Assembly: GCF_013347965.1 (NCBI RefSeq)
Contig: NZ_CP048810.1
Location: 868,001 to 932,000 of the forward strand
Length of the DNA: 64,000 nucleotides
Direction of reading: 5' to 3'
DNA from: Pseudomonas bijieensis
GTDB lineage: Bacteria > Pseudomonadota > Gammaproteobacteria > Pseudomonadales > Pseudomonadaceae
Both the position numbers and the translations under genes were made by a program. A model generated the notes under the pieces. The model saw nothing but the letters and a program-made list of their open reading frames with translations. It ran no database searches and was not told the DNA's origin. Of this stretch, positions 1 to 64,000 are shown piece after piece. Within the stretch, counting starts at the first letter, position 1; every line of letters begins with the position of its first letter.

Positions 1-63
1 AGCGAATAACCCGGCGATTGCCTGGACGCTACTGGGCATGAATTTTCTACGCATAGCTTTCAT
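1..63 (-). CDS. aprI: Serralysin inhibitor (AprI/Inh), N-terminal 21 codons only
   Basis: The minus strand opens at an ATG at 61-63 and stays open to the window edge. The 21 visible codons read as a basic start followed by a hydrophobic stretch ending AIAGLFA, as expected of a signal peptide. It sits 47 bp downstream of aprA on the same strand, where pseudomonads usually carry the periplasmic inhibitor that protects the cell from AprA that has not yet been secreted. The identity rests on position and the signal-like start; the inhibitor domain itself is outside the window. Met4 or Met9 are alternative starts, since the SD upstream is weak. Confidence 0.5.
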   Translation of the reverse strand, partial: MKAMRRKFMPSSVQAIAGLFA

Positions 64-110
64 CCTGGCCGGGATCCCGCAGGAGCATCCGCCCCCACGG
101 GACATGGACA

Positions 111-1568
111 TCAGGCCACGATATCCGAGACCGCTGCCTGGCCCACGGTGCTGACCAGGAAATCCGCCACGCCTTGCCCGGAGAAATCCACCGACAGCAG
201 GCTGTTGCCGCCCGATGTCGACAACACCGCATCGCCCGCCGCACCGGTGAACGCGCTCACAAAGTGCAGGCCTGCGCCCTTGGTGATACCGGTCAGGTCG
301 ATCTTGTCCAGGCCGCTGACGAAATCGAGGATCTGGTCCGTCGCCCCCGGCCGCGAATCGGAACTGGCGGCGAACACGAAGGTGTCCGAACCCGAACCGC
401 CCCAGAGTTTGTCTGCACCACCGGCGCCCCAGAGGATATCGTTGCCAGCACCGCCCTTGAGCTCGTTGGCCACCGCGTTGCCGATCAGCAGATCGCTGCC
501 CGAGCCGCCGATGGCGTTTTCGATGACTGCACCCTTGGCGATGGACACGTTGCCCACCATGCCGCCAACGTCGGAGAACGAGGCGTCATTGAGATTGATT
601 TTCTGGTTCTGGGTGAAGCCGGAGAAATCCAGGGTGTCGCGGCCGCCGGCGTCCCATACCGAAAACACCACTTTGTCCGACGACGAAGACGCGCTGAGAA
701 AATCGCGCCCGGTGTTGGAGTTGAAACCGTAGGTCGAATCGCCGGTACGGGTCGTGGTGTTGGCACCGTAGAGTTTCTGGATGGCCGCGATGTCATCCAT
801 CAGCGGACCGGAGGCATAGGCTTCGACGCCGCCCTTGCTGAAGTTCTGGCTGGTATTGCTTTCGCTCCAGTAGCTCATGACGCTGTAGCCACGGGTGTCC
901 TGGCCATACGTGGCGTCATCGTAGGTCGGGCTGCCTTCGCCAGCGTTGTAGTCGCCTGGGTGGGCCAGGCCGAGGGTATGACCGATTTCGTGGGTCAGGG
1001 TCTGGCGGCCGTAGTTGTTCAAGTCCGGGGTTTTGTTCTGGGTGTAGCTGCTGTTGATCAGGTACCAGGAGGTCCCGTCATAGCCGGCACCAGTGCCCGG
1101 CAGATAAGCGAACGCCGCCGCGCCATCCTGGCCGCCGCTGTAGTTGCCGAAGGTCATGTGAGCGTCGCCACCGCTGGCTTTTTCGGTGAAGGTGACATTG
1201 GCCACGTCCGCCCAGGATTGCATGGCCAGGGCGGCCTGGCCTTTCTGCTGCGCGCTGAACTGGCTGAAGCCGCTGATCCCATGCTTGTTCATGGTGCTGG
1301 AAGAGGCGGAAGTCAGGAAGGTGTAGGTCAGCTCGATCTTGCCGCTGCCGTCCCGGTCCTGGTAAGCCGCGCCGTCTCGCAGCAATTGAGTGGCCGCCTC
1401 GTCGACGGAGTATGACGGTTTGCCGTTGACGGTCAGGTTACCACCGCGGTCGTATTGGTGGCTGAAACTATTGATCTGGTTGAACGCATTACTGGGTGCC
1501 GCCAACGATTGCGGCGCCCAGAGGAGTTGTTCGGCAGAATCAATAGCACTGCTTTTGACTTTCGACAT
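111..1568 (-). CDS. aprA: Alkaline metalloprotease AprA (serralysin family)
   Basis: Secreted zinc endopeptidase of about 485 residues, the usual serralysin length. The zinc-binding motif [11 protein letters not shown] lies near residues 193-203, followed by the Met-turn SVMSYW near 229-234. From about 350 to 400 come glycine/aspartate-rich RTX calcium repeats such as [10 protein letters not shown] and GGSGSDTF. The C-terminus ends in a small hydrophobic tail (DIVA), the uncleaved signal used by the AprDEF type I secretion system. The short N-terminal propeptide has no Sec signal. I chose the ATG at 1568, seven bases after a GGAAG Shine-Dalgarno, over the GTG two codons upstream. The secretion genes would lie outside the window. 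The leader carries a probable Rsm site, implying Gac/Rsm control. Confidence 0.95.
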
Positions 1569-1574
1569 AAACAC

Positions 1575-1584
1575 ACTTCCTTGT
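1575..1584 (-). promoter_or_regulatory. RsmA/RsmE binding motif over the aprA Shine-Dalgarno
   Basis: On the mRNA strand this reads ACAAGGAAGT, a full match to the A/U-CANGGANG-U/A consensus bound by Csr/Rsm proteins. The GGA is also the ribosome-binding site of aprA, so binding would block initiation. Repression of aprA by RsmA/RsmE and relief by Gac-controlled small RNAs is known for related pseudomonads; the site here is read directly, its use is inferred. Confidence 0.65.
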
Positions 1585-1612
1585 TTGCTAATGGAACAAT
1601 TTTAGTCAGACA

Positions 1613-1634
1613 GACGATCTCTGGCGAGATCGTC
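1613..1634 (-). promoter_or_regulatory. Perfect hairpin in the aprA 5' leader
   Basis: A perfect 9-bp inverted repeat (GACGATCTC and GAGATCGTC) around a 4-base loop lies about 45 bases upstream of the aprA start. It is not followed by a U-tract, so it is not a plain terminator. It may structure the leader mRNA or be a protein site. Confidence 0.5.
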
Positions 1635-1901
1635 CTATCACTCGCCCAATGAGGACGTAAGAAACCTGACACAATTGGAAATCAAACGTCTAGTCATTTT
1701 TTTCGTTCAATTTCACGCCCGGCCCCTTAACGCCAATAAACAATAGGTTTCTCCCTGCTTAGTGCGCATGCTCAACTGTCCGAGTTGCGGATTGTCAGAC
1801 AAAATTCTATTTAAATATTAAATAACGATAACTAGCCAATTGCGGACGGCGTCGCACTTTCGCCAACTAAGTGCCAGCGAAATGCTATTAATTAATATCT
1901 A
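1635..1901. other. AT-rich intergenic region, aprA promoter side
   Basis: This non-coding stretch lies between aprA and the LysR gene, both on the minus strand, so it is upstream of aprA and downstream of the LysR gene. Around 1800-1830 and 1885-1905 it is distinctly AT-rich compared with the surrounding GC-rich DNA. It should hold the aprA promoter, but I could not pick a convincing -35/-10 pair and see no gene. Confidence 0.5.
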
Positions 1902-2807
1902 CTAAACCTTAACGGTTTTACGCGCGCATACTTCCCGCAGGCAGCCCCGAAGCCAGCGATGCACAGGATCGGCGTCCATCCGCGGATGCCAGAGCATGGC
2001 GATCGTGAATTCAGGCACCGGAAACGGCAGCACAAAACTGTGCAGGCCGACCCGCAGGCTCGCGGTGTAGCGTTCAGGCACGCTGGCAATCAGCTCGCTT
2101 GAGCGGGCCAACCCCAGCGCCGAGGAAAAACCTGGCACGGTGGTGACGATTTCCCGAGACAGGTTCAACACCGCCAAGGCCTGGTCGATGAGGCCATGAT
2201 CCAGGCCGCGCATGGAGACGCCCACATGCCCGCCCGCCGCATAACCCGCAGCGCTCACCGCCGCCTGGCTCAACGGGTGCCCCGCACGCACAACACCAAT
2301 CAAGCGGTCGCTGAACAACGCCTGGGTACGCAGCTCCGGACTGGTGTCCTTGTCCACGACGGCGGTCTCCAGGTCCACGGTACCTTCGCGAAGCGCCGTG
2401 CTGTCCCGATCGGTCTTTTCCACGAAACGCAGCCGCACGCCGGGGGCTTGCTCGCGGATGCGGCTGATCAGGTCGATGGCAAAGTTTTCCACGAACCCCT
2501 CACGGGTTCGCAACGTGAAGGTACGGTTCAAGCGTCCAAGATCCGGTGTCGTCACTGGCCGCAGCACGGCCTGGGCCTGCTGTACCAGGTCGCTGACCTG
2601 TTCGCGCAACGCCAACGCACGAGGTGTCGGCACCAGCCCTCGCCCGGCCCGCACCAACAGTGGGTCGCCGGTGGTTTCACGCAGCCTTGACAGCGCCCGG
2701 CTCATGGCCGACGGGCTGAGCCGCAAGCGCCGGGCGGCCCGGGCCACGCTGCCTTCCGAGAGCAACACGTCGAGGGTGACGAGCAAATTGAGGTCGGGCG
2801 AGGACAT
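1902..2807 (-). CDS. LysR-family transcriptional regulator
   Basis: A 301-residue LysR-type regulator. Residues 1-60 form the winged helix-turn-helix (LNLLVTLDVLLSEGSVARAA, then RRLRLSPSAMSRALSRLRE), and about 90-300 form the periplasmic-binding-like effector domain. It belongs to the branch whose helix reads SAMSRAL, commonly placed beside transporters or oxidoreductases. It is divergent from an MFS exporter gene with a 127-bp gap, so it most likely controls that gene and itself. The effector is unknown. Confidence 0.9.
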   Translation of the reverse strand: MSSPDLNLLVTLDVLLSEGSVARAARRLRLSPSAMSRALSRLRETTGDPLLVRAGRGLVPTPRALALREQVSDLVQQAQAVLRPVTTPDLGRLNRTFTLRTREGFVENFAIDLISRIREQAPGVRLRFVEKTDRDSTALREGTVDLETAVVDKDTSPELRTQALFSDRLIGVVRAGHPLSQAAVSAAGYAAGGHVGVSMRGLDHGLIDQALAVLNLSREIVTTVPGFSSALGLARSSELIASVPERYTASLRVGLHSFVLPFPVPEFTIAMLWHPRMDADPVHRWLRGCLREVCARKTVKV

Positions 2808-2934
2808 AGTTGGATCTCGCAGAGATGGCGTTTGGTGCAGCTATAACATGCAAATGCTGCGTCTTCCGCCATGTTATGCCCAGGCGTAACGTTCTGACAG
2901 CTCCGTTTCGAGCGCCACGGATACAGGTAACCCC

Positions 2935-4398
2935 ATGAGACCCGTCAATACGCAACAAAACCGGCAGACAACCGCGCCCGCACACCGACACCTGTCACCT
3001 CGTTGGGCCCTGGCCAGCCTTGCGCTTTCGACGCTGCTCGCGTCCCTTGGCGCCAGCGTGGCCGCGGTGGCCCTGCCCACGCTGGCCCAGGCACTCGATG
3101 CCTCCTTCCAGCAAGTGCAATGGGTAGTGCTGGCTTATCTGCTGGCAATCACCACGCTGATTGTCAGTGTCGGCCGCTTGGGAGACCTGATGGGCCGGCG
3201 CAAGCTGCTATTGGCCGGTATCGTCCTGTTCACCCTGGCCTCGGCGGTATGCGGCCTGGCGCCCTCGCTTTGGTGGCTGATTACAGGTCGGGCGCTGCAA
3301 GGCTTGGGAGCCGCGATCATGATGACGCTGACCCTGGCCCTGGTCGGTGAAACGGTCGCCCAGGAAAAAACCGGCAGCGCCATGGGGTTGCTGGCAACGC
3401 TGTCGGCGGTGGGCACGGCCCTTGGACCGTCCTTTGGCGGCATGTTGATCGGCGGGTTCGGCTGGCAGGCCTTGTTCCTGGTCAATCTCCCCCTCGGCCT
3501 GCTGACGCTGGGGCTGGCGTGGTACTCGCTGCCGGTGCGGCAAGTGCCACCGAAAACCGAAGGAAAACGCTTCGATGTAACCGGGACATTGCTGTTGGCG
3601 ATAACGCTTGCCGCCTATGCCCTGGCCATGACCTCCGGGCGCGGGAGTTTTAGCGGGTTGAATGTCGCCCTGCTGCTGATCGCGCTCCTGAGCGGCGGGC
3701 TGTTCATTCGGGCCCAGTCCCGGGCGGTGTCGCCGCTGATTCCCTTGGTCGTCTTTCGCGACCGGTTGCTGGTCTCTGGCCTGGCGACCAGCGCCCTGGT
3801 CGCGACGGTCATGATGGCGACGCTGCTGGTCGGGCCATTTTACTTGTCCATCGCCCTCGGACTGCCTGCAGCCCTCGTCGGACTGGTGCTGGCGGCCGGG
3901 CCAGCCGTCGCGGCGCTGGCGGGAGTCCCTGCCGGTCGCCTGGCGGATCGCTTCGGCGTAATACCCATGCGACTCGCCGGCCTGGCGACCATGGCCCTCG
4001 GCTGCCTGATGCTGTCACTGGTTCCCCCTGCCCTTGGTATTTTCGGTTACATCATGGCCATCGTGGTGACGACCCTGGGCTACGCGTTCTTCCAGACGGC
4101 CAACAACACGGCAGTCATGGCCGATGTGGCGGCCCAGAGCCGAGGCGTCATCGCCGGGCTGCTGAACCTGTCGCGCAACCTGGGGTTCTTCACCGGAGCT
4201 TGCGTGCTTGGCGCCGTGTTTGCGACTGCGGTAGCGACGAATGACATCTCCCGTGCCGGTGCGGAGGCAGTGACGAAGGGTCTGCACACGACCTTCGCCG
4301 TCGCCCTGGCGATGGTAGCCCTGGCCCTGGGCATCGCCTGGAAATGCCGCGTACCAGAGCCATTACCCGAGCCCCGGGACAACCCTGGCCAAGCGTGA
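2935..4398 (+). CDS. MFS drug-efflux transporter, DHA2 (EmrB/QacA-like)
   Basis: A 487-residue inner-membrane proton antiporter with hydrophobic segments throughout. The MFS motif A appears as GRLGDLMGRRK near residues 80-90, and motif C-like glycines follow (ALGPSFGGMLIGG). Length and pattern fit the 14-helix DHA2 family that exports hydrophobic or cationic compounds. The basic, non-hydrophobic first 20 residues are cytoplasmic. The start at 2935 follows a GGTAACCCC stretch with a poor SD. No membrane-fusion partner is adjacent, so it probably works alone. The divergent LysR gene is its likely regulator. The substrate cannot be read from the sequence. Confidence 0.88.
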   Translation: MRPVNTQQNRQTTAPAHRHLSPRWALASLALSTLLASLGASVAAVALPTLAQALDASFQQVQWVVLAYLLAITTLIVSVGRLGDLMGRRKLLLAGIVLFTLASAVCGLAPSLWWLITGRALQGLGAAIMMTLTLALVGETVAQEKTGSAMGLLATLSAVGTALGPSFGGMLIGGFGWQALFLVNLPLGLLTLGLAWYSLPVRQVPPKTEGKRFDVTGTLLLAITLAAYALAMTSGRGSFSGLNVALLLIALLSGGLFIRAQSRAVSPLIPLVVFRDRLLVSGLATSALVATVMMATLLVGPFYLSIALGLPAALVGLVLAAGPAVAALAGVPAGRLADRFGVIPMRLAGLATMALGCLMLSLVPPALGIFGYIMAIVVTTLGYAFFQTANNTAVMADVAAQSRGVIAGLLNLSRNLGFFTGACVLGAVFATAVATNDISRAGAEAVTKGLHTTFAVALAMVALALGIAWKCRVPEPLPEPRDNPGQA

Positions 4399-4426
4399 TG
4401 GCATTCTGAACATTGCCGCTTAAGTC

Positions 4427-4440
4427 GTGATCCAGATCAA
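4427..4440. promoter_or_regulatory. Possible Anr/FNR-type box upstream of the DUF1652 gene
   Basis: GTGATCCAGATCAA matches the FNR/Anr palindrome TTGAT-N4-ATCAA with one mismatch. It lies about 150 bp before the DUF1652 start. A single near-match in a 190-bp gap can arise by chance, so this is tentative. Confidence 0.3.
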
Positions 4441-4591
4441 AAAAAATGAACCAATCGCAAAACGGACTGAAAAAATCCACATGAGGTTCATTTTCAGGTG
4501 CTATTTTTAGTTCTCACTGGTAGAGCCATGATGGCTCTTCCTTCCTGACCTGAGCAAAAGGAAGCGCTCGATTGAAGAAGGCGGGCAACAC

Positions 4592-4870
4592 ATGAATAAA
4601 GGTTCTTTCAGCAAGGTTACGTTCCCCAACGCTTGCCAGTTGATGCGCTGGCACTTCCATCCCATGGGCTTCGAAGCGAGCATGGATGCGCCTGGCAGTA
4701 TGGTTGCCCGGCTGTTTGACCGTGCCAGCGGCGAGACCATGATCGCCATTGCGGGCATTCCCTGCGCGACCGTAATGAATGCGCCGGATGTGGAACGAAT
4801 AATCGAGGCGGTAGAGGCCGAGCTGGAAGCCTTTGTGCCACCGGTGGGGTTGCGGCGGTTTGCTTCCTGA
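4592..4870 (+). CDS. DUF1652 domain protein
   Basis: A 92-residue cytoplasmic protein recognised as the small Pseudomonas DUF1652 family, with the characteristic start FPNACQLMRWHFHPMGFEA. No catalytic motif or transmembrane segment is visible. The function of the family is unknown. The gene is monocistronic: it has about 190 bp of upstream non-coding DNA with a possible Anr box and is followed by a strong terminator. Confidence 0.8.
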   Translation: MNKGSFSKVTFPNACQLMRWHFHPMGFEASMDAPGSMVARLFDRASGETMIAIAGIPCATVMNAPDVERIIEAVEAELEAFVPPVGLRRFAS

Positions 4871-4905
4871 CAGGGAAATACTGGTAGCTTGAGCATACGT
4901 GAAGG

Positions 4906-4944
4906 CGGCGCCTCCCATTTTTTATGGAAGGTGCCGTTTTTTTT
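4906..4944 (+). terminator. Rho-independent terminator after the DUF1652 gene
   Basis: A 13-bp stem with one mismatch (4906-4918 pairing with 4924-4936) and a 5-base loop is followed directly by eight T residues at 4937-4944. This is a textbook intrinsic terminator for the plus strand. Confidence 0.9.
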
Positions 4945-5016
4945 GGATGGATTGGTACATATCTGTTACCGAAGAAACGGATATACACACCATACCCATA
5001 CCTGGAAACAGCCCCC

Positions 5017-7503
5017 TTATCCTTTACGACGATGGTCAGCAAAAAAGGCCTTGTCCGCAGCAACACGATCCGAAGCCTTGGGCCCATTGGCCGCCTGGCC
5101 ATCCTGCCCATCGACATACCAGTAGCAATGCTGCACCGCACGAGTGATCCCCACATACGCCAAACGCAGGATCTCGTCCTTTTGCGCCGTGTCGTAAGGT
5201 TCGGCATCTCCATCCTGGCCCAGCCCAGCCATTCGATAGACCTGGTTCTTGTAGGGAGAACTGCTCAAGTGCTGACAGTCACCCAACAGGAACACCGCAT
5301 CGGCCTGCAGCCCCTTGGCACTGTGGTAAGTCATTTTCCGGATCCGTCGTGCATCGTACGGCAAGCTAGAATCCACATTAACTATTGGTTGAATATGCTT
5401 TTCTATCAATAATTTATCGCTACTTTTTCGATACAACATCAAGATCGAATCGCCCTTGCGATAGTGCTCTTCCAGCCGCAGCGCCAGCCCTTCGTCGTCT
5501 CGATCCAGCACGTTGACCGGACTCAGCGAGCGAGCCCTGCCGCTGGCCTTGGCTTTTTTGCCAGGAATAGCCGCAGCGGCGCGCACGATGTGTTCAGCCG
5601 CGTCGATGATGTGCTGGTGGCTGCGATAGTTGTCGGTGAGCATGACCCGGGTCGTCGTCGGCGACGGGAATTGCTTGTTGAACGCCATGAAATAGCTCGG
5701 TGAACTGCCGCGCCAGCCGTAGATCGATTGCCAATCGTCCCCGACACACAACAAGGAAGAACGCTGGGCGCCACGCCCCACGTGCATCGCTGGACCACGA
5801 CGGCGGATTTCCCGAAGACTGGCTCGAAGCCAGGAGACGATCTGCGGTGACACGTCCTGGAACTCGTCGATCATCAGGTGCGAAAGCGGCCTGAGCAACG
5901 CATCTCCCAGCAACTTGAAATTTTCCGGCGAGTGCTCGCTGAACAGCGCGAACATACGGTTATAGGTCATGACCGGCGGGGATTGATCGAGCAGATGATC
6001 TTCGAACGCCCGCCAGTAGCGACTCAACGCCTCGAAGAAATACCGATCGGGGTCGTCCTGGGCGAAGGACATCCGGCCCACGGCATCCGGGACGTCCAGG
6101 CCAAGGTTCTCGATAAAGCCTGCCGCCGCGACAAAACAGTCCAGCAATGGCGCTGAACCCAACTCGCCCTTGACCTTGTAATCGAATCCCGGCCCTGCGC
6201 TGGCATCGCCGGCCATCGAAGCCAATACACGCTTTGAAGCCTCATAACTTTCAAGCCATATCAGTGGCTTACGGCAGAAAGCTTGAAACAGGGTTCGCTT
6301 TACCGCCCATTCTGCACGGATGCTCAACTTGGCGCCTGGACGACTGAGGCGTGCGTCTTCCCGCGGATCGAACCCCAGTATCACCCAGGCATCCAGGGAG
6401 GGTGCGTAGCCATGGCAGTGGAACGTCGACCCATTGATCTCAAACGTTTGTCGCTTCGGCTCGATACCCTTGATCGGCCAGGCACCGGCGCGAAACCACA
6501 GGTCTTCGATGGCGTCACACAATTCTTCGTCGCGCTGGGCTGCCAGCTCGGTCACCGCGACCCGTTTCTGCACATCCGGATGATCACGCTCCAGCTCCTT
6601 GAGTTGCAGGGCGTGGCGGGACAACGGCTGGATCAGCTCACGAAAACGCGCGTCCCGTTGATAAAGGTTGTAGTAACAGGCGTTGAGCTGCTGGCGTTGG
6701 GCGTCGTTGATGCGTAAATCGAACGGATTGCCCTGGGCATCATCGTCACCCGCTTCGGCACGATGACTCAGGGTCTCGAAGGCCTGGAGCCGTTCGAACC
6801 CGGGCAGACTGCGGACCATAGGCAAGATACGTGAATGGAACGTACGCACCAGATCACGGGCTTCCTTGAGGCTGACGGTTCGTCCCCACAGGCCAAACAC
6901 TTCGATCAGTTTCTGGATGAAATCCTTGCGCGATTCCCGGGTAAACGTCACCACGGTCATCGAGTCCAGTTCAAAACCCAGGTAATGAGACAACAGCACA
7001 ATGCGCAGCACCAGGGTCGTGGACTTGCCCGCACCGGCTCCGGCGACCACCGAGGTCGACGGCGTGTCGCTGAAAATCATCTTCCATTGCGCGGCACTTG
7101 GTTGCGCGTGCGCCGGCAGCAATCGGGCGACATCCGACTTGATTCGCTTCTTCAGCTCGGCGGTTAGCGGTAGGTGCCAGTCATCGAACAGCAAGTCATC
7201 GACCTGCGGTGCCGGATGCTCCGTGCTGCGCGAATCACGGATCAACAGGACCTGACGCCCCTCCTCAAGCCCTTCGGCCCGGCCCTCCTTGTAGCCATAG
7301 TCAAAACCGGCGGTATGACCGCTGCGAAAGCCGTCGGCCTGGCCATGCAACCAGGATGCTCGATGCTGGGCGCGCAGGCGCGTCAGCCCATGGCCGAAGA
7401 ACCGGGCGGCCAGGCGCTTGAACAGCGGCATCTGGGCCAGGGATAAAAGCTCGGGGGGAAGATCGGGAGTGTGTTGCGCCACGCTGGGAACTCCGGTGTT
7501 CAT
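5017..7503 (-). CDS. UvrD/Rep-type superfamily 1 DNA helicase
   Basis: An 828-residue ATP-dependent 3'-5' helicase. SF1A motifs appear in order: Walker A GAGAGKSTTL (155-164), Ia VTFTRESR, II MIDEFQDVSP, III CVGDDWQSIYGWRGS, IV LTDNYRSH, V TYHSAKGLQADAVFLLG and VI LAYVGITRA. It is longer than Rep or UvrD at the N-terminus, where about 145 residues precede the Walker motif. Residues 54-83 there show a glycine-spaced repeat (GHTAGFDYGYKEGRAEGLEEGR is the core, partly quoted). It may be related to helicase IV, but I do not recognise a named family. It stands alone, with no nuclease gene adjacent. It probably acts in DNA repair or replication restart. Confidence 0.85.
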   Translation of the reverse strand: MNTGVPSVAQHTPDLPPELLSLAQMPLFKRLAARFFGHGLTRLRAQHRASWLHGQADGFRSGHTAGFDYGYKEGRAEGLEEGRQVLLIRDSRSTEHPAPQVDDLLFDDWHLPLTAELKKRIKSDVARLLPAHAQPSAAQWKMIFSDTPSTSVVAGAGAGKSTTLVLRIVLLSHYLGFELDSMTVVTFTRESRKDFIQKLIEVFGLWGRTVSLKEARDLVRTFHSRILPMVRSLPGFERLQAFETLSHRAEAGDDDAQGNPFDLRINDAQRQQLNACYYNLYQRDARFRELIQPLSRHALQLKELERDHPDVQKRVAVTELAAQRDEELCDAIEDLWFRAGAWPIKGIEPKRQTFEINGSTFHCHGYAPSLDAWVILGFDPREDARLSRPGAKLSIRAEWAVKRTLFQAFCRKPLIWLESYEASKRVLASMAGDASAGPGFDYKVKGELGSAPLLDCFVAAAGFIENLGLDVPDAVGRMSFAQDDPDRYFFEALSRYWRAFEDHLLDQSPPVMTYNRMFALFSEHSPENFKLLGDALLRPLSHLMIDEFQDVSPQIVSWLRASLREIRRRGPAMHVGRGAQRSSLLCVGDDWQSIYGWRGSSPSYFMAFNKQFPSPTTTRVMLTDNYRSHQHIIDAAEHIVRAAAAIPGKKAKASGRARSLSPVNVLDRDDEGLALRLEEHYRKGDSILMLYRKSSDKLLIEKHIQPIVNVDSSLPYDARRIRKMTYHSAKGLQADAVFLLGDCQHLSSSPYKNQVYRMAGLGQDGDAEPYDTAQKDEILRLAYVGITRAVQHCYWYVDGQDGQAANGPKASDRVAADKAFFADHRRKG

Positions 7504-7614
7504 GAACCATGACGGCTATGGTGTCTGTATTTGCCGCCAGGTGCCACCCAAAAGCTTTTAAGTCATGGGTTTAGGTGATGAAGTGAAAGTGAGCTCGCGA
7601 TTTTATATCTAAAT

Positions 7615-7692
7615 AAACGATGGTTTTGACGCGCTTTTTAAGCTTTTTATCGATGATTTCCTTGGCGAAAATAGCCCCATCAACCATCGTTT
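7615..7692. repeat. 11-bp perfect inverted repeat upstream of the pirin gene
   Basis: AAACGATGGTT at 7615-7625 and its exact complement at 7682-7692 enclose 56 bp, ending 27 bp before the pirin start. It could be paired operator half-sites or a long-range leader stem. The enclosed segment is T-rich. Confidence 0.45.
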
Positions 7693-7719
7693 TCGCACTC
7701 AGCGGAAAAGGACACGAAC

Positions 7720-8415
7720 ATGCTCGAACTCAGGCCCTTCGCCACCTTAGGCGCCGCCAATCACGGCTGGCTGGATGCCCACCACCATTTTTCGTTCGCC
7801 GAGTACTACGACCCACAGCGCATGCACTGGGGCAACTTGCGGGTCTGGAACGATGATGTCATCGCCCCCGGCAGCGGTTTTCCTCGACACCCGCACCGGG
7901 ACATGGAAATCATCACCTATGTGCGTGAAGGCGCGATCACCCACCAGGACAATCTGGGCAACCAGGGCCGTACAGAGGCTGGTGATGTGCAGGTCATGAG
8001 CGCAGGCACCGGGATTGCCCACAGCGAGTACAACCTGGAATCGACGGCCACGCGTATTTTCCAGATATGGATCATTCCCAATGAAGAAGGCCTGGCACCG
8101 TCCTGGGGCGCCAAGCCATTTCCCAAGGATTCGCGTGAAGGCTTCGTGACCTTGGCCAGTGGCAAGGCCGGCGATGACCAAAGCCTGCGCATTCGCGCCG
8201 ACGCGCGCCTGGTAGCGGCCAATCTCAAGGCGGGTGAAAGTGCCGAATATCGACTGGACGCCGCACGTCGGGCCTATCTGGTGCCGGCCACTGGATTGAT
8301 AGAAATCAATGGGTTGCGCGCAAAAGCTCGAGACGGTGTTGCTATTGAAGACGAGCAGGTGTTGCAGGTGACCGCCATCGAAGACAGCGAAATCGTTCTC
8401 GTAGACCTCGCCTAA
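7720..8415 (+). CDS. Pirin-family protein (bicupin, YhhW-like)
   Basis: A 231-residue cytosolic bicupin. The N-terminal cupin carries the metal ligands His57 and His59 (HPHRDME) and His101 and Glu103 (AHSEYN), the set that binds iron or another divalent metal in pirin and E. coli YhhW. YhhW-type proteins show quercetin 2,3-dioxygenase activity in vitro; the physiological role in bacteria is unclear. It is a single-gene unit facing pgm, separated from it by a perfect palindrome. An 11-bp inverted repeat lies in its leader. Confidence 0.88.
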   Translation: MLELRPFATLGAANHGWLDAHHHFSFAEYYDPQRMHWGNLRVWNDDVIAPGSGFPRHPHRDMEIITYVREGAITHQDNLGNQGRTEAGDVQVMSAGTGIAHSEYNLESTATRIFQIWIIPNEEGLAPSWGAKPFPKDSREGFVTLASGKAGDDQSLRIRADARLVAANLKAGESAEYRLDAARRAYLVPATGLIEINGLRAKARDGVAIEDEQVLQVTAIEDSEIVLVDLA

Positions 8416-8429
8416 CCTGCGCGGCCGCT

Positions 8430-8463
8430 CTTGTGGTTAGGGAGCTAGCTCCCTAACCACAAG
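8430..8463. repeat. 34-bp perfect palindrome related to the Pseudomonas REP core
   Basis: Two 17-base arms meet with no spacer between the convergent pirin and pgm genes. The arm CTTGTGGTTAGGGAGCT resembles the GTGGCGAGGGAGC core of the REP elements at 60.7 kb. It lacks a U-tract on either side, so termination would rest on the hairpin alone. It could be a bidirectional terminator or a perfected REP. Confidence 0.7.
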
Positions 8464-8469
8464 CCCACA

Positions 8470-10116
8470 TCACTTGCTGGCTATAGCCCCATCCACCAAC
8501 GTTTGCGCCTCATCCACCAATTGCTTGAGGTGCGCATCGCCAATGAAGCTTTCGGCGTAGATCTTGTAGATATCCTCGGTCCCGGATGGGCGCGCCGCGA
8601 ACCAGCCGTTTTCGGTCATGACTTTCAAACCGCCAATGGCCTGGTCATTGCCCGGCGCATGACTGAGGATATTCTGGATCTTCTCCCCGGCCAGTTCGGT
8701 GGAAGCCACCTGATCGGGCGATAGCTTGCTCAACAGCGCCTTCTGCTGCGGGCTGGCCTTGGCATCGACGCGTACCGAGAACGGTTCGCCCAGCTCATCG
8801 GTCAGGGCGCGGTAGGCCTGGCTCGGGTCGCGACCGGTGCGCGCGGTCATTTCAGCGGCCAGCAACGCCGGGATCAAGCCATCCTTGTCGGTACTCCAGA
8901 CGCCGCCATCCTTGCGCAGGAACGAAGCCCCGGCGCTTTCTTCGCCGCCGAAGCCCAGGGAGCCATCGAATAGCCCGTCGGCAAACCACTTGAAGCCCAC
9001 CGGCACTTCGTAGAGACGACGACCCAGGCGCTTGGCCACACGATCGATCAGGCCGCTGCTGACCACCGTCTTGCCCACGGCGGCATCGGCGCGCCATTGC
9101 GGGCGATTCTGGAACAGGTAGTCGATGGACACCGCCAGGTAATTGTTCGGCGCCAACAGGCCGCCGGACGGCGTCACGATGCCATGGCGGTCATGGTCCG
9201 GATCGCAGGCGAAGGCCACGTCGAAGCGCTCCTTCAGGCCAATCAACCCTTGCATCGCATGGCTGGAGGACGGGTCCATACGGATCTGTCCGTCCCAGTC
9301 GACGGTCATGAAGCGGAAAGTGGAATCCACGTGGGTGTTCACCACTTCCAGGTCCAGGCGGTAGTGCTCGGCAATGGCCGGCCAATAGCGCACGCCTGCG
9401 CCACCCAACGGATCGACGCCCAGGTGCAGCCCGGCGGAGCGAATGGCATCGAAATCAATGACATTGATCAGGTCCGCCACGTACGTGTTGACGTAGTCGT
9501 GACGGTGGGTGGTGTCGGCCTTCAGGGCTTGCTCGTAACTGACGCGCTTGACGCCGGCGAGCTGGTTGGCCAGCAGTTCATTGGCCTTGGCTTCGATCCA
9601 TTTGGTGATGTGGGTGTCGGCCGGGCCGCCGTTGGTAGGGTTGTACTTGTAGCCGCCACTTTGCGGCGGGTTGTGGGACGGCGTGATGACGATACCGTCC
9701 GCCAGGCCCGAGGTGCGGCCACGGTTGTAGCAGAGAATGGCGTGGGAAACCGCCGGTGTCGGGGTGTATTCATCACCTTCGGCGATCATGACGGTCACAC
9801 CGTTGGCCGCGAACACTTCCAGCGCGCTGGCACCGGCCGGGGTCGACAGCGCGTGGGTGTCGATACCGACGAACAATGGCCCGTTAATGCCCTGGGCCTC
9901 GCGGTACAGGCAGATCGCTTGGCTGATTGCCAACACGTGCCACTCGTTGAAGCCCAGGTCAAAGGAACTGCCACGGTGACCGGAGGTGCCAAAAGCCACA
10001 CGCTGGGTCGCAACCGAAGCATCGGGTCGGCCGGTGTAATAGGCCGTCACCAGTCGCGGGATATCGATCAGCAACTCTGCCGGTGCCGGCTTGCCCGCAA
10101 ATGGACTGACTGTCAT
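8470..10116 (-). CDS. pgm: Phosphoglucomutase (alpha-D-glucose phosphate-specific)
   Basis: A 548-residue enzyme that interconverts glucose 1-phosphate and glucose 6-phosphate, feeding glycogen, trehalose and surface polysaccharide synthesis. The phosphoserine loop TPSHNPP has its catalytic Ser at residue 147. The Mg-binding loop CDPDHDRHG lies near 300, a sugar-binding loop GGEESAG follows, and the phosphate-binding [10 protein letters not shown] is near the C-terminus. Full length for the Pgm type. It is a monocistronic gene in the cytosol. Confidence 0.95.
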
Positions 10117-10207
10117 GCAAAACCTCTGAGTGGAATGGCTCGGGAAATGGGGTGCAGTTTACTGACAGTTCGACCATGGCGCGATGGGTTCGATCCATCG
10201 CCGCCGA

Positions 10208-11605
10208 TTACGATTGTTCGAGCCTCAGGGCATCTGCCAGCGCGCAGAGCGCAGCGTCCATGTCCTGCGGCCCATTCAGGGCATGAGTCAGGCGCATATG
10301 TTGCCCATACAGACCCTGAAGGCTGAACAGCTCCCCCGGCGCGATGACGATGCGCTGGGCAAGCAGCCGATGGAAAACCCTGCGCAAGTCGACCCGTCGC
10401 GTCGACTGCATCCAGATTGTCGCGCCACCTTGGGGCTCTGCCCATTGCAGGCTGTCCCCCAGCCGCTCGCGCAGCAATTGCGTGGTCGAAGTTGCACTTT
10501 CGCGTAGCAAGCGCCGCAAGACCAGCAAGTGCTGGTCGATCCGACCATTGCTGTACAGTCGGGCGATGGCTTTCTGGCGAATCGGCGACAAACGAAACGC
10601 GCGCAGCAGGAAATGTCGCTGCAGGTGCAGGGTCAACTGGCGCGACAACACGTAGCCATACGGCGCCTCCGGACCGATGGTTTTCTCGAACGTCGAATAG
10701 ACGATCAGCCGATCCGGGTCGAGCAAGTCTCGAAAAGGTGTAACCCTAGCCTCGAACACCAGGTCTGTATGGCTATCGTTCTCCAGCACCCAAGTGCCAT
10801 GCCGCTCCAGCAGATGAGCGATGGCGCGACGGTTTTCTTCAGGAACGAACGTGCCCCTGGGCATGTTCAAGACTGAAGACAGCACCACCAGGCGTACCGT
10901 TTCGCTCAGCAGCAGGTGTTCCAGCTGCTCGATATTGATTTCCCCGCCAGCCAGTAGCGGCAATTCGATGACGTGGACCTCCGCCGCCTGCAGCAGGCGC
11001 AGCACTGTCCAATCGCAGGGTGATTCGATCAGCACCACGGCGCCCCTGAGGGCCAGCACTGCGATCAGGATCTCCAGGGCGCCCCGCAGGTCGGCGCCAA
11101 TATAGACGTCATCGGCATTCCAGCAACGGGCCGGTGAGGAGGTATAGCGGGCAGCCAGCGCGTTGCGAAGCTCCAGCTCGCCCCAGGGTTGCGAAGGCGC
11201 CTGCGGGGAGCGTGGGTACTGGCGCAGCAATTCGCGCTCGAGCAACAACAACGGGCTGTCCAATGGCTGCATCGACGCCGGTTCATCCGCACTGAGCACC
11301 TGCATGCCTGGCCGTCGGGCGTTGACGTACAGGGTCTCGAGTAAATCGTCACCGCCGTCCAGGGTCGTCATGCTGGGCGCGGGTAGTGCGTAGTAACCGG
11401 ACTTGGCGATCGAATAGACCCGCCCTTCCTTCTCCAGCAGCGAATACGCGTACTGGATGGTCGATATCGACACGTTCAGACGTTCGGAAAGTTGCCGCAG
11501 CGACGGCAGACGAACCCGCGCATCCACCTCCAGCTCGTTGATCAGCGTGGTCAGGTATCGATAAACCGCCTGGTAGGCGAAGTCCGTCTCCCGGCAGCCT
11601 TTCAT
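10208..11605 (-). CDS. MocR-type regulator (GntR HTH fused to aminotransferase-like domain)
   Basis: A 465-residue fusion. Residues 1-75 form a GntR winged helix (RLPSLRQLSERLNVSISTIQ, then YAYSLLEKEGRVYS). From about 110 onward it is a fold-type I aminotransferase-like domain. The predicted PLP lysine is Lys308 in YSTFEKTIG. These proteins normally sense PLP or an amino-acid adduct rather than catalyse transamination. It lies 96 bp downstream of the unknown 498-residue gene on the same strand, so the two may be co-transcribed. The target is unknown; the neighbouring gene is the obvious candidate. Confidence 0.85.
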   Translation of the reverse strand: MKGCRETDFAYQAVYRYLTTLINELEVDARVRLPSLRQLSERLNVSISTIQYAYSLLEKEGRVYSIAKSGYYALPAPSMTTLDGGDDLLETLYVNARRPGMQVLSADEPASMQPLDSPLLLLERELLRQYPRSPQAPSQPWGELELRNALAARYTSSPARCWNADDVYIGADLRGALEILIAVLALRGAVVLIESPCDWTVLRLLQAAEVHVIELPLLAGGEINIEQLEHLLLSETVRLVVLSSVLNMPRGTFVPEENRRAIAHLLERHGTWVLENDSHTDLVFEARVTPFRDLLDPDRLIVYSTFEKTIGPEAPYGYVLSRQLTLHLQRHFLLRAFRLSPIRQKAIARLYSNGRIDQHLLVLRRLLRESATSTTQLLRERLGDSLQWAEPQGGATIWMQSTRRVDLRRVFHRLLAQRIVIAPGELFSLQGLYGQHMRLTHALNGPQDMDAALCALADALRLEQS

Positions 11606-11701
11606 CGGCTCAGGCCGGGAGCGCAGGTCGTGGCCAGTCCTGTCGTAACGCAGGGGGCAACGACTTGGAACGAGGTAGATGAGTCAGTCAAACCTCGTTC
11701 C

Positions 11702-13198
11702 TCAATGCCTTGCCGAGCGTTCGTGCCGCTCATCGACGGCCGGTTCGGCTTCTGCAGTGTCTACGTCGTCAATGGCCTGCTGAAGATCGTCGCTCGGGGT
11801 AATTTCCGGTTGTTCCGGCAGGGAGGCACTCGCCCGGTACAGTTTGCCAAGGATGTCGATGGGCAGGCCGCTGACATCGACCATCCACTGCGCTATCTGA
11901 TCGGCGACGGTCGCGCCCTGCATGGCCTTGTGCAGGTCCGGCATCGCTACCAGCATGCCGGGATGGCAGCAACGCAGAAAGTGCTCAAGGCCAGTGCCCT
12001 GTCCCACGAAGGGAGCGAACAGCATGCACACCAATTGCGTTTCGCTGAGCCCCAGGATCTTTTGCGCCTCGAGAGCGGCGTAGGCACGACGCTCGGGAAT
12101 CGACGACGGAGAGCCGAACAGCGCCCGAGCCTGTTCGCAGGCGTGCTCCGGCAGTTGCTTGCGATGCATGATCATGATCGCCCGTTGCACGTAGTCCCCG
12201 TAGCCCGTTTCATAGCTGCGGCCTTGCAGATAGCAGGCCTGCAGGCCATGCAAATGAGCCGATAGCAGCGGGCTGAGATACTCGTTTTCAGGCGCTGATG
12301 GGACAAGACCTTCGGTCTGCACCCGCAGGAACTCGTTGAAGAGCGGCCAGTTGGTCCCCTCCGAACGATCGACGATCAGGTCGTCGATGCCGACGTGGCC
12401 CACTCGCCGGCAGGCCTCGAAATGGCCCTCGGGCCGCCACGCATCGAGGCGATCCGGACCATAGAAATGCCGGTAGACATCACCGCCCAGGGTGTCGAGA
12501 TGGGCAAAGAGGTTGTCGAAACCGCAGGGGTGGTCGGTCAGCAGGCCGATCTTGCGGGTGGCGCGGCGCAGGCCCGATATGAATTGTTTTTGCTGGCGCG
12601 GCGTATCGCTGCTGACCAACGAATCCACGCCAGACTCCCAGCGGGCCATGTGCCGGTAGAACTCGGCCATCGCCAGGTAGCCGTCATCGCCAATCTCCAG
12701 GGGGCTGTCGGCCGTACGAAGGTGTCCCAGGACCAGCAGGTCCATGCGATTGGCTTCGTGCCCCGCCACCGACAAGGGCTGCCGGTGATTGAACGGCAAC
12801 ACCTCGCGGTTATCCGCCATCAGCAATTCGACCCGGGGGTCATCGTAGACAAACAGCGCGCTGTAGCAGCGGTGGATGTTTTCCAGCGTCGCCTGGGTGG
12901 TCTCGCTCAGGCGTGGCGTGGCAACGCGCAAGGCGAAGGTCACTGGATGCCGCCCGGCGATGCTCAGCTGTGCGGCTCGCAAGGCGGTCAGCACATAAAA
13001 ACTCTCCCTGCTCCCGTTCTGGACCGTCAACACACGATAATCGCCAATCCGGTCGATGCCTCCGGCGGCGACAATTAAACGCTGGATCAAAAGCTGCAAC
13101 GCGGTACGTTCTGCCCGGGAATAAAAACCCGACAGTCGTTGCAATATCTGTTGATACACGTGAGTCATTGCCTGCTCATGAATTGCACTCATAGCCAT
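11702..13198 (-). CDS. Unrecognised 498-residue protein upstream of the MocR gene
   Basis: I do not recognise this protein. It is soluble, with no signal peptide or membrane segment, and appears mainly alpha-helical. An internal part (residues 85-165, with a RVATPRLSETTQ stretch and DLLVLGHLRTADSPLE) could be an alpha/beta core. The C-terminal 40 residues are acidic and low-complexity (DDVDTAEAEPAVDERHER). Three clustered Cys appear around a GLQACYLQG and a LRCCHPGM segment. Codon use is ordinary for the genome. It starts ATGGCTATG, so Met1 or Met3 may be used. With the MocR-type gene 96 bp downstream, it may form a two-gene unit. Confidence 0.75.
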   Translation of the reverse strand: MAMSAIHEQAMTHVYQQILQRLSGFYSRAERTALQLLIQRLIVAAGGIDRIGDYRVLTVQNGSRESFYVLTALRAAQLSIAGRHPVTFALRVATPRLSETTQATLENIHRCYSALFVYDDPRVELLMADNREVLPFNHRQPLSVAGHEANRMDLLVLGHLRTADSPLEIGDDGYLAMAEFYRHMARWESGVDSLVSSDTPRQQKQFISGLRRATRKIGLLTDHPCGFDNLFAHLDTLGGDVYRHFYGPDRLDAWRPEGHFEACRRVGHVGIDDLIVDRSEGTNWPLFNEFLRVQTEGLVPSAPENEYLSPLLSAHLHGLQACYLQGRSYETGYGDYVQRAIMIMHRKQLPEHACEQARALFGSPSSIPERRAYAALEAQKILGLSETQLVCMLFAPFVGQGTGLEHFLRCCHPGMLVAMPDLHKAMQGATVADQIAQWMVDVSGLPIDILGKLYRASASLPEQPEITPSDDLQQAIDDVDTAEAEPAVDERHERSARH

Positions 13199-13871
13199 TT
13201 ACCTGGAAATTCAACTATCGGCGTCGCACCCGCACCAACGTGACTGCGCGACGTGTTGGTCTAGATGGGTTGTTCTAGTACTCAAAGAGTATTAGCAATA
13301 CGCTCAAGCATCGCTTGTCGTAATTATTTGACACATATGCCGGGAGTCGGCCTTCGCCCTTTCTGGTCTCCGCCGGGAGCCTTTAAAAACGGGGCTCTTG
13401 CCGGCTGACCGGGGCGTCCTAGGAGAATTCCGACAACGTCCCACAGATAATGAGCACGAGAAATAAAGAACTTGCCGAACTTTAATTGATGCTCTACCCC
13501 ACCCTGTTTCCTCCAAGGTCGATAGATAGCCTCGCACCAATTAATGCCCGTTGCCTTTTGAATGCGCCCTGAAGGTTGAAGACCTTCGAAAAAGTTATAC
13601 CGCACCACGACTTCTTCCTTGATATGGAAATCAGCGTTCAATTATCAAGACTTAAACACTGATTAGAAGATACAGATTGAGGGCAAAAACCAGTTCAGAT
13701 GTTGGCCGACAAACCGTCTCAGTCTTTGAGCGAACCGGGGCAGGCAATTCAGGGCGCGAAATGGCGAGCTACGAACGCAGCCCCGCCAGGCAGGAACTGC
13801 CGTAAGAAAGGATGGGGATCAGGACGGCAGCGCAAGAGCCGAGGTGATGACTCTTGCGCAAGACAGGGGGT
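13199..13871. other. Intergenic region without a convincing gene
   Basis: This 670-bp gap has lower GC than its flanks. A minus-strand frame open from 13641 to 13324 (105 codons) has only a TTG start directly after a stop codon and no Shine-Dalgarno, so I do not call it. Near 13230-13265 there is an ACCAAC/GTTGGT inverted pair, and near 13276-13293 an ACTC/GAGT pair, either of which could belong to the promoter of the gene starting at 13198. The tract could hold a degraded gene. Confidence 0.4.
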
Positions 13872-14897
13872 TCAGGCCGGGTCGACGACCTGAAGGGCAA
13901 CGCGCTCACGGCAAGGGCACTCGCCCATGTAACGGTGAGCCTCGACGAACTCGGAGAACGGGAAGACCCGAGTCTTGAGTGGCAACAGCACGCGATCGGC
14001 GGTCAATTGATTGATATCCCGCAGTGCTCGTTGCAAAGCCACATGGTCCTGGAGGATGCCCAGTTCCGGCTTGCCGGTGAAATTGCCGATGCAGTGTACA
14101 AAGAACTGAATGTTCTTCTGGAACGCCGCGCAGGCTGGGAACGGTGTCTGGTTGCCGCCCTGCAAGCCATACAGCACCAGGCTGCCACGAGGCGCCAATA
14201 CATCGCCGAGCAGCGACATCTGCGGCCCGCCGAGGCCGTCGAAGACTACATCGACGCCGCGGTTGTCAGTGAGCTTGTTGATTTGCATCAGCAAGTCCTG
14301 TTCTTCGGTAACGATGACCTTCTCGGCGCCCAGCGACAACAGGTACTCCCGTTCGTCAGCCGTCTTGGTGGCCGCGATCACCCGCACACCCAGGGCCTTG
14401 CCCAGCTGTACGAAGGAAGGACCGGCGCAATGACTGGCATCGGTCACCAGGGCGAATTGCCCCGGCTTGACCCGCGCCAGGTCCATGTAGGCGAAGTACG
14501 CAATCAGCAGCGGCGTGTAATGCACGGCAGCTTCGATGGGGCTGAGCACGTCGGGATAACGGGTCAGGGCGGTGCGTGGCAGCACGATGACTTCACCGTA
14601 CACCGGATAATCGTTCGGGCTCTCGGCAGGGAAGCTGGCGACCTTGTCGCCCACGGCCAGATCATCGACACCATCGCCGACAGCCGTGACTACCCCGGCC
14701 ATCTCATGGCCCAGGCCCGAAGGCAGGCGCGCCTGGGAAGATGCCAGGTTCTGGCGCCACAAGGTGTCGTACCAACTGATGCCGATCGCTTCGACGCGGA
14801 CCTGCACTTCTCCTGGCGCAGGAAGAGCCGCCGCATGCTCTTCGCATTTGAGCACCTCGGCACCACCAAACTTGTGAAAACGGATCGTGCGGGACAT
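13872..14897 (-). CDS. Zinc-independent quinone oxidoreductase / MDR-family dehydrogenase
   Basis: A 341-residue NADPH-dependent medium-chain dehydrogenase/reductase. The N-terminal GroES-like part shows GLGHEMAGVV near 60-70, and the Rossmann part carries a degenerate nucleotide site (LVTDASHCAGPSFVQLG). The Cys and His ligands of zinc alcohol dehydrogenases are missing at the expected places, so it is of the quinone-reductase type. I start it at the ATG at 14897, six bases after GAGG, rather than 11 codons upstream. It is divergent from a LysR gene 257 bp away that probably controls it. Substrate unknown. Confidence 0.85.
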   Translation of the reverse strand: MSRTIRFHKFGGAEVLKCEEHAAALPAPGEVQVRVEAIGISWYDTLWRQNLASSQARLPSGLGHEMAGVVTAVGDGVDDLAVGDKVASFPAESPNDYPVYGEVIVLPRTALTRYPDVLSPIEAAVHYTPLLIAYFAYMDLARVKPGQFALVTDASHCAGPSFVQLGKALGVRVIAATKTADEREYLLSLGAEKVIVTEEQDLLMQINKLTDNRGVDVVFDGLGGPQMSLLGDVLAPRGSLVLYGLQGGNQTPFPACAAFQKNIQFFVHCIGNFTGKPELGILQDHVALQRALRDINQLTADRVLLPLKTRVFPFSEFVEAHRYMGECPCRERVALQVVDPA

Positions 14898-15154
14898 CGC
14901 AAACCTCGTCAAAGTAACCTCTAATGCCATGAACTCTATCCGGGCTTTGTACCCAAGACCATCAGTGGCTATTAATAGTCGACATGCCTGTCATTGATTC
15001 CGCAGTAAGAAAAACCAACCAATCCTGTAGGACTTAACCTAAGAAAACGCAATTAGCCGGTGCAGAGTACCAGCCTTTCCCCGTAAGATTCATGCCGGCC
15101 ATTGTTCCCATATGGCCGCTCACGTCAAGCTTGCCGAATCTGCCAGGACCCCAG

Positions 15155-16069
15155 ATGAATCGTAATGACCTGCGGCGTGTCGATCTGAACCTGTTGATCG
15201 TGTTCGAAACATTGATGCATGAACGCAGCGTGACCCGCGCTGCCGAGAAGCTGTTCTTGGGCCAACCGGCCATCAGCGCCGCGCTGTCGCGCCTGCGCAG
15301 CCTGTTCGATGACCCATTGTTCGTGCGCACCGGCCGCAGCATGGAGCCTTCGGCCCGGGCAGTCGAGATCTTCGCCCTGCTCTCCCCAGCCCTGGATTCG
15401 ATTTCCACGGCAGTCAGCCGCGCGGCGGAATTCGACCCGGCCACCAGCACCTCGGTATTTCGCATTGGCCTGTCGGACGATGCCGAATTCGCCCTGCTGC
15501 CCATGCTGCTCAAGCGCCTGCGGGCTGAAGCGCCCGGCATTGTGCTGGTGGTGCGCCGGGTCAACTACATTTTGATGCCAAGCTTGCTGGCCTCCGGTGA
15601 AATTTCCATCGGCGTCAGCTACACCGACGACCTGCCGGCCAACGCCAAGCGCAAGGTCTTGCGTCGCAGCTTGCCCAAAGTATTGCGGGCCGACACCGCG
15701 CCGGGCCGACTGACCCTGGACGAATTCTGCGCTCGCCCCCACGCCCTGGTCTCCTTCGCAGGGGACTTGAGCGGCTTCATCGACGAAGAACTGGCGAAAC
15801 TCGACCGCAAGCGCCATGTGGTGTTGGCCGTACCGCAGTTCAACGGCCTGAGCACCCTGCTGTCGGGCACCGACATCGTCGCCACCGTACCCGACTACAC
15901 CGCCGACGCGCTGACCGCCGCCGGCGGCGTCCGCGCCGAAGACCCGCCCATACCGGTGCGCAGCTTCGAACTGCACATGGCCTGGCGCGGATCCCAGGAC
16001 AACGACCCGGGGGAACGCTGGTTGCGTTCGCGGATTCAGATGTTTTTTGGGGATCCGGAGAGTCTCTAG
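15155..16069 (+). CDS. LysR-family transcriptional regulator
   Basis: A 304-residue LysR regulator with the winged helix at residues 5-65 (LRRVDLNLLIVFETLMHERS, SVTRAAEKLFLGQPAISAAL) and a full effector domain behind it. I chose ATG 15155 with an AGGA seven bases upstream; an upstream in-frame ATG would add 21 atypical residues. It is divergent from the quinone oxidoreductase gene. The last nine residues MFFGDPESL plus stop recur as an isolated coding tail at 38116-38145, so a paralogue once existed near the aldoxime cluster. Confidence 0.9.
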   Translation: MNRNDLRRVDLNLLIVFETLMHERSVTRAAEKLFLGQPAISAALSRLRSLFDDPLFVRTGRSMEPSARAVEIFALLSPALDSISTAVSRAAEFDPATSTSVFRIGLSDDAEFALLPMLLKRLRAEAPGIVLVVRRVNYILMPSLLASGEISIGVSYTDDLPANAKRKVLRRSLPKVLRADTAPGRLTLDEFCARPHALVSFAGDLSGFIDEELAKLDRKRHVVLAVPQFNGLSTLLSGTDIVATVPDYTADALTAAGGVRAEDPPIPVRSFELHMAWRGSQDNDPGERWLRSRIQMFFGDPESL

Positions 16070-16275
16070 GTTTCACCGGACAGGCTGTTATCTGATCATT
16101 TCAGCCTTTCCACAAACCATGGAGCGCCATTCACTTCCAGTGGATTGCTACATTGGGGGCACATCTGAGGGCATGCTGGATGATTTGAAAAGGATGCCCC
16201 CAGCCTGAGGTCCAGCAGCCCCCTCCTCAAAACCTCACCCGCTAAGATTTGTATATCCAGCTGCCCATCAGAAAA

Positions 16276-16668
16276 TTATCGCTCTACGGCGACGCATTTG
16301 ATCTCCACCAGAAGGCCGGGGCGAGCCAGTTCACCGACACCTATGCATGTCCATGCACAAGTGCCCCTGGGAAAGACTTCATCTTTCACGCGTCTAAAAA
16401 TGGGCATATGGCGGTGCATATCGACGTGATAAGTTGTCATTTCGACGACATCTTCAAATTCGCAGCCACCGGCTTTCAAGACAAGCCGAAGATTGTCCCA
16501 TGCTGCCAAAAACTGCTGCTCGGGGTCTTCGATAACTGATAATTCCGGCGTCCGGCCTACCTGACCAGCGCAATAAAGAGTTTTTCCTACCTTTACAGCT
16601 GGTGCATAACCAGCATGCTCGTAGAGCAATCTCATGCTATCTGGAACAATAATCTGACGATCAGTCAT
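16276..16668 (-). CDS. RidA/YjgF-family protein
   Basis: About 130 residues, the usual size for the trimeric RidA family, which hydrolyses reactive enamine/imine intermediates released by PLP enzymes. The family pattern is visible: YCAGQVG, then LRLVLKAGGCEFEDVVEMTTY, then GVGELARPGLLVEIKCVA. The canonical catalytic Arg region is replaced by a Cys/Trp-containing CAWTCIGVGELA, so it may be a non-deaminating subgroup. The ATG at 16668 gives standard length but has a poor SD. A GTG about 60 bases upstream has a good GAGGA and would add 20-odd residues. It has no functional partner beside it. Confidence 0.8.
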   Translation of the reverse strand: MTDRQIIVPDSMRLLYEHAGYAPAVKVGKTLYCAGQVGRTPELSVIEDPEQQFLAAWDNLRLVLKAGGCEFEDVVEMTTYHVDMHRHMPIFRRVKDEVFPRGTCAWTCIGVGELARPGLLVEIKCVAVER

Positions 16669-16905
16669 GGTTGTGGGGCCCAAAATATAAACGGATACGA
16701 AAGCTGACCCAGGCGCCAGAGCGGAGTCCACTCGGGTCACTCCTCATTAATCAATCAAATCCGGCAGGTAATAGGCGGACGCTTACGCGGAATCTGAACA
16801 GTTCAACCAGCCTCCTGCTTCCTTCGATGGGTAGGGATAATCAAAGGCCCACCGAAATCGCCGTAGCTGCATTCCCCGTAGAAATCCTAGTCTGTGGCGA
16901 AAGAG

Positions 16906-17571
16906 CTATCGAGAGCCGTCTGTTTCCCCCCTTTCCTCTGAATCTGACTGGTCGAAAAGATGGCTCTCGGCTGAAGAGGGCTTGCGACGGCGCAAAATCC
17001 GAATATTGGGCGATCGTAGTGGCGCTCGAACAATCTCAATCGGTATCCAGGTGAGGGTTATCGCGGACAGAGCCACTGCAATTGCGAATGCATTCAGCCC
17101 CCCTCCGCAGATAACGTCAGAGGAGAGTTCGCTTTCTTCGCCACCAGAAGTACACACGGCCCGGTCATCAAAAGCCTTCAAGTAGAGCGGCCTACCCTCC
17201 TCATTTAGGCAGCTCTGTTGGATAACTCCACTGGTAGCCAAAACGCCTCGAACGGGGAAGTTGAAGCCCGTAGTATCCAGGCCACCGGCTCGCGTACCTG
17301 GCACTGTGCGACCTGGTTTGCTCGGAGCGCTCTGCGTACGCTTGCGCCATGCCAACATTTGAAGCATTGCCTCCATCTCCGGTCGGCGTGACACGTTCAT
17401 GGTCGAGTCAGATAACACCTGTGCGCTTGTTGTATCCGGCTGCTGCACATGTGACCTGGACTGAGCCTGCAAGTGGGAGCGGAAATCGGCTCCATCGGTA
17501 GGAACTCGCATTTTGCTTTCTGAAGTAGGCAACACGGTTGGAGCTGGCGGTACCGCAGAAATACCGGTCAT
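16906..17571 (-). CDS. Hypothetical protein with one hydrophobic segment
   Basis: An unrecognised 221-residue protein. It starts at an ATG with a good GAGGTG site, which supports translation. The first 90 residues are polar and rich in Ser, Pro and Thr. A hydrophobic segment of about 20 residues (AFAIAVALSAITLTWIPIEI) lies near residues 160-180. The C-terminal 40 residues are strongly basic then acidic (RILRRRKPSSAE). The composition could fit a membrane-anchored or secreted accessory protein, but there is no lipobox or cleavable signal. No operon partner is evident. Confidence 0.5.
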   Translation of the reverse strand: MTGISAVPPAPTVLPTSESKMRVPTDGADFRSHLQAQSRSHVQQPDTTSAQVLSDSTMNVSRRPEMEAMLQMLAWRKRTQSAPSKPGRTVPGTRAGGLDTTGFNFPVRGVLATSGVIQQSCLNEEGRPLYLKAFDDRAVCTSGGEESELSSDVICGGGLNAFAIAVALSAITLTWIPIEIVRAPLRSPNIRILRRRKPSSAESHLFDQSDSEERGETDGSR

Positions 17572-17805
17572 AAGAGCACCTCATACCAGAGCTGATGTCA
17601 TCACTCACTCCGATGCTCCTGGCGTTGCTATGCACTACCAGGACGGAATGGCGCTACCTCGACCTGCCTGCCCCATGGGGGCAAGAGTGGCTAGTAGCGC
17701 GGGTGAGATGGGGAGTTAACGCGCATCCAAGAGAAAACTGATTCGGCCGTAAGCGTCAGGAGCGGTTTCTGCATCGAATGTCTATTGTTTAGGTTTTTTG
17801 CCTCA

Positions 17806-18582
17806 TCAGATCCCACTGAACCAGTTGTATCCCTGGTCTTCCCAATACCCACCCGGGTTGTCGTTGCTCACGAAAATCTCGACAACATGCTTGGGGTTTT
17901 TGAAGCCTAACTTGGTGGGTACTCGAACCCTGAGCGGGTAGCCGTATTCGGGCGGCAACGCGACGTCAGCGTAATCCAGCGCCAGCAGTGTTTGTGGGTG
18001 CAAGGCAGTTGGCATGTCCAGACTGGAGTAATAACGATCAGCACATTTGAAACCGACAAACTTCGCTGTGGTGTCGGCCCCGATGTGTTCCAGGAAGGTT
18101 TTGAGCGGTACTCCTCCCCATTGCCCGATGGCGCTCCAGCCTTCAACACAGATCAAACGGGTGATATCGCTACGTTGCGGCAGTTTGCGTAAGCTTTCGA
18201 GTGTCCAGGAGGCCTTGTCCCTGACCTGGCCGGAGACGGCGAGCGAGTAACTTGCCAAGTCCACCTCTGGGATGTCGTCCTGACCATAGAATGCGTTGAA
18301 CGGAAATGGCGTGGTGATCTGCGCCCTTGTGAAGGTTGGCGCCAGTTTCCGTCCGCTGAACAGCCAGGCCTGGACCCGATCGTTCCAGCGCGACATGGCC
18401 CAAAGGACCTTGTCGACCTGATCGCCGTCCTGCAGGTTGCAACCGGTCAGCATCGACATCGCGCCCACGGTCAAGCCGGCACGAAGAAAATGGCGGCGCT
18501 GAATGTTCTCAAGTTCAAGCTGTTGCGCAGGTTCAAGCCTGACGCGCTGAAGAGTTTTTTTTCTGGGTTCAGTCATGGCCAT
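17806..18582 (-). CDS. Tat-exported molybdopterin oxidoreductase (sulfite oxidase/MsrP-like), probable lipoprotein
   Basis: About 258 residues of the sulfite oxidase-like molybdopterin fold. Residues 28-34 form a twin-arginine signal (QRRHFLRAG), followed by the lipobox LTGC at 45-48, so it is probably a Tat lipoprotein on the periplasmic side. The conserved Mo-ligand cysteine is Cys145 in LICVEGWSAIGQW. The start overlaps the end of the cytochrome b gene by 14 bp, indicating translational coupling. By analogy to MsrPQ, the cytochrome would deliver electrons. MsrP repairs methionine sulfoxide; whether this homologue does so is inference. ATG 18576 is an alternative start. Confidence 0.85.
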   Translation of the reverse strand: MAMTEPRKKTLQRVRLEPAQQLELENIQRRHFLRAGLTVGAMSMLTGCNLQDGDQVDKVLWAMSRWNDRVQAWLFSGRKLAPTFTRAQITTPFPFNAFYGQDDIPEVDLASYSLAVSGQVRDKASWTLESLRKLPQRSDITRLICVEGWSAIGQWGGVPLKTFLEHIGADTTAKFVGFKCADRYYSSLDMPTALHPQTLLALDYADVALPPEYGYPLRVRVPTKLGFKNPKHVVEIFVSNDNPGGYWEDQGYNWFSGI

Positions 18583-19213
18583 TTTTCCCGGTATCAAGAG
18601 ACCGCACTCCACCCGTAATCATTGGCAGCAGGGTTTTCGGTACCAAAATCACCAAGGCCAGATGAATCACGACGAATGAAGCAATCATCGCCATCGCCCC
18701 GAAATGTACATAACGAGCAACGTCATAGCCGCCCAGCAGCGCGACCAACTCTTGCAGTTGAATGGGTTTCCAGATCGCCACGCCCGAGATCACGACGAGT
18801 GCGCCTGCCGCCAGCACCATCCAGTACATCAGACGCTGCACCGCGTTATAGACGCCCTTTTCATGCACCAGCCGTAAGCGCAAAGCGTCCGTCAAATCAT
18901 GCTTCAACGCGGCTAGCCCGATGGGCAGCAACTCACGTTTGAAATGCCGACTGGCGAACCCGTACAGCAGATAAATTGAGCCGTTGATCAGCAGCAGCCA
19001 CATGAATGCGAAATGCCAGGCCAGCGCCCCGCCCAACCAACCGCCCACGGTCACCGCTGCCGGAAACCTGAAGCCGAACAGCGGCGAGGCGTTGTAAATG
19101 GCCCAACCGCTCATGAACATGCAGACCATGCAAACGGCGTTGAGCCAGTGGGTAAGGCGAACCGGCCAGGGATGAAGCTTTTTCTGTCTCACGTGTTTCC
19201 CCTTGGAAGCCAT
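18569..19213 (-). CDS. Membrane cytochrome b (b561/Ni-Fe hydrogenase cytochrome-like)
   Basis: A 214-residue inner-membrane protein with four or five transmembrane helices. Heme-ligand histidines sit where expected: LHPWPVRLTHWLNA near 13-26, LAWHFAFMW near 64-72 and YVHFGAMAMI in the later half. It matches the prokaryotic cytochrome b561/thiosulfate-reductase b fold rather than MsrQ. It overlaps the molybdoenzyme gene downstream and follows the secreted-protein gene by 50 bp. It very likely carries electrons between quinol and the periplasmic Mo enzyme. Confidence 0.88.
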   Translation of the reverse strand: MASKGKHVRQKKLHPWPVRLTHWLNAVCMVCMFMSGWAIYNASPLFGFRFPAAVTVGGWLGGALAWHFAFMWLLLINGSIYLLYGFASRHFKRELLPIGLAALKHDLTDALRLRLVHEKGVYNAVQRLMYWMVLAAGALVVISGVAIWKPIQLQELVALLGGYDVARYVHFGAMAMIASFVVIHLALVILVPKTLLPMITGGVRSLDTGKNGHD

Positions 19214-19263
19214 CCATGTAGCGGAGCGTTGCCAGACGACAGCGCCCCTGCCTTTTCAGGTAA

Positions 19264-19876
19264 TTACATCGGTGGTTGGAAGCCATCCTTGCCAACCGCG
19301 ATGCCGCGCGCGGTGGTTCCATCTGCGGCCGGGAACACGACAATTTTCGTACCTTTGACCAGTTCATCGGCTTTGCCTGGCTCGACGTAGGCGATTGGCA
19401 CATCATCCGGTACGACGATTTGTTTCTCGCCGCCCTTGTAGTTGACGGTCAATGTGCGGCCGTCAGCTTTGGACAGTTTCCCCCACGGTACCGTTGGTCA
19501 TGGTGCCTGTGCTGCCATCCGCATTCTGCCAGCCGTAATGACCTTCGCCGCTGCCCTTGAGGCTGGCGTCGAATACCGTGACCTCCAGCGCCTTCAATGT
19601 TCCGTTGGCCTGCGGGATGGCCGCCGAGCCAATGAAGCTGTCGGATTTGATCGAGTCGATATTGGCCTTCGATACCCGGTTGATACCGGTCTTGTCTGTC
19701 AGTCCGATCGTCTGCTGGGCGCCGGAGCGGACAGTGAATGTCAGCGTGTTGTTGCTGACGCTCTCCACCGTACCGCGCAACGGTTTGATGACCGGCATGT
19801 CGGCCGCGGTGGCAATGACGGCAGCACTGAGCATCAACAAACCGAATGTGGTAGACAGGGCGTGTTTGAGTTGCAT
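19264..19876 (-). pseudogene. Secreted protein gene interrupted by a frameshift in a G5 run
   Basis: The first frame gives a 137-residue product with a clear Sec signal (MQLKHALSTTFGLLMLSAAV, cleavage after ATAA). It runs into a stop just after GTMTNGTVGETVQS. The next frame continues KADGRTLTVNYKGGEKQIVV to a natural stop at 19264. Removing one base from the run of five G (C at 19480-19484 on the plus strand) joins them as TVGKLSKADGRTLTVNY, a sensible 203-residue protein. It is therefore either a recent pseudogene or a sequencing error. The gene heads the operon with the cytochrome b and molybdoenzyme genes. The mature part looks beta-rich; function unknown. Confidence 0.8.
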
Positions 19877-19944
19877 GGCGACGATTCCTCATGGGTTGAT
19901 GTGCCGCCATCCTCGACCGCAGACCGGGACGTCACGATGACCGC

Positions 19945-19997
19945 CGAATGACATTTTTGTCATTCGCCAACCCTGCCCTTGAATGACAGAAATGTAA
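19945..19997. promoter_or_regulatory. CusR/CopR/HprR-type response-regulator box in the divergent promoter
   Basis: A perfect inverted repeat CGAATGACA-N4-TGTCATTCG occupies 19945-19966. A second, degenerate copy (GAATGACA at 19981-19988, then ATGTAA) follows 36 bp later. The core ATGACA-N4/5-TGTCAT matches the box recognised by heavy-metal/oxidant response regulators of the CusR-HprR group. It lies between the redox operon and the two-component genes, so it can serve both directions. Confidence 0.75.
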
Positions 19998-20091
19998 CCG
20001 ACTGCGCCGGCTCATCTCGTTACACTGCACAGCCGAGATACCGATGTCGCGGGCTGAATCCCGTCATGAAGAGACCCGAGCGCGCCTCACG

Positions 20092-20787
20092 ATGCATATC
20101 CTGCTGATCGAAGATGACACCAAAACAGGTGAGTACCTCAAAAAGGGGCTCGGCGAGTCCGGTTACAACGTCGACTGGACCCAGCATGGTGCCGACGGCC
20201 TGCACATGGCCTTGCATACGCGCTACGACCTGATCGTGCTGGACGTCATGTTGCCCGGGATTGACGGGTTTCAGATCATTGAGCTCTTGCGCGCCAGACA
20301 AGACGTCCCCGTGCTGTTCCTCACCGCTCGCGACCAGTTGCATGACCGCATTCGCGGTCTGGAACTGGGCGCCGATGATTACCTGGTCAAACCTTTTTCG
20401 TTTACCGAACTGCTGTTACGCATCCGCACCATTTTGCGTCGCGGTGTAGTGCGCGAAGCCGACCATTTCCACCTCGCCGACCTGGAGCTGGATCTGGTGC
20501 GGCGCCGCGTTACACGCCAACAGCAGGTGATTGTGCTGACCAACAAGGAATTCGCCCTGCTGCATCTGTTTCTGCGTCGGGCAGGCGATGTGCTGTCCAG
20601 GACACAGATCGCTTCGGAAGTCTGGGACATGAATTTCGACAGCGATACCAACGTGGTGGACGTAGCGGTCAAGCGTCTGCGCAACAAAGTCGACCAGCCG
20701 TATTCGATCAAACTGATCCATACCATTCGTGGTATCGGCTATGTCTGCGAGGTGAGGCCATGCGGTCCCGACGCCAACCCTCTCTGA
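20092..20787 (+). CDS. OmpR-family response regulator (CusR/HprR-like)
   Basis: A 231-residue regulator with an N-terminal receiver domain (acidic pair near 8-9, phosphoacceptor Asp51 in IVLDVMLPG, Thr79, Lys100 in DYLVKPF) and a C-terminal winged helix ending RGIGYVCEVR. It resembles the heavy-metal branch (CusR, CopR, IrlR, HprR). I start at ATG 20092 (MHILLIEDD), the conserved N-terminus; the upstream in-frame ATG is unlikely. It overlaps the sensor kinase gene by 28 bp and is divergent from the Mo/cytochrome operon, whose promoter carries a matching box. The pairing recalls E. coli HprRS-msrPQ. Confidence 0.9.
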   Translation: MHILLIEDDTKTGEYLKKGLGESGYNVDWTQHGADGLHMALHTRYDLIVLDVMLPGIDGFQIIELLRARQDVPVLFLTARDQLHDRIRGLELGADDYLVKPFSFTELLLRIRTILRRGVVREADHFHLADLELDLVRRRVTRQQQVIVLTNKEFALLHLFLRRAGDVLSRTQIASEVWDMNFDSDTNVVDVAVKRLRNKVDQPYSIKLIHTIRGIGYVCEVRPCGPDANPL

Positions 20788-22154
20788 CCCTGCGATCGAC
20801 CGTGGCGTTTTCCATGGTAGCGATGCTGGCCGTGGCCGGTGCGGGTGCTTATCTGTATCAGACGATGAAAGCCTCGGTATTGGTATACAGCGATCATGCG
20901 GTCATGGGCCGTCTGGAGCACTTTCGCAAGCTGCTGCATTACGAGCTCGCCATCGAAAAGCTGCGCGACAGCCCGCAGATTTTCAAGAACATGCTCGACA
21001 GCGAAGACGACATCTTCATCATTGAAGAGCCGGGGCAGCCACCGGTAATCCAGGTCAACCCACTCAACGTCACGCTGCCTGAACTGCCGGTGATCGGCCA
21101 GGATACAAAGCTGAGCGTCAGTGACCTGCGCAGCGGCGTGACTGACTCGGGGACAATGCTGCGCGCCGCGACCGTCGTCACGACGTCGGGTGGACGTGAA
21201 GTCCGACTGACCGCCGCGCACCTCATGGGCAAGGAAATGGCTATGCTCGCGGCGTATCGCGAGCGTATCTACCTGGCCGTTGCCCTGGCCTTTCTGGCAA
21301 CCGCGTTGCTGGGTTACCTGGTACTGCGTCGAGGGCTGCGCCCGTTGCGCAAAATGGCCGCCCATGCGGCAGCCATAACGCCCGAGCGTCTGCACAGCCG
21401 CATGGACAGCGCCGATACGCCGGTTGAACTGCAACAGCTGAGTGACGCCTATAACGCGATGCTCGATCGCCTTGCCCAGGGTTATCAGCGGTTGACGCAG
21501 TTTTCCGCCGACCTTGCCCATGAAATCCGCACGCCGGTGGGATCGCTGATGGGGCATTGCCAGGTCGCCCTTCGCCAACGCCGCAGCGAGGATGACTATC
21601 AGGCACTGATCGCTTCGAACCTTGAAGAGCTCGAACGGATCTCGCGCATCGTCGAAAGCATTCTGTTCCTTGCGCGCGCCGATGAAGCGCAAGCAGTGGT
21701 GGAGCGCCAAAAGCTATCGCTGCATGACGAATCACAGCGCATTGCCGAATATTTTGAAGGCTTGGCCGAAGAGCGGCAAATGAGCTTCCAGATAACAGGC
21801 GATGGCAACGTGCTCGCCGACCCCTTGCTGCTGCGCAGAGCCTTGAGCAACCTGGTAGCAAACGCAATTCGCTACGCCTACGAAGGCACCGAGATTCTGA
21901 TGCGGGTAATGGAAAACCACGGCGGTGCCCGGATTGAGGTGGAGAACCAAGGGCCTGTGCTGAGTGACGAAACCTTGGGCAAACTCTTCGACCGCTTTTA
22001 CCGTGGCGATGCGTCTCGCCACCAAAACTCCGACTCTTACGGCCTTGGCCTCGCCATCGTCGTGGCAATCATGCAACTGCATGGGGGGCACGTGCGTGTC
22101 GAACAGCCGAAACCCGGAACTATCCGTTTTTCGCTGTCATTCCCTGCAGCTTGA
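20760..22154 (+). CDS. Heavy-metal/oxidant sensor histidine kinase (CusS/HprS-like)
   Basis: A 464-residue inner-membrane kinase. One helix lies at residues 14-34 and a second at about 168-190, enclosing a periplasmic sensor loop of about 130 residues. HAMP and dimerisation segments follow, with the phosphoaccepting His254 in DLAHEIRTPVG. The ATPase part shows NLVANAIRYA (N-box), a degenerate G1 and SYGLGLAIV (G2). The periplasmic loop has no Cys or Met cluster and few His, so a redox signal may be as likely as copper. It is translated with the response regulator. Confidence 0.9.
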   Translation: MRSRRQPSLTLRSTVAFSMVAMLAVAGAGAYLYQTMKASVLVYSDHAVMGRLEHFRKLLHYELAIEKLRDSPQIFKNMLDSEDDIFIIEEPGQPPVIQVNPLNVTLPELPVIGQDTKLSVSDLRSGVTDSGTMLRAATVVTTSGGREVRLTAAHLMGKEMAMLAAYRERIYLAVALAFLATALLGYLVLRRGLRPLRKMAAHAAAITPERLHSRMDSADTPVELQQLSDAYNAMLDRLAQGYQRLTQFSADLAHEIRTPVGSLMGHCQVALRQRRSEDDYQALIASNLEELERISRIVESILFLARADEAQAVVERQKLSLHDESQRIAEYFEGLAEERQMSFQITGDGNVLADPLLLRRALSNLVANAIRYAYEGTEILMRVMENHGGARIEVENQGPVLSDETLGKLFDRFYRGDASRHQNSDSYGLGLAIVVAIMQLHGGHVRVEQPKPGTIRFSLSFPAA

Positions 22155-22212
22155 ACGACATCAGCGGGCAGCGTTTGTCGTTCGCGCCTTCACTGAACAT
22201 CATGCAAGCACG

Positions 22213-22719
22213 TTATCCCTTTGAAAGCGTGCTCCGGCTCTGATGTTGCTCCACTGCGTACTTTTCATCACCCGATATGGGTACCCAATCTTTCAACGGT
22301 GTCAGGAAATGCAGTTCAAAACGACGTGACAAGAACGCCCATTTTCCGTCCCGACGTTCAAACCTGTCGTGGTACAACCCGCTGACTTGCACCGGGCCTT
22401 TTTCAATGTCATGGAACAGGCAATCCGCAGCTACCGTACCTACCGCGCTGTCACCCTCGATTTGGATCAGCGGATTGGCCATCCAGTGGTGCATATGTGG
22501 CATCTGGCGCCAGCTGTTTTGCGCCATAACCAGGATTTCGTCACGGTTTCCGGCCTTGCCGAAACCCGGTAGATCCAGTGTCGATTCTTCGTGCCAGATT
22601 GCGCTCAGGAGCGACGCGTCGACGCGGTCGAAGGCATTGGCGTAGGCGCTGATCAGCGACTCGATGGCGGCGCGACTTTCCAGGGCGTCCAGTCGGGTGG
22701 TCAGTTCTTCAATGTTCAT
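22213..22719 (-). CDS. NTF2-like/SnoaL-fold protein
   Basis: A 168-residue cytosolic protein of the SnoaL_4/NTF2 superfamily, seen from the helical start (AAIESLISAYANAFDRVDAS) followed by WHEESTLDLPG and the long C-terminal strand pattern DRFERRDGKWAFLSRRFELH. Such folds serve as small-molecule isomerases, hydratases or dioxygenase small subunits; the exact activity cannot be read. It lies 79 bp downstream of an SDR gene on the same strand and is probably co-transcribed with it. Confidence 0.8.
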   Translation of the reverse strand: MNIEELTTRLDALESRAAIESLISAYANAFDRVDASLLSAIWHEESTLDLPGFGKAGNRDEILVMAQNSWRQMPHMHHWMANPLIQIEGDSAVGTVAADCLFHDIEKGPVQVSGLYHDRFERRDGKWAFLSRRFELHFLTPLKDWVPISGDEKYAVEQHQSRSTLSKG

Positions 22720-22798
22720 GATGAGGTTTCCTGCTGAGGCTTCGCAAAAGCGCTGAAAGCAACCCTCTGAGAGGGCTGCGCTACGGTTGAGCGAGTGT

Positions 22799-23557
22799 TC
22801 AGATCTGCGACAGGCCGCCGTCGACCATCAGTTCCACACCGTTGACATATTTCGCATCGGCGGATGCAAGGAACAGTGCCGACGAGGCGATTTCTTCAGG
22901 TTGGGCCATATACCCCAGCGGAGTGATCTGCTCGACATGCTGGCGCAGCGCGGCAATGTCGCTTTCGCTCATCTTCAAGCCGTTATCCATCAGAGGGGTG
23001 CGGGTGAAGCCTGGGCTCAGGACATTCGCTCGAATCTTGCGACCTTTCAGTTCGTTGGCCCAAGTTCTTGCGAAAGACCGCACCGCAGCCTTGGATGCGT
23101 TGTAGAGGCTCAGTCCTTCCATCCCATTGCTGGAGCAGATAGAAGCCGTCAGCACGATCGAAGCGCCATTTTTCAACAAAGGCATCAACGTCTGCACAGT
23201 AAAAAAGACGCCCTTCACGTTAATGTCGAACATGTTGAAGTAAGCCGCCTCGGTGGTCTCGCCCAGCGGATTTTTTTCGCAAATACCCGCGTTGGCAAAC
23301 ACTGAGTCCAACTGATCGTTGCGGGCCTCGATCGTCGCCTTGAGCTTATCCAGATCAGCCTGGCGCGCGACATCGGAAGTGACCGCGATCGCTCTATCGC
23401 CCAGCTTGGCCACCGCCGCTTCCAGCGTGGCTGCAGAACGCCCAGTGATGTAAACACGTCTGGCCCCCTCGGCAATCAAGCCCTGCGCAATCGCAAACCC
23501 GATCCCGGTGGATGCGCCGGTGACGACCGCAACCTGATTAGCGAATTTACCTGACAT
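22799..23557 (-). CDS. Short-chain dehydrogenase/reductase
   Basis: A 252-residue classical SDR with cofactor motif TGASTGIG (residues 13-20), NAG (near 87-90), catalytic Ser in VLTASICSSN, YNASK (Tyr and Lys) and the C-terminal GVELMVDGG. I start at ATG 23557 with GAGGAGT upstream; an upstream ATG would add 33 unlikely residues. It is divergent from an MFS gene and precedes the NTF2-like gene. The substrate is unknown. Confidence 0.9.
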   Translation of the reverse strand: MSGKFANQVAVVTGASTGIGFAIAQGLIAEGARRVYITGRSAATLEAAVAKLGDRAIAVTSDVARQADLDKLKATIEARNDQLDSVFANAGICEKNPLGETTEAAYFNMFDINVKGVFFTVQTLMPLLKNGASIVLTASICSSNGMEGLSLYNASKAAVRSFARTWANELKGRKIRANVLSPGFTRTPLMDNGLKMSESDIAALRQHVEQITPLGYMAQPEEIASSALFLASADAKYVNGVELMVDGGLSQI

Positions 23558-23779
23558 ATCTGACTCCTCAGTCTCGGTTGTGTGGATCGACTGAAACCAC
23601 AGTGCGGCCATTTTGAGAGGAGTCAGGAGCTGGGCGGCACTGCCATAAATGAACATTGGCCGTTCAATTATGTGAGGCGTAAGCGAAGGTTTGATCGTTT
23701 AGATTGGAGCCAGCTGATTCAGAGCATGACCCGCAATCGAGAATATTCTGGAACCGAATGGTTTCAGACAGGAGACCCT

Positions 23780-25237
23780 ATGCCTCAGAAAAAAGTCGCC
23801 CCACCAGAACCGCGGCGCTGGTTGATGTTCGCCATCTTATTGGTCGGTGCGTTTTTACCGCCTCTGGATTTTTTCATCGTGAACGTGGCGCTGCCCTCGA
23901 TTCAGCAATCGCTGGGCACGGCCTCATCCGCCGAACAGTTGATCATCTCCTCGTATGCGACGCTTTATGCCGTGACACTGATTACCGGCGGACGGCTTGG
24001 TGACATCTACGGTCGCATGAGAATGTTTTTCCTTGGCCTGGTTGGTTTCGCAGTTGCCTCACTGATCTGCGGCGTCGCCGAATCACCTTGGGTGTTGATC
24101 GCCGGACGTTCGCTGCAAGGCGTGACGGCAGCCGTCATGGCGCCCCAGGCACTCGCTTCGGCGCAGGCTATATTTCCCGAGTCCGAAAAGCCCTTGGCGC
24201 TGAGTCTCTATGGCGCGGTCTTTGGACTGGCGTCGGTAGTCGGCCAGGCACTTGGCGGGATATTGATATCGCTCAACCTGATGGGCTTGGGGTGGCGGGC
24301 GATATTTCTGGTTAATTTGCCGATTGCGTTGCTGGTCATCCTGATCGCAATTCCCGTGGTCAGGGAAACCCGCGCACAACATACAAGCAAGCTGGATCTG
24401 GGCGGAACGGTACTGTCCATGGTGACGCTTGGGGCTCTGATCGTTCCATTGATCGAAGGGCGTGAGGCGGGCTGGCCTTTGTGGGCCTGGCTGTCGCTTG
24501 CGGCGGTGCCGCTGCTGGCCTGGCTGTTCTGGCACTACGAAGCCCGTTTGCACCAAGCGCAAGGCGCACCGTTGCTCAATCCTGCCGCACTGCGCACGCC
24601 TGGGCTGGGCCGGGCACTGCTCGTCGCCCTGACCTTTTACGCGATCGGCGTGTTTTTCTTGCTGTTTTCCATTTATTTACAGGGAGCGCTGCATACGAGC
24701 CCACTCAATGCAGGCCTCGTCTTCCTTCCTTTCGGCGCGGGATTTTTGCTGGGACCACTCTCCACCCCTCAATTCAGGCGTTTTCTGGGGGCATACGTCA
24801 ATCCGGTCGGGATGGGACTTGAAGTGTTGGGATTCGTGCTCCTGGCCTGGCTCGTGGCGCACACACCGATGGCCGTCACGCCCCCTGCGCTGCCCCTCGC
24901 CGTCATCCTCTTTCTGATCGGTTTCGGACAAGGACTGGCCCTTCCGACATTGATGCGCATGATCACAGGACGCGTGGCGCCCGCATATTCCGGCATGATT
25001 GCGGGCATTGCCAGTTCCACCCTGCAAATCAGCACGTCACTGAGCGTGGCGATAATAGGCGGCATTTTCTACACCCTTCTGGGCACGGATACAGACGCGG
25101 CGGCCATCACCCACGCCTTCACCGTTTCCATATTCTGCATCGCGGCATGCCTGGCCTTGGGCGCGGGACTCAGCCTTACCCTGGCACGCCAACCTGCTGC
25201 GCAATTGCAAACGGCAGCCATGCGCCCGGCAGAGTGA
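23780..25237 (+). CDS. MFS efflux transporter, DHA2 family
   Basis: A 485-residue inner-membrane proton-driven exporter with about 14 predicted helices. Motif A is present as GGRLGDIYGRMRM near residues 70-83, with the antiporter-type RSLQGVTAAVM following. ATG 23780 follows GGAG by five bases; the frame is open further upstream but without coding character. It ends one base before the stop of the convergent LysR gene. It may export the product of, or protect against, a substrate handled by the divergent SDR and NTF2-like genes. Confidence 0.85.
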   Translation: MPQKKVAPPEPRRWLMFAILLVGAFLPPLDFFIVNVALPSIQQSLGTASSAEQLIISSYATLYAVTLITGGRLGDIYGRMRMFFLGLVGFAVASLICGVAESPWVLIAGRSLQGVTAAVMAPQALASAQAIFPESEKPLALSLYGAVFGLASVVGQALGGILISLNLMGLGWRAIFLVNLPIALLVILIAIPVVRETRAQHTSKLDLGGTVLSMVTLGALIVPLIEGREAGWPLWAWLSLAAVPLLAWLFWHYEARLHQAQGAPLLNPAALRTPGLGRALLVALTFYAIGVFFLLFSIYLQGALHTSPLNAGLVFLPFGAGFLLGPLSTPQFRRFLGAYVNPVGMGLEVLGFVLLAWLVAHTPMAVTPPALPLAVILFLIGFGQGLALPTLMRMITGRVAPAYSGMIAGIASSTLQISTSLSVAIIGGIFYTLLGTDTDAAAITHAFTVSIFCIAACLALGAGLSLTLARQPAAQLQTAAMRPAE

Positions 25238-25238
25238 G

Positions 25239-26099
25239 TCAACTGCCTTCCTGCGAGCCGATCATGCTCGAGGCAAGGTCGGCAAGGGCGCGAAGGCTGT
25301 CCATCCGCCGCATGTCCTGGTGATAACCCATCCATATGTCGCGACCCGGTGGCGGTTCATGCGGATCAATCAGCCGCAGCGCCGTTAACTGGTCGCCCAG
25401 GACGCGGGGCAATACGGCGACACCCTGCCCTTGCGCGCACATTTGCGCCTGGACTGTGCGGCTGCTACTGGTGAACACAGTACGGGCCAGAGGGTAACGC
25501 TGCTGCAGCCACTGCACATCGGGATAATGAGACTGGGCAACACTCATGGTAATCAAACCAACCCCGTCGCCCTGTGGCGCGGGGTCAGGAGATCCGACGG
25601 CTGCGTATAACCCATAGCTCAGGGTAGTCAGCTTGCGGTGAACGATATCGGGTTCGGTGAAAGGCACGATCCGAAACGCGATGTCGGCGTCGCGACGAGC
25701 AAGGTCAAACAATCGATGCCCCGCGATGACCTCGGGCACGATCAGCGGATAACGTCGCCCCAGTTCGTTCAGGACCGGGGCCAGCACGTAACAGGCGAAC
25801 CAGTCAGCGGAAGAAATGCGCAACACACCTTCTGGCTGTGCGCTGTCCCCCGCAAGGCGCCTTTCGATTGCCAACGCACTTTGCTCCATTTCCTGCGCCA
25901 GGCTGAGCAGCTTTTCTCCGCTGTCGGTCAGTACAAGACCTTGGGTGGTACGAAGAAAAATGGGCTGGCCACTGGACTGTTCAAGCACCTGCAAGCGCCG
26001 CCCCACGGTCGGATGGCTAACACCCAACTGCTTGGCGGCAGCGCCCAACGACCCGCTGCGGGCAATCGCGAGAAAGACCCGCACATCACTCCAGTCCAT
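25239..26099 (-). CDS. LysR-family transcriptional regulator
   Basis: A 286-residue LysR protein with helix-turn-helix at residues 4-60 (VRVFLAIARSGSLGAAAKQL, HPTVGRRLQVLEQ) and an effector domain in the GcvA-like style. Its gene is divergent from the dehydrogenase-hydrolase fusion (119-bp gap) and tail-to-tail with the MFS gene with one base between stops. The fusion gene is the likely target. Confidence 0.9.
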   Translation of the reverse strand: MDWSDVRVFLAIARSGSLGAAAKQLGVSHPTVGRRLQVLEQSSGQPIFLRTTQGLVLTDSGEKLLSLAQEMEQSALAIERRLAGDSAQPEGVLRISSADWFACYVLAPVLNELGRRYPLIVPEVIAGHRLFDLARRDADIAFRIVPFTEPDIVHRKLTTLSYGLYAAVGSPDPAPQGDGVGLITMSVAQSHYPDVQWLQQRYPLARTVFTSSSRTVQAQMCAQGQGVAVLPRVLGDQLTALRLIDPHEPPPGRDIWMGYHQDMRRMDSLRALADLASSMIGSQEGS

Positions 26100-26217
26100 G
26101 CTTTACCCCGTACAAAAATGAACAGTGAGAGTGCAGCAATGGCACTGCCGTAGCAATCCCGGGCCCGACATACTTCTGCGCATACACCTTCGTCGAAACA
26201 CCAACCGGGGACTGCAA

Positions 26218-28080
26218 ATGAAGATTGGCTTTATCGGTGTGGGAAGCATGGCCAGAGCGATCATTCCGTTGCTCATCCGGGCCGGCCATCACGTATCGGC
26301 GTGGAACCGTAGTCACGCTGCGGTTATGGATCTGGAAGGAGTAAGCGTTCTCGAATCCCCGTCCTCGGCATTTCAGCAGGAGGTCGTCATCAACATGCTT
26401 GCCGATGATGCCGCCGTCAGGGAGGTGTTGCTATCCAGCGCAGCTCTGGAAAAAGCAGACAGGGCTTGCGTTCATATCGTGATGTCGACCTTGTCGCCTT
26501 CGCTCATGGTGGAGTTGCAGGGCGTGCATGATGCAATCGGCATTGAATTGATCGCGGCGCCAGTTTTCGGCGTGCCTGCCGTGGCGGCAAATGGCGAGTT
26601 GAATATCCTGGCGGCCGGATCGCAGGGAGCGATCTCGACGGTCCAACCGCTGTTTGACCTGCTCGGGAAAAAGACCTGGTACCTGGGCGATCAACCTGAA
26701 CAGGCGTGTATCGCGAAGATCGCCGGCAACATGATGATCACTCAAGCCATCCAGTCGCTGGGCGAAGCAACCGAACTCGTTCAACGCCATGGTCTGAGCC
26801 CCTCGATTTTCGTCGCCCTCATGACCCAGACACTGTTCGCCTGCTCTACTTATCAGCGCTATGGGCAGAACATCGTGAACGGACGTTTTGAACCGGGTTT
26901 CAAACTGTCTCTTGGCCTCAAGGATATAAATCTGGCTATTGATGCGGCACGTCTCAAGAGCCTGGAATTGCCTGCAGCCGATGCCGCGCGATCGAAAATG
27001 ACGTCGGCAGTAACCCGGGGATACGGGCTCAAGGACTGGTCGGTTTTCGCTACGCAGACAGTTATCCGATCAACCGATCACGCCCAGCAACCCTGGCGAA
27101 CCGCACCGATAAAACGCTCGCGCCGTGGCAACTTCTGGGTGACCGGAGCCCGCGTTACCCATAACGGTAAAAGCTACCAAAAGGGGCCGATGTACGTAGC
27201 CTGGGAATCCCCTGAGCACATCACTCAGCCCTATCCCGTGGTGCTGGTGCACGGTGGCACGCTGCAAGGCACTGAATGGCTGGATACACCCGATGGTCGT
27301 CCGGGCTGGGCCCAGCGGTTCGTCGAAGCAGGCTTCGTAGTCTTTCGCGTCGACAGGCCCGGCCACGGGCGATCGCCGTATCACCCCGACATCATGGGAC
27401 CGGTGGGGCCAGCGTTCTCCTATGAGCGCGCCCGCGAAGTCTACTTTCCAGAGGGAGGTGGAGAAACGCAATGGCCGTTTGAGCCAGATGACGAAGCGGC
27501 GTTTGACGCCTTCATAGCAGCTTACGGCCCCATGCCGGCTGACCTTGCGGCCTCGCAGACCCTGGACGCGGATCGACTGGCCGAACTGCTCGACAGAATC
27601 GGCAAGGCCATCATCGTTACACATTCCGCTTCCGGGCCCAGTGGCTGGTTGGTCGCCGATCGTCGACCCGACCTGGTCGCAGGTATTGTGGCGGTGGAAC
27701 CTATGGGGCCGGTATTTGGCCACACGCCGGGTATAGGCAGCCTCGACTGGGGCCTGACCGCCGCCCCTCTGACCTTTGATCCACCTCGCAAAACGCCGGA
27801 GCAAGTCCGCACAGCAGAACCATCAACCCTGAAAATCCCCGGATTGCAGGGTGTTCCGGTAGCGCTGTTGACAGGTGAGACATCAGCGTTTGCTTCTTAC
27901 GCATCCAGCATCGTCCCTTTCCTGCGAAATGCGGGTGCCAACATTCAACACCTGGATCTACCGGCACTGGGCATCCACGGCAACGGCCACGGATTGATCT
28001 ATGAACGCAATTCAGATTCGGCTTTCAAGGTAGTCGCGCAGTGGCTGGAAAAATCGTTGAGCATGCCCGATCCCGCGTAG
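26218..28080 (+). CDS. Fusion of a beta-hydroxyacid dehydrogenase-like domain with an alpha/beta hydrolase
   Basis: One open frame of 620 codons holds two proteins that are normally separate. Residues 1-285 form a 3-hydroxyisobutyrate/6-phosphogluconate dehydrogenase-like unit: GFIGVGSMARA near 4-14, AAPVFGVPAVAANGEL and the conserved lysine in CIAKIAGNMM. It ends at the usual family C-terminus near YGLKDWSVFATQ. About residue 290 onward is an alpha/beta hydrolase: VLVHGGTLQG, VFRVDRPGHGRS, nucleophile Ser470 in THSASGPSGW and a late HGNGHG. No start with SD is visible at the junction, so either a true fusion protein is made or a stop codon was lost. ATG 26218 is chosen for the conserved MKIGFIG start. 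LysR gene divergent. Confidence 0.8.
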   Translation: MKIGFIGVGSMARAIIPLLIRAGHHVSAWNRSHAAVMDLEGVSVLESPSSAFQQEVVINMLADDAAVREVLLSSAALEKADRACVHIVMSTLSPSLMVELQGVHDAIGIELIAAPVFGVPAVAANGELNILAAGSQGAISTVQPLFDLLGKKTWYLGDQPEQACIAKIAGNMMITQAIQSLGEATELVQRHGLSPSIFVALMTQTLFACSTYQRYGQNIVNGRFEPGFKLSLGLKDINLAIDAARLKSLELPAADAARSKMTSAVTRGYGLKDWSVFATQTVIRSTDHAQQPWRTAPIKRSRRGNFWVTGARVTHNGKSYQKGPMYVAWESPEHITQPYPVVLVHGGTLQGTEWLDTPDGRPGWAQRFVEAGFVVFRVDRPGHGRSPYHPDIMGPVGPAFSYERAREVYFPEGGGETQWPFEPDDEAAFDAFIAAYGPMPADLAASQTLDADRLAELLDRIGKAIIVTHSASGPSGWLVADRRPDLVAGIVAVEPMGPVFGHTPGIGSLDWGLTAAPLTFDPPRKTPEQVRTAEPSTLKIPGLQGVPVALLTGETSAFASYASSIVPFLRNAGANIQHLDLPALGIHGNGHGLIYERNSDSAFKVVAQWLEKSLSMPDPA

Positions 28081-28230
28081 AGCGCCTGGTCAGGCTCTCC
28101 GTCCCCCCAACTAGACGCCCGGGAATCGCTGATAGATCGCAGACAGCTCGATAAGAGAAGCGACTGAATAAGCCCCTTCCTTCGACCGATTCCTGCAAGG
28201 CAATTAGACAACCAAGACGAGCAAAACCGC

Positions 28231-28884
28231 ATGAAATGGCCAACGATCGATCAAATTCGCAGTTTCACTGTTTTACCCTCTGGCTACACATGGGATTACC
28301 TGAAACGCAAGGAGATCGATGTAGCAATAATTTTTTTCCAGACGTGGTTTCCCTCCATTACGGTGGGGTTAGGGAGCCTTTTTCTGAACCAGCAATTTTA
28401 TGAAGACAACGTGGTGCTCGAAGACGATTTGGAGCGGGGAATATTCGCTATCGTGGTTCGCCAGAACCATGAGATCGTCGCTATAGCAACGTGGGAAAAA
28501 ATTGACGGCGCCGATGTCATCTTCGGGCGAGTGGGCGCGGTAGCCAAATATCATAGACAAACCAAACTGGCCGTCGCTGCCCAAGACCTCGGAGAAAAAA
28601 TGGGAAGGTTCATGGGAGCGGGCTTGATCTATGGCATGGCGACAACCAGCGCTCCGTATATGCAGCAAGCTTTGGAGCATGCAGGTTACAAAGCCGTAGG
28701 AATAATGCCTGGCTTCGACCAAGAGGAAACAGAGCCCGGAATCGTGCGTAGGGTATACGAGGTCATCTACGCAAAACGACTCGCACCCCACTCAAACTTT
28801 CTGATTCCTTCAGTGCAAAACCTCACACCTACCGTCGCTCGGCTTTATGCAGAAATATTTCCCGAAACAATAATGATTGACTGA
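28231..28884 (+). CDS. GNAT-like N-acetyltransferase fold protein (tentative)
   Basis: A 217-residue soluble protein. The middle contains a strand-turn arrangement (FAIVVRQNHEIVAIATWEKI, then GRVGAVAKYHRQTKLAVAAQ) like the strands and acetyl-CoA loop of GNAT enzymes. This is followed by a late AGYKAVGIMPGF, also typical. A clean Q/R-x-x-G-x-G/A acetyl-CoA motif is not evident, so the call is tentative. It sits just left of the aldoxime cluster, is less GC-rich than the flanking genes and may belong to the acquired block. The SD is weak. Confidence 0.5.
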   Translation: MKWPTIDQIRSFTVLPSGYTWDYLKRKEIDVAIIFFQTWFPSITVGLGSLFLNQQFYEDNVVLEDDLERGIFAIVVRQNHEIVAIATWEKIDGADVIFGRVGAVAKYHRQTKLAVAAQDLGEKMGRFMGAGLIYGMATTSAPYMQQALEHAGYKAVGIMPGFDQEETEPGIVRRVYEVIYAKRLAPHSNFLIPSVQNLTPTVARLYAEIFPETIMID

Positions 28885-28906
28885 GTTATCGACCTGAAAA
28901 AACCGG

Positions 28907-28946
28907 CCTAGAGCCAAGTCAAAATGCCCTCTTCGGGGATCCAGAT
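28907..28946. repeat. Left copy of an imperfect direct repeat flanking the aldoxime cluster
   Basis: The block CCTAGAGCCAAGTCAAAATG followed shortly by TTCGGGGATCC recurs at 38099-38138 with one mismatch in the first 20 bases and a two-base indel between the parts. Both copies are in the same orientation and enclose the oxd/nitrile hydratase genes. Confidence 0.6.
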
Positions 28947-29029
28947 AGCCTGTAACGGCTCTCGCCCGTATTAAAAACTCTTTACTAATAGAAGGTTATA
29001 GGGATTTTCAGTCCGCCGCCGCATTCTTT

Positions 29030-29965
29030 TCACTCTCGCCGCAGGAGAGTGTGGGGAGCAATGCCGAATGCCTTGCGAAAGGCGTGGCTGAAATGAGAGA
29101 AGTCGGAGAAACCGAAATCCAGCGCCGCCTGAGAAATACTGCGGACTTGACCACGCTCAATCGCGTCGCGGCTCGCGAGCAATCGCGCCTTCCAAATTTC
29201 CGCGACCGGCGATTTCTGATGACGAGCGAAAGCACGCGTAACAGTGCGCGTGGAGACATGGTGAGCTTGAGCAATGCGTTCGAGCGACAGGTCCGCCTCG
29301 GTCAAATATTGGCGGATGTAATTCATGATCCGACCATACAGGTCCAACTCGTCATGAGTCTGCTTTAAATCCTGGAGTTCCAGGCTGACCACCAGAAGGT
29401 CGAGCAACGTGCTGGAGTAACGACTGGATACTCCTGTGTTCTGGAAGCCTAATGGCATACTCGCAGCCTGGCGTAGCATCTCGCGTAACGGAATCACCCC
29501 TGGACGACGATCATCCAGAACCACAGCGGTGCAATCTGCTATGCCGGGCAACCGCTGGCTGAGCAGTTGTCGCGGAATGCGGACAAGGTGATTGTCCGTA
29601 CCACCGAAGCTGAATCTGAACGGCTGGGATGCGTCATAAAGAAACAGATCGTCCGCCGTCAGCTTCGTCCGTCGGTCAGCTTGCTCCAGTTCGCCATAAC
29701 CGCTCCTGGTAAAGCCCAACCACAAATCGTCGTTAGGATCACTGCGTAAGTGCTGGGCGGACCGCTCCCAATAGTGCAAGGGTGCGGACAACGTGCAGAT
29801 GTCCAATACGCCCATGCTATGTACCTCCAGCGCCCCGTCAAAATCGCTCTGCGCCAGCAGTTTGCTGTCTGCGTCCAGGCAGTGGTGACAAACCACTTCC
29901 TTCCAGTAATCGAACCGCAGGGGTGCCGTAACGGCAAGGGTTGAATACTGACATGGCTGACTCAT
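29030..29965 (-). CDS. oxdR: AraC-family activator, OxdR-like
   Basis: A 311-residue regulator. Residues 1-190 form an AraC_binding_2-type sensor domain, and about 205-305 carry two helix-turn-helix motifs (SLERIAQAHHVSTRTVTRAF; SISQAALDFGFSDFSHFSHA) of the XylS/AraC DNA-binding domain. I start at ATG 29965 with GAGGTG six bases upstream; the frame is open further but lacks coding character. It is divergent from the aldoxime dehydratase gene, the arrangement known for OxdR in Pseudomonas chlororaphis B23. The tandem 21-bp repeats upstream of three operons here are its likely sites. Confidence 0.8.
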   Translation of the reverse strand: MSQPCQYSTLAVTAPLRFDYWKEVVCHHCLDADSKLLAQSDFDGALEVHSMGVLDICTLSAPLHYWERSAQHLRSDPNDDLWLGFTRSGYGELEQADRRTKLTADDLFLYDASQPFRFSFGGTDNHLVRIPRQLLSQRLPGIADCTAVVLDDRRPGVIPLREMLRQAASMPLGFQNTGVSSRYSSTLLDLLVVSLELQDLKQTHDELDLYGRIMNYIRQYLTEADLSLERIAQAHHVSTRTVTRAFARHQKSPVAEIWKARLLASRDAIERGQVRSISQAALDFGFSDFSHFSHAFRKAFGIAPHTLLRRE

Positions 29966-30217
29966 TGCATTCACCTCGCGGCGGCGGTTCAACAAAAAAG
30001 CGTGGTAACGTTTTTTGCGAGCCAAGCAATTAGCAGGCCATCTCCATAGCCTGATTCCCGCTGCCAGACACCGTGGAAGATAGCCACCTGCGAACTCGGC
30101 TGGAGTTACATAGGTAGATCCCTCCAACACTCCCCATGCCACCTCTCGGGGCGCTCGTCCCCTTATTTCACAAGCCCCGCACCATTGCTGCGCGCTGATA
30201 TGCCGGCCTTTTCTACC
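29966..30217. other. oxdR-oxdA intergenic region, left part
   Basis: This 250-bp stretch leads from the oxdR start to the operator. It contains the oxdR Shine-Dalgarno at its left end and no other gene I can support. The oxdR promoter should be here, but no clear -35/-10 was seen. Confidence 0.4.
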
Positions 30218-30259
30218 TGTCCTTCTTAACCAAACGGTTGTCCATTCGAGCCAAGCACG
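30218..30259 (+). promoter_or_regulatory. Tandem 21-bp operator upstream of oxdA
   Basis: Two direct units start with TGTCC at 30218 and 30239. Both follow the scheme TGTCC-N5-(A/G)-CCAA: the first has AACCAAAC, the second AGCCAAGC. A GATAAT at 30274-30279 could be the -10, placing the second unit over the -35, as for XylS-type activators. The same repeat occurs upstream of the hemoglobin and amidase genes. Confidence 0.7.
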
Positions 30260-30326
30260 TTTCATCTCCCCTGGATAATTTTTACTCCACGCCGTGTCCC
30301 TACAAGCACGAATGATGAGGTGTCTC

Positions 30327-30494
30327 ATGCATCCACGAGAACAGCAGCGACTGTCCGATTCATCCTGGTTTTTACAGCGATGGGACATGGCACCCGAAGA
30401 GTTTGCCACTTACCTGCTACAGCTCGGGACCTTGGTGCTGCAACGCCGATGGAGTGGTACCCACCGCAAAACACCAACATCCACTGGAATGTAG
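30327..30494 (+). CDS. Short ORF in the oxdA leader (55 codons)
   Basis: An ATG at 30327 is preceded by GAGGTG at a proper distance and opens a 55-codon frame ending 42 bases before oxdA. It lies downstream of the operator, so it would be transcribed with oxdA. The peptide (with DMAPEEFATYLLQLGTLVLQ) is helix-like and matches nothing I recognise. It may be a leader peptide, a small protein or chance. Confidence 0.35.
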   Translation: MHPREQQRLSDSSWFLQRWDMAPEEFATYLLQLGTLVLQRRWSGTHRKTPTSTGM

Positions 30495-30536
30495 AACAGA
30501 AAACCGTCCGTTTGAGACGGAAATAAAGGAGCCCCC

Positions 30537-31592
30537 ATGGAATCTGCAATCGATAAACATCTCAAATGTCCCCGGACTTTGTCCCGTCGTGTTCACGACG
30601 ATTACAAGCCACCCTTCCCGATGTTTGTTGGGCGAGCTGACGAAAACGTGAAGCAAGTTGTGATGGCCTACCTCGGGGTGCAATTTCGCGACGAACAACG
30701 CGCCGCCGCCCTGCAGGCCATGCGCTACATTGACGCCAGCTTTGCCCTCTCCGATGGCCCTGGGAATCACGACCTGACCTACCACCTCGACAATCAGGGT
30801 TATGAAAACTTCATCGCCGTGGGCTACTGGCGTGATCCCGCCGCCTATCACCGTTGGTTACTTTCAGCGCCTGTAGCCGACTGGTGGGGTGACGAGGCAC
30901 GCCTGAGCGAGGGACTGGGGTATTTCCGCGAGGTCATCGCACCGCGCGCCGATCAGTTCGAGACGTTGTATGCATTCAAGGAAGATTTGCCAGGTGTCGG
31001 TGCGGTCATGGACGGCATCAGTGGCGAGGTCGAAGAGCACGGCTACTGGGGTTCGGCACGCGACCGATTTGCCATATCACAGACCGATTGGATGCAACCG
31101 ACCGGCGAACTACAAGTGATTTCCGGGGACCCGGCCAAGGGCGGCAAGGTCGTGATACGCGGCCACGACAACCTGACGCTGATCCGTTCTGGACAGGACT
31201 GGGTCGAAGCCGGCGAGGAAGAGCGCGCGCTGTACTTCACCGAAATGCTCCCCCCTCTACAAGACGGCATGAACTTCCTGCGTGACGAGGGCCAGGCGTT
31301 GGGCTGCTACAGCAATCGCTTCGTACGCAATGTCGACCTGGATGGCAATCTGCTCGACATCGCCTATGACATCGGTCACTGGCGATCACTCGACAAACTG
31401 GAACGCTGGGCAGAATCCCATCCCACTCACTTGCGTATTTTCACCACGTTCTTTCGCGTGATCGGGGGCCTTTCGAAGCTGCGGCTGTATCACGAGGTCT
31501 CGGTAGCGGACGGTAGCCAGCAACTGTTCGAGTACATCAACTGCCATCCGCAGACCGGGATGATGCGCGACGCGCAAGTGTCGCCCACCTGA
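30537..31592 (+). CDS. oxdA: Aliphatic aldoxime dehydratase (heme lyase)
   Basis: A 351-residue heme-b enzyme that dehydrates aldoximes to nitriles, the first step of the aldoxime-nitrile pathway. Key family residues align with the P. chlororaphis enzyme when shifted by one: proximal heme ligand His298 (ESHPTHLRIF), distal catalytic His319 (LRLYHEVSV) and Ser218 (LIRSGQDW). The whole chain is collinear with the family and full length. A GGAG site lies just before the ATG. It is divergent from oxdR, has a tandem operator 280 bp upstream and an intrinsic terminator just downstream. It acts in the cytoplasm. Confidence 0.92.
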   Translation: MESAIDKHLKCPRTLSRRVHDDYKPPFPMFVGRADENVKQVVMAYLGVQFRDEQRAAALQAMRYIDASFALSDGPGNHDLTYHLDNQGYENFIAVGYWRDPAAYHRWLLSAPVADWWGDEARLSEGLGYFREVIAPRADQFETLYAFKEDLPGVGAVMDGISGEVEEHGYWGSARDRFAISQTDWMQPTGELQVISGDPAKGGKVVIRGHDNLTLIRSGQDWVEAGEEERALYFTEMLPPLQDGMNFLRDEGQALGCYSNRFVRNVDLDGNLLDIAYDIGHWRSLDKLERWAESHPTHLRIFTTFFRVIGGLSKLRLYHEVSVADGSQQLFEYINCHPQTGMMRDAQVSPT

Positions 31593-31614
31593 TTCCATCG
31601 CTGACTCCACTTTT

Positions 31615-31657
31615 AGCCCTGCGCGTCGCCTGATTGGCGCCTGCGGGGCTCTTTTTG
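31615..31657 (+). terminator. Intrinsic terminator between oxdA and the channel gene
   Basis: AGCCCTGC at 31615-31622 pairs with GCGGGGCT at 31643-31650 (one G-T pair), with an inner CGCC/GGCG stem, and is followed by CTTTTTG. It should end the oxdA transcript or allow partial read-through into the next gene 23 bases on. Confidence 0.75.
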
Positions 31658-31679
31658 CCCGAAAAAAGGATCTTCGATC

Positions 31680-32546
31680 ATGAAACAGTTTCGCTACCTG
31701 TCGCTTGCAGCCCTCCTCCCCTGCCTTTCCTCCCACGCTCTCGAGGTGGATCCTGGCGATTACGAGCCGCTCCCCGTTGGGGCGACCATTGGCGTGGTCT
31801 ACTACCAGCACGCCACCACGGACAATGCCTACTCCCAGGGGCACAAGACCAGTTCCGATTTCAACCTGACTTCCGATATCGGCATTCTGCGTCTGCTGCA
31901 CGTCTACCAGTTGAGCGAGCGGCTGACCATCGAGCCGCAATTCCTGTTGCCCTTCGGTCATGTCTCAGGCGGTGGTGACGCTTCTGGTTTAGGCGACGCC
32001 AGCGGCATCGGCGACCTCATTCTTACAGCGCCGCTCAAGTACCGGCTCAACGATGCCAATGACACCCTCGGTGCGACTGCTTACTTGTACGTGCCTACTG
32101 GCGACTATGACAAAGACGACGCCCTCAACCTTGGCGAGAACCGTTGGAAGGTTGATCTCCAGGCCGCTTACGTCAAGCACTTCTCGGACAAGTGGGCCAT
32201 CGACCTCGTAGGTGACGCCATCTGGTACGCAGACAACAACGACTTCGGCGCCAGCTCCGCCCGTCGGGAGCAGGACGCTTCCTACGGCGCTCAGTTGATG
32301 GGGCGCTACATGCCCGACGAGACAACTGCACTGGCTATCGGCTTCGGCCACAGTTGGGGCGGGGAAAACCAGGTCGATGGTGTCAACCAGGACGACAAGA
32401 CGGAAACCACCAACGTCCGCGTCACGGCCAGAAAGTTTTTCACCGCCAAGGACCAAATCCAAGTGCAACTGGGACGCGACCTTGCGGTGGAGAACGGCCC
32501 CAAGGAGGACTTTCGCATGAACCTGCGCTACGTGCGGGTTTTCTAG
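31680..32546 (+). CDS. Outer-membrane channel of the phenol/MetA-pathway type
   Basis: A 288-residue protein with a Sec signal (MKQFRYLSLAALLPCLSSHA) and alternating beta-strands ending in the C-terminal aromatic signature RYVRVF typical of outer-membrane barrels. It matches the family annotated as MetA-pathway-of-phenol-degradation transporters, often found beside aromatic or solvent catabolism genes. Between oxdA and the hemoglobin gene, its likely job is uptake of aldoxime or nitrile. It begins 88 bp after oxdA, behind a terminator, so its own expression may depend on read-through. Confidence 0.75.
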   Translation: MKQFRYLSLAALLPCLSSHALEVDPGDYEPLPVGATIGVVYYQHATTDNAYSQGHKTSSDFNLTSDIGILRLLHVYQLSERLTIEPQFLLPFGHVSGGGDASGLGDASGIGDLILTAPLKYRLNDANDTLGATAYLYVPTGDYDKDDALNLGENRWKVDLQAAYVKHFSDKWAIDLVGDAIWYADNNDFGASSARREQDASYGAQLMGRYMPDETTALAIGFGHSWGGENQVDGVNQDDKTETTNVRVTARKFFTAKDQIQVQLGRDLAVENGPKEDFRMNLRYVRVF

Positions 32547-32569
32547 ATCCGCCCGCCTCCACCAACCGT

Positions 32570-32611
32570 TGTCCTTATCAACCAAGCGTGTGCCCAACGA
32601 CGAATTCGACT
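32570..32611 (+). promoter_or_regulatory. Tandem 21-bp operator upstream of the hemoglobin gene
   Basis: Unit one at 32570-32590 is TGTCC-TTATC-AACCAAGC plus three bases, a close match to the consensus. Unit two at 32591 keeps only the TGCCC start and is otherwise degenerate. The site lies 96 bp before the hemoglobin ATG. Confidence 0.6.
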
Positions 32612-32706
32612 TGGATCCGTCGCAAGACTTCACATCCCGTAGCAACCGTGCCAACGCGACAGTTGGCTAATGAGATGACCCTCACTCGAAACGGAGAAAC
32701 CAGGCA

Positions 32707-33231
32707 ATGACCGACCAGCAACCCTCCATGGAAAAACAACCCTCCCTCTATACCCGTCTTGGTGGCTATGACGCTATCTATCAGTTCGCAGGCGCAGTGT
32801 TGAGAAAAACAATGGGACACCCCGCCATCGGGCACATCTGGGCCCATATGTCGGAATCAACGTTCCAAAAGGAGCACATCAATTTTGTCGATTTCCTTTC
32901 CGAGCACTGGGGTGGAAGCGCCAAATACAGGGGCAGAGACATGGTCACCGCGCATCGCGGAATGGGTCTGACCGAGGTGCATTGGCAAGCCGTGCTCGAT
33001 TGTCTCGAGGCGTGCTACGACGACTATGGTCTGGCCCCGGATCTGCGCAAGGAGGTCAATGACTTCCTCATCAAGTTCAAACCGGCGGTGATCGGGAGCC
33101 CCTCCTATCGGGACGTCGTACTCGCGCACCCGGAAATGGACCCAGCCAAAGGAATGAAGAGCGTTGGGGTTTTCTGGCCGAAACCCGGGAAGTCCTCGCA
33201 GAAACAGACCACGCCTGAATCCGAAAACTGA
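32707..33231 (+). CDS. Truncated hemoglobin (group I-like)
   Basis: A 174-residue heme protein with a truncated globin core at residues 13-130: SLYTRLGGYDAIYQFAGAVL at the start and proximal His83 in VTAHRGMGLTEVHW. The last 40 residues (KPGKSSQKQTTPESEN) are an extra polar tail. Truncated globins bind O2 or NO or manage redox; none is described to my knowledge as part of an aldoxime pathway. Here it has its own copy of the cluster's operator and lies between the channel and amidase genes. It might protect the O2- or NO-sensitive ferrous heme of aldoxime dehydratase; this is inference. Confidence 0.85.
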   Translation: MTDQQPSMEKQPSLYTRLGGYDAIYQFAGAVLRKTMGHPAIGHIWAHMSESTFQKEHINFVDFLSEHWGGSAKYRGRDMVTAHRGMGLTEVHWQAVLDCLEACYDDYGLAPDLRKEVNDFLIKFKPAVIGSPSYRDVVLAHPEMDPAKGMKSVGVFWPKPGKSSQKQTTPESEN

Positions 33232-33259
33232 CACGCTCGTCAAAACCTGAGCCACACCA

Positions 33260-33289
33260 ATGGGGGCGCATCCATGGGGTGTCCCCCAT
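33260..33289 (+). terminator. Hairpin after the hemoglobin gene
   Basis: ATGGGGG at 33260-33266 pairs with CCCCCAT at 33283-33289 around a 16-base loop, about 30 bases after the stop. There is no U-tract, so termination is only possible. Confidence 0.3.
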
Positions 33290-33534
33290 GCTGCCGAGGC
33301 TCGCTCTGGCAGCCGACGGTTACCGCGGTGTGACTAAAAAAAACACGGGCACCCGCGTCCCGCTCAACCAAGCGAATGTCCTCCTCAACCAAGCACCGCT
33401 CAATTTGCGGAGATAGCTTGATACCAGCCCCGGCCGCGACTTCGTCAATAGTGCACGCCGCGCCCGGGCATCCCGAGATGACGTTTGAACAGACATTGCC
33501 ACCCTACGGGTTGGCACAGGAAACAGGACACCCC
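33290..33534. other. Non-coding region between the hemoglobin and amidase genes
   Basis: With the hairpin just before it, this forms a gap of about 300 bp. It contains the best tandem operator copy (33356-33397) and the amidase Shine-Dalgarno (AGGA about 6 bases before 33535). A frame is open upstream of the amidase ATG from 33376 but lacks an SD and lies inside the operator, so I treat it as non-coding. Confidence 0.6.
33356..33397 (+). promoter_or_regulatory. Tandem 21-bp operator upstream of the amidase-nitrile hydratase operon
   Basis: The clearest copy: unit one 33356-33376 is CGTCC-CGCTC-AACCAAGC-GAA, unit two 33377-33397 is TGTCC-TCCTC-AACCAAGC-ACC, in exact 21-bp register. It ends 137 bp before the amidase ATG. 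Confidence 0.75.
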
Positions 33535-35049
33535 ATGGCCATCATCCGCCCGACTCTCGAACAAGTGCAGGATCTCGCCAGCCGCCTGCACATACAGCTG
33601 ACACCCGAGCAAGCCAGCGAATACCTGGCACTTATGCAACCCAGTTTTGATGCCTATGATCTCGTCGATGAGTTGCCAGACTTCATCCCTCCAGTGCGCT
33701 ATGAGCGCAGCTCTGGTTATCGCCCTTCAAGCACGGATAATCCGCTAAACGCCTGGTACTACAGAACGGAGGTGATGGGTGCCAGTTCGGGCAAACTTGC
33801 TGGCAAGACGGTAGCGCTCAAAGACAATATCTCTCTGGCCGGTGTCCCCATGATGAACGGTGCCGCACCACTGGAGGGTTTCGTACCGTCGTTCGATGCC
33901 ACCGTGGTGACGCGTTTGCTCGACGCTGGGGCAACCATCCTTGGCAAAGCCACTTGTGAGCATTACTGCCTCTCCGGTGGTAGCCACACCTCGGACCCGG
34001 CTCCTGTGCACAACCCTTATCGCCATGGTTTCACCACCGGCGGCTCCTCTTCTGGCAGCGCGGCGCTTGTGGCGTCGGGCGAGGTCGACCTGGCTGTCGG
34101 TGGAGACCAGGGCGGCTCCATCCGCATTCCGGCAGCATGGTGCGGCATTTACGGAATGAAGCCCACCTTCGGTCTGGTGCCCTATACCGGCGTCATGGCG
34201 ATCGAGTCCACTTTCGACCATGTCGGCCCCATGACGAGCAACGTGCGCGATAACGCTCTCATGCTGGAAGTGATGGCCGGAGCCGACGGGCTCGACCCTC
34301 GCCAGAGCGCCCCCAAGGTCGATGCCTATTGCGATTATTTGGAGCGAGGCGTGATCGGACTCAGGATCGGGGTTCTCCAGGAAGGCTTCCAACTCGCAAA
34401 CCAAGATCCACGTATCGCAGAAAAGGTGCGCAGCGCTATCGCCCGACTCGAGGCGTTGGGCGCGCGGGTCGAGGAGGTCTCGGTTCCCGAACACACCCTG
34501 GCGGGATCGTTGTGGAGCCCAATCGGCTGTGAAGGCCTGACCATGCAAATGATGCATGGCAACGGAGCGGGTTTTAACTGGAAGGGGCTTTACGACGTGG
34601 GCCTGCTGGACAAACAGGCCGGTTGGCGCGATCAGGCGAACGCATTGTCCCCGTCACTCAAGCTCTGCATGTTCGTGGGCCAGTTCGGTCTGGAGCGCTA
34701 CAACGGTCGCTACTACGCCAAGGCCCAGAACATTGCGCGCTTTGCCCGAGCTGCCTATGACAAGGCGTTGAACACCTATGACCTGCTCGTCATGCCAACC
34801 GTACCAATCACCGCTCAGCCGCTGCCGGAACCGGGGTCTTCAATCACCGAGACCGTCACTCGTGCGTTGGAGATGTTAGGCAACACGGCCGCTCAGGACG
34901 TTACCGGGCACCCCGCCATGTCGATCCCTTGTGGCCTGGTGGACGGACTGCCCGTAGGGCTGATGTTTGTCGCAAGACATTATGCCGAAGGCACCCTCTA
35001 CCAAGCCGCAGCTGCATTCGAGGCCTCTGTCGATTGGCGGACGTTGTAA
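33535..35049 (+). CDS. amiA: Amidase (amidase-signature family), nitrile pathway
   Basis: A 504-residue cytosolic amidase that hydrolyses the amide produced by nitrile hydratase to acid and ammonia. The Ser-cisSer-Lys triad falls at Lys96 (ALKDNIS), Ser171 ([11 protein letters not shown]) and Ser195 ([11 protein letters not shown]), the same numbers as in the Rhodococcus nitrile-pathway amidase. An N-terminal helical segment of about 70 residues, typical of this subgroup, is present. ATG 33535 is preceded by AGGACA. Nitrile hydratase genes follow 76 bp downstream, and a tandem operator precedes it, so it opens the second operon of the cluster. Confidence 0.92.
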
Positions 35050-35125
35050 ACCTGCGCATCGCATTGGCGAACAAACACCGGCAAGTAGCACTGAAAGTAA
35101 GTACCAACTTCAGAGGAGCCAATAC

Positions 35126-35788
35126 ATGAGCCATACGCACGAACATCATCACCATCACCATCACCATCACCATCACCATCACCATCACGACCACACCGAG
35201 CCACCCGAGACCATCGCCTTGCGTGTCAAGGCGCTCGAATCCCTGTTAATAGAAAAAGGCCTGGTCGACCCAACCGCCATGGATGCTCTGGTGGACACTT
35301 ACCAACACAAGGTCGGCCCGCGCAACGGCGCTCAGGTGATCGCCAAGGCCTGGTCCGATCCCGAATACAAACATCGGCTGCTGGACGATGCCACGGCGGC
35401 CATTGCCGAACTGGGTTTTTCCGGCGTGCAGGGCGAAGACATGGTGGTGGTGGAGAACACCGCGACCGTGCACAACGTGACGGTCTGCACGCTGTGCTCC
35501 TGCTACCCCTGGCCGACCCTGGGCCTGCCCCCAGCCTGGTACAAATCCGCGCCCTATCGCTCACGGATCGTCATCGATCCGCGCAGTGTGCTGGCCGAAT
35601 TCGGTTTGCTTATTCCCAATGACAAGGAAGTTCGCGTCTGGGACAGCAGTGCTGAGCTGCGCTACCTGGTACTGCCGGAACGTCCGGCTGGCACTGACGG
35701 CTGGAGCGAGGAACGACTGGTCGAGCTGGTGACGCGGGACGCCATGATCGGCACCGGCCTGCCCAAGACGCCGGGCGACGAAGCCTGA
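35126..35788 (+). CDS. nthA: Nitrile hydratase alpha subunit, cobalt type, with polyhistidine N-terminus
   Basis: A 220-residue metal-binding subunit that hydrates nitriles to amides. The claw motif [11 protein letters not shown] places Cys121, Cys124, Ser125 and Cys126 as ligands. Thr at 122 and Tyr after the last Cys mark the cobalt type; iron enzymes, including that of P. chlororaphis B23, have CSLCSC. The start is remarkable: 18 of the first 23 residues are His, with 15 in a row at 7-21. AGAGGAG precedes the ATG. It is followed by the beta gene 19 bp on. A cobalt permease lies in the same operon. Confidence 0.93.
35144..35188 (+). repeat. CAT/CAC microsatellite encoding 15 histidines
   Basis: A CAT followed by seven tandem copies of the hexamer CATCAC gives 15 consecutive His codons at the N-terminus of the nitrile hydratase alpha subunit. 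Length changes by whole hexamers would keep the frame, so the tract can vary without loss of the protein. Confidence 0.9.
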
Positions 35789-35807
35789 CCCCGAGAAGGA
35801 GAAAACC

Positions 35808-36461
35808 ATGAACGGTGTACACGACTTAGGCGGTATGCACGGTTTCGGCCCGGTGCTCACCGAAGAAAATGAACCGATCTTCCATCACGACTGGGAGCGC
35901 AGGATCTTTCCGCTGTTCGCCTCGCTCTTCGTCGGCGGACACTTCAATGTCGACGAGTTCCGGCATTCCATTGAACGCATGGAGCCGTCTGAATACTTGC
36001 AGTCGAGTTACTACGAGCACTGGCTGCACGCCTTCGAGACCCTGCTGCTGGAAAAAGGCGTGATCAGCGCTGCCGAACTGCAGGGCACGGCCAAACCGAC
36101 CTCACCGGCACAGCCCCCTACGGTGCTCACACCGGACATCGTCGAGGCGGTGATCCTCGGGGGAGCCTCTTCCCGGGCAAAGGAACATGTCAGCGGCCGC
36201 TTCCGGGTCGGTGACCGGGTGCGGACGAAGAATCTCAATCCAACCACCCACACTCGACTGCCGCGTTACGCGCGCGGCAAGGTCGGGACAATCGAGATTG
36301 CACACGGAGCGTTTGCTACCCCAGACACGATGGCCCACGGTCTAGGCGAACAACCCCAACAGGTCTATGCCGTTCGCTTCAGTGCTACAGAGTTGTGGGG
36401 AGTGGCGCGACCGGACAGTGTTTGCATTGATCTGTGGGACAACTATCTGGAGGCCGTATGA
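35808..36461 (+). CDS. nthB: Nitrile hydratase beta subunit
   Basis: A 217-residue partner of the alpha subunit, recognised from MNGVHDLGGMHGFGPV at the start and the C-terminal barrel with RFRVGDRVRTKN, HTRLPRYARGKVG and GVARPDSVCIDLW. The arginine of RLPRYARG would hydrogen-bond the oxidised cysteines of alpha. AAGGAG lies just upstream. Its stop overlaps the start of the activator gene (ATGA), indicating tight coupling. Confidence 0.93.
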   Translation: MNGVHDLGGMHGFGPVLTEENEPIFHHDWERRIFPLFASLFVGGHFNVDEFRHSIERMEPSEYLQSSYYEHWLHAFETLLLEKGVISAAELQGTAKPTSPAQPPTVLTPDIVEAVILGGASSRAKEHVSGRFRVGDRVRTKNLNPTTHTRLPRYARGKVGTIEIAHGAFATPDTMAHGLGEQPQQVYAVRFSATELWGVARPDSVCIDLWDNYLEAV

Positions 36462-36898
36462 GCGCAAGCATGCCTTTCATCCCGCCAATAGCCGGTCTGT
36501 CTCTCGACGATGAAGGCCCGGTGTTCGACAAACCTTGGCAGGCCCAGGCCTTTTCCCTGCTGCTGCACCTGCACCAAACCGGTCTGTTTCCCTGGAAGGA
36601 CTGGGTGCAGGTATTCAGCGACGAGATCAAGGCTGCCCCGGCGCAACCCGGAGAAAGCGTCAACGACACTTACTACCGGCAATGGATTACAGCGATGGAA
36701 AGAATGATCACCACACTCGGCTTAGCGGGTATGGAAGACATCACCCAGCGCACCGAGGAATGGCAGCGAGCTTACTTGAATACCCCCCATGGACAACCGG
36801 TGGCACTGCTCAATGCGAGTTGCCCACCGGCCCATGGAAACGGGCACGAACACCTGCCACGGCACGAGCCCGTAGCGATCAGCCGTGCCACTCGCTGA
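36458..36898 (+). CDS. Nitrile hydratase activator / metallochaperone (P14K/NhlE-like)
   Basis: A 146-residue protein homologous to the N-terminal part of the beta subunit (FDKPWQAQAFSLLLHLHQTG, FPWKDWVQVFSDEIK, YYRQWITAMERMI). That is the hallmark of cobalt-type activators that insert metal by self-subunit swapping. The C-terminal tail is polar with several His (PAHGNGHEHLPRHEP), suited to metal delivery. Iron-type systems instead use a large P47K GTPase, absent here, so this gene independently supports the cobalt assignment. It starts inside the beta stop codon. Confidence 0.85.
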   Translation: MSASMPFIPPIAGLSLDDEGPVFDKPWQAQAFSLLLHLHQTGLFPWKDWVQVFSDEIKAAPAQPGESVNDTYYRQWITAMERMITTLGLAGMEDITQRTEEWQRAYLNTPHGQPVALLNASCPPAHGNGHEHLPRHEPVAISRATR

Positions 36899-36957
36899 GG
36901 CCTGGATCGTCTTATTTTTAACTTTCGAGGTCGCGAAGCGGCCAAGGGGCAATCGTC

Positions 36958-37635
36958 ATGCATATCGAACCTAACCTGGTGGAAGCTGGAAAAATCTGGC
37001 TGAGCTATGTCACTGCCGCAGGTGTCGGCGCCTACACCCTCAAACTCGCTGCGCAAGCCATCGGTGAGCGTGGTGTCTTCTCGCTGCTAGCTCGCACTGT
37101 CACTGCCACGGCCTTGGTGTTCAGCTTCTTCGAGCTACTACCGCACTATCCAGTCGGTGTTTCCGAGGTGCATCTCATCCTGGGGTCAACCCTGTTCCTG
37201 CTGCTTGGCGCCGCCCCCGCGGCGGCGGGTCTCGCCCTGGGACTGCTGATTCAGAGCCTGTTCTTCGCGCCATTCGACCTGCCGCAATACGGCATGAACA
37301 TCACCACCCTTCTGGTACCGCTGTTCGCAGTCGCTACCCTGGCGAAACGCATCATCGCGCCAAACACGCCGTACGTGGAGCTGAGCTATAGACAAGCTCT
37401 GGGGCTGTCGACGGCCTTCCAGGCGGGCATTGTCGCCTGGGTTGCCTTCTGGGCCTTCTACGGGCAAGGCTTCACAGCAGAAAACGCAATGTCAATTCTG
37501 ACCTTCGGCAGTGCCTACATGACCGTTGTCACCCTCGAGCCGCTGTTGGACCTGGCCGTGCTGGCCGGTGCCAAGGCAACCCATCGATTGCGTGGTAGCA
37601 CGCTGGTCGAGCGCCGGCTGTACCAGGCCGCCTGA
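36958..37635 (+). CDS. cbiM: CbiM-family cobalt transport permease
   Basis: A 225-residue inner-membrane protein with about six hydrophobic helices. The N-terminus MHIEPN preserves the Met-His start that binds the metal in CbiM-type substrate components of ECF transporters. It lies 60 bp after the activator gene in the nitrile hydratase operon, so its natural role is cobalt supply. No CbiN, CbiQ or CbiO gene is beside it; it must work alone or borrow the energising module. AAGGGG precedes the ATG. Confidence 0.8.
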   Translation: MHIEPNLVEAGKIWLSYVTAAGVGAYTLKLAAQAIGERGVFSLLARTVTATALVFSFFELLPHYPVGVSEVHLILGSTLFLLLGAAPAAAGLALGLLIQSLFFAPFDLPQYGMNITTLLVPLFAVATLAKRIIAPNTPYVELSYRQALGLSTAFQAGIVAWVAFWAFYGQGFTAENAMSILTFGSAYMTVVTLEPLLDLAVLAGAKATHRLRGSTLVERRLYQAA

Positions 37636-37750
37636 GTCAGCGTACGCCAGTCCAAGTTCAGACCGTCCCCGGGCATTCGAAGGCCGTAATGCTCGGGGCA
37701 TCAAGAGCAAGAACCGCCCAGAAACCTCGTGAGCAAAGGCAGAGGTATTG

Positions 37751-38027
37751 ATGTTTTTCAGAAATAGCACTCGCAAGGAGCTGAAGCTGCTCGGCGACAG
37801 GCTGGAACAACCCGATGGCGAGGGGGTATCCATAGCGGCGAAAGATTCGTTACTGCGGCGGGTACTGGATGGCATAGAACGCCTGCTCGCCGATCGCACG
37901 GCGCTCCGACGGCCAGAGCCGGTGAGGCCGAAAGGGCTTCGCAGTAGTCGCCGACGAGGTCCGCAAGCTGGCCACCCGTACCAGCCAGGCGCTCCAACAG
38001 GCGGCCGACATGATCGAGAAGTACTGA
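37751..38027 (+). pseudogene. Remnant of a methyl-accepting chemotaxis protein gene
   Basis: ATG 37751 with AGAGGT begins an N-terminal piece (MFFRNSTRKELKLLGDRLEQ and about 30 more residues). In a different frame from 37935, the highly conserved MCP signature appears as GFAVVADEVRKLATRTSQAL and ends EKY plus stop at 38027. Several hundred codons between them are missing. This is a doubly broken MCP gene at the right edge of the aldoxime cluster. Confidence 0.75.
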
Positions 38028-38098
38028 GTTCGAGCTACTCGGTGCGAATGGGGGGAAAAATGGGGCATAACTCGATTTTTTTGAGCTGAAACCACCGT

Positions 38099-38145
38099 CC
38101 TAGAGCCCAGTCAAAATGTTTTTCGGGGATCCTGAGAGTCTCTGA
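38099..38145. repeat. Right flanking repeat fused to a LysR gene tail
   Basis: 38099-38138 repeats the block at 28907-28946. Overlapping it, 38116-38145 encodes MFFGDPESL and a stop, the same nine C-terminal residues as the LysR gene ending at 16069, with synonymous changes. An in-frame stop lies just before, so only the tail survives. Confidence 0.65.
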
Positions 38146-38164
38146 ATCATACCAGAGCAACCTG

Positions 38165-39058
38165 TCATGTGGACGGCTGCGGTTCACTGCCCGTCCTGCC
38201 CCAGAACTCTTCGGCAGACTGACTGAGGACTGCTTTTGGGCGAGTCAGATGAATTTCCAAAGGTATATCCCAGCTTTCGTCGAGCGCTCTGACTAAGCGC
38301 CCATCCAGGATTTCTTGCTCGGTGAGGCTCTTGGGTAACCACGCCACGCCTTTGCTTTCCAGGGCCATGGACATGAGTACCGCTGCAAGGTGGCTGCTGA
38401 AAAGTGGTTTGAGGTGGAGGTAGTCTTCCTTGCCACGCAGTCTGTGAGCAACGATACGCCCCAGTCCAGACTCATGGGTGTAAGCGAGGTATGGCAATGC
38501 CGCAGGCGAGGTGCCGAAGTTAGCGCAAGCACTCGCAAGAGGAACGAGAACGTCCTCACCCACCTTTTTGCTGATGAACTGATCGGGAGCCAGTAGAGGC
38601 GGAACGTCGGGATGACGGTGGCAGAGCAGAAACTGGACGTGGCCATGTATCAGCATCTGCTCACAAACAGCCATGCTATCCGAGTGCAGTTTCACGGCCT
38701 CAATCGGGGCACCGTTTTCCGAGCTTCGAAGCCACTTGGGGAAAAAAGTAAACGACAGCGAGTGAGTTGCAGCGAATTGCAGCGACCTGGCTGCCATTCC
38801 AGCGACCTCCTGAGCCTCGTTGCGCATCCGGTACAAATGTCGGGCAGCTTCCTGGGCGCTGGGCAAAATTTTCCTTCCTGCCTCGGTAAGGATGGCTCCT
38901 TGTGGGGTGCGCACAAACAGTTCAACCCCCATCCAATTCTCCAATGAACGCACTCTGCGACTGAAAGCCGGCTGAGTAACATGCCGCGCTTCTGCGGCAC
39001 GAACAAAGCTGCCGTATTCCGCTAGCGCTGAAAGATCTTCGAGCCAAACGAGTTCCAA
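38165..39058 (-). CDS. LysR-family transcriptional regulator
   Basis: A LysR regulator of about 298 residues with helix-turn-helix LEDLSALAEYGSFVRAAEAR and TQPAFSRRVRSLE, then an effector domain. The conserved N-terminus LELVWLEDL has no ATG in frame. A TTG at 39058 sits eight bases after GGGAGG, so I take that as the start. It is divergent from tarD with 99 bp between, so it likely activates the tartrate genes. The C-terminus ends in a short polar tail. Confidence 0.85.
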   Translation of the reverse strand: MELVWLEDLSALAEYGSFVRAAEARHVTQPAFSRRVRSLENWMGVELFVRTPQGAILTEAGRKILPSAQEAARHLYRMRNEAQEVAGMAARSLQFAATHSLSFTFFPKWLRSSENGAPIEAVKLHSDSMAVCEQMLIHGHVQFLLCHRHPDVPPLLAPDQFISKKVGEDVLVPLASACANFGTSPAALPYLAYTHESGLGRIVAHRLRGKEDYLHLKPLFSSHLAAVLMSMALESKGVAWLPKSLTEQEILDGRLVRALDESWDIPLEIHLTRPKAVLSQSAEEFWGRTGSEPQPST

Positions 39059-39157
39059 GGGCCATGCCTCCCGTGCATAGGGTGCGGCATTAATAGCATT
39101 GGGCGGGTGACATCGCAAAGCATAACGTGGGGTCACAAACAACAAGAGGACCCCGTC

Positions 39158-40327
39158 ATGCGCATCGTAGATATTCGTGAAAAAACTGTGTCTATCGCCT
39201 CGCCGATCGCCAATGCCTACATCGATTTTTCGAAAATGACCTGCTCAGTTGTCGCGGTCATCACAGATGTGATTCGCGACGGCAAACCCGTCATCGGCTA
39301 TGGCTTCAACTCCAACGGTCGCTACGGCCAAGGCGCACTGATGCGTGATCGCTTCCTGGCGCGCATCACCGAAGCTGATCCGGATACGCTGGTCGACCAT
39401 GAAAACAACAACCTGGATCCGTTCGCCATCTGGAAAACCCTGATGACCAACGAAAAGCCAGGCGGCCACGGCGAGCGCTCGGTCGCCGTTGGCACCATCG
39501 ACATGGCTGTATGGGATGCCGTCGCCAAGATTGAAGGCAAACCGCTGTATCGCCTGCTGGCTGACCGCTACCGTAACGGCGTCGCGGATGACAAGGTCTG
39601 GGTCTATGCAGCAGGTGGCTACTACTACCCTGGCAAAGATCAGACCAAGCTCAAAGCAGAAATGCAGAGCTATCTGGATCGTGGCTACGATGTCGTCAAG
39701 ATGAAAATTGGTGCGGTACCACTGGATGAAGATATTCGTCGCATCGAAGCGGTGCTTGAGGTGGTTGGCGACGGTCGTCGATTGGCGGTCGATGCCAACG
39801 GGCGTTTCGATCTACAGACCGGTATTGCTTACGCTGAAGCCATCAAGAAGTACAACCTCTTCTGGTACGAAGAGGTCGGCGATCCGCTGGATTATGCACT
39901 CCAGGCTGAGCTTGCCAATCACTATGAGCTGCCCATGGCCACTGGGGAAAACCTGTTCTCCCACCAGGATGCTCGTAACCTCCTGCGCCACGGCGGTATG
40001 CGACCTGACCGCGATTACCTCCAGTTCGACTGTGCTCTGTCCTACGGTCTCGTGGAGTACATGCGCACCCTGAAGGTGATGGAAGAAATGGGCTGGTCTT
40101 CCCGCCGTGTGGTTCCTCATGGTGGTCACCAGATGTCCCTGAACATCGCAGCCGGACTGCACTTGGGCGGCAACGAATCTTACCCTGACGTGTTCCAGCC
40201 CTTCGGCGGTTTCGCTGACGGCATCCGGGTCGAAAACAGCTATGTCGGGCTGCCGGATATTCCAGGTGTCGGCTTCGAAGCCAAGTCCGCTCTGTACGCA
40301 GTCATGCGTGAGCTGGGCGAAGGCTGA
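39158..40327 (+). CDS. tarD: D(-)-tartrate dehydratase-like enolase superfamily enzyme
   Basis: A 389-residue member of the mandelate racemase subgroup. Catalytic residues match those of Bradyrhizobium TarD when shifted by one: Lys183 in VVKMKIG, metal ligands Asp212 (VDANGRF), Glu238 (WYEEVGDP) and Glu264 (ATGENLF), and His321 in VPHGGHQ. TarD dehydrates D-tartrate to oxaloacetate. The N-terminal SNGRYGQGALMRDR loop of the family is also present. AAGAGGA precedes ATG 39158. A C4-dicarboxylate transporter gene follows, which fits uptake and use of tartrate. Confidence 0.88.
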   Translation: MRIVDIREKTVSIASPIANAYIDFSKMTCSVVAVITDVIRDGKPVIGYGFNSNGRYGQGALMRDRFLARITEADPDTLVDHENNNLDPFAIWKTLMTNEKPGGHGERSVAVGTIDMAVWDAVAKIEGKPLYRLLADRYRNGVADDKVWVYAAGGYYYPGKDQTKLKAEMQSYLDRGYDVVKMKIGAVPLDEDIRRIEAVLEVVGDGRRLAVDANGRFDLQTGIAYAEAIKKYNLFWYEEVGDPLDYALQAELANHYELPMATGENLFSHQDARNLLRHGGMRPDRDYLQFDCALSYGLVEYMRTLKVMEEMGWSSRRVVPHGGHQMSLNIAAGLHLGGNESYPDVFQPFGGFADGIRVENSYVGLPDIPGVGFEAKSALYAVMRELGEG

Positions 40328-40338
40328 TCACCCTCGAT

Positions 40339-40389
40339 CTGCGGTTTCTTTGAAAGAGGCCGCAGACTTAGGCGTCACCCAGTGACGCC
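40339..40389 (+). promoter_or_regulatory. Two adjacent hairpins between tarD and dctA
   Basis: CTGCGG/CCGCAG (40339-40365) is followed by a perfect GGCGTCAC-CCA-GTGACGCC stem (40371-40389). Neither has a U-tract. They may stabilise the tarD mRNA end or tune expression of dctA. Confidence 0.4.
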
Positions 40390-40429
40390 AAGCCACATGC
40401 CCATCACAAAAATAAAATGAGGTGCTTAC

Positions 40430-41737
40430 GTGGAAACTTCCAAGTCCCGCTGGTACAGCCAGCTGTATGTCCAAGTGCTGATCGGCATCGTGATCGGTGC
40501 AGCAATCGGTTACTTCGTACCTGATATCGGAGCCAAGCTCCAGCCCTTCGCCGATGGCTTCATCAAACTGATCAAAATGCTATTGGCGCCGATTATTTTC
40601 GGCACCGTGGTCGTGGGTATCGCAAAGATGGGCAGTATCAAAGAGGTCGGTCGGATTGGCGTAAAAGCGCTGATCTACTTTGAGATCCTATCCACCATCG
40701 CCTTGGTCGTTGGTCTCATCGTCGTCAACATCGTCAAGCCCGGCGTCGGCATGAACATTAACGCCAGCGCGCTTGATGGAAGTGCTGTCAGCAAGTACAG
40801 CCAGGCTGCCAGTGAACAGGGTGGCATCATTGATTTCTTCCTCAACATCATCCCCCCGACGTTCCTTGGCGCATTTTCCAATGGCGTCATGCTCCAAGTC
40901 ATCCTGCTTTCGGTATTGATGGGTATTGCTCTGGTTCAAATGGGTGAAACCAGCAAACCGCTGATCAACACCATAGATCTGTTCCTGCAAGGGCTGTTCA
41001 AGATCGTTGCCATGGTCATGCGCTTGGCGCCCATTGGGGCTGGTGCAGGTATGGCGTTCACGATCGGCAAGTACGGGATTGGTACCTTGCTGTCACTCGG
41101 TCAGTTGCTGGTCGCGCTCTACATCACAACCCTGGCTTTCATCGTGGTTGTGCTCGGTTCGGTTGCCAGATGGTCAGGTATGCCGTTGATGCAATTTCTC
41201 CGCTATTTCAAGGATGAAATTCTCATCACGCTTGGCACCTGTTCAACAGAAGCCGTGCTGCCACGAATGATGGTGAAACTTGAAAAGCTTGGCTGCAAAA
41301 AATCGGTGGTGGGCATGGTGCTGCCTACGGGTTACACCTTCAATGCAGATGGCACCTGCATCTATCTCACCATGGCCGCTATCTTCATCGCCCAGGCGAC
41401 CAATACCCCCCTGAGTTTCATGGATCAGATGATTCTGTTAGGCGTATTCCTGCTGACATCCAAAGGCTCGGCCGGTGTGGCGGGTGCGGGGTTTGTGACG
41501 TTGGCTGCAACGCTGACAACCATCCACTCCATTCCACTGGTGGGACTCGTTTTGCTCTTGGGCATTGACCGGTTCCTGAACGAAGCGCGGGCCGTGACCA
41601 ATCTGATCGGCAATGGCATCGGCACCATCGCCATTGCCAAGTGGGATAATTCGTTCGATGTCGAGGCCTGCGAGCGTGAAATTGCTGCCATGAAAAATGA
41701 AAAGGCGGCACGGAAGGCATTGCTGGCGCAAAAATAA
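40430..41737 (+). CDS. dctA: C4-dicarboxylate transporter DctA (DAACS family)
   Basis: A 435-residue inner-membrane cation/dicarboxylate symporter with eight helices and two re-entrant loops. Family motifs include LLAPIIFGTVVVGIA, TLGTCSTEAVLP (serine-rich loop analogue), GYTFNADGTCIY and KGSAGVAGAGF. It starts with GTG, preceded by AGGTG. As tarD lies just upstream, this copy probably takes up tartrate or a related diacid. Full length; no truncation. Confidence 0.92.
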   Translation: METSKSRWYSQLYVQVLIGIVIGAAIGYFVPDIGAKLQPFADGFIKLIKMLLAPIIFGTVVVGIAKMGSIKEVGRIGVKALIYFEILSTIALVVGLIVVNIVKPGVGMNINASALDGSAVSKYSQAASEQGGIIDFFLNIIPPTFLGAFSNGVMLQVILLSVLMGIALVQMGETSKPLINTIDLFLQGLFKIVAMVMRLAPIGAGAGMAFTIGKYGIGTLLSLGQLLVALYITTLAFIVVVLGSVARWSGMPLMQFLRYFKDEILITLGTCSTEAVLPRMMVKLEKLGCKKSVVGMVLPTGYTFNADGTCIYLTMAAIFIAQATNTPLSFMDQMILLGVFLLTSKGSAGVAGAGFVTLAATLTTIHSIPLVGLVLLLGIDRFLNEARAVTNLIGNGIGTIAIAKWDNSFDVEACEREIAAMKNEKAARKALLAQK

Positions 41738-41840
41738 TCTGTAAGCGATCCGGTCATTGCGCGTCAAAAGCGGCTATGACCGGTAGTGCCTTCCAGGTCT
41801 CGTTCAACACATGAGGCCTAATGTCCGCAATCAACGCGAC

Positions 41841-42467
41841 CTACGAGGCGCTGGGCGGACAAAGTGGCATGGAGGAAGGCGCGTTACTCTTTTTCAGACT
41901 TTCGGGGCTGCCAGCACACAGACCATCCATCACCAAGTTCATCAGTCTTGCGAGACGCGAGCGCCATTCGCTCTGGGCATCCATTTGCCATATTCCAGCG
42001 ATGGCTAGAAAGAAGTCATCATTGGTTATCCCGCTGCGAATCGTTCCGGCCTTTTCATTTGCCCTCAAAAGCAACTCGGCTGCCGCCTGGACGGGAGCGT
42101 ATCCGCACTTTCCCGGGAACTCATAAATGGACGCAGCTTGTTGTATGGCAGTCGCGAGCCCTGCCTTCGTCATCGCATATTCAGCAAGGCAGTCCATCCA
42201 TTCACGGAGGGCCTCTTTAGGTGGTTTGGTCGCGAGGAACTGTTCCGCCAACGCTGCCACCTGCTGCATCTCGAATTGATAAACCTCGAATACCAGCTTC
42301 TCTCGGGTGGCGAAATGGCGATAGAACGTGCCCTGCCCCACACCAGCCTTCTTGGCGATCGTGCTCAAGGGAACCGCAGGATCGCGAGTCAGCTCAACCA
42401 CCGCGACCTCCAGTATCCGTTCGCGGTTTTTCTTGGCGTCAGAACGCATCACCAGCTCGTCAGTCAT
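41841..42467 (-). CDS. TetR-family transcriptional repressor
   Basis: A 208-residue TetR-type repressor with HTH at residues 14-55 (RERILEVAVVEL, LSTIAKKAGVGQGTFYRHFA). The C-terminal domain of the TetR_C_33-like type would bind a ligand. ATG 42467 is chosen; a TTG two codons upstream has better SD spacing. It is divergent from an SDR gene, and the gap contains two similar palindromes that must be its operators. Confidence 0.9.
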   Translation of the reverse strand: MTDELVMRSDAKKNRERILEVAVVELTRDPAVPLSTIAKKAGVGQGTFYRHFATREKLVFEVYQFEMQQVAALAEQFLATKPPKEALREWMDCLAEYAMTKAGLATAIQQAASIYEFPGKCGYAPVQAAAELLLRANEKAGTIRSGITNDDFFLAIAGIWQMDAQSEWRSRLARLMNLVMDGLCAGSPESLKKSNAPSSMPLCPPSAS

Positions 42468-42498
42468 GAGCAAAGTTTTCCTTCAATGCATTGCTAAG

Positions 42499-42540
42499 CG
42501 GACAGCTGTCCGGTATTTTCTAAAAGTGGACACTTGTCCG
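42499..42540. promoter_or_regulatory. Twin TetR operators
   Basis: CGGACAGCTGTCCG (42499-42512) is a perfect 14-bp palindrome, and TGGACACTTGTCCG (42527-42540) is a close relative, spaced 28 bp centre to centre. Both lie in the 100-bp gap between the TetR and SDR genes. Confidence 0.75.
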
Positions 42541-42567
42541 ATTAACCGTTTTCCCTTGGAGTTTACT

Positions 42568-43326
42568 ATGAACGGCACTGGCAACACGATTCTGGTTACT
42601 GGCGGCACCTCGGGCATCGGCCTCGGTCTGGCGCTCAGGCTTCATCAGGCGGGCAATAAAGTCATCATCGCTGGACGTCGCAAGGCTCTGCTCGACAAGA
42701 TCGCGTCGGAGCATCCAGGTATTGAATCAGTATTGCTGGACATCTGCGATCCGCACTCCATCCAGCGCAGCAGCGAAGCGCTTGCGATCAGCCATCCAAA
42801 TCTCAACGTTCTCATAAACAATGCCGGGATTATGCAGTGGGAGAATCTGACTGAGCCGCAAGGCCTGCGCACAGCCGAAGATATCGTGACAACGAACTTA
42901 CTTGGCACGATTCGCATGGTGTATGCATTTACTCCCCAACTGCTCAAACAACCCAGCGCAACCATTATGAACGTCAGCTCGGCCCTGGCATTCGTTCCAC
43001 TACCTGCCACACCGACCTACAGCGCCACCAAGGCAGCGGTTCATTCGTTCACTCAAAGTCTTCGAGTACAGTTGGAGGACTCCTCCGTCGAAGTTATCGA
43101 GCTTGCGCCGCCGGGTGTGCGCACCACTTTGCTCGGGCAGGAAAATGACGAGCACGCGATGCCTCTGGAGGAGTTTTTGGATGAAATCTTTGAACTGCTA
43201 AAGATCTCTCCGACCCCATCAGAACTCGTTGTTGAGCGCGCCAAACCATTAAGGTTTGCTGAAGCGACGGGTTCACATGACGAAGTGTTGAAAATGCTTG
43301 CGGCGTACAAACCTCCGGCAGAGTGA
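42568..43326 (+). CDS. Short-chain dehydrogenase/reductase, DltE-like
   Basis: A 252-residue SDR with TGGTSGIG at residues 11-18, INNAGIMQWE, MNVSSALAF and YSATKAAVHS (catalytic Tyr and Lys). The C-terminal half (APPGVRTTLLGQ) matches the DltE-like SDR group commonly found under a divergent TetR repressor. The substrate is not known. TTGGAG precedes ATG 42568. The divergent TetR gene with twin operators implies induction by a small molecule. Confidence 0.9.
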   Translation: MNGTGNTILVTGGTSGIGLGLALRLHQAGNKVIIAGRRKALLDKIASEHPGIESVLLDICDPHSIQRSSEALAISHPNLNVLINNAGIMQWENLTEPQGLRTAEDIVTTNLLGTIRMVYAFTPQLLKQPSATIMNVSSALAFVPLPATPTYSATKAAVHSFTQSLRVQLEDSSVEVIELAPPGVRTTLLGQENDEHAMPLEEFLDEIFELLKISPTPSELVVERAKPLRFAEATGSHDEVLKMLAAYKPPAE

Positions 43327-43578
43327 CATTGACCTTGTGGGTATTGCCTTATGCGGTCATTCGGCTAACCAGATGAGATCGCTCCAGGCAACCACATGCA
43401 CACGGATCGTGCATTGTTTACCAACAGCATGACCTCTCATTCTTGAAAAGTCGTATTTACCAGAGTCAGACGACAGGCGTGCGCATCCCAGGTTGCAGGC
43501 TTCACGGTGCGCTAATTCATTCGCATACCCAGGCAGACAGTCACTTAAATATTGGTTGTAGGTAAGGAGGTTCTTAAA

Positions 43579-44313
43579 GTGAAAATCGGAATTATCGGTG
43601 CCGGCAATATTGGGGCTACCCTAGCCCGCAAGCTCGCTGCGTGCGGCCATGAAGTTAAGCTGGCAAACTCGAAAGGCCCTCAGAGCATCCAGAACCTTGC
43701 CAATGAAATCGGCGTGCACGCGGTGACCAGGGAAGATGTTGTTTCCGAGGTAGACGTGATCATCCTCTCGATCCCCTTCGCGAAATACCCAGATCTCAAA
43801 CAGACGCTGAGTAGTGTCCCCAAGAAAATCGTCGTAATTGACACATCCAATTATTATCCCGGGCGCGATGGGGCAATCAAGGAAGTTGATGACGGCAAGC
43901 CCGAGAGCATTTGGGTAAGCGAGCAGATCGGCCACCCGGTCATCAAGGCTTGGAACGCGGTCCTCGCAGCGACCCTTGCCGACAATAGGCAGGCAGACGG
44001 GGCTGCAGCACGCATCGCCTTACCGGTAGCCGGGGATGACACTCAGGCTGAGTCAATCGCACGGCATCTCGTTGAGGATACGGGCTTTATCGCACTTGCC
44101 GCGGGTAGCCTTGAAGATTCGTGGCGTCAGCAACCAGGTACACCCGCCTACTGCACCGAGCTGACATTGCCGGAGCTGAAATTGGCGCTGCAAGCGGCAG
44201 ACAAGGCGCGAGCGCCTCAAAACCGCGACGCATTGATCGCCAAGTTTATGACTCCCGACAGTCAGTTCACACACGAGCAAATTGTTGCCACCAACCGCGC
44301 TATGACAGCCTGA
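43579..44313 (+). CDS. NADP-binding F420-reductase-like oxidoreductase
   Basis: A 244-residue Rossmann protein with GIIGAGNIGATLARKL at the N-terminus and an ANSKGPQS segment reminiscent of the 2'-phosphate site of NADPH-dependent F420 reductase relatives (NpdG-like, YbaP-type). Pseudomonads lack F420, so it likely reduces another partner. It starts with GTG 43579, nine bases after a perfect AAGGAGG. It stands alone, followed by a terminator hairpin. Confidence 0.8.
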   Translation: MKIGIIGAGNIGATLARKLAACGHEVKLANSKGPQSIQNLANEIGVHAVTREDVVSEVDVIILSIPFAKYPDLKQTLSSVPKKIVVIDTSNYYPGRDGAIKEVDDGKPESIWVSEQIGHPVIKAWNAVLAATLADNRQADGAAARIALPVAGDDTQAESIARHLVEDTGFIALAAGSLEDSWRQQPGTPAYCTELTLPELKLALQAADKARAPQNRDALIAKFMTPDSQFTHEQIVATNRAMTA

Positions 44314-44340
44314 CTATCGTGTTCGATTGCTGAAAATCAT

Positions 44341-44370
44341 GGTGGTCGCCCTTCGTACGACCACCCCCTT
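44341..44370. terminator. Bidirectional terminator hairpin
   Basis: GGTGGTCG (44341-44348) pairs with CGACCACC (44358-44365) around a 9-base loop between convergent genes. The plus side is followed by CCCTTT. Confidence 0.6.
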
Positions 44371-45287
44371 TAAAACACGAAGCTATGCCCCAACTCCCCT
44401 TCCATCCAACCCAAGAATCGCCTGACCCTGGGAAAACTGGAGTGAGCCTTCGGGAACACCAGGTGGTGGGCGGCCACCGGAGAACTCAAGGCTTCGGGGG
44501 CGACCTCAACCAGCGAACCATTGGCGAGGTATTTTTGTGCCAGCAGTGTGCTTTCGAGGGCGAATCCCAAGCCGTGGCTCGCCGCTTCCAGGCTCATGTA
44601 GGATCGGTCAAAACTCAAGGCGTAGGGTTTTTCAGGGCGTGCCAGGCCATGCTGGGCGAACCACTCAGGCCATCGGAGCAAGGTCGCTTCGGAAAGGATC
44701 AGATCTTCAGCCAGGAGATCGGTTGCGTTTTTTACCGCGCAGCGCGCGATCAGCTTGGGCGAAGCCAGCACAGCGAAGCTCTCGTTGCGCACGGTGCGCA
44801 CTTCATAGCTGGGCCAATTCGGCCGACCGTGGCGAATATCGACATCGATCTTGTCCTGGCTGAAATGCAGCGATTCGTAGGAGCAAGACAAGTTGATCTG
44901 GATGTCCGGGTTGCTCAGGCGAAATGACTCCAACCTTGGCATCAGCCAGAGCAAGCCAAAGCTGGGGGAGGAATGCAGCCGCAGGCAATCCAGACTGACG
45001 TCACTCGCTGCCCGCTCGGTGGCGACCTCGAGGCTCTGCAACAAACCGGAAATGTCCTTCAAGTACTGCTCACCGACCGGTGTCAGCGTCACCCCACGGG
45101 CTGCCCGCACGAATAACTGTCGGCCAATCATGACCTCCAGTTTGGCCAGTTGGTGGCTGATCGCTGACGGCGTGAGGTCCAGCACTTCGGCGGCTCTTGC
45201 CAGGTTGCCAAAACGGGCGGTCTGCTCGAAGGCTTGAATTGCTCTCAGCGGTGGCAGGTTGGATGAAGGGGTATCGTCCTGGCGCAT
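44370..45287 (-). CDS. LysR-family regulator, GcvA-like
   Basis: A 305-residue regulator with HTH PPLRAIQAFEQTARFGNLAR and LTPSAISHQLAKLE, the GcvA-like signature, and a full effector domain. It is divergent from the SDR-MFS-transketolase operon with 190 bp between, so it should control that operon. Ligand unknown. Confidence 0.9.
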   Translation of the reverse strand: MRQDDTPSSNLPPLRAIQAFEQTARFGNLARAAEVLDLTPSAISHQLAKLEVMIGRQLFVRAARGVTLTPVGEQYLKDISGLLQSLEVATERAASDVSLDCLRLHSSPSFGLLWLMPRLESFRLSNPDIQINLSCSYESLHFSQDKIDVDIRHGRPNWPSYEVRTVRNESFAVLASPKLIARCAVKNATDLLAEDLILSEATLLRWPEWFAQHGLARPEKPYALSFDRSYMSLEAASHGLGFALESTLLAQKYLANGSLVEVAPEALSSPVAAHHLVFPKAHSSFPRVRRFLGWMEGELGHSFVF

Positions 45288-45477
45288 CGGTATTCAGCCT
45301 ATTGTTTTTGGTCTCGAACGGGTAAGTGCCATTCAAGCATTTGCGATCCGCGTTGACGAGTGCTGAATTTTATTCATCTAGCAGTGACGTTTGCGTTATT
45401 GCTCGACATGTCGAGGGAGCCCACTCTGAGTCATCGATCGCTGAATCGAACCATAAAAACAATCAGAGGTACCCCTC

Positions 45478-46227
45478 ATGCTTCTTCAAGACAAAGTCGC
45501 GATTATCACTGGCGCCGCATCCGAACGTGGTATCGGCCGGGCAACGGCTGTCACCTTCGCCAGACACGGTGCTCGCGTCGTGATCCTGGATCTCGACGAG
45601 GCCGCCGCCCGTGATGCCGCGGCCACCCTCGGCGAAGGCCATCTGGGCCTGGCTGCCAACGTCGCCGACGAAACGCAAGTCAAAGCCGCCGTCGCCAAGG
45701 TTATCGAGCGCTACGGCCGTATCGACGTACTCGTCAACAATGCCGGCATCACGCAGCCGATCAAGACCCTGGATATACGCCCAAGCGACTACGACAAGGT
45801 CCTGGATGTCAGCCTGCGCGGCACGCTGTTGATGTCCCAGGCGGTCATTCCGCTGATGCGCGCTCAGGCTTCGGGCAGCATCGTCTGCATGTCATCCGTA
45901 TCGGCCCAGCGTGGCGGCGGCATTTTTGGCGGCCCACACTACAGCGCAGCGAAAGCCGGCGTGCTCGGGCTGGGCAAGGCCATGGCGCGCGAATTCGGCG
46001 CAGACAACATTCGCGTCAACTCCATCACGCCAGGCTTGATCCATACCGACATCACCGGCGGGCTGATGCAGGATGAGCGCCGCCACGCGATCATCGAAAG
46101 CATCCCGCTGGGTCGTCTGGGCGCCGCGCAGGATGTCGCCAATGCGGCTCTGTTTCTCGCCAGCGACTTGTCCTCTTACCTAACCGGCATCACGCTCGAT
46201 GTAAACGGCGGCATGTTGATCCACTGA
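45478..46227 (+). CDS. Short-chain dehydrogenase, first gene of the transketolase operon
   Basis: A 249-residue SDR. The cofactor loop reads TGAASERGIG at 12-21, two residues longer than the usual TGxxxGIG form. NNAGITQ, SSVSAQRGGG, YSAAK and a C-terminal GITLDVNGG follow. It opens the operon with MFS and split transketolase genes, so it probably oxidises a sugar, polyol or hydroxyketone to the transketolase donor. AGAGGT lies upstream of the ATG. Confidence 0.88.
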   Translation: MLLQDKVAIITGAASERGIGRATAVTFARHGARVVILDLDEAAARDAAATLGEGHLGLAANVADETQVKAAVAKVIERYGRIDVLVNNAGITQPIKTLDIRPSDYDKVLDVSLRGTLLMSQAVIPLMRAQASGSIVCMSSVSAQRGGGIFGGPHYSAAKAGVLGLGKAMAREFGADNIRVNSITPGLIHTDITGGLMQDERRHAIIESIPLGRLGAAQDVANAALFLASDLSSYLTGITLDVNGGMLIH

Positions 46228-46321
46228 CGACAGGTGTAACCACCGCCGCCCATTAAGTTCTGGATCGAAGATACGTCGGGCTCAAGCCCGGCGTTCTATA
46301 AAAACAAGAGATCAGACCATC

Positions 46322-47623
46322 ATGATGACCACCATGACGCTCGACGCTGTGTCCACAGTGCGCTCAAGCGCGTATCGCAAAACCGCCTGGCGACTGATGC
46401 CTTTCCTGATGCTGTGCTACCTGTGCGCTTACCTGGACCGGGTAAATGTCGGGTTTGCAAAGCTTCAGATGATGAGTGACCTGTCCCTGAGCGAGACCGT
46501 ATACGGGCTCGGCGCCGGCATGTTCTTTCTTGGTTATTTTCTCTGCGAAGTGCCAAGCAACCTCATTCTCCACAGGGTCGGTGCCCGCCGCTGGATCGCG
46601 CGCATCATGATCTCGTGGGGCATCATCTCCGCCCTCTTCGCCTTCGTGGAAACGGCCTGGCAGTTCTATACGCTGCGTTTTCTGCTCGGGATCGCCGAAG
46701 CGGGTCTCGCCCCGGGCTTGCTGCTCTACCTCACTTACTGGTTCCCCTCTTACCGCCGGGCAAAAATGACCGTGCTGTGGTTCATTGCCATCCCCCTTTC
46801 AGGAATGATCGGTGGACCGCTCTCAGGCTACATCATGACCAAGTTCGCAGGCTTTCACGGTTGGGCGGGCTGGCAGTGGATGTTCGTGATCGAGGCCATT
46901 CCGACCGTCATCGTTGGCCTGATGGTGCTGGCTTACCTCAAGGATGGCGTCCACCAGGCGACCTGGCTCACGGAGGAAGAAAAAGCCCTGGTCAGCAAAG
47001 AACTGGCCGAGGACAACAGCCGCAAAGTCACCCATGCATCGGTCGGGGCGTTCCTGCGGGACCGCCGCCTGTGGATTCTCGCTTGCATCTACTTTTGCGT
47101 GGTCATGGGCCAGTACGCGATCACCTTTTGGCTGCCGACGCTGATCCGTAACGCAGGCGTTGCCGATCCGATGCACATCGGATTGCTCACCAGCCTCCCT
47201 TACTTGTGTGCCATCGTCGCGATGGTGCTCATGGGCCGCAGCGGCGACAAGCACCAGGAGCGCCGCTGGCATCTGGTCGGGCCAATGATTGCCGGCGCTT
47301 TGGGCCTCACGTTGGCTGCGGTGTTCGGCGGCAACCTGATGCTGTCGGTGTTGTTCTTGTGCCTTGCAGCAGCAGGCGTGTTGTCGGCGTCTTCACTGTT
47401 TTGGATGCTGCCTACCACATTGCTCGGTGGCGTCTCCGCCGCAGCGGGGATCGCCGGGATCAACAGCTTCGCCAATCTTGCGGGGTTCTGCTCGCCGTAC
47501 CTGATTGGATGGATCACCACCACGACCGGTTCGAGCGCCATCGGCATGTACCTGATTACCGGTGTGCTGTGCATCGGTGCCTGCTTGGTGCTGCGCATTC
47601 CCGCCGCTTCGGTCAATCGTTGA
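46322..47623 (+). CDS. MFS transporter, anion:cation symporter (ACS/phthalate-tartrate type)
   Basis: A 433-residue inner-membrane protein with 12 predicted helices. The start RLMPFLMLCYLCAYLDRVNV and the FFLGYFLCEVPSN segment are typical of the ACS family that imports organic acids or sugar acids. Gene order implies it takes up the substrate for the SDR and transketolase. The ATG at 46322 and another at 46334 are both possible. It is 94 bp downstream of the SDR and 17 bp upstream of transketolase N. Confidence 0.88.
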   Translation: MMTTMTLDAVSTVRSSAYRKTAWRLMPFLMLCYLCAYLDRVNVGFAKLQMMSDLSLSETVYGLGAGMFFLGYFLCEVPSNLILHRVGARRWIARIMISWGIISALFAFVETAWQFYTLRFLLGIAEAGLAPGLLLYLTYWFPSYRRAKMTVLWFIAIPLSGMIGGPLSGYIMTKFAGFHGWAGWQWMFVIEAIPTVIVGLMVLAYLKDGVHQATWLTEEEKALVSKELAEDNSRKVTHASVGAFLRDRRLWILACIYFCVVMGQYAITFWLPTLIRNAGVADPMHIGLLTSLPYLCAIVAMVLMGRSGDKHQERRWHLVGPMIAGALGLTLAAVFGGNLMLSVLFLCLAAAGVLSASSLFWMLPTTLLGGVSAAAGIAGINSFANLAGFCSPYLIGWITTTTGSSAIGMYLITGVLCIGACLVLRIPAASVNR

Positions 47624-47640
47624 GTTAACGGAGAATTTCC

Positions 47641-48489
47641 ATGACTGCCACTTTATCCCGCGCCTCCACCACCACCCTGGTGCAACGGGCCCATAACATT
47701 CGCCGCCATGCCTTGCGCATGGGGCAAGTCCAGGGCCAGGGCTATGTCGGCCAGGCGCTGGGCGCCGCAGACTTGCTGGCTGTGTCGTACTTTCACGCCT
47801 TGAACTACAAGCCCGAACATCCCGAGTGGGAACAGCGCGATCGTTTTTACCTCTCCATCGGCCACTACGCGATCGCGCTGTATGCCGCTCTGATTGAGGC
47901 TGAAATCATTCCACTGGATGAGCTTGAAACCTACGGTTCGGATGACAGCCGCCTGCCCATGTCTGGCATGGCCGCCTACACCCCCGGCATGGAGATCACC
48001 GGTGGCTCGCTGGGCCAGGGGCTGGGCATCGCCGTAGGCGCCTGCCTGGGTTTGAAGCGCAAGCAATCCGCCTCTTTCGTTTACAACCTGTTATCGGATG
48101 GCGAACTGAATGAGGGCTCCACCTGGGAAGCGGTCATGTCAGCCTCCCATTGGAAACTCGACAACCTGATCGCCATCGTCGACGTGAACAATCAGCAAGC
48201 CGACGGGCACTCCAGCGAGGTGCTGGCATTCGAACCTATCGTTGATCGATGGCAAGCCTTTGGCTGGTTCACTCAGCGAGTAGACGGTAATGACCTGGAC
48301 GCCCTGGTCAAGGCGTTCGACGCCGCCCGCAGCCATCCCACCGCGCAACCGCGCGTCATCATCTGCGATACCAAGATGGGCAAAGGGGTGCCGTTCCTGG
48401 AAACCCGCGAAAAAACTCACTTCATTCGCGTGGACGAGCATGAATGGGATGTGGCCCTGAACAACCTCGAAGAAGGCAAAACAGCATGA
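47641..48489 (+). CDS. Transketolase, N-terminal (TPP-binding) subunit
   Basis: A 282-residue half enzyme. The TPP/Mg motif reads SDGELNEGSTWEA with the following VDVNNQQADG; a GGSLGQGLGIAVG loop precedes it. Catalytic His is in the SIGHYAIALYAAL segment. Split transketolases of this type join with the C-terminal subunit in the next gene. The normal pentose phosphate transketolase is a single chain, so this pair probably serves a special substrate. ATGA overlap with the next gene. Confidence 0.9.
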   Translation: MTATLSRASTTTLVQRAHNIRRHALRMGQVQGQGYVGQALGAADLLAVSYFHALNYKPEHPEWEQRDRFYLSIGHYAIALYAALIEAEIIPLDELETYGSDDSRLPMSGMAAYTPGMEITGGSLGQGLGIAVGACLGLKRKQSASFVYNLLSDGELNEGSTWEAVMSASHWKLDNLIAIVDVNNQQADGHSSEVLAFEPIVDRWQAFGWFTQRVDGNDLDALVKAFDAARSHPTAQPRVIICDTKMGKGVPFLETREKTHFIRVDEHEWDVALNNLEEGKTA

Positions 48490-49508
48490 ACAACTCACAC
48501 AACACTAACGCTCAGGTGCCCGCGGTCGCGAAGAAAAAACTGACGACCTCGGCGATGATTGCCTCGATTGCCGCTGAAGGTCAGGCCACCCAATCGGCGC
48601 CCTTCGGTCACGCCTTGGCCGCACTCGCGAACCAGCGCCAGGATATCGTGGGTTTATCGGCTGACTTGTCCAAATACACCGACCTGCACATTTTTGCGAA
48701 GGCGCACCCCGAGCGTTTCTACCAGATGGGTATGGCTGAGCAGTTATTGATGAGTGCGGCAGCGGGCATGGCGCGGGAGGGATTCGTGCCCTTCGCCACC
48801 ACTTACGCGGTATTTGCTTCGCGCCGGGCCTATGACTTCATCTGCATGGCGATTGCCGAGGAAAATCTCAACGTCAAAATCGTTTGTGGTTTGCCAGGAC
48901 TGACCACCGGATATGGCCCCAGCCATCAGGCGACTGACGACTTGGCGATCTTCCGCGCCATGCCGAACCTGATGATCGTCGACCCCTGCGACGCCCTGGA
49001 AATCGAACAGGCGGTTCCTGCCATTGCCGCCCATCAAGGGCCCGTCTACATGCGGTTACTGCGGGGCAACGTACCGCTGGTGCTCGACGAATACGGTTAT
49101 AAGTTCGAGATCGGCAAAGCCAAGACTCTGCGCACGGGCAACGAGGTTTTAATCATTTCCACTGGTTTGATGACAATGCGTGCTTTGGAAGCGGCCAAGG
49201 AACTTCAGGCTGACGGCGTGGATGTCGCAGTGCTTCACGTCCCCACCATCAAGCCTTTGGACGAGCAGACCATTCTGGCTGAGGCGAGAAAGCCGGGACG
49301 ACTGGTCGTGACGGCGGAAAACCACTCCATCATCGGTGGATTGGGCGAAGCCGTGGCGACCGTGCTGTTGCGCAATGGCGTCACGCCGACGTTCCGGCAA
49401 ATCGCGCTGCCGGACGCCTTTCTCGATGCTGGAGCGCTTCCGACATTGCACGATCGCTACGGGATTTCCACCCAGGCTGTGTGCGCGCAGATCAAGGGTT
49501 GGTTATAG
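48486..49508 (+). CDS. Transketolase, C-terminal (pyrimidine-binding) subunit
   Basis: A 340-residue partner subunit. The catalytic glutamate that activates TPP is in YQMGMAEQLLMSAAAG; a GYGPSHQATDDLAIFRAMPN segment and the C-terminal VTAENHSIIGGLGEAVA follow. The first 30 residues are a polar extension. It starts inside the stop of the N-subunit gene (ATGA), so the halves are made in equal amounts. Confidence 0.9.
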   Translation: MNNSHNTNAQVPAVAKKKLTTSAMIASIAAEGQATQSAPFGHALAALANQRQDIVGLSADLSKYTDLHIFAKAHPERFYQMGMAEQLLMSAAAGMAREGFVPFATTYAVFASRRAYDFICMAIAEENLNVKIVCGLPGLTTGYGPSHQATDDLAIFRAMPNLMIVDPCDALEIEQAVPAIAAHQGPVYMRLLRGNVPLVLDEYGYKFEIGKAKTLRTGNEVLIISTGLMTMRALEAAKELQADGVDVAVLHVPTIKPLDEQTILAEARKPGRLVVTAENHSIIGGLGEAVATVLLRNGVTPTFRQIALPDAFLDAGALPTLHDRYGISTQAVCAQIKGWL

Positions 49509-49560
49509 GGTTTAGAACCTGCGGGGGCTGAATAAGCCCCTGGCAAGGAGGAAGTACCCT

Positions 49561-50505
49561 TTGAACACGGATCACCTGCTTGACCCCGATTATGGTTTTT
49601 TCCTTGAAGAGCCTTCCAGTCAATGGACCCTCGCCGCTCTCCCCGGTATCCGAGACCGAGTAAGCGCCAACTCGAAAACTCCCGAGATGTCGCGCGGCGA
49701 ACAGCGCTGGACAGGCGCTACCCCTGGCGCCGATAGCGTGCGCATGTGTATTTACCGGCCTGCCCCGGCCTTCGAGGACCAGATGCTCCCGGCTATCCTG
49801 TACTTGCATGGTGGAGGTTTCGTCCTGGGAAGCCCGGAAATGGTCGACGACTACCTGGCCGATCTCGCAGGCCAGTTGAGAACGGTGATCGTCGCGGTCG
49901 ATTATCGACTGGCCCCGGAGCATCCGTTTCCTGTTCCGCTGGAAGACTGTTACACGGCGCTGGGCTGGCTTTTGCAGCAAAGCCATACGCTGGGCCTTGA
50001 TCGACAAAAAATCGTCATCATGGGCCACAGTGCCGGAGGCGGCCTGGCCGCAGCGCTGGCCCTACTGGTTCGGGAGCGACACCAATACTCCGTCGCAGGC
50101 CTGGTCATGATTTACCCGATGCTCGATCACAGGACCGGCTCGGCGGCAGCCCCCTCGGCCAATCCCACAACCGGCGCATTGAGTTGGAGGCCGCAAGCCA
50201 ACCAGTTTTGCTGGCAATGCCTGCAAGGGCCCTACGCCCCTGGGGACGAAAAAGCCTTCCTGTTTTCCCCCGCGCTCGCGGTTGATTTGCAGGGTTTACC
50301 CCGCAGCTTTACTGGTGTTGGGGGCTTGGATCTGTTTCTGGAGGAAAGTGTGGACTTCGCGCTGAAACTTTCGCGCTCAGGCGTGCCCAGCGAGCTTCAC
50401 GTCTACCCGGGCGTCCCGCATATGTTCGATCAGTATCCGGGGCGGATGACAGATCAGTGCAGGAACGACGTCGCGATTGCGCTCGGGCGAATGTGGGCAG
50501 CATGA
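49561..50505 (+). CDS. Hormone-sensitive-lipase-type alpha/beta hydrolase
   Basis: A 314-residue cytosolic esterase with the HSL oxyanion motif LHGGGFVLG (from residue 83) and nucleophile Ser157 in GHSAGGGLA; a late VPHMFD supplies the His. It starts with TTG, supported by AAGGAGG at the right distance. It follows transketolase C by 52 bp and probably belongs to the same operon, perhaps freeing the sugar or hydroxyketone from an ester or lactone. Confidence 0.85.
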   Translation: MNTDHLLDPDYGFFLEEPSSQWTLAALPGIRDRVSANSKTPEMSRGEQRWTGATPGADSVRMCIYRPAPAFEDQMLPAILYLHGGGFVLGSPEMVDDYLADLAGQLRTVIVAVDYRLAPEHPFPVPLEDCYTALGWLLQQSHTLGLDRQKIVIMGHSAGGGLAAALALLVRERHQYSVAGLVMIYPMLDHRTGSAAAPSANPTTGALSWRPQANQFCWQCLQGPYAPGDEKAFLFSPALAVDLQGLPRSFTGVGGLDLFLEESVDFALKLSRSGVPSELHVYPGVPHMFDQYPGRMTDQCRNDVAIALGRMWAA

Positions 50506-50571
50506 GCACTGGGCCTGTCCGACGTTCTCCAAAGCTCAGTCCCAGAGCAATTTGTCCAAAAAATGCGGCTT

Positions 50572-52020
50572 TCAGAGCTTGTGGCTGCCCAGTACCAGGT
50601 ACCGCTGTGGCGATGTCTTGCGCAGCCGCGCCGCCAGAAACACACCCGCCAGCAGCGCTGCGGGAATGATCGCGCAGAGACCATAGGACAAGGCCTTGCT
50701 CGCGCCCGTCAGCACATCGAAATGCACCACCGCGATAACCAGGACCGCCAATAACGCAAGGCAGGAGAAACCGGGGAAAATCCGCCCACGCCAGATCCCC
50801 AGCTTGAGCTCGGGGTGGCGCTGGGCGAAGACCCATACCGCCGCGGAAGTGAGCGCCATCAGCAAGATCACGCAAAGCGTCGCCAGGTTGGACAGCCAGG
50901 CGAATAATTGCAGGATCGGATCGGCGTCCATCGCCGCGAAAATCAGCACGACCACGGCGGAGATCAAGCTCTGCAACGCCGAGCCCATGTGCGGGCTCTG
51001 GTGCACACGATGGGTGGTTCCCAGCCGGCTGGGCAGCAGACCGTCACGGCCGATGGCATAGAAGTAACGGGCCGCGGCATTGTGGAACGCCAGCAGCCCG
51101 GCGTAGATGCTGACCATGAACAGCACGCGGATGACCTGGGTCAGCTGCGGGCCGACAAAGTGGTCGGACATGCCATAGATAAAGGTCGTCGGATCCTGCA
51201 ACGCCTGGAGCGTGGCGACGATTTTGTCCGCCCCTACGCCGATCACCATCGACCAGACCGATAGCGCGTAGAAACCACCGATCAGCAACACCGAACAGTA
51301 GGTGGCAATCGGGATCGTGCGTTGCGGGTTCTTGGCTTCTTCGCCGTAGATGGTGGTGGCCTCGAAGCCGATGAACGCGGCGAAGCAGAACAGCAAGCCG
51401 ATTGACGGGGTGCCGCTGAGTACGTGGCTGCGATCAAATGCGTCGAGATTGATGCCACTGTCACCGCCCGTCCTGAGAATGGCGAAGTCCAGGAGCAGGA
51501 TCGCCAGGTATTCGGCGATCACGATGACCGACAACACCCGGGCCGACAGGTCGATCTTGCGATAGCCAAGGATCGCAATGCTGGCCATCGCCATCAGCGA
51601 ATACGTCCACCAGGGCAACACCAGGCCGAACACACTCTCCATCGTGCCGCTGACCACGCCACCGAACATGCCATACAGGCCCACCTGAAGGATGTTGTAG
51701 GCGAACATCGCCAACACCCCCGCAGCCCCGCCAGCCAAACCACCCAGGCCGCGAGCAGTGAATGCATAGAAACCACCGGCGTTGGTGACATGCCGGGACA
51801 TGGTGGTGTAGCCCACCGAGAAGGCCAGCAACACCAGCAGGGCCAGGATCAGCAATGCCGGTGTACCGGCGCCGTTGCCCAGCATGATGCCTATGGGGAA
51901 GCCGCCAGCGATGACACTCAAGGGACTCGCCGCCGAAACCACGAAGAAGATGATGAAGCCGACACCCAGGGCCCCACGCTTGAGCTCCGTGGAGTTGTTG
52001 ACCGGGAGAGATACACTCAT
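50572..52020 (-). CDS. APC-family amino acid/amine permease
   Basis: A 482-residue inner-membrane transporter with about 12 helices. The start GALGVGFIIFFVVSAASPLS and CFAAFIGFEATTIYGEEAKN are typical of the APC superfamily. It faces the esterase gene and is transcribed in the same direction as the IclR gene behind it. Near an aminotransferase and an aldehyde dehydrogenase it is likely the importer of their substrate. Confidence 0.88.
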   Translation of the reverse strand: MSVSLPVNNSTELKRGALGVGFIIFFVVSAASPLSVIAGGFPIGIMLGNGAGTPALLILALLVLLAFSVGYTTMSRHVTNAGGFYAFTARGLGGLAGGAAGVLAMFAYNILQVGLYGMFGGVVSGTMESVFGLVLPWWTYSLMAMASIAILGYRKIDLSARVLSVIVIAEYLAILLLDFAILRTGGDSGINLDAFDRSHVLSGTPSIGLLFCFAAFIGFEATTIYGEEAKNPQRTIPIATYCSVLLIGGFYALSVWSMVIGVGADKIVATLQALQDPTTFIYGMSDHFVGPQLTQVIRVLFMVSIYAGLLAFHNAAARYFYAIGRDGLLPSRLGTTHRVHQSPHMGSALQSLISAVVVLIFAAMDADPILQLFAWLSNLATLCVILLMALTSAAVWVFAQRHPELKLGIWRGRIFPGFSCLALLAVLVIAVVHFDVLTGASKALSYGLCAIIPAALLAGVFLAARLRKTSPQRYLVLGSHKL

Positions 52021-52223
52021 GTTTTCTTGACCTTATTGTATGAGGCAGTCGCTGTGGGATCGATGCAGTCAACCGCTCACCGCCACCGAATAGCGTTGTT
52101 GTTCTTGTTGCACGCTGGATTCGATCCTATGCCTCTCCCTGAACGCTCCACTATCCCAAATCGGTAACCAGAGTTCGCTCGTCAAAAAAACCGAAGGGCT
52201 GTCATCCGTCCCCCGCTATCACC

Positions 52224-52964
52224 TCATTGCAAAGCGATGCGCGCCGTCAGTTCCGTCGCTGCGCCGGTCACCAGGTCGCACAGGTAGCCCGGTTGAAACG
52301 CACGGAACCGCTCACTGCGTCCAACCAGGGTCATGCTGCCAAGGACGCGCTGCTTTTCGTCGAAGATCGGCGCGGCGACGCCACTGCGTCCCGGGTGCAG
52401 CTCGCTTTCGCTGATACAGTAACCCTGCTTGCGAATGGCGAGCAGGCTCTTGCTGAACGGCTTCCACGCCAAGCCCTGCTGCTGCGGTTCGGTTGGCTTC
52501 GCGTGAACGTCATAGATGCGGCGGATCTGGCGCGGCAGCAGATACGCCAATACGACCCGGGAAGTCGCGCTGTGGAGCAGATCGATCGGTCGCCCCCTGT
52601 CGCCACCGACCGGGCCGGCATCGGAACCCCGCTGGATCAGCACGTTGACCACTGAATCACCATGCCATTCGCTGACCAGCGCATCCAGGCCGGTATCGTC
52701 GACCAATTTATCGACCAGGTCCCGGCTGCACGCCAGCAACGGATCGTACTTCGTCATCTGATGCTCCAGCGTGACGATTCGCGGGCCGAGTGCGTAGCCG
52801 CGCGGTAATCGCTTCAGGAAGCCCGCATCGCCGAGCTCGCGCAGATAACGATAGGCGGTCGCGGGTGTAAAGCCGAGCTCCTGGCAAATGGTCTCCACGT
52901 CAATGACCGGCTGATCAGGGCGAAACAGGTCGAACACCATGAGCAGGCGGCGAAGGCTATTCAT
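52224..52964 (-). CDS. IclR-family transcriptional regulator
   Basis: A 246-residue regulator with winged helix at residues 5-65 (LGFTPATAYRYLRELGDAGF) and a GAF-like effector domain with the family's VNVLIQRGSDAGPVG and GRSGVAAPIFDEK. I start at ATG 52964 with AAGGAT upstream; the frame is open beyond but not protein-like. It lies between the permease and the AraC gene on the same strand. It may govern the permease or the divergent catabolic genes. Confidence 0.88.
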   Translation of the reverse strand: MNSLRRLLMVFDLFRPDQPVIDVETICQELGFTPATAYRYLRELGDAGFLKRLPRGYALGPRIVTLEHQMTKYDPLLACSRDLVDKLVDDTGLDALVSEWHGDSVVNVLIQRGSDAGPVGGDRGRPIDLLHSATSRVVLAYLLPRQIRRIYDVHAKPTEPQQQGLAWKPFSKSLLAIRKQGYCISESELHPGRSGVAAPIFDEKQRVLGSMTLVGRSERFRAFQPGYLCDLVTGAATELTARIALQ

Positions 52965-53008
52965 CTTTGCTACATCCTTGTGCAGTCGACACCATGCTCG
53001 GTAGATGC

Positions 53009-53977
53009 TCAGGCGCGCGCGCAATCGGCGATGGCCGCGCGGGTGGTATGGGAGGGCAATTCTGCGAACAGTTCCTGGTACTCCGCCGCAAAATGGCTGA
53101 GGTGATAGAAGCCCCATTGGGCCGCGGCATCGCCGATCGAGAGGTGCGCGGCCTGGGTGGACATCAAGGTCCGACGAACACCGTTGAGCCGCACGGAGCG
53201 CAAGTAATTGATGGGTGTCGTCTCGGCAACCGAACGGAAGCTGTTCTGCACGGTACGTCGACTCACCTGGAGCCGCTGGCACAACTCATCCACGCTGGGC
53301 ACGTTGTTCAATTCCGCGGTCGCCAGGCGATGGCATTTCTCGACAATGAAGCTGCGTGTGGAGCTTGGAAGACGCTGCTGCTTGTCGCAGGCCGGGTCGG
53401 TCATCAGTTGCAGCAACTCGCCGAGCATGGCCTGTTCCAGTTCCAGTTCCCGATCTTGCGTATTGCCAAGATCTTCGTTCGAGAGCGCCTGGGAGAATAC
53501 AGCCAGCATTCGACGTCGTGCGTCTGCATAGCGTTGCGTGGAGACCCTGATCACCGGCTGACGCAGCAACTGGCTGATTTCCTTGGCCGACGCCGTTTGC
53601 GCCAATGCCTGCTCGAACAGTTCACGTTCGAAGGTAATGGCCAGCAGTTCCATGCCCATCGGCATGTGAAACATGAACTCCTCGCCACCGTGAAGAAAGA
53701 ACAGGCTGCTGTCGTCCACTTCCCGCCCCTGCATTCGAATCGAACCCGGGACGGTGATGGGCACGGCAAAGCACATCTTGCCCCGGGGCGCCACGCCATG
53801 CTGCACCACGCGTTGGTTGATCTGCTCACGGAATATGTGGCAACGCGCCGTCGTCAACTGTATGAGCGAACTCTCGATCGAGCCAGCGGTTAACTGGCTG
53901 TAGTCCTGATTCCACTCCTGGACGGTAGCGGCGTGGACATGGATGTCACGAAAGTGGCTGATGTTCTGAATTTTCAT
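53009..53977 (-). CDS. AraC-family transcriptional regulator
   Basis: A 322-residue AraC/XylS regulator with a C-terminal double helix-turn-helix (SVDELCQRLQVSRRTVQNSF; SIGDAAAQWGFYHLSHFAAE). The N-terminal part is a cupin-like sensor. ATG 53977 is used; an upstream TTG is less likely. It is divergent from the aminotransferase gene. A small inverted repeat in the gap may be its site. Confidence 0.88.
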   Translation of the reverse strand: MKIQNISHFRDIHVHAATVQEWNQDYSQLTAGSIESSLIQLTTARCHIFREQINQRVVQHGVAPRGKMCFAVPITVPGSIRMQGREVDDSSLFFLHGGEEFMFHMPMGMELLAITFERELFEQALAQTASAKEISQLLRQPVIRVSTQRYADARRRMLAVFSQALSNEDLGNTQDRELELEQAMLGELLQLMTDPACDKQQRLPSSTRSFIVEKCHRLATAELNNVPSVDELCQRLQVSRRTVQNSFRSVAETTPINYLRSVRLNGVRRTLMSTQAAHLSIGDAAAQWGFYHLSHFAAEYQELFAELPSHTTRAAIADCARA

Positions 53978-54031
53978 GATGACGAAAGCCTCGGCCAATA
54001 TTCTTCTTTTTAGGTTGCCTTCTTGTGCGAT

Positions 54032-54050
54032 ATTCTCACATTAAGAGAAT
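54032..54050. promoter_or_regulatory. Inverted repeat in the AraC-aminotransferase gap
   Basis: ATTCTC-N7-GAGAAT lies about 55 bp from the AraC start in an AT-rich part. It is a candidate operator or promoter element. Confidence 0.4.
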
Positions 54051-54051
54051 T

Positions 54052-54183
54052 ATGCAAATTTCTTTACGCAAGGAGCCGCTCATCGAAATCAGCGTTCGAG
54101 GCGACCCTCCCAATGTGCCGATTCGGGCTACCGGCCAGGCGGAAGCGACGGGGATGATCGAGACACTGAAACCGACATCCTGA
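54052..54183 (+). CDS. 43-codon ORF just upstream of the aminotransferase gene
   Basis: An ATG at 54052 opens a frame ending nine bases before the aminotransferase ATG. The peptide (start MQISLRKEP, then VRGDPPNVPIRATG) matches nothing I recognise, and no SD precedes it. It may be a leader peptide or chance. Confidence 0.25.
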   Translation: MQISLRKEPLIEISVRGDPPNVPIRATGQAEATGMIETLKPTS

Positions 54184-54192
54184 GAGACCGTC

Positions 54193-55566
54193 ATGAGTGA
54201 AACCAAGCTTGAATCCCTCCACTTCGCGGATGCCCCGCGGATCATTTCCACCATTCCCGGTCCCAAGACCACCGAGGCCCTGGCGTTGTCGGCGCGTACC
54301 GAGTCGATGGCCCGCGGCGGCGGACGCATGCCCGTGGCCATGGACCGGGCGTTCGGCGCGACCTTCAAGGACGCTGATGGCAACACCTATATCGATTTGT
54401 CCGCAGGCGTGGGCGTCAGCAGCGTAGGTCGCTGCCACCCGAAAGTGGTGCAGGCCATCCGCGAACAGTCCGAAGTGCTGATGCACGCCCTGGAAGTCAA
54501 CAGCACCCGTCGCACCGAGCTGGCCGCCAAGCTCTCCGAGATCGCGCCCGACGGCTTGCGCGGCGATTGCATTACGTTCTTCACGCAAAGCGGTAGCGAT
54601 GCGCTGGAAGCCGCGATCAAGTTCGCCAAACGCGTCACCGGACGGCACCAGATCATCGCCTTCCATGGCGGCTACCACGGCGTGTGGAACGCCTCCGGTG
54701 CGCTGACCACCGGTACGGCCTACCGCAAGGGCTACGGTGCCCAGATGGGCGGCGTCATTCACGCCCCCTACCCTTATGCCTACCGCTTCCCCTTCGACAC
54801 CACGCACAAAAGCGCCGAACAGATCGCTGGCGACTACGTGGATTACCTGCTGAATACCCCTTACACCGCCGCCGATGACGTGGCCGCCGTGATCGTGGAG
54901 CCGGTACAGGGTGAAGGCGGCTACGTGCCTCCCTCGCCAGAGTTCCTGCAACTGCTGCGCAAGGCCTGCGACCTCAGCGGCGCGCTGTTGATCGTCGATG
55001 AAGTGCAATCCGGCGCGGGGCGTACCGGCAAGATGTGGGCGGTCGAACATTCCGGCGTGAAACCCGACATGCTCACCTTCGGCAAGGGCATTGGCAGCGA
55101 CCTGCCGATGGCGGGCCTGATCATGCGTTCGGACCTGGCAGCCGCGATCCCCGACGGATCGATGCCCAATACCTTCGCCGCCAACTCGCTGTCCGCGGCA
55201 GTGGCGCTGACCAACATCAGCATCCTGCAGGACCCGGAGCTGGATCTGCTCAATCGCGCGCACACGCTGGGCCTGGAGGCTCAGGAACGTATCCGTGGCT
55301 TCAAGAGCCCCTTCGTCGGCGAGGTTCGCGGTCGTGGCCTGATGATCGGTATCGAGCTAGTCGAAGACCCGGTCACCAAGGCACCGCTGGAGGGCGCCAA
55401 GATCGGTCAACTCATGGGTTACCTGCTGAACCACGGCGTGCTGATGATTCCCTGCGGTCGCTACAGCAACGTGATGCGCGTCATGCCCTCGCTGACGATC
55501 ACACGCTCGCTGTTTTTCAAGGCGCTGGACATCTTTGGCGACGCCCTGGCCTCCCTCGAAGCATGA
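54193..55566 (+). CDS. Class III PLP aminotransferase
   Basis: A 457-residue omega-aminotransferase of the GabT/aspartate aminotransferase-family type. PLP Lys298 is in LTFGKGIGSD; Asp269 is in LIVDEVQSGAGRTG; and a GSDALEAAIKFA motif precedes. It likely moves the terminal amino group of an amine or omega-amino acid to pyruvate or 2-oxoglutarate, giving an aldehyde for the next gene's dehydrogenase. The first 35 residues are an extension relative to GabT. A 43-bp gap separates the aldehyde dehydrogenase. Confidence 0.9.
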   Translation: MSETKLESLHFADAPRIISTIPGPKTTEALALSARTESMARGGGRMPVAMDRAFGATFKDADGNTYIDLSAGVGVSSVGRCHPKVVQAIREQSEVLMHALEVNSTRRTELAAKLSEIAPDGLRGDCITFFTQSGSDALEAAIKFAKRVTGRHQIIAFHGGYHGVWNASGALTTGTAYRKGYGAQMGGVIHAPYPYAYRFPFDTTHKSAEQIAGDYVDYLLNTPYTAADDVAAVIVEPVQGEGGYVPPSPEFLQLLRKACDLSGALLIVDEVQSGAGRTGKMWAVEHSGVKPDMLTFGKGIGSDLPMAGLIMRSDLAAAIPDGSMPNTFAANSLSAAVALTNISILQDPELDLLNRAHTLGLEAQERIRGFKSPFVGEVRGRGLMIGIELVEDPVTKAPLEGAKIGQLMGYLLNHGVLMIPCGRYSNVMRVMPSLTITRSLFFKALDIFGDALASLEA

Positions 55567-55608
55567 GGCGTGCCCCACCGATCACTCACATTACGCAGGG
55601 CCCCTGAC

Positions 55609-57063
55609 ATGACTCAGCACCTGAATCACTTCATCCAAGGAGCGTCCTTAGAAGCCTCCGACGGTGGACGCATGACCCTCATCAACCCTGTGACAGAGCA
55701 GGTGTACGGTAGCTCCGCATGCGGCACGAGCGCGGATGTGGACCGCGCCGTGGAGGCAGCGCGCAGCCAACTCGAGGGTGGCGCCTGGAGCCAGCTCGAC
55801 GGCGCCCAGCGCGGTCGACTGCTGTCGAAGCTGGCTGACCTGGTGGAACGCGACACCGACTTGCTGGCCGATCTGGACGCCAACGCCATCGGTCGCTCCC
55901 CGGTCGAACCGCGCCGGATGGACCTGCCCAACGCGGTCGCCAACCTGCGCGCCGCTGCTGGCTGGGCCAACCAGTTGGAGGGGCGCACCATTCCCACCGG
56001 CGGCTATTTCGGCAGCAAGACCCTCTCGTACACGGTGCGCGAGCCGGTGGGCGTGGTCGGTGCCATCGTGCCCTGGAATTCGCCGCTGATGATCACGGTC
56101 TGGAAGCTCGCCGCTTTGCTGGCCGCCGGCTGCACCGTGGTCATCAAACCTTCGGAAGAGACACCGCAATCGGCCCTGCACCTGGCCGCGCTGGCTCAGG
56201 AAGCGGGCTTCCCTGACGGTGTGATCAACGTGGTTACCGGCTACGGTGCACAGGTGGGTCGCGCCTTGTGCGAACACCCGCACGTGGCCAAGATCAGTTT
56301 CACCGGCAGCCCCGAGGCCGGACGCGAGATCCAGCGCACCGCCGGCGTGCTGTTCAAGCGTGTGGCACTGGAGCTGGGCGGCAAGAGCCCACAGATTGTC
56401 TTTGATGACGCGTCCTTCGACGACGCGTTGCGCGGCTGCGCGCTCGGCTTGTTCGTCAACCAGGGCCAGGTCTGTGCCGCCGGCTCGCGTATCCTGGTAC
56501 AACGCAGCATCGCCGATCGCTTCGCCGCAGCGCTTGCCGATGCTGCTCGAGCAGTCAAGGTAGGCGATCCTCGACAGCCCGACGTGCAGATGGGGCCAGT
56601 GGCCAAGAAAGCACAGTTCGAACGGGTCAACCGTTACATCCAGCTGGGCATCGAACAAGGCGCCTCCCTGCTGGCCGGCGGCGTATCGAACCCCGAGCGG
56701 GGCTGGTTTGTGCAGCCGACCATCTTCGCCAACGCCAGCAACGACATGGCGATCGCCCGAGACGAGATCTTCGGCCCCGTTGGCACGGTGATCACGTTCG
56801 ACAGCGAAGATGAGGCGATCGCAATGGCCAACGATTCCACCTACGGCCTGGCGGCCACGATCTGGACCAGCGACCTGGTGCGAGCGCACCGCGTTGCCGC
56901 GGCGGTAAAGGCCGGTGCCGTGGGCATCAACTGCTGGAGCCCGCTGGACGCCAACCTGCCCTGGGGCGGCGTCAAGTCCAGTGGCATTGGCCGTGAAGGC
57001 GGGTTCAGCGGCGCGTTGGCCTATACCGAAGAAAAGGTCATCACCGTGTTGCTGCCTAACTGA
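55609..57063 (+). CDS. NAD(P)-dependent aldehyde dehydrogenase
   Basis: A 484-residue enzyme with catalytic Cys289 (NQGQVCAAGSR) and general base Glu255 (LELGGKSP); the cofactor motif FTGSPEAGREI follows the usual spacing. It probably oxidises the aldehyde produced by the aminotransferase upstream. ATG 55609 is preceded by AGGG; the frame is open earlier but overlaps the aminotransferase end. A small hairpin follows the stop. Confidence 0.92.
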   Translation: MTQHLNHFIQGASLEASDGGRMTLINPVTEQVYGSSACGTSADVDRAVEAARSQLEGGAWSQLDGAQRGRLLSKLADLVERDTDLLADLDANAIGRSPVEPRRMDLPNAVANLRAAAGWANQLEGRTIPTGGYFGSKTLSYTVREPVGVVGAIVPWNSPLMITVWKLAALLAAGCTVVIKPSEETPQSALHLAALAQEAGFPDGVINVVTGYGAQVGRALCEHPHVAKISFTGSPEAGREIQRTAGVLFKRVALELGGKSPQIVFDDASFDDALRGCALGLFVNQGQVCAAGSRILVQRSIADRFAAALADAARAVKVGDPRQPDVQMGPVAKKAQFERVNRYIQLGIEQGASLLAGGVSNPERGWFVQPTIFANASNDMAIARDEIFGPVGTVITFDSEDEAIAMANDSTYGLAATIWTSDLVRAHRVAAAVKAGAVGINCWSPLDANLPWGGVKSSGIGREGGFSGALAYTEEKVITVLLPN

Positions 57064-57168
57064 GAACAAAAAACCGCACTGACCGGACCACCCTCCAAGC
57101 CCTGTGTCGTAGAGGGTGGCCGTTCAAATGTGCATTCCGATGCCTTGATGATCGATGGAGAGACTGCG

Positions 57169-57732
57169 ATGAATCCGGTAAATCAAACAACAATTGATCG
57201 GTATCCGACGTCCCTGCGTATGTTGCACTGGGTGCGCGCCGTGCTCATCGCCGGCCTCCTCTGGGCTGGCTGGCACATGACCGGGATGAATGATGAAGTA
57301 GCAAGCAAATACGAGCTCTATTACCCGTGGCACAAATCCTTTGGGGTGTTGATGCTGTTGGTGGTCCTGGTCCAGATCACCCTGCGCTGGCGCACCCCCA
57401 AGCTTCCACAACCGCTGGAAACACTGGCTGGACATGAGCGGTTTTTGTCACAGCTGGTGCAACGTGCCATGTACGTACTGATCGTGATCGTGCCGTTGAT
57501 GGGTTACTCGATGTCGAGCACCTACACGATGAGCGACGGGGTATTCTTTTTTGGGGTGAACCTGCCGGAGCTGCTACCGAAAAATGACGACTGGTTCGTC
57601 GTCTTCCAGTGGCTGCACAAAGTGCTCGCCTATACCCTGCTCGGCCTGATCGTGCTGCATGTCGCCGGCGCCCTCAAGCACCGCTTCTTCGACCCGGACC
57701 CTCGCAACGACGTCCTGCGCCGCATGCTGTGA
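57169..57732 (+). CDS. Cytochrome b561
   Basis: A 187-residue inner-membrane di-heme cytochrome with four helices. Heme-ligand histidines appear in RMLHWVRAVL, YPWHKSFGVL and WLHKVLAYTL/IVLHVAGAL. It is the CybB-type superoxide/quinone cytochrome. It lies 105 bp after the aldehyde dehydrogenase gene; whether it is in the same operon is uncertain. Confidence 0.88.
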   Translation: MNPVNQTTIDRYPTSLRMLHWVRAVLIAGLLWAGWHMTGMNDEVASKYELYYPWHKSFGVLMLLVVLVQITLRWRTPKLPQPLETLAGHERFLSQLVQRAMYVLIVIVPLMGYSMSSTYTMSDGVFFFGVNLPELLPKNDDWFVVFQWLHKVLAYTLLGLIVLHVAGALKHRFFDPDPRNDVLRRML

Positions 57733-57765
57733 CCGTCCCGTCTTAATCACCTTTCCCGCCGGAAA

Positions 57766-57784
57766 GCGCCACCGCTGGTGGCGC
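57766..57784. terminator. Hairpin between convergent cytochrome b561 and barrel genes
   Basis: GCGCCACC-GCT-GGTGGCGC is a perfect 8-bp stem with a 3-base loop. No U-tract is present. It may act as a two-way terminator. Confidence 0.5.
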
Positions 57785-57831
57785 CTACGCATCAAACTCC
57801 CTGCAACAGATGCCGCCAGCGGCGACTCAGA

Positions 57832-59169
57832 TCAGAACGTCACCCACACGATGAACTGCAAGTAAGTGTTGGTTGATGCGCTCCCGCTCTGCAAACCACC
57901 GTCCTCGAGCCACTTCTTTGGCTTGTAGAAACCCACCAGCGGCGACAACGTGATGTTGTCCGTCACCATCCAGTCCAGGTACAGGTCGACCTCACGGGCA
58001 CTGAAGTCTTGGGTATCCCGGTCGGAGAGTTGGTGATAGTGGAAGTACATCGCGTTGAGTGTCAGTTTGTCGGTCGGCTGCACCGAGAACAGCACATCGT
58101 TGATTTGCATGTTCGAGGTCACTGAACCGGCGTAGTTCGCGGCGACTTCACCCTGGTACCGCTTGCGGAAACCGCCTTGGAACAGGAAGTCCCAGCCTTC
58201 GGAATAGCGCGAATAGCGGTAACTCACTGCCGGTTGCCATTTGACGTCGGCAAAGGTGTAGCCCGCGTCGAAGAACATCGCCCGCTGCGACCCCGAACGT
58301 TTTTCCTGGCGCGCCACCTCGAATGCAAAATCAGCGTTCTCGATGCCGGCATTGCCCTGGCCGCGGATACTGTAGATATCCATACCCTTGCGCTCACTCC
58401 GATCGGCGAAGGTGTATCGCTCGTTGACATCCAGCCCGTGTACATAGGTCGAGCCGATCGAGCCGATGGGCGTCGTGTAGTCGATGGTGGCGGCCGCCAC
58501 TTCGGTCTCCGACTGTCCTGGATTGTCCGACTTCAACCACATCAGGCTGCCGTGAAGCCCATCCGTACCGCCCAGTTTCAGGACGGCCGTATTGCCAAAG
58601 GCCAATCGCGGCCCCAGGTAAAAGGCGCCGCCGCGATTGAACCGACCGTCCGCCACACCTGGGATGGGGCTGAAGGCCTTGCCGGGAGCGAACCCGTCGT
58701 CGGTGATCAGGAAACCGTCCACCGTCACGAGCTGCCGGCCAAAGGAGAAATCAACGCCGTCCGTACCCAGGGCGGGAATCAGGTCGCCTGACTTCCAGCC
58801 CAGATAGGCGTCTTCTACCGCCGTTCTTCTTTCATTCCCGGCAGTGATCGCTCCCGCGTCCCCGTCGCCCCATGAGCCCGTGCTGATCAGGCTGAACCCG
58901 CCGTAGATCGAGCCGGGACCGATCTTGTTCGTCGTGCCGTTTAGACCGTACTTTGCGAAGCCTTCCTGCCATCGCATCCTGCCGGGTTCCTCCTGCGGGT
59001 TGGCGAGGTAGTTCTTTTCACTGCCGAACCAACCAAATCCAGCCCAGAGGTCGGCATTCAGGACGGTAGCACCATCGTCTTCGTTGTAGAGCTCGTAGGC
59101 CTGTGCCTGCGGCCCCAATGTACAGAGTGCAACCAGAGAAATTAATGGAGCGTAGTGGGGGGTGCGCAT
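57832..59169 (-). CDS. Outer-membrane beta-barrel protein (porin-like)
   Basis: A 445-residue protein with a Sec signal (ending GPQAQA) and alternating strands ending in the C-terminal FIVWVTF barrel signature. The start follows AGGAGAGACGTC. I do not place it in a specific porin family; an alginate-export-like or porin_4-like fold is possible. It is divergent from the DUF6152-like gene 239 bp away and may supply passage for a substrate of the 59-64 kb genes. Confidence 0.7.
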   Translation of the reverse strand: MRTPHYAPLISLVALCTLGPQAQAYELYNEDDGATVLNADLWAGFGWFGSEKNYLANPQEEPGRMRWQEGFAKYGLNGTTNKIGPGSIYGGFSLISTGSWGDGDAGAITAGNERRTAVEDAYLGWKSGDLIPALGTDGVDFSFGRQLVTVDGFLITDDGFAPGKAFSPIPGVADGRFNRGGAFYLGPRLAFGNTAVLKLGGTDGLHGSLMWLKSDNPGQSETEVAAATIDYTTPIGSIGSTYVHGLDVNERYTFADRSERKGMDIYSIRGQGNAGIENADFAFEVARQEKRSGSQRAMFFDAGYTFADVKWQPAVSYRYSRYSEGWDFLFQGGFRKRYQGEVAANYAGSVTSNMQINDVLFSVQPTDKLTLNAMYFHYHQLSDRDTQDFSAREVDLYLDWMVTDNITLSPLVGFYKPKKWLEDGGLQSGSASTNTYLQFIVWVTF

Positions 59170-59408
59170 GACGTCTCTCCTGTTTTTATATTTATGAGGC
59201 GAGTCATGAGTGTTCCGATTCGGGCCGCCCATGCGGTAGCCCAAATCAGCATGTGCACAGGGCGGCGCCCCTATTCCCTTGGTCCCATCGCTGCCCACTG
59301 AAAAACCTGTCCTGGGATTTGAATGGTTGCCGTTTTGGGCTACGGCCTGCGCAGGTGTCCCCCCCCTATGCTGGGGCCATAAGAACGCATAAGAACGAGG
59401 CATCCGTC

Positions 59409-59794
59409 ATGACCCCATCCCCGCTGTTACGTCAGGGGCTTTGCCTGCTGACCATCGTCGCTTGCAGTGCCCTACCGTCCCTGGCCACCGCTCACCACTC
59501 ATTCGCGCTTTTCGACCAGACCAAGATGGTCACGGTCCAGGGCGTGGTCGAGCGCTTTGCCTGGACCAATCCGCACATCACGATTTACCTCGATACGCCC
59601 GGCCCGCCCCCCCCCAGCGCTTCAAGATCGAGACGGGCAGTGTCAACGCGCTGCAGCGCGCAGGCTGGAACGCTGATTCGATCAAGGCTGGCGAAAGCGC
59701 CGAGGTGTCCTTCAGACCGCTGAAAAACGGTGATCCGGGAGGACTGCTCGTGGAGATCAAGATCGGTGACGTCGTGCTCACGGGCGGCGGTTAG
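59409..59794 (+). pseudogene. DUF6152-like periplasmic protein gene with a frameshift in a C9 tract
   Basis: The first frame encodes a Sec signal (LLTIVACSALPSLATA) and mature start HHSFALFDQTKMVTVQGVVE typical of DUF6152. At the run of nine C (59607-59615) it leaves the family frame and would end as an arginine-rich tail. The next frame resumes QRFKIETGSVNALQRAGWNA to a natural stop at 59794. Adding one C, or losing two, joins them into a 128-residue protein. It is either phase-variable, recently broken or a sequencing error. The family often stands beside proteins like the next gene; its role is unknown. Confidence 0.75.
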
Positions 59795-59868
59795 GCGAAG
59801 TCCCTCCTCCGCTTCATGACTACCGAACTCAACCGAACCAGACAGGCCAGCAGCGTGGAGACGTTTCA

Positions 59869-60633
59869 ATGAAACCGACACGAACCTTGAGCGCAGCAAC
59901 GATCTTCCTCGGCGTCGTCCTCGTGACCGTCGCCGGGATGTGCAACGCGGCAGCGCCGAAGACCCAGCACGACAAACGCCCGGACATCAGCGGCACCTGG
60001 GAAAGAACCCCGGACGATTGGTTCGGTGAAAACCCGGACGAGCCGGTGCACCCGGGCGGACCGATGGACCTGAAGGAACCCTATGCCAGCCAATACGCCG
60101 AGCTGAAGAAAAAACAGGCCGCCGCGAACGAAGCCGGGACGCCGCTGGCCACGACGAGTTCCAAGTGCCTGCCCGAGGGCATGCCGACGTTGATGGCGGC
60201 GCTCTTCCCGATCCAGATCATTCACGACGACAAGCAAGTGGTCGTCCTTGGCGAATATCTCCAGCAGGTACGCCGGATTCTCTTGAACGAGGCAATGCCG
60301 CCCAAAGAGAAGCTCGACCCCAAGTACCAGGGCCATTCGCGAGGCCACTGGGAAGGCGACACGCTCGTCGTGGAGACACAACGTGTGCGAACGGACGTGA
60401 CGTTCTATGACGTTCCCCATGGTGCAGACATGAAGATCACCGAACGCATCAGGCTGCGGGGACCGGACCACTTGGAGGACCAAGTCGTGATTGAAGATCC
60501 ACAGGTGCTCAACACCCCGTATCGCTTCACGTTCGACTACAAGCGCTCCGACTACGCCATTCAAGAATATGTCTGCGAGAACAACCAGATCGTGATCGAC
60601 AGCGAGGGCAAGGCGTCCCTCAGCCGTGAGTGA
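59869..60633 (+). CDS. Exported protein with GHWEGDTLVVET motif
   Basis: A 254-residue secreted protein with a signal peptide ending GMCNAAA. It belongs to a family recognisable by PDISGTWE near the start, SRGHWEGDTLVVETQRV in the middle and PDHLEDQVVIEDP later. Its function is unknown, but it is repeatedly found next to DUF6152-like genes, as here. Mature part likely beta-rich, periplasmic. It starts 74 bp after the DUF6152-like stop. Confidence 0.75.
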   Translation: MKPTRTLSAATIFLGVVLVTVAGMCNAAAPKTQHDKRPDISGTWERTPDDWFGENPDEPVHPGGPMDLKEPYASQYAELKKKQAAANEAGTPLATTSSKCLPEGMPTLMAALFPIQIIHDDKQVVVLGEYLQQVRRILLNEAMPPKEKLDPKYQGHSRGHWEGDTLVVETQRVRTDVTFYDVPHGADMKITERIRLRGPDHLEDQVVIEDPQVLNTPYRFTFDYKRSDYAIQEYVCENNQIVIDSEGKASLSRE

Positions 60634-60660
60634 AGCCCACCGCGAGGTCGATGTTGGGGC

Positions 60661-60820
60661 TGCTGCGCAGCCCAGCGGGAGCAAGCTCCCTCGCCACAAA
60701 AGGCGGTGTTTGCCAGAGGTTGGCGGGCAACGTAATGGGGTCTGATTACCCCACACCACCACCCAGCCAGACACAAAACCGTGGCGAGGGAGCTTGCTCC
60801 CGTTGGGGTGCGAAGCGCCC
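60661..60820. repeat. REPIN: two inverted Pseudomonas REP elements
   Basis: The left REP (60661-60698) contains GGGAGCAAGCTCCCTCGCC and the right REP (60780-60820) contains the opposite GTGGCGAGGGAGCTTGCTCC. Between them lies a TGGGGT/ACCCCA hairpin (60736-60753). This is a typical non-autonomous REP doublet of the fluorescens group, inserted between the two genes. Confidence 0.88.
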
Positions 60821-60857
60821 CCCACCAGGCTGACTTTGCGCCCTTGGAGATGACCGG

Positions 60858-62366
60858 ATGGAACGATCAATAACGATCAGCCTCCTGCGGCCGACGCTGC
60901 CAGGCGTCCTGCTGTCGCTGATGCTGACCTCGAACACCTTCGCCGAAGTGCCCCGCATGCCCACAGTCGTTGCCGTGCCGCCCTCCAGTGTGCCACCGCT
61001 GTCGTCGGCGAAACGTCCGGGTACCGAACACAGCGACCTCGACATGTACGACTACGTCGAAGAGGAGTTTTACCTGCAAGGCGTCGCCCCGGCCATCACC
61101 GCCGCGGGCAAAACCCTCTTCGAGGCGCCCTATACCACGCGCATTCTGGTGCGCAAGCCGGCAGACCCTGCGCACTTCAACGGCACGGTGGTGATCGAGC
61201 CGTTCAGCTGGTTTGGCGAGCGCGCCGCAGGGTGGATCCTGACCCGTGATTACTTGCTACGGCGTGGCTACGCGTACGTCGGCTACACGCTGAACATGAA
61301 CAAGCCGGCCGTCGACCCCAAGTTCATCTCGGACACCCCGGCCGCCGAGGCCGAGCAGGTCGCCCAATACGGACGGATCGTGAACTTCGAATTCATGCGC
61401 CGCTTCGACTACGCACGCTATGCGCCGTTGGGCACCTATTACGATCCGGAGCGCTTCACTCGCGGTGCAGGTCCCGATCCGTTCGTTCCACAGTCCCAAG
61501 GCATTGCCGCACAACTGGCGCTGCTGCTCAAGACCAATGCGGCGCAAGGCCCGTTGGCAGGCCTCAATGTGCAACGCGTCTATGTCAATAGCTGGGCCGT
61601 GACCGCGCAAGTCTGGATGGACTACCTCGACCAGGGCCGGCACCAGCAATGGCGCATGCCTGACGCAAGGCCACTGATCGATGCCTACATGACAGGCCGC
61701 ATGGCCTATGGCGAGGTGGGCGGCGATGTCATCCGACTGCCGCGGCAGATGCCCGACGGCGTGCCGTTCGTGACCGTCTACAGCCAATCGGAACTGATGC
61801 ATGACGTGATCGAAGGCATCGACCTGCCGCCGGATACCGACAGCCCGCAGCTTCGCTACTACGAAGTGACCGGCATGCCCCACCTGCGGCTGGCCGACCT
61901 CGGTACGGAGCATACCGAACTGCTCGCTGCCGACATCGGCAAGGGTGACGACCCACGGTGCCGGACGTTGTACGACGAACCGGCGGAACTGGTCGTTTCG
62001 GCGCTGCTCGATGGCATGGACCAATGGGTGCGCGAGGGCAAAGCCATGCCGAAGGCGCCGCGAGTCCTGCGCGAAGGCAAAACCGTCGCACGCGACCCCG
62101 CCACCGGCAACCTGCAAGGGGGCGTGCGCCCGCCGTGGATCCAGGTGCCCAGCGCGACCTACCTCACGGACCAGGAGACCGGTTGCGGCCTGATCTACGA
62201 CACCAAGGTGCCCTATTCCAAGGAAGCGCTTGGCCAACGTTACGGCAGTTTCAGCCACTACGAACAGGCATTCGAAGACGCCAAGGGCCTCTCGATCAAG
62301 CAGGGCTATCTCCTCCCGGAGGATGCAAAGGGCCTGCGTCCGATCGCAAAACCCCAAGACTTCTAA
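60858..62366 (+). CDS. Exported alpha/beta hydrolase (Abhydrolase_10-like)
   Basis: A 502-residue protein with a Sec-like start (LLSLMLTSNTFAEVP) and the family pattern TTRILVRKPADPAHFNGTVV followed by a GWILTRDYLLRRGYAYVGYT segment. The usual nucleophile elbow GxSxxG is not evident; the equivalent point reads VYVNSWAVTA, so catalysis is uncertain. It probably acts in the periplasm. The next gene begins 21 bp after its stop. Confidence 0.7.
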   Translation: MERSITISLLRPTLPGVLLSLMLTSNTFAEVPRMPTVVAVPPSSVPPLSSAKRPGTEHSDLDMYDYVEEEFYLQGVAPAITAAGKTLFEAPYTTRILVRKPADPAHFNGTVVIEPFSWFGERAAGWILTRDYLLRRGYAYVGYTLNMNKPAVDPKFISDTPAAEAEQVAQYGRIVNFEFMRRFDYARYAPLGTYYDPERFTRGAGPDPFVPQSQGIAAQLALLLKTNAAQGPLAGLNVQRVYVNSWAVTAQVWMDYLDQGRHQQWRMPDARPLIDAYMTGRMAYGEVGGDVIRLPRQMPDGVPFVTVYSQSELMHDVIEGIDLPPDTDSPQLRYYEVTGMPHLRLADLGTEHTELLAADIGKGDDPRCRTLYDEPAELVVSALLDGMDQWVREGKAMPKAPRVLREGKTVARDPATGNLQGGVRPPWIQVPSATYLTDQETGCGLIYDTKVPYSKEALGQRYGSFSHYEQAFEDAKGLSIKQGYLLPEDAKGLRPIAKPQDF

Positions 62367-62387
62367 CCCCACGCGGAAGCAAAGCAA

Positions 62388-62870
62388 ATGTCACCAGAAC
62401 TCATCATCGCCTGGATCTACGCGACACCGTTGAGCACCGCCATCAGGGACCTGTCCTGGGTCGTGCCCACCATCCAGAGCGTTCATATCGTCGCCATCGC
62501 AGTGATCTTCGGTGCCGCCGTGATCTCCGACCTGCGGCTGGCCGGCGTGCTCGCCACGGACGAACCCTTGCGCGGCGTCATTCGCCGTTACTACCCGTGG
62601 ATGCGCGCCGCACTCATCGTCCTGCTCCTCACCGGGTTGGTCATGATCATCGGCGAGCCTGACCGCGTACTGGTCAACACGACGTTCTGGCTGAAGATGT
62701 TCATGGTCGTTGCCGTGTTCACCCTGGCCTGGTCAATCCGACGTCCATTGCTGCGCCCCGCCGCTCAGGCACAAGGCGATAACGAGAAGCCGCCCATCAA
62801 GGCACTGGCCTGGCTGTCGATCGCCCTATGGTGCGGCGTGATCTTCTGCGGCCGCTGGATCGCCTACTGA
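62388..62870 (+). CDS. DUF6644-like inner-membrane protein
   Basis: A 160-residue membrane protein with about four helices. The segment SVHIVAIAVIFGAAVISDLRLAG matches the family later repeated in the next gene (SLHVIGIALVFGTIAVVDLR). The conserved His in SVHIVA and an Asp-Leu-Arg pair are the most notable residues. Function unknown. Tightly spaced with the hydrolase and a paralogue 39 bp on. Confidence 0.7.
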   Translation: MSPELIIAWIYATPLSTAIRDLSWVVPTIQSVHIVAIAVIFGAAVISDLRLAGVLATDEPLRGVIRRYYPWMRAALIVLLLTGLVMIIGEPDRVLVNTTFWLKMFMVVAVFTLAWSIRRPLLRPAAQAQGDNEKPPIKALAWLSIALWCGVIFCGRWIAY

Positions 62871-62909
62871 TCCCAGCGTTTTCAACGAACGTTTTCTCAG
62901 GTATTTGCC

Positions 62910-63398
62910 ATGGACATTCAATCGATACTGCAAGCCCTCGAGGGCACCCCGATCGCAGCCTATATCAGAGAGTCGGGCTCCATTTTTCCAAACCTGGAGT
63001 CGCTGCATGTGATCGGCATCGCCCTCGTGTTCGGGACCATCGCCGTCGTCGACTTGCGCCTGCTTGGCGTCGCCTCCCATCGCCGAAGCGCGCTACGGCT
63101 GATTCGGGAACTGCTGCCATTTACCTGGGTTGCCTTCGCAGCCTGCGTGATCACCGGCTTGCTCATGTTCGCCTCCAATGCCACCACCTATGCGCAAAAC
63201 AGCGTTTTCTGGTGGAAGATGGGGCTGTTGGCGCTGGCCGGCCTCAACATGGGGATATTCCACCTGGGCGCCTATCGCCGGATCGCCGAGTGGGACACCA
63301 TCCTGCCGCCTCCCAGCCAGGCCCGTATCGCCGGATTCAGCTCGCTGGCACTGTGGGTGGGCGTGATATGCCTTGGCCGCTGGATCGGGTTTGTCTGA
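62910..63398 (+). CDS. DUF6644-like inner-membrane protein, paralogue
   Basis: A 162-residue four-helix membrane protein homologous to the preceding gene product (LESLHVIGIALVFGTIAVVD, then GRWIGFV at the end as against GRWIAY). The two may form a heterodimer. Its stop overlaps the next start (TGATG). Confidence 0.7.
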   Translation: MDIQSILQALEGTPIAAYIRESGSIFPNLESLHVIGIALVFGTIAVVDLRLLGVASHRRSALRLIRELLPFTWVAFAACVITGLLMFASNATTYAQNSVFWWKMGLLALAGLNMGIFHLGAYRRIAEWDTILPPPSQARIAGFSSLALWVGVICLGRWIGFV

Positions 63399-64000
63399 TG
63401 GCTCACCTGTCGCGAACCAGCCTCGGCGATGACGCAGACGACGCGGTCCATGTCGTGCGTCCGGCTTCCAGCCGCTGGGAATCGCTGGCCCTGCTGTTTG
63501 CAGCCCTGGCAATCATCGCCAGCGTGACAGGTTATGTGCTGCTGCGCCCACAGCACGCCGGCCCACCGACACCCTTGAGCTGGCAGGTGCGCTCCTTCGA
63601 TGGCCTCGGTGCAGTCGACCAGGCCATCCACAGCGCCCTGCTGCCCGCCGGTGAAGAAATCATCTGGAACAATAACGACACCGGCGGTTGGATCACCCTG
63701 GAGCAAGCCCAGAAGATCTTGTTGCCGCCGTTCTACCGAGACGCCTTCTGGAAGACCAATGGCGAGGTGCACTGGCAGTTGATTTTGCCTGGCACCCACC
63801 TGCCTCATGCCGGTTCCGTCGATGATCACGACGACGCCGACGCCCCGACGCCCCCCAGCGACGTCTCGAAAGCCACCCTGGGCCAGGGCGCCACGGTCTA
63901 CTACGGCTCCGCCGGCCGCGCGCCCGGCCAGAGCGCCTACCTGCTCGTCATTGGGCACGCCCATGCCGGCGTCATGTGGGCCAACCAGGCCACGATCTGG
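63398..64000 (+). CDS. DUF6162-like membrane-anchored protein (C-terminus cut off)
   Basis: The frame from ATG 63398 is open to the window end (201 codons). It shows one N-terminal helix (LALLFAALAIIASVTGYVLL) and a periplasmic part with LLPPFYRDAFWKTNGEVHW, reminiscent of DUF6162 proteins found at zinc/metal uptake loci of pseudomonads. An acidic-His stretch (DDHDDADAP) could bind metal. It overlaps the previous stop, so it belongs to the same operon. Confidence 0.6.
   Translation, partial: MAHLSRTSLGDDADDAVHVVRPASSRWESLALLFAALAIIASVTGYVLLRPQHAGPPTPLSWQVRSFDGLGAVDQAIHSALLPAGEEIIWNNNDTGGWITLEQAQKILLPPFYRDAFWKTNGEVHWQLILPGTHLPHAGSVDDHDDADAPTPPSDVSKATLGQGATVYYGSAGRAPGQSAYLLVIGHAHAGVMWANQATIW

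Follow-up and report, generated by a model that had tools for sequence, protein, structure and literature searches.

The NhpR regulon of Pseudomonas chlororaphis B23, reportedly described by Sakashita et al. in 2008, comprises oxdA-amiA-nhpABC under the control of NhpR. The gene set studied here, which lies in a 64,000-nt stretch of the Pseudomonas bijieensis genome (the window), resembles it, and by gene order the regulator encoded here would correspond to NhpR of B23. In the window, as in B23, an AraC/XylS-type activator gene lies beside oxdA; the two genes diverge, and amidase and nitrile hydratase genes follow downstream, which is the layout of an NhpR regulon. The window differs in having porin and globin genes between oxdA and amiA, in an amiA with an operator pair of its own, and in a cobalt-type nitrile hydratase with CbiM, whereas the B23 enzyme is Fe-type according to a review (PMC8955678). 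The oxdA product matched the solved chain 3w08 (E 3.4e-187), which the same review gives as the B23 aldoxime dehydratase, and the nitrile hydratase alpha subunit matched the Co-type chain 3qxe (E 4e-110). That source also places NitR-type AraC regulators in Bacillus and Bradyrhizobium aldoxime-nitrilase clusters; these share the AraC-family gene beside oxd but have a nitrilase where the window has a nitrile hydratase. That review uses neither "operator" nor "promoter", and we found no paper describing the operator in the open-licence literature.

The regulator's HTH_18, HTH_AraC and AraC_binding_2 matches were all above cut-off, giving the C-terminal helix-turn-helix and N-terminal effector domain of an AraC/XylS factor. 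A longer GTG reading frame for this gene, extending to 30409, was not needed. Its best NCBIfam match was FeaR of Escherichia coli, from amine catabolism (E 1.2e-35). However, the score of 123.4 bits lay below the equivalog cut-off of 199, so the protein is not FeaR, and that identity was rejected. The FeaR pathway also differs from the aldoxime/nitrile pathway. In the XylS/Pm system of the TOL plasmid, the spacing is 21 bp, the operator overlaps the −35 region, and xylS has a sigma-54 promoter. According to PMC5481539, the XylS operator consists of two homologous direct repeats, each comprising boxes A and B, and paired direct repeats of this kind are present in the window. The window half-site is TGTCC-N5-AACCAAGC, whereas that of XylS is TGCA-N6-GGTA, and the window operator differs further in occurring at two promoters of one cluster.

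We propose, with a probability of about 0.88, that the repeats are NhpR-type operators: class II sites that would control two transcription units through an activator expressed from a sigma-54 promoter, the operator at the globin gene being a relic. The features are listed in Table 1.

Table 1. Features of the aldoxime-nitrile cluster and its candidate control elements (window coordinates)
Feature	Position	Strand	Remark
nhpR-like AraC/XylS-family activator gene	29030..29965	-	311 aa; Pfam AraC_binding_2 + HTH_18 + HTH_AraC
Sigma-54-type -24/-12 element TGGCCTGCTAATTGC	30026..30040	-	Starts 75 nt before nhpR start codon
Weak NtrC-like element (TGGTGCG half)	30178..30194	-	Possible enhancer of nhpR promoter
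Tandem operator pair, oxdA promoter	30218..30256	+	Half-sites 30218 and 30239, 21 bp apart
-10-like box TAATTT, oxdA promoter	30276..30281	+	19 nt after proximal half-site
oxdA, aliphatic aldoxime dehydratase	30537..31592	+	NCBIfam NF050090 above cut-off
Terminator-like hairpin, then CUUUUU	31615..31650	+	Between oxdA and porin gene
Outer-membrane channel-like gene ('porin')	31680..32546	+	Phenol_MetA_deg, PF13557
Decayed upstream half-site	32550..32567	+	4 mismatches, 20 bp before 32570
Single perfect half-site upstream of globin	32570..32587	+	TANNNT absent at 18-20 nt
Group 1 truncated hemoglobin gene	32707..33231	+	PF01152; closest solved structures: group 1 truncated hemoglobins
Tandem operator pair, amidase-nitrile hydratase promoter	33356..33394	+	Half-sites 33356 and 33377, 21 bp apart
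-10-like box TAGCTT, amidase promoter	33414..33419	+	19 nt after proximal half-site
Amidase gene (amiA-like)	33535..35049	+	PRK07235 amidase above cut-off
Nitrile hydratase alpha subunit	35126..35788	+	TIGR01323; motif CTLCSC (cobalt type)
Nitrile hydratase beta subunit	35808..36461	+	TIGR03888
Nitrile hydratase accessory protein	36458..36898	+	TIGR03889; scanned as longer frame 36434-36898
CbiM-type cobalt uptake membrane protein	36958..37635	+	PF01891

Half-sites at 30218, 30239, 32570, 33356 and 33377 carried 1, 1, 0, 1 and 0 mismatches, respectively, amounting to two pairs and one remnant. The initial annotation had described three pairs in exact 21-bp register. This held at 30218 and 33356 but failed at 32570, where the upstream unit at exactly 21 bp (32549) had eight mismatches; its count of five good half-sites out of six was right, but the geometry of the sixth was not, as the best partner lies 20 bp away. 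Single half-sites at ≤3 mismatches were near chance in the window (24 versus 17.98 ± 4.02 expected; 9 of 100 shuffles reached 24), and the signal is therefore carried by the pair rather than by the single half-site.

The 6.73-Mb genome contained two exact half-site matches, both within the cluster. At ≤1 mismatch there were 11 (three places for the reversed-pattern control), five of them inside these 3.2 kb, where 0.003 would be expected judging by the six elsewhere in the genome. We also scanned the genome with a relaxed 39-nt pair pattern, using the reversed pattern as a control. At ≤1 mismatch, only 30218 (0 mismatches) and 33356 (1 mismatch) were recovered; five more places appeared only at three mismatches, compared with two for the control. 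This search, suggested earlier as a check, showed that the motif is not scattered and that pairs at ≤1 mismatch are confined to the cluster, with no additional pair at that threshold in this genome to indicate a wider regulon.

We compared the window with 39 related loci. Every one of the 72 half-site pairs had a spacing of 21 bp and the same orientation, and no other spacing between half-sites was found within 60 nt; a first look allowing 20-22 bp had likewise returned 21 bp alone. Spacing, orientation and −10 position were kept across Pseudomonas, several Enterobacterales and Marinobacterium. Of 37 oxdA-type promoters, 34 had a TANNNT box 18-20 nt past the proximal half-site (missing in loci L027, L030 and L031); in all 36 amidase-type promoters such a box lay at 19-20 nt. 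For 17 and 19 non-redundant promoters of the two types, the box cores contained 1.66 and 1.64 bits/position and the −10 boxes 0.97 and 1.05, compared with 0.34 and 0.20 upstream of the boxes and, in the stretch leading to the −10, 0.29 and 0.33. No pair was found immediately upstream of amiA in L044, L045 and L046, nor any pair whatever in L049. Single half-sites in L045 (11009) and L046 (11514) were dismissed as chance matches inside same-strand reading frames (281 aa, start MKLIKSTTLILC). A weak pair was also seen beyond nhpR in L037 (9999, score 29.8), approximately 430 nt upstream of a reading frame at 10469.

A consensus sigma-70 scan of 29900-37700 returned no promoters (2.5 expected). 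Two of the three window sites had direct half-sites ~21 bp apart facing the gene; the proximal one occupied the −35 position and was followed ~19 nt later by a −10 box, and there was no consensus −35, as in class II AraC/XylS promoters. The AraC/XylS geometry that had been read from the repeats was thus borne out at the oxdA and amidase sites, as it was by the pairs of the related loci. That these two promoters share a two-half-site AraC/XylS-type operator tied to the cluster's AraC-type gene is well supported by sequence comparison. The earlier proposal of an AraC-protein regulon is supported for these promoters by spacing, orientation, −10 box and co-occurrence with the regulator, but a working globin operator in this strain is not.

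Relatives of the regulator, 61-96% identical, were found in 38 fetched loci, the match in L049 covering residues 31-308 only; the window's own genome encodes one regulator of NhpR type, its next relatives being 30% and 26% identical. The regulator was present in 35 of 398 Pseudomonas genomes. Zero-mismatch pairs occurred in 33 of these 35 versus 0 of 363 regulator-free genomes, and pairs at ≤1 mismatch in all 35; a one-mismatch pair match was seen in 15 of the 363, 12 of the 15 being one recurring sequence. As the matrix and pattern were derived from regulator-bearing loci, the high sensitivity and core information at those loci follow in part from how they were built; independent support comes from the lack of such sites elsewhere, from the spacing test, which left the distance free, and from the −10 box. 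Operator sites are inherited with the cluster, so the co-occurrence could also partly reflect common inheritance.

We consider it very probable that the paired site is bound by the AraC-type activator encoded in the cluster itself. Reading by another regulator that acts on the cluster, whether an AraC paralog or a nitrogen regulator, appears improbable. AraC-type paralogs 25-30% identical do exist; one adjoins a separate cluster in genomes G278 and G281, in which a porin homolog, too, has a weaker 21-bp pair upstream. Genome G335 (locus L124) holds the one close oxdA (76% identical) that comes without an nhpR match. The lack of an amidase pair and the weakness of the oxdA pair (31.5) there favour NhpR as the reader; the survival of a weak box, in company with such a paralog, favours another one. 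Against another reader, zero-mismatch pairs were absent from all 363 genomes without nhpR, although AraC-type genes are as a rule numerous in Pseudomonas, and L125, a paralogous aldoxime cluster whose divergent AraC gene is 25% identical, lacked such a pair, a search of its regulator-porin spacer giving no clear 21-bp repeat. Recombination between half-sites seems to have occurred in L014, which lacks the globin gene and in whose spacer the left half of the globin site adjoins the second amidase half-site. This would fit non-regulatory short repeats, such as duplication remnants between the two promoters, but that explanation, like chance similarity, is contradicted by the spacing, core and −10 box kept amid diverged flanks across genera, and we give it hardly any weight.

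If the repeats are NhpR-type operators, two activator subunits would bind head-to-tail on half-sites 21 bp, or two helical turns, apart, with the proximal half-site where the missing −35 box would be. Because this half-site covers the −35 place, the bound activator would recruit RNA polymerase to the −10 box downstream in the class II manner. One unit would consist of oxdA, with the porin and globin genes served partly by read-through past the hairpin, and the other would be the amidase-nitrile hydratase-cobalt transporter set. The hairpin folds at −27.6 kcal/mol (z −2.12; 6 of 200 shuffles equally stable), and similar ones were found in L012-L014 and L021. It was not among the 13 sites (6.6 expected) returned by a simple terminator scan.

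The activator gene itself would be transcribed from a sigma-54 promoter. Of 38 loci, 32 had a strict TGGC-N7-TTGC element 60-115 nt ahead of the regulator gene, compared with 0.05 loci in shuffles and none on the opposite strand; when the pattern was relaxed afterwards, all 38 had it. The window element shows the GG-N10-GC form with both TGGC and TTGC, and plus-strand sigma-54 elements in 29900-37700 were partial matches only. This element suggests nitrogen control, so the pathway may open under nitrogen limitation together with a pathway inducer. TGGTGC was present 190-250 nt upstream of nhpR in 22 of 38 loci, a count made without a control, and a role of the NtrC-like element as enhancer of the nhpR promoter is suggestive only.

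The globin gene had also been assigned to the regulon, and its membership is supported, since it lies on the same strand between two boxed genes, was found only in regulator-bearing genomes and has intact pairs elsewhere. In a sample of 363 Pseudomonas genomes, with the regulator genome G389 outside it, nine had the globin and all nine carried the regulator. What does not stand is an operator of its own in the window: half of the pair is decayed and TANNNT is missing from the right place, so a working third pair was rejected. That three operators nevertheless function, giving the globin its own promoter through 32570, is unlikely. A perfect half-site does lie 120 nt upstream of the globin start, and PMC5481539 states that XylS fills its proximal site first, so that one half might keep weak activity. 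Globin pairs with a −10-like box were found in L021 (a full pair at the corresponding position), L044, L046, L088 and L089, but a lone half-site recurs in L012, L050 and L127, and none is left in L013. The globin's operator in this strain looks like what is left of a promoter that relatives have kept intact. G278 and G281 also carry a globin with its own intact pair in the separate cluster, on another contig, and in G278 a pair also precedes the nitrile hydratase there. The AraC-type genes adjoining these clusters, 26% and 25% identical to NhpR, could encode the readers of their pairs.

A dedicated role of the globin in serving nitrile hydratase rather than aldoxime dehydratase, via oxygen handling in cobalt-enzyme maturation, is a speculative and rather doubtful proposal; the oxygen could be for oxidation of active-site cysteines or of cobalt. 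The globin accompanied cobalt-type nitrile hydratase in 8 of 13 loci versus 1 of 24 for the iron type, in counts that ignore kinship. It was present in L040, L042 and L043, where oxdA was not found in the fetched stretch, and in the separate clusters of G278 and G281 its operator lies beside cobalt nitrile hydratase genes. Two observations argue against a strict link: L126 is another iron-type locus that carries the globin, and five cobalt-type loci lack it.

The proposed circuit would have two tiers, a sigma-54 promoter for the activator followed by class II operators. The same operators stand upstream of iron- and cobalt-type nitrile hydratase clusters, so the enzyme modules have been swapped while the control element stayed the same. 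An exact operator would be testable for the activator of an industrially interesting aldoxime dehydratase and nitrile hydratase set, and tying the hemoglobin to a defined pathway would make its role testable.

Half-sites of the form TGTCC-N5-AACCAAGC were matched with zero or one mismatch at five places in the window (see table). The initial annotation had placed three pairs in exact 21-bp register. The pairs before oxdA and the amidase gene (amiA) were indeed exact. The third did not hold: at 32570, the sequence 21 bp upstream had eight mismatches, and the best partner, 20 bp upstream, had four. Across the genome (6.73 Mb, one contig; the window is C1:868001-932000), the exact half-site occurred twice, both times in the cluster, which also held 5 of the 11 places with at most one mismatch. 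The genome-wide search that the annotation had called for bore out the two exact pairs, as they were all that a relaxed pair pattern returned at ≤1 mismatch. Judged from sequence, two promoters bear a real predicted operator pair and the third site is a relic.

Features of the cluster in window coordinates
Feature	Position	Strand	Remark
AraC-type regulator gene (nhpR)	29030-29965	minus	closest named relatives: Pseudomonas strains
Sigma-54 -24/-12 element	30026-30040	minus	conserved before regulator gene
Half-sites before oxdA	30218, 30239		pair
Terminator-like hairpin with U tract	31615-31650		between oxdA and porin
Half-site before globin gene	32570		single
Hairpins after globin gene	33229-33355		strong; fold -53.4 kcal/mol, z -3.0; obvious U tract absent
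Half-sites before amiA	33356, 33377		pair
oxdA, outer-membrane channel-like gene (porin), group 1 truncated hemoglobin (globin), amidase, cobalt-type nitrile hydratase alpha, beta, accessory, CbiM-type cobalt transporter		plus	genes in order; best solved chain for alpha subunit is cobalt-type

A protein scan with the regulator yielded 38 loci from Pseudomonas, Brenneria, Pectobacterium, Raoultella, Klebsiella, Pantoea and Marinobacterium, and one further locus (L050) was added through an exact pattern search, which matched 1 of 398 Pseudomonas genomes. Although 20-22 bp was allowed, every pair found across the window and all 39 loci was spaced by 21 bp. A half-site matrix built from 57 distinct pairs, which themselves scored 33.8-59.7, detected 158 half-sites; 14 were single and 144 made up 72 pairs, all 21 bp apart and in one orientation. 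Pairs lay before oxdA (or the porin gene where oxdA was not found) in 37 cases, before amiA in 36 and before the globin gene in 3. With this matrix, no pair was found directly before amiA in L044, L045 and L046, or anywhere in L049.

A -10-like TANNNT box followed the proximal half-site by 18-20 nt at 34 of 37 oxdA-type promoters (missing in L027, L030 and L031) and by 19-20 nt at all 36 amidase-type promoters. In 17 and 19 non-redundant promoters of the two types, respectively, information per position was 1.66 and 1.64 bits in the box cores, 0.97 and 1.05 in the -10, 0.29 and 0.33 between box and -10, and 0.34 and 0.20 in the upstream flanks; the core values are partly by construction, as the loci counted were chosen for good pair scores, a reservation that does not apply to the -10 value. 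No full promoter emerged from a consensus sigma-70 scan against 2.5 expected, as would be the case where an activator replaces the -35.

Sakashita and colleagues reportedly found in 2008 that NhpR of P. chlororaphis B23, a XylS/AraC-type protein, is required for cluster induction, so the link of regulator to cluster is probably already known. Within the genus, the regulator (E ≤ 1e-60) was present in 35 of 398 genomes. Zero-mismatch pairs occurred in 33 of these (absent from G256 and G389) versus 0 of the 363 others, and only this absence elsewhere is independent evidence, since regulator loci served to derive the pattern. At ≤1 mismatch, the pattern matched 50 genomes: every one of the 35 regulator genomes, plus 15 that lack the regulator; 12 of the 15 regulator-free matches were a single recurring sequence. 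A reversed-pattern control matched 1 of 398 genomes. The genome of the window carries one regulator of NhpR type, the next matches being 30% and 26% identical.

oxdA (E ≤ 1e-60) was present in 48 of the 398 genomes, 13 of them without the regulator. One of these, G335, has a close OxdA (76%), a weak oxdA pair (31.5, below the range of the matrix pairs) and no pair before the amidase gene; the far end of its cluster holds a different AraC gene, of about 26% identity. In G210 (OxdA 53%; divergent AraC gene 25% identical), no pair was found at the locus; in G166, a one-mismatch match lay on another contig than oxdA; and the 10 others had no pair-pattern match at ≤1 mismatch. Two regulator-bearing genomes, G278 and G281, combine an nhpR-oxdA-amiA cluster with iron-type nitrile hydratase and, on another contig (L088 and L089), a separate cluster with globin, cobalt-type nitrile hydratase and CbiM. 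In the retrieved stretches of the latter, neither oxdA nor the amidase was matched, and there was no close nhpR. An intact pair precedes the globin gene in both, and in G278 the nitrile hydratase also has one. Since CbiM is closely followed there by an AraC-type gene with only 26% (G278) or 25% (G281) identity to NhpR, the reader of these pairs could be a protein other than NhpR. In L088 (12613-12651) and L089 (11803-11841), a weaker pair, again spaced by 21 bp, lies before a porin homolog and close to an AraC-type paralog; it may be an operator of the same type belonging to a sister system.

The annotation had also brought the globin into the regulon. Within Pseudomonas, the globin does accompany the NhpR-type system: at E ≤ 1e-25 it was found in 9 of a sample of 363 genomes of the genus, all nine regulator-bearing, and at E ≤ 1e-20 in 10 of the 35 regulator genomes. 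However, its own site in the window is one half only, as in L012, L050 and L127; the site is lost in L013, and none was found in L040, L042 and L043. A full globin pair with a -10-like box occurs in L021 (G157), L044 and L046. In the last two it likely serves globin and amiA together, as amiA has no pair of its own and the gap between the two genes is about 90 nt or less. In the window strain, the globin is most likely expressed by transcription reading through from oxdA and the porin gene; the terminator-like hairpin between these two genes may make the read-through partial, and several relatives have other hairpins at this place. A protein search beyond the genus returned 81 globin relatives, some named as actinobacteria and Nevskia.

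Aligned to a Tetrahymena group 1 hemoglobin entry, the window globin (32707-33231) has Leu at that entry's position 25 (B10, usually Tyr) and Trp at the CD1 site; these two residues were invariant in 14 cluster globins. The globin of G076 (C325:5563-6079) was matched as two overlapping pieces and is thus probably frameshifted or mis-assembled.

Alpha-subunit motifs in 37 loci were CTLCSC in 13 and CSLCSC in 24, the established motifs of cobalt-type and iron-type nitrile hydratase, respectively. CbiM was present in 10 of 13 cobalt-type versus 0 of 24 iron-type loci. For globin, the figures were 8 of 13 and 1 of 24 (Fisher p 0.00025, without correction for relatedness), and a further iron-type locus with globin, L126, was not among the loci counted. 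These distributions suggest that enzyme modules have been exchanged. In L014, which lacks the globin, the left half of the globin site lies in the porin-amidase spacer beside the second amidase half-site, an arrangement that looks like the product of recombination between half-sites of two operators.

Before nhpR, the strict sigma-54 form TGGC-N7-TTGC was detected at 72-108 nt in 32 of 38 loci (L049 and L050 outside the count), against 0.05 loci in shuffles and 0 on the opposite strand; a pattern relaxed afterwards matched all 38. An NtrC-like half-site 190-250 nt upstream occurred in 22 of 38 loci, a count without control. These elements suggest a second regulatory tier, in which the activator nhpR would be under nitrogen control; this fits a pathway that yields ammonia.

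According to PMC5481539, the XylS operator comprises two homologous direct repeats of 15 bp, each with a TGCA box A and a GGTA box B separated by 6 bp. A review (PMC8955678) covers the B23 and Rhodococcus clusters and the AraC-type NitR of other clusters; the words globin, operator and promoter are absent from its main text. The literature searched, partly swamped by unrelated words, held no description of the operator definition, the cross-genera sigma-54 element or the place of the globin in the regulon. By its predicted operators, the cluster belongs to a kind already known, the class II AraC/XylS regulons, and the hemoglobin is its interesting passenger.
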